This document shows positions 1-13,256 of a stretch of 13,256 nt of DNA, piece after piece. The stretch comes from Weeksellaceae bacterium (GTDB lineage: Bacteria > Bacteroidota > Bacteroidia > Flavobacteriales > Weeksellaceae): the NCBI GenBank assembly GCA_022701475.1, contig JAKOOI010000013.1, positions 1 to 13,256 of the forward strand, given 5' to 3'. A program made the position numbers and the translations under genes. Position 1 is the first letter of the stretch; each line of letters starts with the position of its first letter. Under the pieces are notes generated by a model. The model was not told where the DNA came from and made no database searches. It saw only the letters and a program-made list of their open reading frames with translations.

Positions 1-80
1 ACCTGAAATACAATTTCGGAAACCAGAAAGTAAAGGATGCCAAAGCTGCCAGGAAAACCAGCGAACAGGGCAGGCTGTAA
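1..80 (+). CDS. C-terminal end of an outer-membrane beta-barrel protein (TonB-receptor-like), partial
   Basis: Codons in frame from base 3 read LKYNFGNQKVKDAKAARKTS and then EQGRL before a TAA at 78-80. An LKYNFGNQKVK-type strand followed by a short basic tail is the usual ending of Bacteroidetes outer-membrane beta-barrel proteins of the TonB-dependent receptor group (OMP_b-brl_3 type). The last beta strand ends in an aromatic-rich segment and the tail hangs out of the barrel. The rest of the gene lies left of the window, so substrate and partners are unknown. The stop codon is 17 bases from the stop codon of the convergent gene on the other strand. The reading frame and family are well supported for so short a piece, but no more can be said. 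Confidence 0.75.
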   Translation, partial: LKYNFGNQKVKDAKAARKTSEQGRL

Positions 81-97
81 CATAGAGATGTGGCGCG

Positions 98-742
98 CTA
101 TATAAACTTCTCCAGAAACCCGATCAGCCGCTTCCCGTCCTGGCTCCACCGGATCCCGTGGCCTTCCTTCTCCCGGACTTCAAAAACAGGTCCGTGCCGG
201 TAATGGAAAAAAACGTTCCACCAGGTGGTGTGGTCCAGGATGCAGGAAATTTTTTCCATGACTTTCTGCTGCTTCTGTAGGTTATTGCCGGTAATTTCGC
301 CCCAGAACCGGTCATCCGTCCGGCCCGAATGCTTTTCCCAGGCGCGCTGGGACATGGTGATCTCGCTGTTGAAAGGCTGTTCACAGGCCTGCGTCATTAC
401 GGAACGGAGCGGCGGGATAGCCTGTTCGTCGCGGAGGCTGGCAGAAGTCAGCCGTTGTCCCAGGATGTCCAGCCAATGTTCGAAAGGAATGGTCTGAAGC
501 TGAAGAGCTTTGGACTCATCAGAAATACCGGCTTCAAGAATGTGTATAAAGAGATGGAAACTCTCTTCCCGTCTGATTTTAATTTCTTCATCGAAAAAAG
601 GGGATTCCCATGCTGAAAGCCGTTCCTGAAAATACCGGATGTTTCCATCCAGCCGTTCCAGGTGTTCATCCGCCAATACGGCACCGTATTGTTGGATCCA
701 GGCAGGTGAGAAAAAAGGAATACATCGGGTAAAGGAATTCAT
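98..742 (-). CDS. Hypothetical cytoplasmic protein, last gene of the leftward operon
   Basis: A 214-residue protein with an ATG start (bases 740-742), beginning two bases after the stop codon of the DUF434 gene, so the two are almost certainly co-transcribed and may be translationally coupled. No signal peptide or membrane segment is visible. The first 110 residues are mainly helical and acidic. The C-terminal 40 residues are the most distinctive: an RHGPVFEVREKEGHGIRW stretch followed by DGKRLIGFLE, which reads like a small beta-rich module with conserved Gly, Arg and Trp. Several Trp residues lie near HTTWWNVFFHYRHG. I do not recognise the family and assign no function. Its place directly behind the DUF434 gene suggests a shared task. 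It is a real gene by length, coding texture and operon spacing. Confidence 0.75.
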   Translation of the reverse strand: MNSFTRCIPFFSPAWIQQYGAVLADEHLERLDGNIRYFQERLSAWESPFFDEEIKIRREESFHLFIHILEAGISDESKALQLQTIPFEHWLDILGQRLTSASLRDEQAIPPLRSVMTQACEQPFNSEITMSQRAWEKHSGRTDDRFWGEITGNNLQKQQKVMEKISCILDHTTWWNVFFHYRHGPVFEVREKEGHGIRWSQDGKRLIGFLEKFI

Positions 743-744
743 GA

Positions 745-1458
745 TCAGTACATTTTCATGAGGTTTACGGGAAGCTCCTCCTCACGGATCAGGTAAGCAA
801 TCAGATTGAACCAGTGGCTGCAGTGGTCCAGGATCCAGGCATCGGAAGAGACTGTAATTTCTGCATGTTCGGCAAGGTAGCGGTCAGGGTTGAATTCAAG
901 TGCGGCTTCCCATGGAAGGTGATGTTCCTGCGCAAAATCCAGCACCATCTGTTTGATTCTGCCGCTGTTAGACACAGGTTTGTCAAAAATCCAGCATACT
1001 TTTCCGGTACCGGATATCCGGGTAAATCGGGCAACGAGTTCAACGGACTTCATCGTTTGGTTCACTCTTTTATAGGTACCGTGGACTCCGGAGAGGTCAC
1101 GGAAGCAGCCGTCAAGCCCTTCGAAGATATAAGCTCCGGACAAAAGGCTTTCCAGTAAGATCAGCACATTGAAACCGTCGAGATACACAGCTTTTCCCTG
1201 CAGGTCTTTGATCTCAAGTTTCCTGGATTTCCGTTCCGAAAGCTGTCTGTCTGAAGCTGAAGCGCCCCGGAATGCCTGGATCTGACGGGTTTTCAGGCGG
1301 TAGCGATTGCCGGCCAGTTCAGAGGATGCTTTTTCAGGATAGTCCCGGCTCAGCAGGTAGTTCATGTCCCGGACGGCCTGTTTCAGTTTTTCCCTTTCCT
1401 TTTCCGGACCGAACAGCAGGTCGTCGCCTGTATTTTTACCGCGGTTTCTCTCGCTCAT
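745..1458 (-). CDS. DUF434/DUF5616 domain protein, PIN-like
   Basis: About 237 residues from the ATG at 1456-1458; a TTG two codons upstream is a less likely start. Residues near 20-60 carry the DUF434 signature: an AVRDMNYLLSRDYPEKAS-like helix, then ELAGNRYRLKTRQ. Residues near 85-235 fit the following DUF5616 region, with YLDGFNVLILLESLLSG, then DLSGVHGTYK, FDKPVSNSG and a late SSDAWILD. The spaced acidic residues (D of YLDGFNV, D of IFDKPVS, D of SSDAWILD) resemble the acidic site of PIN-like nuclease folds, so metal-dependent RNA or DNA cleavage is possible; this is inference from motif pattern, not known activity. It sits 15 bases behind the WG-repeat gene and 2 bases before the next gene, the middle of a three-gene minus-strand operon. 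Confidence 0.85.
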   Translation of the reverse strand: MSERNRGKNTGDDLLFGPEKEREKLKQAVRDMNYLLSRDYPEKASSELAGNRYRLKTRQIQAFRGASASDRQLSERKSRKLEIKDLQGKAVYLDGFNVLILLESLLSGAYIFEGLDGCFRDLSGVHGTYKRVNQTMKSVELVARFTRISGTGKVCWIFDKPVSNSGRIKQMVLDFAQEHHLPWEAALEFNPDRYLAEHAEITVSSDAWILDHCSHWFNLIAYLIREEELPVNLMKMY

Positions 1459-1473
1459 GCTCAAAGGTAAAAA

Positions 1474-2478
1474 TTATTTTTCTGTGTAGACATAATATCC
1501 GGCATCGGAACTGAAAATATAGAGTATACTTCCTTTCACTCCATAGGTTCCTTCATCGCTGATGTACTCAAAATACCCGGGCAGGACTTCTCCGTTAGCT
1601 TTCAGGATGTTGTACCCTTCGGCAGTCCGGAAAACCCCGATTGCATTTTTCTGGTAAGCCGGTGTACGGCATTCAAACGCACTGGAAAATATAAAATGCA
1701 GCTGCTTATTTTGGTACGTGTAGTAATTCCACCGGTTCTTTTCAAACAGCATTACATATTGTCCTGTAAACCGGGCTTTTGTATATTTTGTTTTGGTGAT
1801 TTCTTTTCCTTCGGTATCCAGCAGGCTGTAGCGGTTTTTCTTTTTCGCCAGGATGAGGTTATCCGGGTTATCCTTATACAGGAGCCGGTTATTAGAAATG
1901 ATAGAGTCGGATTCTGTGCTGAAAATCGGTTGATGGTCCTGGTTGGTCAGATTGTATTTTCCGTTTTCTGTTTTTGAGATAAAATAGTCCGGTGTTGACG
2001 GCTCGGCACAGGCAATACTGCTTTCCTGTCTGCTTCCGTCTTGCATCCGGTATATGATCCTGTCGGTACGGTCGTCAGAAAACAGGACAAACTTTTCATA
2101 GGATGACAATTTCACGATATCCGGAACAGGATGATGGTAAACAAACTTTCCCTTCCTGTCAATCAGTCCCCAGCTGTTGTTGTATTTTACAAGTGCCGTT
2201 TTGCCTGCAAAAGGATAAGCAGCTTCATATCCTTCAGGGAATACCCTGCTTTTCGTTTTACGGTTGTAGAAATAATAATCCTTTCCCGTATGCTCACCGG
2301 AATCACTGTATTGTTTTGCATTGCTGACGAAAATACTGTCAGGGCCGGACATTTTTACGATCTCATCCAGTGTATTAAGGTCTACACCGAATGTCGTAAG
2401 TGTTTTCTGGGCGCGGCAGGTTCCGGAAAAAAAGAGCACCATAATGAAAAGAAAGTACATCGTGGATTTTAATTTCAT
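1474..2478 (-). CDS. Secreted WG-repeat protein
   Basis: The chosen start at 2476-2478 gives MKLKST followed by a strongly hydrophobic stretch (YFLFIMVLFFSG) and TCRA before QKT, a typical signal peptidase I site; about 334 residues in all. An upstream in-frame ATG at 2505 is rejected because it overlaps the predicted promoter box at 2503-2510. The mature protein has WG-type beta repeats: YNNSWGLIDRKGKFVY and later KNRYSLLDTEGKEITKTKY and NRWNYYTYQNKQL, each an aromatic/Gly strand pair followed by a charged turn. Such proteins are exported beta-rich repeat proteins in Bacteroidetes, probably binding other macromolecules; a specific ligand cannot be read. The cysteine in SGTC is not in a good lipobox, so a lipoprotein is less likely. 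First gene of the leftward operon. Confidence 0.8.
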   Translation of the reverse strand: MKLKSTMYFLFIMVLFFSGTCRAQKTLTTFGVDLNTLDEIVKMSGPDSIFVSNAKQYSDSGEHTGKDYYFYNRKTKSRVFPEGYEAAYPFAGKTALVKYNNSWGLIDRKGKFVYHHPVPDIVKLSSYEKFVLFSDDRTDRIIYRMQDGSRQESSIACAEPSTPDYFISKTENGKYNLTNQDHQPIFSTESDSIISNNRLLYKDNPDNLILAKKKNRYSLLDTEGKEITKTKYTKARFTGQYVMLFEKNRWNYYTYQNKQLHFIFSSAFECRTPAYQKNAIGVFRTAEGYNILKANGEVLPGYFEYISDEGTYGVKGSILYIFSSDAGYYVYTEK

Positions 2479-2502
2479 GATCATTAAGAAGTTTGATAGC
2501 TG

Positions 2503-2510
2503 CAAATCTA
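2503..2510 (-). promoter_or_regulatory. -7 box of the leftward operon
   Basis: Read on the minus strand the bases are TAGATTTG, a full match to the Bacteroidetes -7 consensus TAnnTTTG. Transcription would begin a few bases further left, about 20 bases before the ATG at 2478. I see no good TTTG element 18-21 bases upstream, so the -33 part is weak. Confidence 0.5.
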
Positions 2511-2611
2511 GTAAAATAAAAATGCAGGAAGGCTTCTGGTAATATCATTTTCAAATGGACCGGCTTTGCGATAAAAGGCGTTAAATTTCCGGATACTTAT
2601 CAGGTAAAAGT

Positions 2612-2641
2612 TTTGTTGTCAGTAAAATAATTTTATTTTTG
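2612..2641 (+). promoter_or_regulatory. Promoter of the MoxR-vWA-bpX operon
   Basis: TTTG at 2612-2615 and TATTTTTG at 2634-2641 are separated by 18 bases and match the Bacteroidetes -33/-7 pair. The -7 box ends only four bases before the ATG at 2646, which puts the predicted transcript start on or next to the start codon. There is no later in-frame ATG close by that keeps the N-terminal domain. Confidence 0.6.
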
Positions 2642-2645
2642 TTAA

Positions 2646-3287
2646 ATGATGCAACACCAGTCCCCGTTTTTAGATACGCTGTTTCTGCTCCGGAAGGAAG
2701 AATGCATTACCCTTTTTGCAGGAATCGGGGAAATTTCCACTAAGGAAATTCAGGAGGCTGCTGTCTATTTCGAAGCTGAATTCGGGAAGGAAAAGCTGGA
2801 GTTTTTATCTGATACAATGCCATTTGATGCGGCAGCAGCAGTCTGGGCAGGCAAGGTGCTCTACCACAGTGCCCAGCTGTACCTGATCCGGAAAGATACC
2901 ATCAAAGACCTGCAAAAGTTTATTCCTGAATGGGACGGCAAAAAAGACGTTCCCGCAAAACTTTCCGCCGATCTGTCCTTGCGGTTTTTACCGCAGGTCT
3001 TCACTGCACTGAAGGAAGCCGATCCCGAAGATCCTCTGGTTTTCCTGCTGGAAGATATCCTGAAACAGTTTCACTATTCCGCCATCGGGCTGGATCTTGA
3101 CCTGATAAATATCAACTGGGAAGAAGAACTGGAAGATACAACCTACCGGAAGCTCTACCTGGAAAGGATCGTTGAGAAAAAAGCCTTCTCACTGGCGGAA
3201 GTTCCTTTCTTCAACAGGCTTCTGATGGCTGAATTCGGGATGTACAGAGACATTTTCTGGAGAGAGCTTGACATCACGGGACATTAA
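2646..3287 (+). CDS. Helical accessory protein, first gene of the MoxR-vWA-bpX operon
   Basis: A 213-residue acidic, soluble, mostly alpha-helical protein. It opens with two Met codons (2646 and 2649), and either could be the start. No catalytic motif, signal peptide or membrane segment is visible. Stretches such as AAAAVWAGKVLYHSAQLYLIRK (around residues 62-83) and a C-terminal segment rich in aromatic residues and Glu read like a scaffold or adaptor. Position and style fit one of the small bpX-type proteins that accompany MoxR-vWA-propeller systems; I cannot say from memory which numbered bpX family. It is followed by 77 bases without an evident terminator before the ATPase gene, so it most likely belongs to the same transcript. 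Function beyond system partner is unknown. Confidence 0.8.
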   Translation: MMQHQSPFLDTLFLLRKEECITLFAGIGEISTKEIQEAAVYFEAEFGKEKLEFLSDTMPFDAAAAVWAGKVLYHSAQLYLIRKDTIKDLQKFIPEWDGKKDVPAKLSADLSLRFLPQVFTALKEADPEDPLVFLLEDILKQFHYSAIGLDLDLININWEEELEDTTYRKLYLERIVEKKAFSLAEVPFFNRLLMAEFGMYRDIFWRELDITGH

Positions 3288-3364
3288 GTTTACCGGAATA
3301 AAAAATCCTGACTAACCCGGTTCTCAGAAAATCCACATTTTCACGTTTAGAATAAAATAAAACA

Positions 3365-4498
3365 ATGATTCAGAATATAGAAAAATTAAATAAAGCCCTC
3401 ACTTATGTAAAAGATACCTTTGTCGGCAAAAACGATGTAGTGGATCTCCTGGGAATCTGCCTGCTGGCAAGGGAAAACGCTTTCCTGTACGGACCTCCGG
3501 GAACGGCAAAATCGGCCATCGTAAGAACCCTGGCCCGGACTGTAAAAGACGGGAACAATTTTGAGTACCTCCTGACACGGTTTACGGAACCGAATGAGAT
3601 TTTCGGGCCTTTCGATATCAGGAAATTAAAGGAAGGGGAACTGCTGACCAATACCGAAGGCATGATGCCGGAAGCATCCATGGTGTTCCTTGATGAAATC
3701 TTCAATGCCAATTCGGCGATCCTGAATTCCCTGCTAATGGCCCTGAACGAGAAAATATTCAGAAGGGGAAAGGAAACAAAACATCTTCCTGCCCTGATGT
3801 TCGTGGGAGCAAGCAATGTCCTTCCCGAAGACGAAGCCCTGAATGCGCTGTTTGACCGTTTTCTCGTCCGGATCAACGTAGATTATGTACAGCCGGAACT
3901 CCTGCAGCAGGTACTGCTGGCCGGAAGGAAGCTGGAAAACAATACCACAGCGGAAGTTCCTGAAATCCTTTCCGGTGACATCCGTGACCTTCAGGATCTC
4001 TGTAAAACGGTTGACCTGAAACCCGTATATGAAGTGTATCTGAATACCATCCTGAGCCTCCGCAACACCGGAATCGCCATCTCCGACCGCCGGGCCGTGA
4101 AGATGCAGAACCTCATTGCAGCCAGTGCCCTTATCTGCGGCAGAAATGAAGCCGTCCTTTCCGATCTGTGGGTCCTGAAACACATCTGGGATACCGAAGA
4201 ACAGATTGAAATCCTGGAAGGGATCATCAACAGGACCATTGAAAAGGACAATCATCCGCAATCCCATCCGCAGGCGCTGCAGAACAAAGCCCCGAATCCG
4301 GAAGAGGTGATGAAAGACGTGAAGATCCTGACGGAGAAATGGAATGGCAATGATCTCAGCTTTGAAGAACGGAACGTCGTCAAAGACAAATTGAGATACC
4401 TCCAGACCCGCTGCGACTGGATCCGCAACCCTGAGCAAAAACAGTACATCCAACAGGAAATAGAAAGTCTATGGCAAAAGATCCTTCAGAGCATATAA
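3365..4498 (+). CDS. MoxR-family AAA+ ATPase (RavA-like)
   Basis: A 377-residue ATPase and the motor of the system. Walker A is GPPGTAKS at residues 43-50, Walker B is VFLDEIFNAN with D110/E111, sensor 1 is the Asn of GASN (N151), and the arginine-finger region is FDRFLVR (R165, R169). The TEPNEIFGPFDI segment between Walker A and B is the hallmark of the MoxR branch, closest in style to RavA, although the protein is shorter than RavA and lacks room for its LARA insertion. After the lid, residues from about 290 form a polar, charged helical tail. MoxR proteins form hexamers that work with vWA-domain partners, as the next genes provide. Its 3' end overlaps the following gene by 28 bases, implying coupled translation. 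Confidence 0.95.
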   Translation: MIQNIEKLNKALTYVKDTFVGKNDVVDLLGICLLARENAFLYGPPGTAKSAIVRTLARTVKDGNNFEYLLTRFTEPNEIFGPFDIRKLKEGELLTNTEGMMPEASMVFLDEIFNANSAILNSLLMALNEKIFRRGKETKHLPALMFVGASNVLPEDEALNALFDRFLVRINVDYVQPELLQQVLLAGRKLENNTTAEVPEILSGDIRDLQDLCKTVDLKPVYEVYLNTILSLRNTGIAISDRRAVKMQNLIAASALICGRNEAVLSDLWVLKHIWDTEEQIEILEGIINRTIEKDNHPQSHPQALQNKAPNPEEVMKDVKILTEKWNGNDLSFEERNVVKDKLRYLQTRCDWIRNPEQKQYIQQEIESLWQKILQSI

Positions 4499-5217
4499 AA
4501 GAATTCCGGGCAGCGCTTCCCCGTACCGACGAAGATTTTTTAGGTTCGATCCGCGACTGGAAAAACATTCAGCTGGCACAGGATGAAGAGGTGATCTGGC
4601 TGAAAGGATTCACCCCGGAACAAGCCGTTTCACAGGAAATCCGGCAGCTGCCGGGCCTGTTGCTCTATGAACTGCGGGAAGGCCTTTTGTTCAGAAAAGA
4701 TGCCCTGGTTCCCAGTAAGAAAATGAGGACCGCCCTGCTCTGGACGCCTATCGACAAGGCCCTGAAATTGACTTTTCCGGTGTCAAACAATAATTTTTTC
4801 GGGATTGATGGAAAAGTTGAGGTGAAACTGAAGCCGGTGGAAGAAGAACGGCCTGCTGCGGCACTTTTATGTTCAATGGCGGAAATCAGAGACATGATTG
4901 TAACATTACCGAAGTTCAGGCTTGAGAGGATCGTCTGGATCCTTATCGATGACAAAGCCTTATTTCTCGGTACGCCATTGTTGGGATTACCCGGAAAACC
5001 TTACTGGGCAGACAACGGCCACCTTCTGCCTGCAGGTTTTGATTTTGAATTCAGCAATCTGAGTACTTTACTGCAGCAGAAATACAATGCGGATCTGGAA
5101 CAATGGCTTCTATGGACTGAAGACGGACATATGCTCCGTCTTCCAAAAAGCAGCTTCCGGAAACTCTCCGTAAGCTCGTTCCGTCTCACCGAAAAATCAC
5201 AGGAATGGATCTCATAA
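4471..5217 (+). CDS. bpX-type accessory protein of the MoxR-vWA system
   Basis: A 248-residue soluble protein with no signal peptide or transmembrane segment. It starts inside the ATPase gene (28-base overlap) and ends inside the vWA/propeller gene (13-base overlap), so it is part of the core of the operon. After a charged N-terminal helix, residues 40-75 read EEVIWLKGFTPEQA then LPGLLLYELREGLLF, a mixed alpha/beta start. The middle, around residues 95-190, alternates short hydrophobic strands with turns: ALLWTPIDKALKLTFP, RIVWILIDDKALFLGTPLLGLPG, and HLLPAGFDFEF. This is the pattern of a beta-rich module. No catalytic residues stand out. I assign it to the bpX group by neighbourhood and style; which bpX number it is needs a profile search. 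Confidence 0.8.
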   Translation: MAKDPSEHIKEFRAALPRTDEDFLGSIRDWKNIQLAQDEEVIWLKGFTPEQAVSQEIRQLPGLLLYELREGLLFRKDALVPSKKMRTALLWTPIDKALKLTFPVSNNNFFGIDGKVEVKLKPVEEERPAAALLCSMAEIRDMIVTLPKFRLERIVWILIDDKALFLGTPLLGLPGKPYWADNGHLLPAGFDFEFSNLSTLLQQKYNADLEQWLLWTEDGHMLRLPKSSFRKLSVSSFRLTEKSQEWIS

Positions 5218-7589
5218 CCTATTTTCAGTCCCATGAAAATTATTTCTGGGAATGGACTACCGATGAAGATGTCCCGGATGATACCGGCTATCATGAAAAC
5301 AACCTTCTTGCCATCCCTAATGTAGGGGCGGTTGCCTACAGGCCTTATGTCATCGGAATCCTCAGGGAACTGAAGGAATCCGGATTTCCGCCTTTCGGCG
5401 CTTTGCTCCTTGTCTTATATGCGCTTCATGAAGGCTATCTGAATCTGGACGGCATTTCTTATCACCTGAACAGGCAAAAAAATAGTGTAGCGGAAACTCA
5501 TCAGGATATTGATTCGGCCATTGCGTTTCTGGAAAATATAAACGGTGTCGGAAATTCCCTCAAAAAGGGACGCAACAAAGGTATTCTTTTACAGACCCTT
5601 TTTAAAGAGAGCCACAACCGGATTTCCTCCGTAAGTTCTGGGCTGATTTTAAAGGTATTTGAAACAAAACCCCAGCTCATAGGCGAAGCGGCTGTTAAAA
5701 AGATGCTGACTGCAGCTGCAGTCAGCAGGGATATCAAGACATTAGCGCTTCTTCATTCTAAATTTCCAGACCCGAAATCCATTGTTGATGCCATGAAAGG
5801 TTTCACGGATCTCCCGGAGGTGGAAGAGGAGGTGGTGCAGGAAGAAGCTACTGTGGAAACAGGCCGGGAATTCGTCCGGCAGCTGACCGAAGAACCGGAG
5901 ACCTTTCACGTCGGAAGCCTGATCAAAAGGATCTGGAGCGGCCTGAAAATCCCGATGCGACATCTCGCAACCGGTGAACAGCCCATCGGCGGAATTTCAG
6001 ATATCACCAACAAAGGCGATTTCACCAGAATGCTGCTGTCTGAATTTGCCCATGAAGACGAGGTATTCATGAGCCGGGTGGCCAATAACGAAGCCCTCTA
6101 CATCCAGCGCGAAATTCCGCCTGAAGAAAATATTTTTGAACGGATCATCCTGATCGATACATCCCTGAAAAACTGGGGAACCCCGAAAGTATTGGCCTTC
6201 GCTTCCGCCATTGCCGTGATGAAGCACCCGAAAGCGCATTCCGGATGCAAAGTTTTCGTTATGGGCCAGGACAGCATTCCGGTCACACTGGACCGGATAG
6301 ATGAAGTGATAGAACACCTGAACCGGGTAAGCCCGGTGCTGGACGTTTCGCCGGCACTGGAAAAATTTTTTGCGGAAGAGCATACGGCAAAAAACCTGGA
6401 AGTATTTTTTATTACCCATCAGGAAAATCTGGATTATCCGCACCTTCAGAAGGTTATCCATGAAAACAGGGACCGGCTGAAATTCCTGGTTACCACTTCC
6501 GCAGAAGGCGAGCTGAATTTTTATAAGCATCATAAAGGAACCCGGAAACATATCCAGAAAATAATGCTCCCGCTGCAGGAACTATGGGCCCGCCCACCGA
6601 AGAAAGGCAGGGAAAGCCAAAGCGAGAAAAGCGGAATCAAAACCCTGGTTCCGGAAAATTACCCGCTGTTGTTCCCTACACCCAAAGACCGCCTGGCCAC
6701 GTTTCTGTACGAAGGCGACTTCTACCTGCTGAGCAATAAAAAACAACTGCTGAAAACCTACCTTTCCGATAATTATTATAACCGGAATATCTATGACAAT
6801 ATAAGCACCCAGAAAGGTTGTGAAGTGATAGCCGGTAAGGTTTCGGTAAAGCCCGGAGGCCAGTTTGCCTTAGCCAGGGACAAAGCCGGGCACTATATAC
6901 TGGCCCAGTACCGGCCGGATAAAAAGCTGCTCTCCAGACTGAACCTCGATACAAAGGAATACACCGAACTGAACCTGACCGGGCACAACATCCCGCAGGA
7001 TTTCTCTCTGGTTTATTTCAACAGGTATTTCTATCTCCACAGATCAGATTCCTTTACCGTTTTTAAAATCAATATTGAAGGCAGCCTGGTGGCGGAGAAA
7101 ACAGGAAACGATGCTGAAATCAGTAAAAGTGAAATTAAATACAAAGCGGAGCTTGACAAATTAAAAGGTAAAGGCGCAAAGATTTTAAACAATTTTACAG
7201 GTATAGGCATCAACAGGTATGAAGAGCTGGTGATTTCCAAATTCGCTCTGGAGTATATTACTGATCATGTCTATAATCTGGGCAAAAATTCAGGAGGGAC
7301 GGAAGTGGCGGCCCATCAATATAAAAATAAGTTCCGGTTCAGTGACGGCAGCGAGGTCATTACCGATGCCCGCGGAATGCTCACCTTTATCAGCAGCAAT
7401 AAGAATATCCCGGTGTTTTATATGCCTTCCACACATTACGGATACATGGCATTGGCTACGGAAAAGGAATTCGGGGGTTCCGAATATTATCTGCCCAAAC
7501 ATTCAAAACTGAAGATCAGAGAGATGGATGAAATGTATGGAGCGTATATGGAAGCTTTCATTAAACACGTGTTGGAATATGGAACTTAA
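5205..7589 (+). CDS. Helical domain + degenerate vWA + beta-propeller-like protein
   Basis: A 794-residue protein and the central partner of the ATPase. Residues 1 to about 240 are helical, with a Leu-rich segment near 60-80 and an acidic EVEEEVVQEEA linker near 205-215. Residues about 310-445 have the vWA fold pattern: strand FERIILIDTS, helix, strand CKVFVMG, helix, strand NLEVFFITHQEN, helix, strand LKFLVTTSAEG. The MIDAS metal site is incomplete: D318-T319-S320 is present but the third position of DxSxS is Lys, the middle Thr loop reads LDVSPAL (D380-S382), and the usual Asp of the fourth strand is His405. From about 480 to the end the sequence is a run of beta strands with Tyr/Phe-rich hairpins, as in a beta-propeller. 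This domain order is characteristic of MoxR-vWA-beta-propeller systems. No secretion signal, so probably cytoplasmic. Confidence 0.85.
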   Translation: MDLITYFQSHENYFWEWTTDEDVPDDTGYHENNLLAIPNVGAVAYRPYVIGILRELKESGFPPFGALLLVLYALHEGYLNLDGISYHLNRQKNSVAETHQDIDSAIAFLENINGVGNSLKKGRNKGILLQTLFKESHNRISSVSSGLILKVFETKPQLIGEAAVKKMLTAAAVSRDIKTLALLHSKFPDPKSIVDAMKGFTDLPEVEEEVVQEEATVETGREFVRQLTEEPETFHVGSLIKRIWSGLKIPMRHLATGEQPIGGISDITNKGDFTRMLLSEFAHEDEVFMSRVANNEALYIQREIPPEENIFERIILIDTSLKNWGTPKVLAFASAIAVMKHPKAHSGCKVFVMGQDSIPVTLDRIDEVIEHLNRVSPVLDVSPALEKFFAEEHTAKNLEVFFITHQENLDYPHLQKVIHENRDRLKFLVTTSAEGELNFYKHHKGTRKHIQKIMLPLQELWARPPKKGRESQSEKSGIKTLVPENYPLLFPTPKDRLATFLYEGDFYLLSNKKQLLKTYLSDNYYNRNIYDNISTQKGCEVIAGKVSVKPGGQFALARDKAGHYILAQYRPDKKLLSRLNLDTKEYTELNLTGHNIPQDFSLVYFNRYFYLHRSDSFTVFKINIEGSLVAEKTGNDAEISKSEIKYKAELDKLKGKGAKILNNFTGIGINRYEELVISKFALEYITDHVYNLGKNSGGTEVAAHQYKNKFRFSDGSEVITDARGMLTFISSNKNIPVFYMPSTHYGYMALATEKEFGGSEYYLPKHSKLKIREMDEMYGAYMEAFIKHVLEYGT

Positions 7590-9294
7590 TATCAAGCCTT
7601 TTCCAAAAAATGGGTATCCCCTGAAAGGACTTTTAATTAAAGGTCCTTCACCGTACGCATGGTTTCACGAAATGGAAGTGCTGGACATTGATATCAATGC
7701 AGTCCGGGCATTTCCCGTTCCTGGTACCGAGCCGAACATCCTGTACGGCTGTTTATTGGTTTTCACGGATACTGCTCCTGCTGAGATAGGAAAGAATATA
7801 CATTTCCAATGCGTGGATGACCGGCTTTTTATCCCTGAATACACAACCTTTTACCCGAAAGTCAATCCTGAAGAATGGGAATCGGCCAATGCTGTATTTC
7901 TGATCATGCACCCGGATTTCGGATTGGTGAAACTGAATGAAGAAGTCAGCTGGCTGTCAGCGATTCAGGATCCGCCGTCTTTTCAGGCCACAGCAAGGAA
8001 GCCTTCTGCCGGCGTTACAATTCCTGATACCATCAAAAGTTATACGGTGGACATGGATGATGAGAAAGTACTGGAAGACCTGCAGAACCCGAAGACCGAA
8101 GCGGAATGGATGAACAGCCTTCCTTTCGACCTGAAAAAAGTAATGGCCGGAAACAAAAAGGAAATTGAGAAATATTTACAATATATTGAAAAATATCCGG
8201 AGCGGGCTATTGATCTGGGGGTTCCGCTGGACATCACGGGAAGTTCAAGAGGCGACGGTTTCGGAAAATGGATGTTTGATATCCCTTTGGTCGGAAAACT
8301 GTTCGGCGGGAGTCCGGAAAATGAAGGACAGTCATCCTATACCGAAAAATACCGTTGGGTATTCTGGGCATTCCTTATTGTCCTGGGATTGGTCAGGCTC
8401 ATCTTCTATTTTAACAGGGAAGAGACTGCTCTTGTGGAAGAAGTATCTTCAGGCAGCATCTCAGAAAAGCCTGATAAAAAGATGATGGTGCCGGTAGTGG
8501 CCTACCAGTCCGGGGTTACGGATATCAACATGAAAATTGATTCTATTTACGGGAAAGAGCGGAACAGCCTGATGAAAGAGTATCTGGAGTCATCGGTAAG
8601 ATTCGGCAGCAAAAATGAAAAAAGCTATGAAGACTACCTGAAAGCGGGCGGACGGCCCATTGATGAGGTCCGGAATGATATTGCAAAGCTGAATGAGAAA
8701 ACGGGTACCGCCACCGATTCCCTGAAAAGGGTATACCGGAAAAAAATCGTGAAATACCTGGCGCAGAATGAAAACGTATTCAGGAAAAAAATTACCGACT
8801 CTCTCAGAAATACCGGTTCCGGAAAACCGGCTGATGAAGGTGTCGTAAGGAAAGCGCTGCAGAAAAAGCAGCTCCTGGTGGAAGATTCCCTGGGCCGGCT
8901 GTACGGAACCAAAGATTACCCGGAGCCGCCGGTTGCCCTTCCGGAAAAAAAACTGAAGACCGGAAACAGTGATCATGCATTGACCGGAACTGACCGTCCG
9001 GTTTCCTTTTCGGAAATTTTCTGGCTGATTATTGCCATGATCGGGATCATCGGCCTGTATTCGTTTATCGTAAAGCGCAAAAGCCTGAATGCTGGCGGTG
9101 AGCATGTGCCGGCCGGGACCAAAATTTTCCTGATTGCCGTTCTGATCGCCCTGATTGCCTATATTTTCTATCCGCTGATCGGCATGTTCGGCTACAACTG
9201 GTTCGTTTGGCTGCTCATCATCGGTGTGGTCCTGCTTCTGTACCGTCTCTTCAGCGAAGATAAAACCATTTTAAAATCAGACAAAGATGAATAA
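7579..9294 (+). CDS. Four-helix membrane protein of the MoxR-vWA-bpX operon
   Basis: The chosen start is the ATG at 7579, overlapping the previous gene by 11 bases; an upstream ATG at 7528 would add residues that read like a shadow of the propeller gene. The result is 571 residues. Residues 1-150 form a soluble mixed domain (IDINAVRAFPVPGTEPN, FIPEYTTFYPKVNPEEW, IMHPDFGLVKLNEEVSW). Next is a helical stretch, then membrane segments at about 260-278, 480-498, 516-535 and 541-555. Between the first and second segments lie some 200 charged, Lys/Glu-rich residues. With four segments, both ends would be on the same side, and the soluble domain is probably cytoplasmic where the ATPase acts. It likely anchors the system at the inner membrane. 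Gene family beyond bpX-system partner is not recognised. The stop overlaps the next gene by 8 bases. Confidence 0.8.
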   Translation: MELNIKPFPKNGYPLKGLLIKGPSPYAWFHEMEVLDIDINAVRAFPVPGTEPNILYGCLLVFTDTAPAEIGKNIHFQCVDDRLFIPEYTTFYPKVNPEEWESANAVFLIMHPDFGLVKLNEEVSWLSAIQDPPSFQATARKPSAGVTIPDTIKSYTVDMDDEKVLEDLQNPKTEAEWMNSLPFDLKKVMAGNKKEIEKYLQYIEKYPERAIDLGVPLDITGSSRGDGFGKWMFDIPLVGKLFGGSPENEGQSSYTEKYRWVFWAFLIVLGLVRLIFYFNREETALVEEVSSGSISEKPDKKMMVPVVAYQSGVTDINMKIDSIYGKERNSLMKEYLESSVRFGSKNEKSYEDYLKAGGRPIDEVRNDIAKLNEKTGTATDSLKRVYRKKIVKYLAQNENVFRKKITDSLRNTGSGKPADEGVVRKALQKKQLLVEDSLGRLYGTKDYPEPPVALPEKKLKTGNSDHALTGTDRPVSFSEIFWLIIAMIGIIGLYSFIVKRKSLNAGGEHVPAGTKIFLIAVLIALIAYIFYPLIGMFGYNWFVWLLIIGVVLLLYRLFSEDKTILKSDKDE

Positions 9295-10309
9295 CCAGAA
9301 GTTTATCAATAAATTCATCGCCGCCTTTTTTCTGCTGGTGGTCATCAAGATCATCGGGATCCTGGCCCAGCTTTTTCATAAAAGCTTCTGGAGCGTGGTC
9401 GGCACGCTGGTGCTGTTCATCATCATAGCCATCATCTTCTTCATTGTCCTGCTCAGGCTGGAAGATAAAGAAAAGGAAAAAAAATGGTCCGGCCGTAAAG
9501 GGAAACCGGGCGGCGGAAGTTCCTACGTGGAATCTTCGCTTTTCGACAGGATCCGGAACCGCTATGAGGAGCTCGCGCAGAAATATATGGACGAGAAAGA
9601 CTACCGGAAAGCAGCCAAAGTCTACATCAATCTCCTGCGCGACCATTACCGCGGAGCCCGTGTGCTGAAAGAAGGAGGTTTGTATAACGAGGCAGCCGTC
9701 ATTTACCTAAAGAAGCTCAGCAATAAATCCGAAGCCGCCTACTGCTATGAACAGGCCAGGCAGTACCGGAAAGCCATAGACCTGTATAAAGAGCTCGGAC
9801 AAAAGGAAAAGATCGGCGACCTGTACCGGCAGATGGATGATGTGAAGAATGCCAACACCTATTACCGGATGGTAGCGGACGATTATGTGGGAAATGGCCA
9901 GATGGTAAAAGGTTCCCTGATTTACCGTAAGAAAATGGAAATGCCCGGCGAAGCCCAGAAAATTTTACTGCAAGGCTGGGAAGATGGCCATGATGCTTTC
10001 AACTGCCTGAACAATTACTTTGCGAATATTTCAGGTACCGGAGCGCTCAGGCAGCAGATCATGGAGCTCTATGAAAAGACGCCTTCCGATAAAAAAGTCA
10101 TTTACCTTGAAGCCATGAAACACGAATTCCGGAAAGCTCCGGAACTGCAATCGGTTACCAGAAACATTGCCTATGAGATCATTGCCGAAAAAGTGGCCAC
10201 CCGCTCGGAAATTGTAAATGAACTGAAACATTTCAATCCGGAGGATGAGGGGATTCTGAAAGATATTTCCCGATATAAGATGGGAAGAAACAGGATGTTC
10301 AGGAATTAA
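9287..10309 (+). CDS. Membrane-anchored TPR-like helical-repeat protein
   Basis: A 340-residue protein starting within the previous gene. Two hydrophobic helices near residues 6-29 and 34-57 (FFLLVVIKIIGIL and LVLFIIIAIIFFIVLL) make an N-terminal hairpin anchor. A basic stretch (KEKEKKWSGRKGKPGG) follows, consistent with a cytoplasmic side. From about residue 85 the protein is built of short helix pairs with TPR-like spacing of aromatic, Ala and Tyr residues: YEELAQKYMDEKDYRKAAKVY, then EAAVIYLKKLSNKSEAAYCY, then YRKAIDLYKELGQKEKIGDLY. These repeats usually serve as protein-binding scaffolds. In this operon it could recruit the ATPase or a target to the membrane. No enzyme motif is visible. 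Confidence 0.85.
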   Translation: MNNQKFINKFIAAFFLLVVIKIIGILAQLFHKSFWSVVGTLVLFIIIAIIFFIVLLRLEDKEKEKKWSGRKGKPGGGSSYVESSLFDRIRNRYEELAQKYMDEKDYRKAAKVYINLLRDHYRGARVLKEGGLYNEAAVIYLKKLSNKSEAAYCYEQARQYRKAIDLYKELGQKEKIGDLYRQMDDVKNANTYYRMVADDYVGNGQMVKGSLIYRKKMEMPGEAQKILLQGWEDGHDAFNCLNNYFANISGTGALRQQIMELYEKTPSDKKVIYLEAMKHEFRKAPELQSVTRNIAYEIIAEKVATRSEIVNELKHFNPEDEGILKDISRYKMGRNRMFRN

Positions 10310-10311
10310 TT

Positions 10312-10339
10312 AATTTGAAAATGTAAAAATTTGAAAATG
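10312..10339 (+). repeat. Direct repeat AATTTGAAAATG x2 across a start codon
   Basis: AATTTGAAAATG occurs at 10312-10323 and again at 10328-10339, 16 bases apart. In the first copy the ATG runs straight into TAA; in the second copy the ATG is the start codon of the following gene. It looks like a small tandem duplication or slipped-strand product. Confidence 0.8.
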
Positions 10340-10606
10340 GATAACACAATTAAATATCTTCATTTGAAATGTAATGGCAAAAATGCAATTGAAATCGCCA
10401 GGGAAATTGCCGCTTCGGCCATAACACCTTTATATGCAATAAAAAGAATCAGGGAAATATTTCCGCATCTTTCTTTAATGGAATCCAAGGAAATTGTAAT
10501 TATTGCCACTACTGAACATAAAAGTCTGTATGATTATCAGGGAAGCCTGTTTTCCGATCTGGAGGAATTCGGCAGAATACTTGAAGAAGAAGAAGAAAAT
10601 CTATAA
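10337..10606 (+). CDS. Small protein resembling the L7/L12 C-terminal domain
   Basis: 89 residues from the ATG at 10337. Residues 31-54 (PLYAIKRIREIFPHLSLMESKEIV) follow the helix-loop-helix of the ribosomal protein L7/L12 C-terminal domain, where the pattern is K-x-x-VIK-x-VR-x-x-TGLGLKEAK-x-LV. The basic surface KRIR is kept; the GLGL turn is replaced by HLSL. The Pro/Ala hinge and N-terminal dimer domain of true L7/L12 are absent, and the C-terminus is a Glu run (EEEEEN). In the ribosomal stalk this domain binds translation GTPases, so a role touching translation factors is conceivable but unproven. It follows the TPR-like gene by 27 bases and has no terminator before it, so it is probably the last gene of the operon. 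Confidence 0.7.
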   Translation: MDNTIKYLHLKCNGKNAIEIAREIAASAITPLYAIKRIREIFPHLSLMESKEIVIIATTEHKSLYDYQGSLFSDLEEFGRILEEEEENL

Positions 10607-10669
10607 AAGACTACGAGAATAAGACTTCCGAAACCATTCGATTTTATGACCAGGATCAATAAATACTTC

Positions 10670-10697
10670 TTTGGCTTCTGAAAAAGATTTATCTTTG
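10670..10697 (+). promoter_or_regulatory. Promoter before a 42-codon ORF
   Basis: TATCTTTG at 10690-10697 is a perfect TAnnTTTG box. The nearest TTTG upstream is at 10670-10673, giving a 16-base spacer, shorter than usual. The ATG of the small ORF follows 13 bases after the box. Confidence 0.55.
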
Positions 10698-10710
10698 CCG
10701 CAACAAATTT

Positions 10711-10839
10711 ATGACAATACAAAGAGCACATATCAGTTCAAATCTATGCGATCGCCCTGTACTAGAGGGATTATTCGGATATGAATGGATGGTATCGGAT
10801 GAGGCGAAACGTGCTGGCTTTGAAAATTATTTACTGTAA
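10711..10839 (+). CDS. 42-codon small ORF, unrecognised
   Basis: ATG at 10711, TAA at 10837-10839. The product starts MTIQRAHISSNLCDRP and ends AKRAGFENYLL. It has one Cys, no signal peptide and no membrane segment. It matches no small-protein family that I know. What supports it is its setting: a -7 box just upstream and a strong hairpin 26 bases after the stop, so it looks like a self-contained transcription unit. It could be a small protein, a leader peptide, or an RNA that happens to contain an open frame. Confidence 0.4.
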   Translation: MTIQRAHISSNLCDRPVLEGLFGYEWMVSDEAKRAGFENYLL

Positions 10840-10865
10840 TCCCGTAAAAATTAAATCAAAATACT

Positions 10866-10899
10866 GCAGAAACGCCTCGGTTACCGGGGCGTTTTCTGC
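10866..10899 (+). terminator. Strong hairpin after the 42-codon ORF
   Basis: Arms GCAGAAACGCCTCGG (10866-10880) and CCGGGGCGTTTTCTGC (10884-10899) pair over 15 positions with one G.T pair and one bulged T; the loop is TTA. The T-run after it is poor, but the stem itself ends in T-rich sequence. Near symmetry means it could act in either direction. Confidence 0.65.
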
Positions 10900-10905
10900 G
10901 TTTGT

Positions 10906-11124
10906 AAGGCAGAAATTATTTAGAATGAAAAAAAATAACCATAAAAGTGAAAAATTTTTAATAACAAATGAACAATTAATACGGAAATAAAGCGTGATCA
11001 GTAACCCGATGAGAGACAGTCATTTAGGTAATAACGACATCTGCAGGATAATGCGGACAGGAATTCTCTATTCTAAATTTGGGATTTAAAACACTGATTG
11101 TCAATTATTTGAAGGAAAAATAAA
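10906..11124. other. A+T-rich gap with no supported gene
   Basis: Only very short frames are present (for example a 21-codon Lys/Asn-rich frame at 10925 and a 26-codon frame at 11009). None has a promoter box or terminator, and no cloverleaf can be drawn. Nothing further is seen here. Confidence 0.5.
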
Positions 11125-11156
11125 TTTGCGGATTAAAAAATTTCGTCCTTACTTTG
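11125..11156 (+). promoter_or_regulatory. Promoter upstream of the second small ORF and the tRNA array
   Basis: TTTG at 11125-11128 and TTACTTTG at 11149-11156 (seven of eight to TAnnTTTG) are 20 bases apart, the expected Bacteroidetes spacing. This is the only convincing promoter found before the tRNA array. Confidence 0.55.
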
Positions 11157-11224
11157 CAACCGAAAATTGAAAGCAACAGGTTTTCAGCTTTTCAAAAAAA
11201 CTTTTTTAAAACAAGAAAAATAAA

Positions 11225-11362
11225 ATGAAACAATTTAACAACATATTCAATTTATCTTCAGGAGAACACGGAACACAGCCGATGGGATGGGCATATCCAT
11301 GTGCTATTCTTCTGGACAGTGAATTGTTGGGTGAAAGGTGCTTCTATAAACGGGTCGGTTAA
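11225..11362 (+). CDS. 45-codon small ORF, unrecognised, possible leader peptide
   Basis: ATG at 11225 follows an A-rich AAAATAAA leader of the usual Bacteroidetes kind, about 65 bases after the predicted transcript start; TAA at 11360-11362. The product begins MKQFNNIFNLSSGEHG, has a middle PMGWAYPCAILL and ends ERCFYKRVG. Two cysteines are present and there is no signal peptide. A strong terminator follows 23 bases after the stop, and the tRNA array begins about 95 bases beyond that. It may be a small protein or a leader whose translation influences read-through into the tRNAs. No family recognised. Confidence 0.4.
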   Translation: MKQFNNIFNLSSGEHGTQPMGWAYPCAILLDSELLGERCFYKRVG

Positions 11363-11385
11363 TGAATCGACACGTGTAAAAATAG

Positions 11386-11418
11386 AAAGCGCCTCCCGGA
11401 AAGAGGCGCTTTTTTTTT
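11386..11418 (+). terminator. Intrinsic terminator before the tRNA array
   Basis: A perfect 10-bp stem, AAAGCGCCTC at 11386-11395 with GAGGCGCTTT at 11403-11412, a 7-base loop, and a continuing run of T to 11418. A textbook rho-independent terminator. Confidence 0.9.
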
Positions 11419-11433
11419 GCGGTAAAATGAAAA

Positions 11434-11508
11434 GTGAATGGTCAGTTTTGCTCTGCAAGTGAATGGTGAATTTTAGAGGTCTTTGAGATTGACCATTCAT
11501 TTACTCAC
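11434..11508. repeat. Inverted-repeat spacer with GTGAATGG units
   Basis: GTGAATGGTC at 11434-11443 and GTGAATGGTG at 11459-11468 are direct copies. GACCATTCAT at 11491-11500 is the inverse of the first, so GAATGGTC and GACCATTC can form a hairpin just before tRNA-Asp. Confidence 0.65.
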
Positions 11509-11514
11509 ACAAAA

Positions 11515-11585
11515 GGTCTATTGAGGTAACGGTAACCTTCCCGACTGTCTCTCGGGTACTGCGGGTTCAATTCCCGCATAGACCG
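11515..11585 (+). tRNA. tRNA-Asp (GTC)
   Basis: Perfect acceptor GGTCTAT/ATAGACC, D stem AGGT/ACCT, anticodon stem CCCGA/TCGGG with loop CTGTCTC (anticodon GTC), T stem GCGGG/CCCGC with loop TTCAATT. The variable loop has four bases. Discriminator base G fits Asp. No CCA is encoded. Confidence 0.93.
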
Positions 11586-11650
11586 CAAAGGTTCACGGAA
11601 CTATCAGCACCGGCTGTCTCCCGGAAATGATAAAAAAATGAACCTGAAAA

Positions 11651-11722
11651 CTGGAAAGATAACGGTGGTTGTTTACCCGCCTTGGACGCGGGAGGTCGCA
11701 GGTTCGAACCCTGCTTTCCAGA
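11651..11722 (+). tRNA. tRNA-Pro (TGG)
   Basis: Perfect acceptor CTGGAAA/TTTCCAG, anticodon stem CCCGC/GCGGG with loop CTTGGAC (anticodon TGG), T stem GCAGG/CCTGC with loop TTCGAAC. D stem is short (AAC/GTT). Discriminator A fits Pro. No CCA is encoded. Confidence 0.93.
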
Positions 11723-11727
11723 CAAAA

Positions 11728-11770
11728 GTGAATGGTGAATTTACGGGTAATAAAATTGAATATTGACCAT
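11728..11770. repeat. Inverted-repeat spacer after tRNA-Pro
   Basis: GTGAATGGTGAATTT starts at 11728 and is followed by AAATTGAATATTGACCAT ending at 11770. ATGGT pairs with ACCAT, and AATTT pairs with AAATT, giving an imperfect hairpin. The left arm is the same GTGAATGG unit as at 11434 and 11459. Confidence 0.5.
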
Positions 11771-11827
11771 GAAGGAATTGAAAATAGAAACGAATTGACC
11801 ATTAAAAATAATTGTTTCAAAGAGAGA

Positions 11828-11897
11828 AAGAAAAGCCTGCCGAGCGCAGACGATCTTTAAGCCAAAAAAACACAGAATATACAGGCGGCTTTTTCTT
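11828..11897. repeat. GCGCAGA hairpin element, copy 1
   Basis: Outer arms AAGAAAAGCC (11828-11837) and GGCTTTTTCTT (11887-11897). The loop begins with the shared motif, here GCGCAGACGATCTTTAA from 11844, followed by an A-rich run. The most diverged arms of the four copies. Confidence 0.65.
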
Positions 11898-11954
11898 AAC
11901 CTCGGAAACTAAAAAATAAAATAAAGGAAACATAATATAATTTTTAGTGAAAAT

Positions 11955-12015
11955 AAAGTCTGTCCAGGCGCAGAAGTTCTTACATCAAAAAAAATAAGAC
12001 AGACTTTGTTTTTTT
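11955..12015. repeat. GCGCAGA hairpin element, copy 2
   Basis: Perfect 10-bp arms AAAGTCTGTC (11955-11964) and GACAGACTTT (11998-12007), then a T-run to 12015. The 33-base loop carries GCGCAGAAGTTCTTA at 11968-11982 and an A-rich stretch. The stem plus T-run could terminate transcription, but the loop is far longer than in ordinary terminators. Confidence 0.75.
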
Positions 12016-12084
12016 ATGAAGATCAATATCAATCATCATTGATCATTCATCAATTATGAAAAATTATAAGGCAGGTAAAGATTA

Positions 12085-12110
12085 CTCATTACCCATTGCT
12101 CATTACTCAT
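12085..12110. repeat. TTACTCAT / TTACCCAT simple repeats
   Basis: A run of near-identical 8-10 base units (ATTACTCAT, TTACCCATT, GCTCATTACTCAT) directly before tRNA-Cys. The same family precedes tRNA-Tyr at about 12342-12369 and occurs, also in inverted form, around tRNA-Phe. Confidence 0.6.
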
Positions 12111-12116
12111 CAAAAT

Positions 12117-12198
12117 GATGGTTCGCCGAAGCGGGAGAGTCGGGGCGGTCTGCAAAACCGTTGCGTAAGCTGAGTGGGTTCGAATCCCATCACCATCT
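12117..12198 (+). tRNA. tRNA-Cys (GCA) with a long, class II variable arm
   Basis: Acceptor GATGGTT/CACCATC (six pairs, mismatch at the last), D stem CCGA/TCGG, anticodon stem GCGGT/ACCGT with loop CTGCAAA (anticodon GCA), T stem GTGGG/CCCAT. Discriminator T is the known Cys identity base. The variable region is 12 bases (TGCGTAAGCTGA) and can fold GC-GTAA-GC, although bacterial tRNA-Cys is normally class I with a short loop. Bases 12124-12164 match tRNA-Tyr bases 12383-12423 at 38 of 41 positions, so it appears to be a Tyr gene converted to a Cys anticodon. No CCA is encoded. Confidence 0.85.
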
Positions 12199-12224
12199 CA
12201 AATAACTAAAATGAGATTAGTTCC

Positions 12225-12300
12225 GGAGAAAAAGAAAAAGCCTGTCAGGCGCAGAAGTTCTTATATCAAACAAAAAATAAGACAGGCTTTCATTTTCTCC
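12225..12300. repeat. GCGCAGA hairpin element, copy 3
   Basis: The best-formed copy. GGAGAAAA (12225-12232) pairs with TTTTCTCC (12293-12300), and AAAGCCTGTC (12237-12246) pairs with GACAGGCTTT (12281-12290), with a short internal loop between. The 34-base loop contains GCGCAGAAGTTCTTA at 12249-12263 and an A-rich run ending AATAA. Confidence 0.8.
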
Positions 12301-12375
12301 ACAAAATTAAAACTAAGAACAGGAAATATCGTATGAAATATTACTCATTACCTATTGCTTATTACTCATAAAAAA

Positions 12376-12461
12376 GGAAGCACGCCGAAGCCGGAGAGTC
12401 GGGGCGGTCTGTAACACCGTTGCTTTTTGCTGAGCAGGTTCAAGTCCTGCTGCTTCCACCA
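12376..12461 (+). tRNA. tRNA-Tyr (GTA), CCA encoded
   Basis: Perfect acceptor GGAAGCA/TGCTTCC, D stem CCGA/TCGG, anticodon stem GCGGT/ACCGT with loop CTGTAAC (anticodon GTA), T stem GCAGG/CCTGC. The 13-base variable arm is normal for bacterial tRNA-Tyr. Discriminator A at 12458 and CCA at 12459-12461. Confidence 0.95.
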
Positions 12462-12462
12462 A

Positions 12463-12533
12463 CCGCTGATAATGTAACGGCAGCATGCAGGAATTGTACT
12501 CTTGTTGTCCGGGTTCGATTCCCGGTCAGATGG
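12463..12533 (+). tRNA. tRNA-Thr-like gene (TGT) with a defective acceptor stem
   Basis: Follows tRNA-Tyr by one base. D stem ATGT/GCAT, anticodon stem CAGGA/TCTTG with loop ATTGTAC (anticodon TGT, Thr) and T stem CCGGG/CCCGG with loop TTCGATT are all sound. The acceptor CCGCTGA/TCAGATG pairs only five of seven; an alternative pairing ACC/GGT outside CTGA/TCAG leaves an internal loop. It may be decaying, edited, or a non-standard tRNA. Isotype is read from the anticodon only. Confidence 0.6.
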
Positions 12534-12543
12534 TCTAAGGATA

Positions 12544-12616
12544 AGTGAATAGTCAATGGTGAATTTCCCTTCGCGAGTGAATTTGTTGATAAGTCAGCAG
12601 ATCGGAGTTCACCATC
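12544..12616. repeat. Inverted-repeat spacer before tRNA-Glu
   Basis: AGTGAATAGTCAATGGTGAATT at the left and AGTTCACCATCAAAT at the right are inverse-related (GGTGAA with TTCACC), with another AGTGAATTTG in the middle. Same GTGAATGG family as the spacers near tRNA-Asp and tRNA-Pro. Confidence 0.5.
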
Positions 12617-12620
12617 AAAT

Positions 12621-12692
12621 GCTCTATTCGTCTAACGGTCAGGACGCCTGCCTTTCGAGCAGGAAACAAGGGTTCGATTCCCTTATAGAGTA
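12621..12692 (+). tRNA. tRNA-Glu (TTC)
   Basis: Acceptor GCTCTAT/ATAGAGT (one terminal G.T pair), D stem GTCT/GGAC, anticodon stem CCTGC/GCAGG with loop CTTTCGA (anticodon TTC), T stem AAGGG/CCCTT. Discriminator A. No CCA is encoded. Confidence 0.92.
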
Positions 12693-12778
12693 CAAAGGAC
12701 AAATGATGAAAAAAGTGAATCTTGCCTTGCCATTAAATTGATGAGCAAAGGGAATGAATAATTCACAAAAACAATAGA

Positions 12779-12848
12779 GAGAAGGCTTTGTCAAGCGCAG
12801 AAGATCTTACAAAACATAACAGGTAACGTTTTAATAGACAGTCTTCTC
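12779..12848. repeat. GCGCAGA hairpin element, copy 4
   Basis: Arms GAGAAG (12779-12784) and CTTCTC (12843-12848), with TGTC (12789-12792) and GACA (12837-12840) inside. The loop starts GCGCAGAAGATCTTA at 12795-12809 and is about ten bases longer than in copies 2 and 3. Confidence 0.65.
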
Positions 12849-12917
12849 CTATATTTTGCAGATAAGCTGATGAATGCTGATTGATCGCAGCTTGTCTTTT
12901 TCAATAATTATACATCT

Positions 12918-12991
12918 GCGGGAATGGTGGAATTGGCAGACACACCTGATTTAGGCTCAGGTTTTTGGGGGTTCGAGTCCCTCTTCCCGTA
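12918..12991 (+). tRNA. tRNA-Leu (TAG) lacking the long variable arm
   Basis: Acceptor GCGGGAA/TTCCCGT (terminal G.T), Leu-type D arm (GTGGAATTGGCAGACAC), anticodon stem CCTGA/TCAGG with loop TTTAGGC (anticodon TAG), T stem GGGGG/CCCTC with loop TTCGAGT. Discriminator A fits Leu. The variable region is only TTTTT, whereas bacterial tRNA-Leu is class II with an extra arm. The D and T arms are otherwise those of an ordinary Leu tRNA, so the arm appears to have been deleted. No CCA is encoded. Confidence 0.87.
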
Positions 12992-12996
12992 CAAAC

Positions 12997-13050
12997 ATAA
13001 GTAATGAGTAATCCGGGGCAGCAAAATAGTATTAACCCATTACCCATAAA
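12997..13050. repeat. Inverted-repeat spacer between tRNA-Leu and tRNA-Phe
   Basis: Left arm AAGTAATGAGTAAT and right arm TTAACCCATTACCCAT are inverse members of the TTACTCAT family, with a mixed centre. Imperfect but clear. Confidence 0.5.
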
Positions 13051-13056
13051 AAAGCC

Positions 13057-13132
13057 GGAAGAGTGGTGTAGCAGGTCTGCACGTTAGTCTGAAAAACTAA
13101 AGGTACAGGTTCGATTCCTGTCTGTTCCGCCA
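13057..13132 (+). tRNA. tRNA-Phe (GAA), CCA encoded
   Basis: Acceptor GGAAGAG/CTGTTCC pairs six of seven (G.G mismatch at position 5), D stem GTGT/GCAC, anticodon stem TTAGT/ACTAA with loop CTGAAAA (anticodon GAA), T stem ACAGG/CCTGT. Discriminator G at 13129 is unusual for Phe (normally A). CCA at 13130-13132. Confidence 0.87.
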
Positions 13133-13136
13133 GAAT

Positions 13137-13206
13137 ATGAGTAATAAGTAATAAGCAATTATGAAGTATGATTTAGATTACCGATTACCAGTTACTCATT
13201 GCTTAT
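13137..13206. repeat. Inverted-repeat spacer between tRNA-Phe and tRNA-Gln
   Basis: ATAAGCAAT (13151-13159) and ATTGCTTAT (13198-13206) are exact inverses. The adjacent ATGAGTAA (13137-13144) matches the inverse of TTACTCAT at the right end. Confidence 0.65.
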
Positions 13207-13211
13207 AAAAG

Positions 13212-13256
13212 TGATTCATAGTGTAATTGGTCAGCACACAAGACTTTGACTCTTGT
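13212..13256 (+). tRNA. tRNA-Gln (TTG), 5' part, cut by the window end
   Basis: Acceptor 5' strand TGATTCA, D stem GTGT/GCAC, anticodon stem CAAGA/TCTTG with loop CTTTGAC (anticodon TTG). The T arm and 3' end lie beyond the window, so the acceptor stem cannot be checked. It shows the array continues to the right. Confidence 0.85.

Follow-up and report, generated by a model that had tools for sequence, protein, structure and literature searches.

The question raised by this locus is how a gene with the identity letters of tRNA-Cys came to have the long variable arm of another structural class of tRNA, and what such a gene does in the cell. The stretch of DNA analyzed (the window) comprises 13,256 nt and is contig C112 of a 3.09 Mb MAG that is 73% complete; the nearest loci found were from Chryseobacterium. 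An earlier note on this sequence had described a tRNA-Cys with a GCA anticodon, a long arm and a T discriminator, and this proved correct: ARAGORN called a tRNA-Cys(GCA) at 12117–12199, the variable region is 12 nt long (TGCGTAAGCTGA, 12162–12173) with a 2-bp stem, and a T stands at 12198. The gene and its parts are as follows.

12117–12199, + strand: class II tRNA-Cys(GCA) (ARAGORN; pair counts over 23 distinct relatives; R1 model)
12117–12123 with 12191–12197, + strand: acceptor stem
12126–12129 with 12140–12143, + strand: D stem
12145–12149 with 12157–12161, + strand: anticodon stem; anticodon at 12152–12154
12163–12164 with 12169–12170, + strand: variable stem
12174–12178 with 12186–12190, + strand: T stem; T73 at 12198

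When the 7/5 cloverleaf was laid over 23 distinct relatives, 99.4% of the pair cells were standard, compared with 28–58% when the partners were slid. One of the two variable-stem pairs was C-G in 15 of these sequences, U-A in 8 and unpaired in none. With a variable region of at least 10 nt and a kept stem in place of the short class I loop, the gene was classified as class II; it has the GCA and U73 of a bacterial elongator tRNA-Cys, and its acceptor and T stems do not have the 8/4 arrangement of selC* tRNA-Cys. T73 was present in all 55 array Cys genes detected by ARAGORN (from 53 of the 67 array loci), and 64 of 83 columns were invariant among 24 sequences chosen for being different. Paired cells, both-side-changed cells and the covariation score exceeded those of all 500 shuffles, a result that related sequences can also give, while the single pair with changes on both sides did not rise above the shuffle level (494 of 500 shuffles reached that count). 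In the window copy the last acceptor-stem pair (12123/12191) is mismatched, T7.C66; the 7–66 pair is missing in three of the 23 distinct sequences, this copy included. At T-loop positions 54–56, TTT replaced TTC in 49 of the 55 ARAGORN-detected genes, and nearly all other array tRNAs have TTC; TTT is also found in the host core tRNA-Arg(ACG), and the window Cys copy has TTC. Class II Cys genes also occur in tandem, with three copies at locus L100 (14137–14719), where no array Tyr gene was detected, and four in another genome (G514, contig C32, 151282–152106).

Model R1 gave the window gene a score of E = 1.4e-30; at E ≤ 1e-22 it detected the array Cys gene in 162 of 173 genomes of the genus. 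This is a raw count, as the cut-off overlooks some Cys genes bearing an insertion (described below): two of the eleven R1-negative genomes (G511 and G574) do have the gene, with an insertion. In a family sample of 148, strong matches were confined to this genus and one other, g147 (G304, G331, G347, G369 and G417); weaker matches, with E of about 1e-18 to 1e-21, came from G308, G348 and G386, and those in G308 and G348 are tRNA-Tyr. The window's genome also encodes an ordinary class I tRNA-Cys of 72 nt. Since the class I gene is kept in 172 of the 173 genomes, the class II tRNA-Cys is an additional gene. The long-armed tRNA-Cys is thus a real, well-conserved extra gene and no oddity of a single MAG, and the natural pair of class I and class II tRNA-Cys in one cell lets the tolerance of CysRS for a long arm be probed.

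The gene does not stand alone. In the window, eight complete tRNAs lie on the + strand within 1.6 kb (11515–13132, ARAGORN), followed by a partial ninth at the contig end; besides tRNA-Cys, the array contains the following.

11515–11586, + strand: tRNA-Asp(GTC) (ARAGORN)
11651–11723, + strand: tRNA-Pro(TGG) (ARAGORN)
12376–12461, + strand: class II tRNA-Tyr(GTA) whose anticodon stem is Cys-like (ARAGORN; comparison with other Tyr genes)
12463–12533, + strand: tRNA-Thr(TGT) (ARAGORN)
12621–12693, + strand: tRNA-Glu(TTC) (ARAGORN)
12918–12992, + strand: 75-nt tRNA-Leu(TAG) whose variable loop is short (ARAGORN)
13057–13132, + strand: tRNA-Phe(GAA) (ARAGORN)
13212–13256, + strand: 5' part of tRNA-Gln, cut by the contig end (by-eye comparison with array Gln genes)
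11844–11857 (+ strand), 11968–11981, 12249–12262 and 12795–12808: spacer-hairpin motif GCGCAGAMGWTCTT (pattern search)

At least three array tRNAs were found at 67 of 80 bpMoxR loci, 804 tRNAs in all, with a mean of 12 and a range of 4–17. Over the 67 loci they cover 17 amino acids. None of the 811 ARAGORN calls in arrays was for Ala, Gly or Val, compared with 7 of 62 core tRNAs in the fetched parts of one complete genome. These dense, divergent, extra tRNAs for most amino acids form a tRNA array unit. The Cys gene is not the only one with an arm of the wrong length: tRNA-Leu is normally class II, and the array tRNA-Leu is short-armed, at 74–76 nt. The discriminators are those of the host for most isoacceptors, with Phe and Thr mixed and minor exceptions elsewhere. 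When compared with one host genome, without a matched control, the commonest anticodon-flanking bases differed in 15 of 20 isoacceptors with the anticodon unchanged, and agreed in Lys, Asn, Trp, Met and Arg(CCT). Nine of ten copies of the spacer motif in three genomes fell inside tRNA arrays, and a control pattern gave none; these hairpins may be a distinct small RNA belonging to the array. A T at base 33 is near-universal in tRNAs; in the ARAGORN frame, 20 array Thr(TGT) genes in loci L033–L112 have A or C at this position, and the window copy has T.

Upstream of the array, the window contains the genes of a bpX system:

2646–10309, + strand: MoxR–vWA–beta-propeller (bpX) ternary system (Pfam)
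2646–3287, + strand: bpX4 (Pfam)
3365–4498, + strand: bpMoxR (Pfam)
4471–5217, + strand: bpX2 (Pfam)
5205–7589, + strand: bpX0/bpX1 (Pfam)
7528–9294, + strand: bpX3 (Pfam)
9287–10309, + strand: gene with SNAP/TPR matches (Pfam)

The array Cys gene and bpMoxR occurred together in 155 of the 173 genomes, the Cys gene alone in 7, bpMoxR alone in 5 and neither in 6 (Fisher p = 1.9e-5, which ignores kinship among the genomes and is descriptive only). Outside the family, no such array was detected in the 18–20 kb around 16 of 27 bpMoxR matches; one had three ordinary-looking tRNAs. The bpX system, a first suspect because its genes precede the array in this genus, was accordingly rejected as the partner of the array, as the array occurs without bpX and bpMoxR occurs outside the family without the array. 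It is a frequent neighbor in the genus, not an obligatory partner. In the excerpted source, bpX systems are described as having no conventional effector (PMC7159879), and the array does not explain this missing component.

A more constant neighbor is an RNase H-like gene (PF04308), which follows the last array tRNA in relatives. It adjoins the arrays in four genomes with no bpMoxR match (L224, L234, L235 and L236) and in three stretches in which no bpMoxR is seen (L225, L226 and L227, the last two recognized by eye from shared protein sequence). Among 68 full-length loci, with the gene recognized by a protein motif, 55 had both array and RNase H-like gene and 7 had neither; in the other 6 the array lay less than 300 bases from the locus end, with no RNase H-like gene in view. 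PF04308 was found in 161 of the 162 R1-positive genomes, the exception being the present incomplete MAG, and in 5 of the 11 R1-negative ones (Fisher p = 9e-8, again descriptive only, as kinship is ignored). Neither PF04308 nor TROVE was found in the window's 73% complete MAG, where the contig stops inside the array. In relatives, Pfam matches near the array include an Rnl2 ligase, an RNase T-type exonuclease, a phosphoesterase, cREC_REC and Band 7 (L224), TROVE/Ro60 (L225), and RtcB, two RlaP and Band 7 (L226), all of them genes of the kinds that make up RNA-repair islands; a like series of genes follows the array in Chryseobacterium indologenes (L228; open reading frames compared by eye). TROVE was found in 119 of the 173 genomes. 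Burroughs and Aravind reportedly described RNA-repair systems with Rnl2/RtcB, RlaP, TROVE and SPFH/Band 7 in 2016, the same protein families as are seen near the arrays. A type of array so far mostly discussed as an anti-defense device of phages and plasmids is thereby tied to bacterial RNA-repair genes.

Some array genes of some relatives carry an insertion of 48–54 nt in the T-loop after position 58, mostly starting with AATGY-NNN-RCATTCGTGAA and ending with TGAACA. A scan of the fetched loci yielded 41 distinct insertions in 32 loci, at least one of them (L246) outside an array. By best array match they belong to Cys (13), Asp (9), Gln (5), Met (4), Pro (3), Tyr (2), and Leu, Arg and Phe (1 each), with 2 unassigned; nine kinds of array tRNA thus carry the insertion at a single T-loop site (for example in L199, L040, L056, L231, L242 and L249). 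The exact insertion pattern was found in 33 of the 173 genomes, its reversed control in none, and the window's MAG gave no match to the exact pattern. At least two copies (G474 and G574) are located outside the array, downstream of TROVE. In L274 (near 4060, minus strand) and L275 (near 11974, plus strand), the insertion-bearing, T-arm-like piece downstream of TROVE had no ARAGORN tRNA call.

The insertion acts as RNA, because two pairs of its leading hairpin change on both sides among 23 aligned cases; in the outer part, the pairing given by RNAalifold differs from a wider, hand-drawn structure. The insertions of three loci had no Rfam match at E ≤ 0.5, and two YrlA matches in those loci coincided with tRNAs of the array and scored far under the gathering threshold. 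Two insertion-bearing Cys copies differ elsewhere, one (L068) having the anticodon ACA and another (G511, L232) having lost a T-stem base. If retained in the RNA, the insertion would bar normal elongator use, and decoding should be lost unless it is removed; if it is removed, these genes would represent a new kind of bacterial tRNA-gene disruption.

Where did the long-armed tRNA-Cys come from? The earlier note had found 12124–12164 and 12383–12423 alike at 38 of 41 bases, which is exact, and had proposed that a tRNA-Tyr was converted to tRNA-Cys. Among the 42 loci with both genes, a 38/41 match in this segment occurs in the present MAG only. The other 41 pairs match at 23–35 positions: 38 of them give 30–35, and the three lowest (23–25) are shifted by one-base length differences. 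Because the Cys-like anticodon stem of the array Tyr gene is confined to the window and L034 among 42 Tyr genes, the stretch was probably copied recently from Cys into Tyr, opposite to the direction first proposed for this segment. Judged from these pairs, the 38/41 match arose late and locally.

The closest of the compared sequences, orthologues aside, was a phage gene. The window Cys gene is 83.1% identical to the tRNA-Tyr of Microbacterium phage Cece (83 aligned columns), 71.1% to the neighboring Tyr, 61.1% to the host core Cys and 52.4% to the host core Tyr. In a tRNA tree built on 84 columns, in which 12 of 40 inner branches were well supported and many forks stayed open, the Cys genes formed one clade (100/99), sister to the phage tRNA-Tyr (99/96) and amid array and phage Tyr genes. 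The window Tyr clustered with array Tyr genes from other loci; two core Leu genes fell, without resolution, in the region that contains the Cys clade. Grouping Cys with the Chryseobacterium array Tyr genes (p-AU 0.044), or with the window and L034 Tyr genes (0.048), was only just rejected, the constrained groups having been chosen after the tree was seen; grouping it with the host class I Cys was not rejected (p 0.40, long branches). Three phage records matched the window Cys gene, all annotated as tRNA-Tyr, and two plasmid records matched, of which the one examined is a tRNA-Tyr by ARAGORN; an exact pattern search of viral_contigs gave no match to the Cys gene. A Paenibacillus polymyxa plasmid, pSC2 (L269), was seen to carry a big tRNA array, with 44 ARAGORN calls in 7.1 kb and a gene table without RNA genes; the D and anticodon arms of its Tyr gene agree with the corresponding arms of the array Tyr in Chryseobacterium.

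The comparison supports the view that a class II tRNA-Tyr, belonging to a type that phages carry as well, gained the Cys anticodon and discriminator, and direct descent of the array Cys from the adjacent Tyr appears unlikely. Of the proposed conversion, the Tyr-type class II source is supported and the adjacent Tyr as source is not, judging by the tree; that the resulting gene is maintained is supported as well. A tRNA thus seems to have changed its amino-acid identity and yet kept the wrong structural class, across a genus. The likeness to phage Cece (gene 110, a class II tRNA-Tyr) extends to the same T arm and similar D and variable arms; the phage gene differs in its GTA anticodon and A73, and in being phage-borne, not chromosomal near RNA-repair genes. 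The Cece array also has class-swapped members (a 75-nt Leu, a 73-nt Tyr and an 86-nt His), and phage Francesca has a Leu(TAG) of 76 nt, like the short-armed array Leu.

An argument that the array as a whole is phage-like, based on phage tRNA matches, was dropped. The array Tyr, Leu and Pro genes matched 80, 53 and 158 phage records, respectively, but the host core Tyr, Leu and Pro genes matched 73, 350 and 622, the best of these spanning the whole tRNA length, so the array matches prove little. The host core Cys matched three phage records, two of them annotated as tRNA-Trp. What is left of the phage argument is the place of the Cys gene beside the phage tRNA-Tyr.

Dense second sets of divergent tRNAs for most amino acids are known, as array units, from mycobacteria and their phages and plasmids (PMC5966550, PMC12803027, both in part). 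The Chryseobacterium array differs in being chromosomal and genus-wide, in having no Ala, Gly or Val, and in adjoining the RNase H-like and RNA-repair genes. Long-armed tRNA-Cys has a precedent in the selC* tRNA-Cys of Mukai et al. (2017), described as a minor bacterial tRNA whose variable arm is long and which has U73 and the anticodon GCA, or in some cases UCA (PMC7609411); that tRNA is 8/4, tRNA-Sec-like and from anaerobes, whereas the array Cys is 7/5 and Tyr-like. Three things had been missing from the earlier account: this precedent, the genome's own class I tRNA-Cys, and the array with its RNA-repair context. A search over part of the literature found, among the titles and abstracts of the matches listed, none on this array, on a 17-amino-acid array with RNA-repair genes, or on such a class II tRNA-Cys.

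What, then, might the array do? The best explanation, held tentatively and falling a little short of an even chance, is that it comprises standby tRNAs that resist tRNA-cutting nucleases and work together with the repair genes, the class II tRNA-Cys being a Tyr-derived Cys member charged by CysRS. Nucleases that cut tRNAs, whether the cell's own abortive defenses or the weapons of rivals, would deplete the ordinary tRNAs; the array would then supply altered tRNAs that can still be charged and escape cleavage, while the neighboring ligases, exonucleases and Ro/TROVE protein would repair or clear the fragments. The class II tRNA-Cys is the Cys member of this set of about a dozen (4–17 detected) extra chromosomal tRNAs in Chryseobacterium and near kin, probably made from a class II tRNA-Tyr by changing GTA to GCA and A73 to T73. 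Because GCA and T73 are kept in every ARAGORN-detected copy, it is most likely charged by CysRS through these letters despite the long arm. Phage tRNAs with altered anticodon surroundings escape anticodon nucleases (PMC10264068, in part), and jumbo phages combine tRNAs with RNA repair (PMC7824862, in part). Standby tRNAs and repair are suggested by analogy, because this phage pairing of tRNAs and repair recurs in a bacterial chromosome, and the array set may accordingly back up or replace tRNAs cut in conflict with viruses or rivals. The array tRNAs are a defined group of candidate substrates for the RNA-repair enzymes.

The main rival to standby tRNAs, possible and somewhat doubtful, is that the array RNAs do not decode and instead serve the repair machinery as bait, sensor or cofactor, for instance as tRNA-like companions of TROVE/Ro or Band 7 proteins; their tRNA shape would then be retained to let nucleases or repair enzymes bind. 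A platform of ROT/TROVE with a tRNA-like partner has been described in cellular organisms (PMC7824862, in part), which favors this role, as do the array's place beside the RNase H-like gene and near TROVE, Band 7 and ligase genes in relatives, and the insertion-bearing, tRNA-like piece downstream of TROVE in two genomes. The T-loop insertions and the TTT of most Cys genes are likewise unlike ordinary elongators; on the other hand, most array genes have a TTC T-loop, and discriminators and anticodons match the amino-acid identity in most isoacceptors, which baits would not need. TROVE, moreover, is found in fewer genomes than the array Cys (119 versus 162 of 173). Another possibility is that the gene is what is left of a tRNA array acquired long ago from a phage or plasmid and now drifts. 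The likeness between the Cys gene and a phage tRNA-Tyr, the varying array content and such signs of decay as T7.C66 and the T-stem base lost from an insertion-bearing copy fit this; genus-wide retention of the Cys gene, its many invariant columns, its kept pairs and its constant T73 make it improbable. The core tRNAs for Tyr, Leu and Pro match phages as well, which also speaks against a remnant; as phage matches therefore do not mark the whole array as phage-derived, the standby explanation was rated slightly lower too.

It seems very improbable that the array Cys is mischarged with Tyr, producing missense changes from Cys to Tyr, or that both synthetases charge it. Bacterial TyrRS uses the long arm, and the class II body is of the Tyr type; yet A73 and the GTA anticodon are the usual TyrRS determinants, and both have been replaced by Cys letters in all 55 ARAGORN-detected genes. 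Returning to standby tRNAs, a bolder version, on balance unlikely, is that Chryseobacterium has a permanent chromosomal standby set wired to RNA-repair genes, in which the class rules are broken (long-armed Cys, short-armed Leu) and the T-loop element of about 50 nt is either an RNA intron that the neighboring repair enzymes excise or a switch that converts a tRNA into a repair-bound RNA.

Two further groups of tRNA-like genes were observed. In another genome (G000, contig C201, L177), three weak tRNA-model matches, one of them above the cut-off, lie at about 1806–2013 on the minus strand with no ARAGORN call, upstream of a gene that by eye resembles the Band 7 gene of L224. At 23 of the 80 loci, a second cluster of short tRNA-like genes lies upstream of bpX (for example L038, 6542–6771, and L111, 3915–4227), with a TatD-like gene within about 5 kb. 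Its anticodons are odd and variable; the 94 ARAGORN calls, 51 of them with GTTTAA, include Gly, Ala and Val labels.
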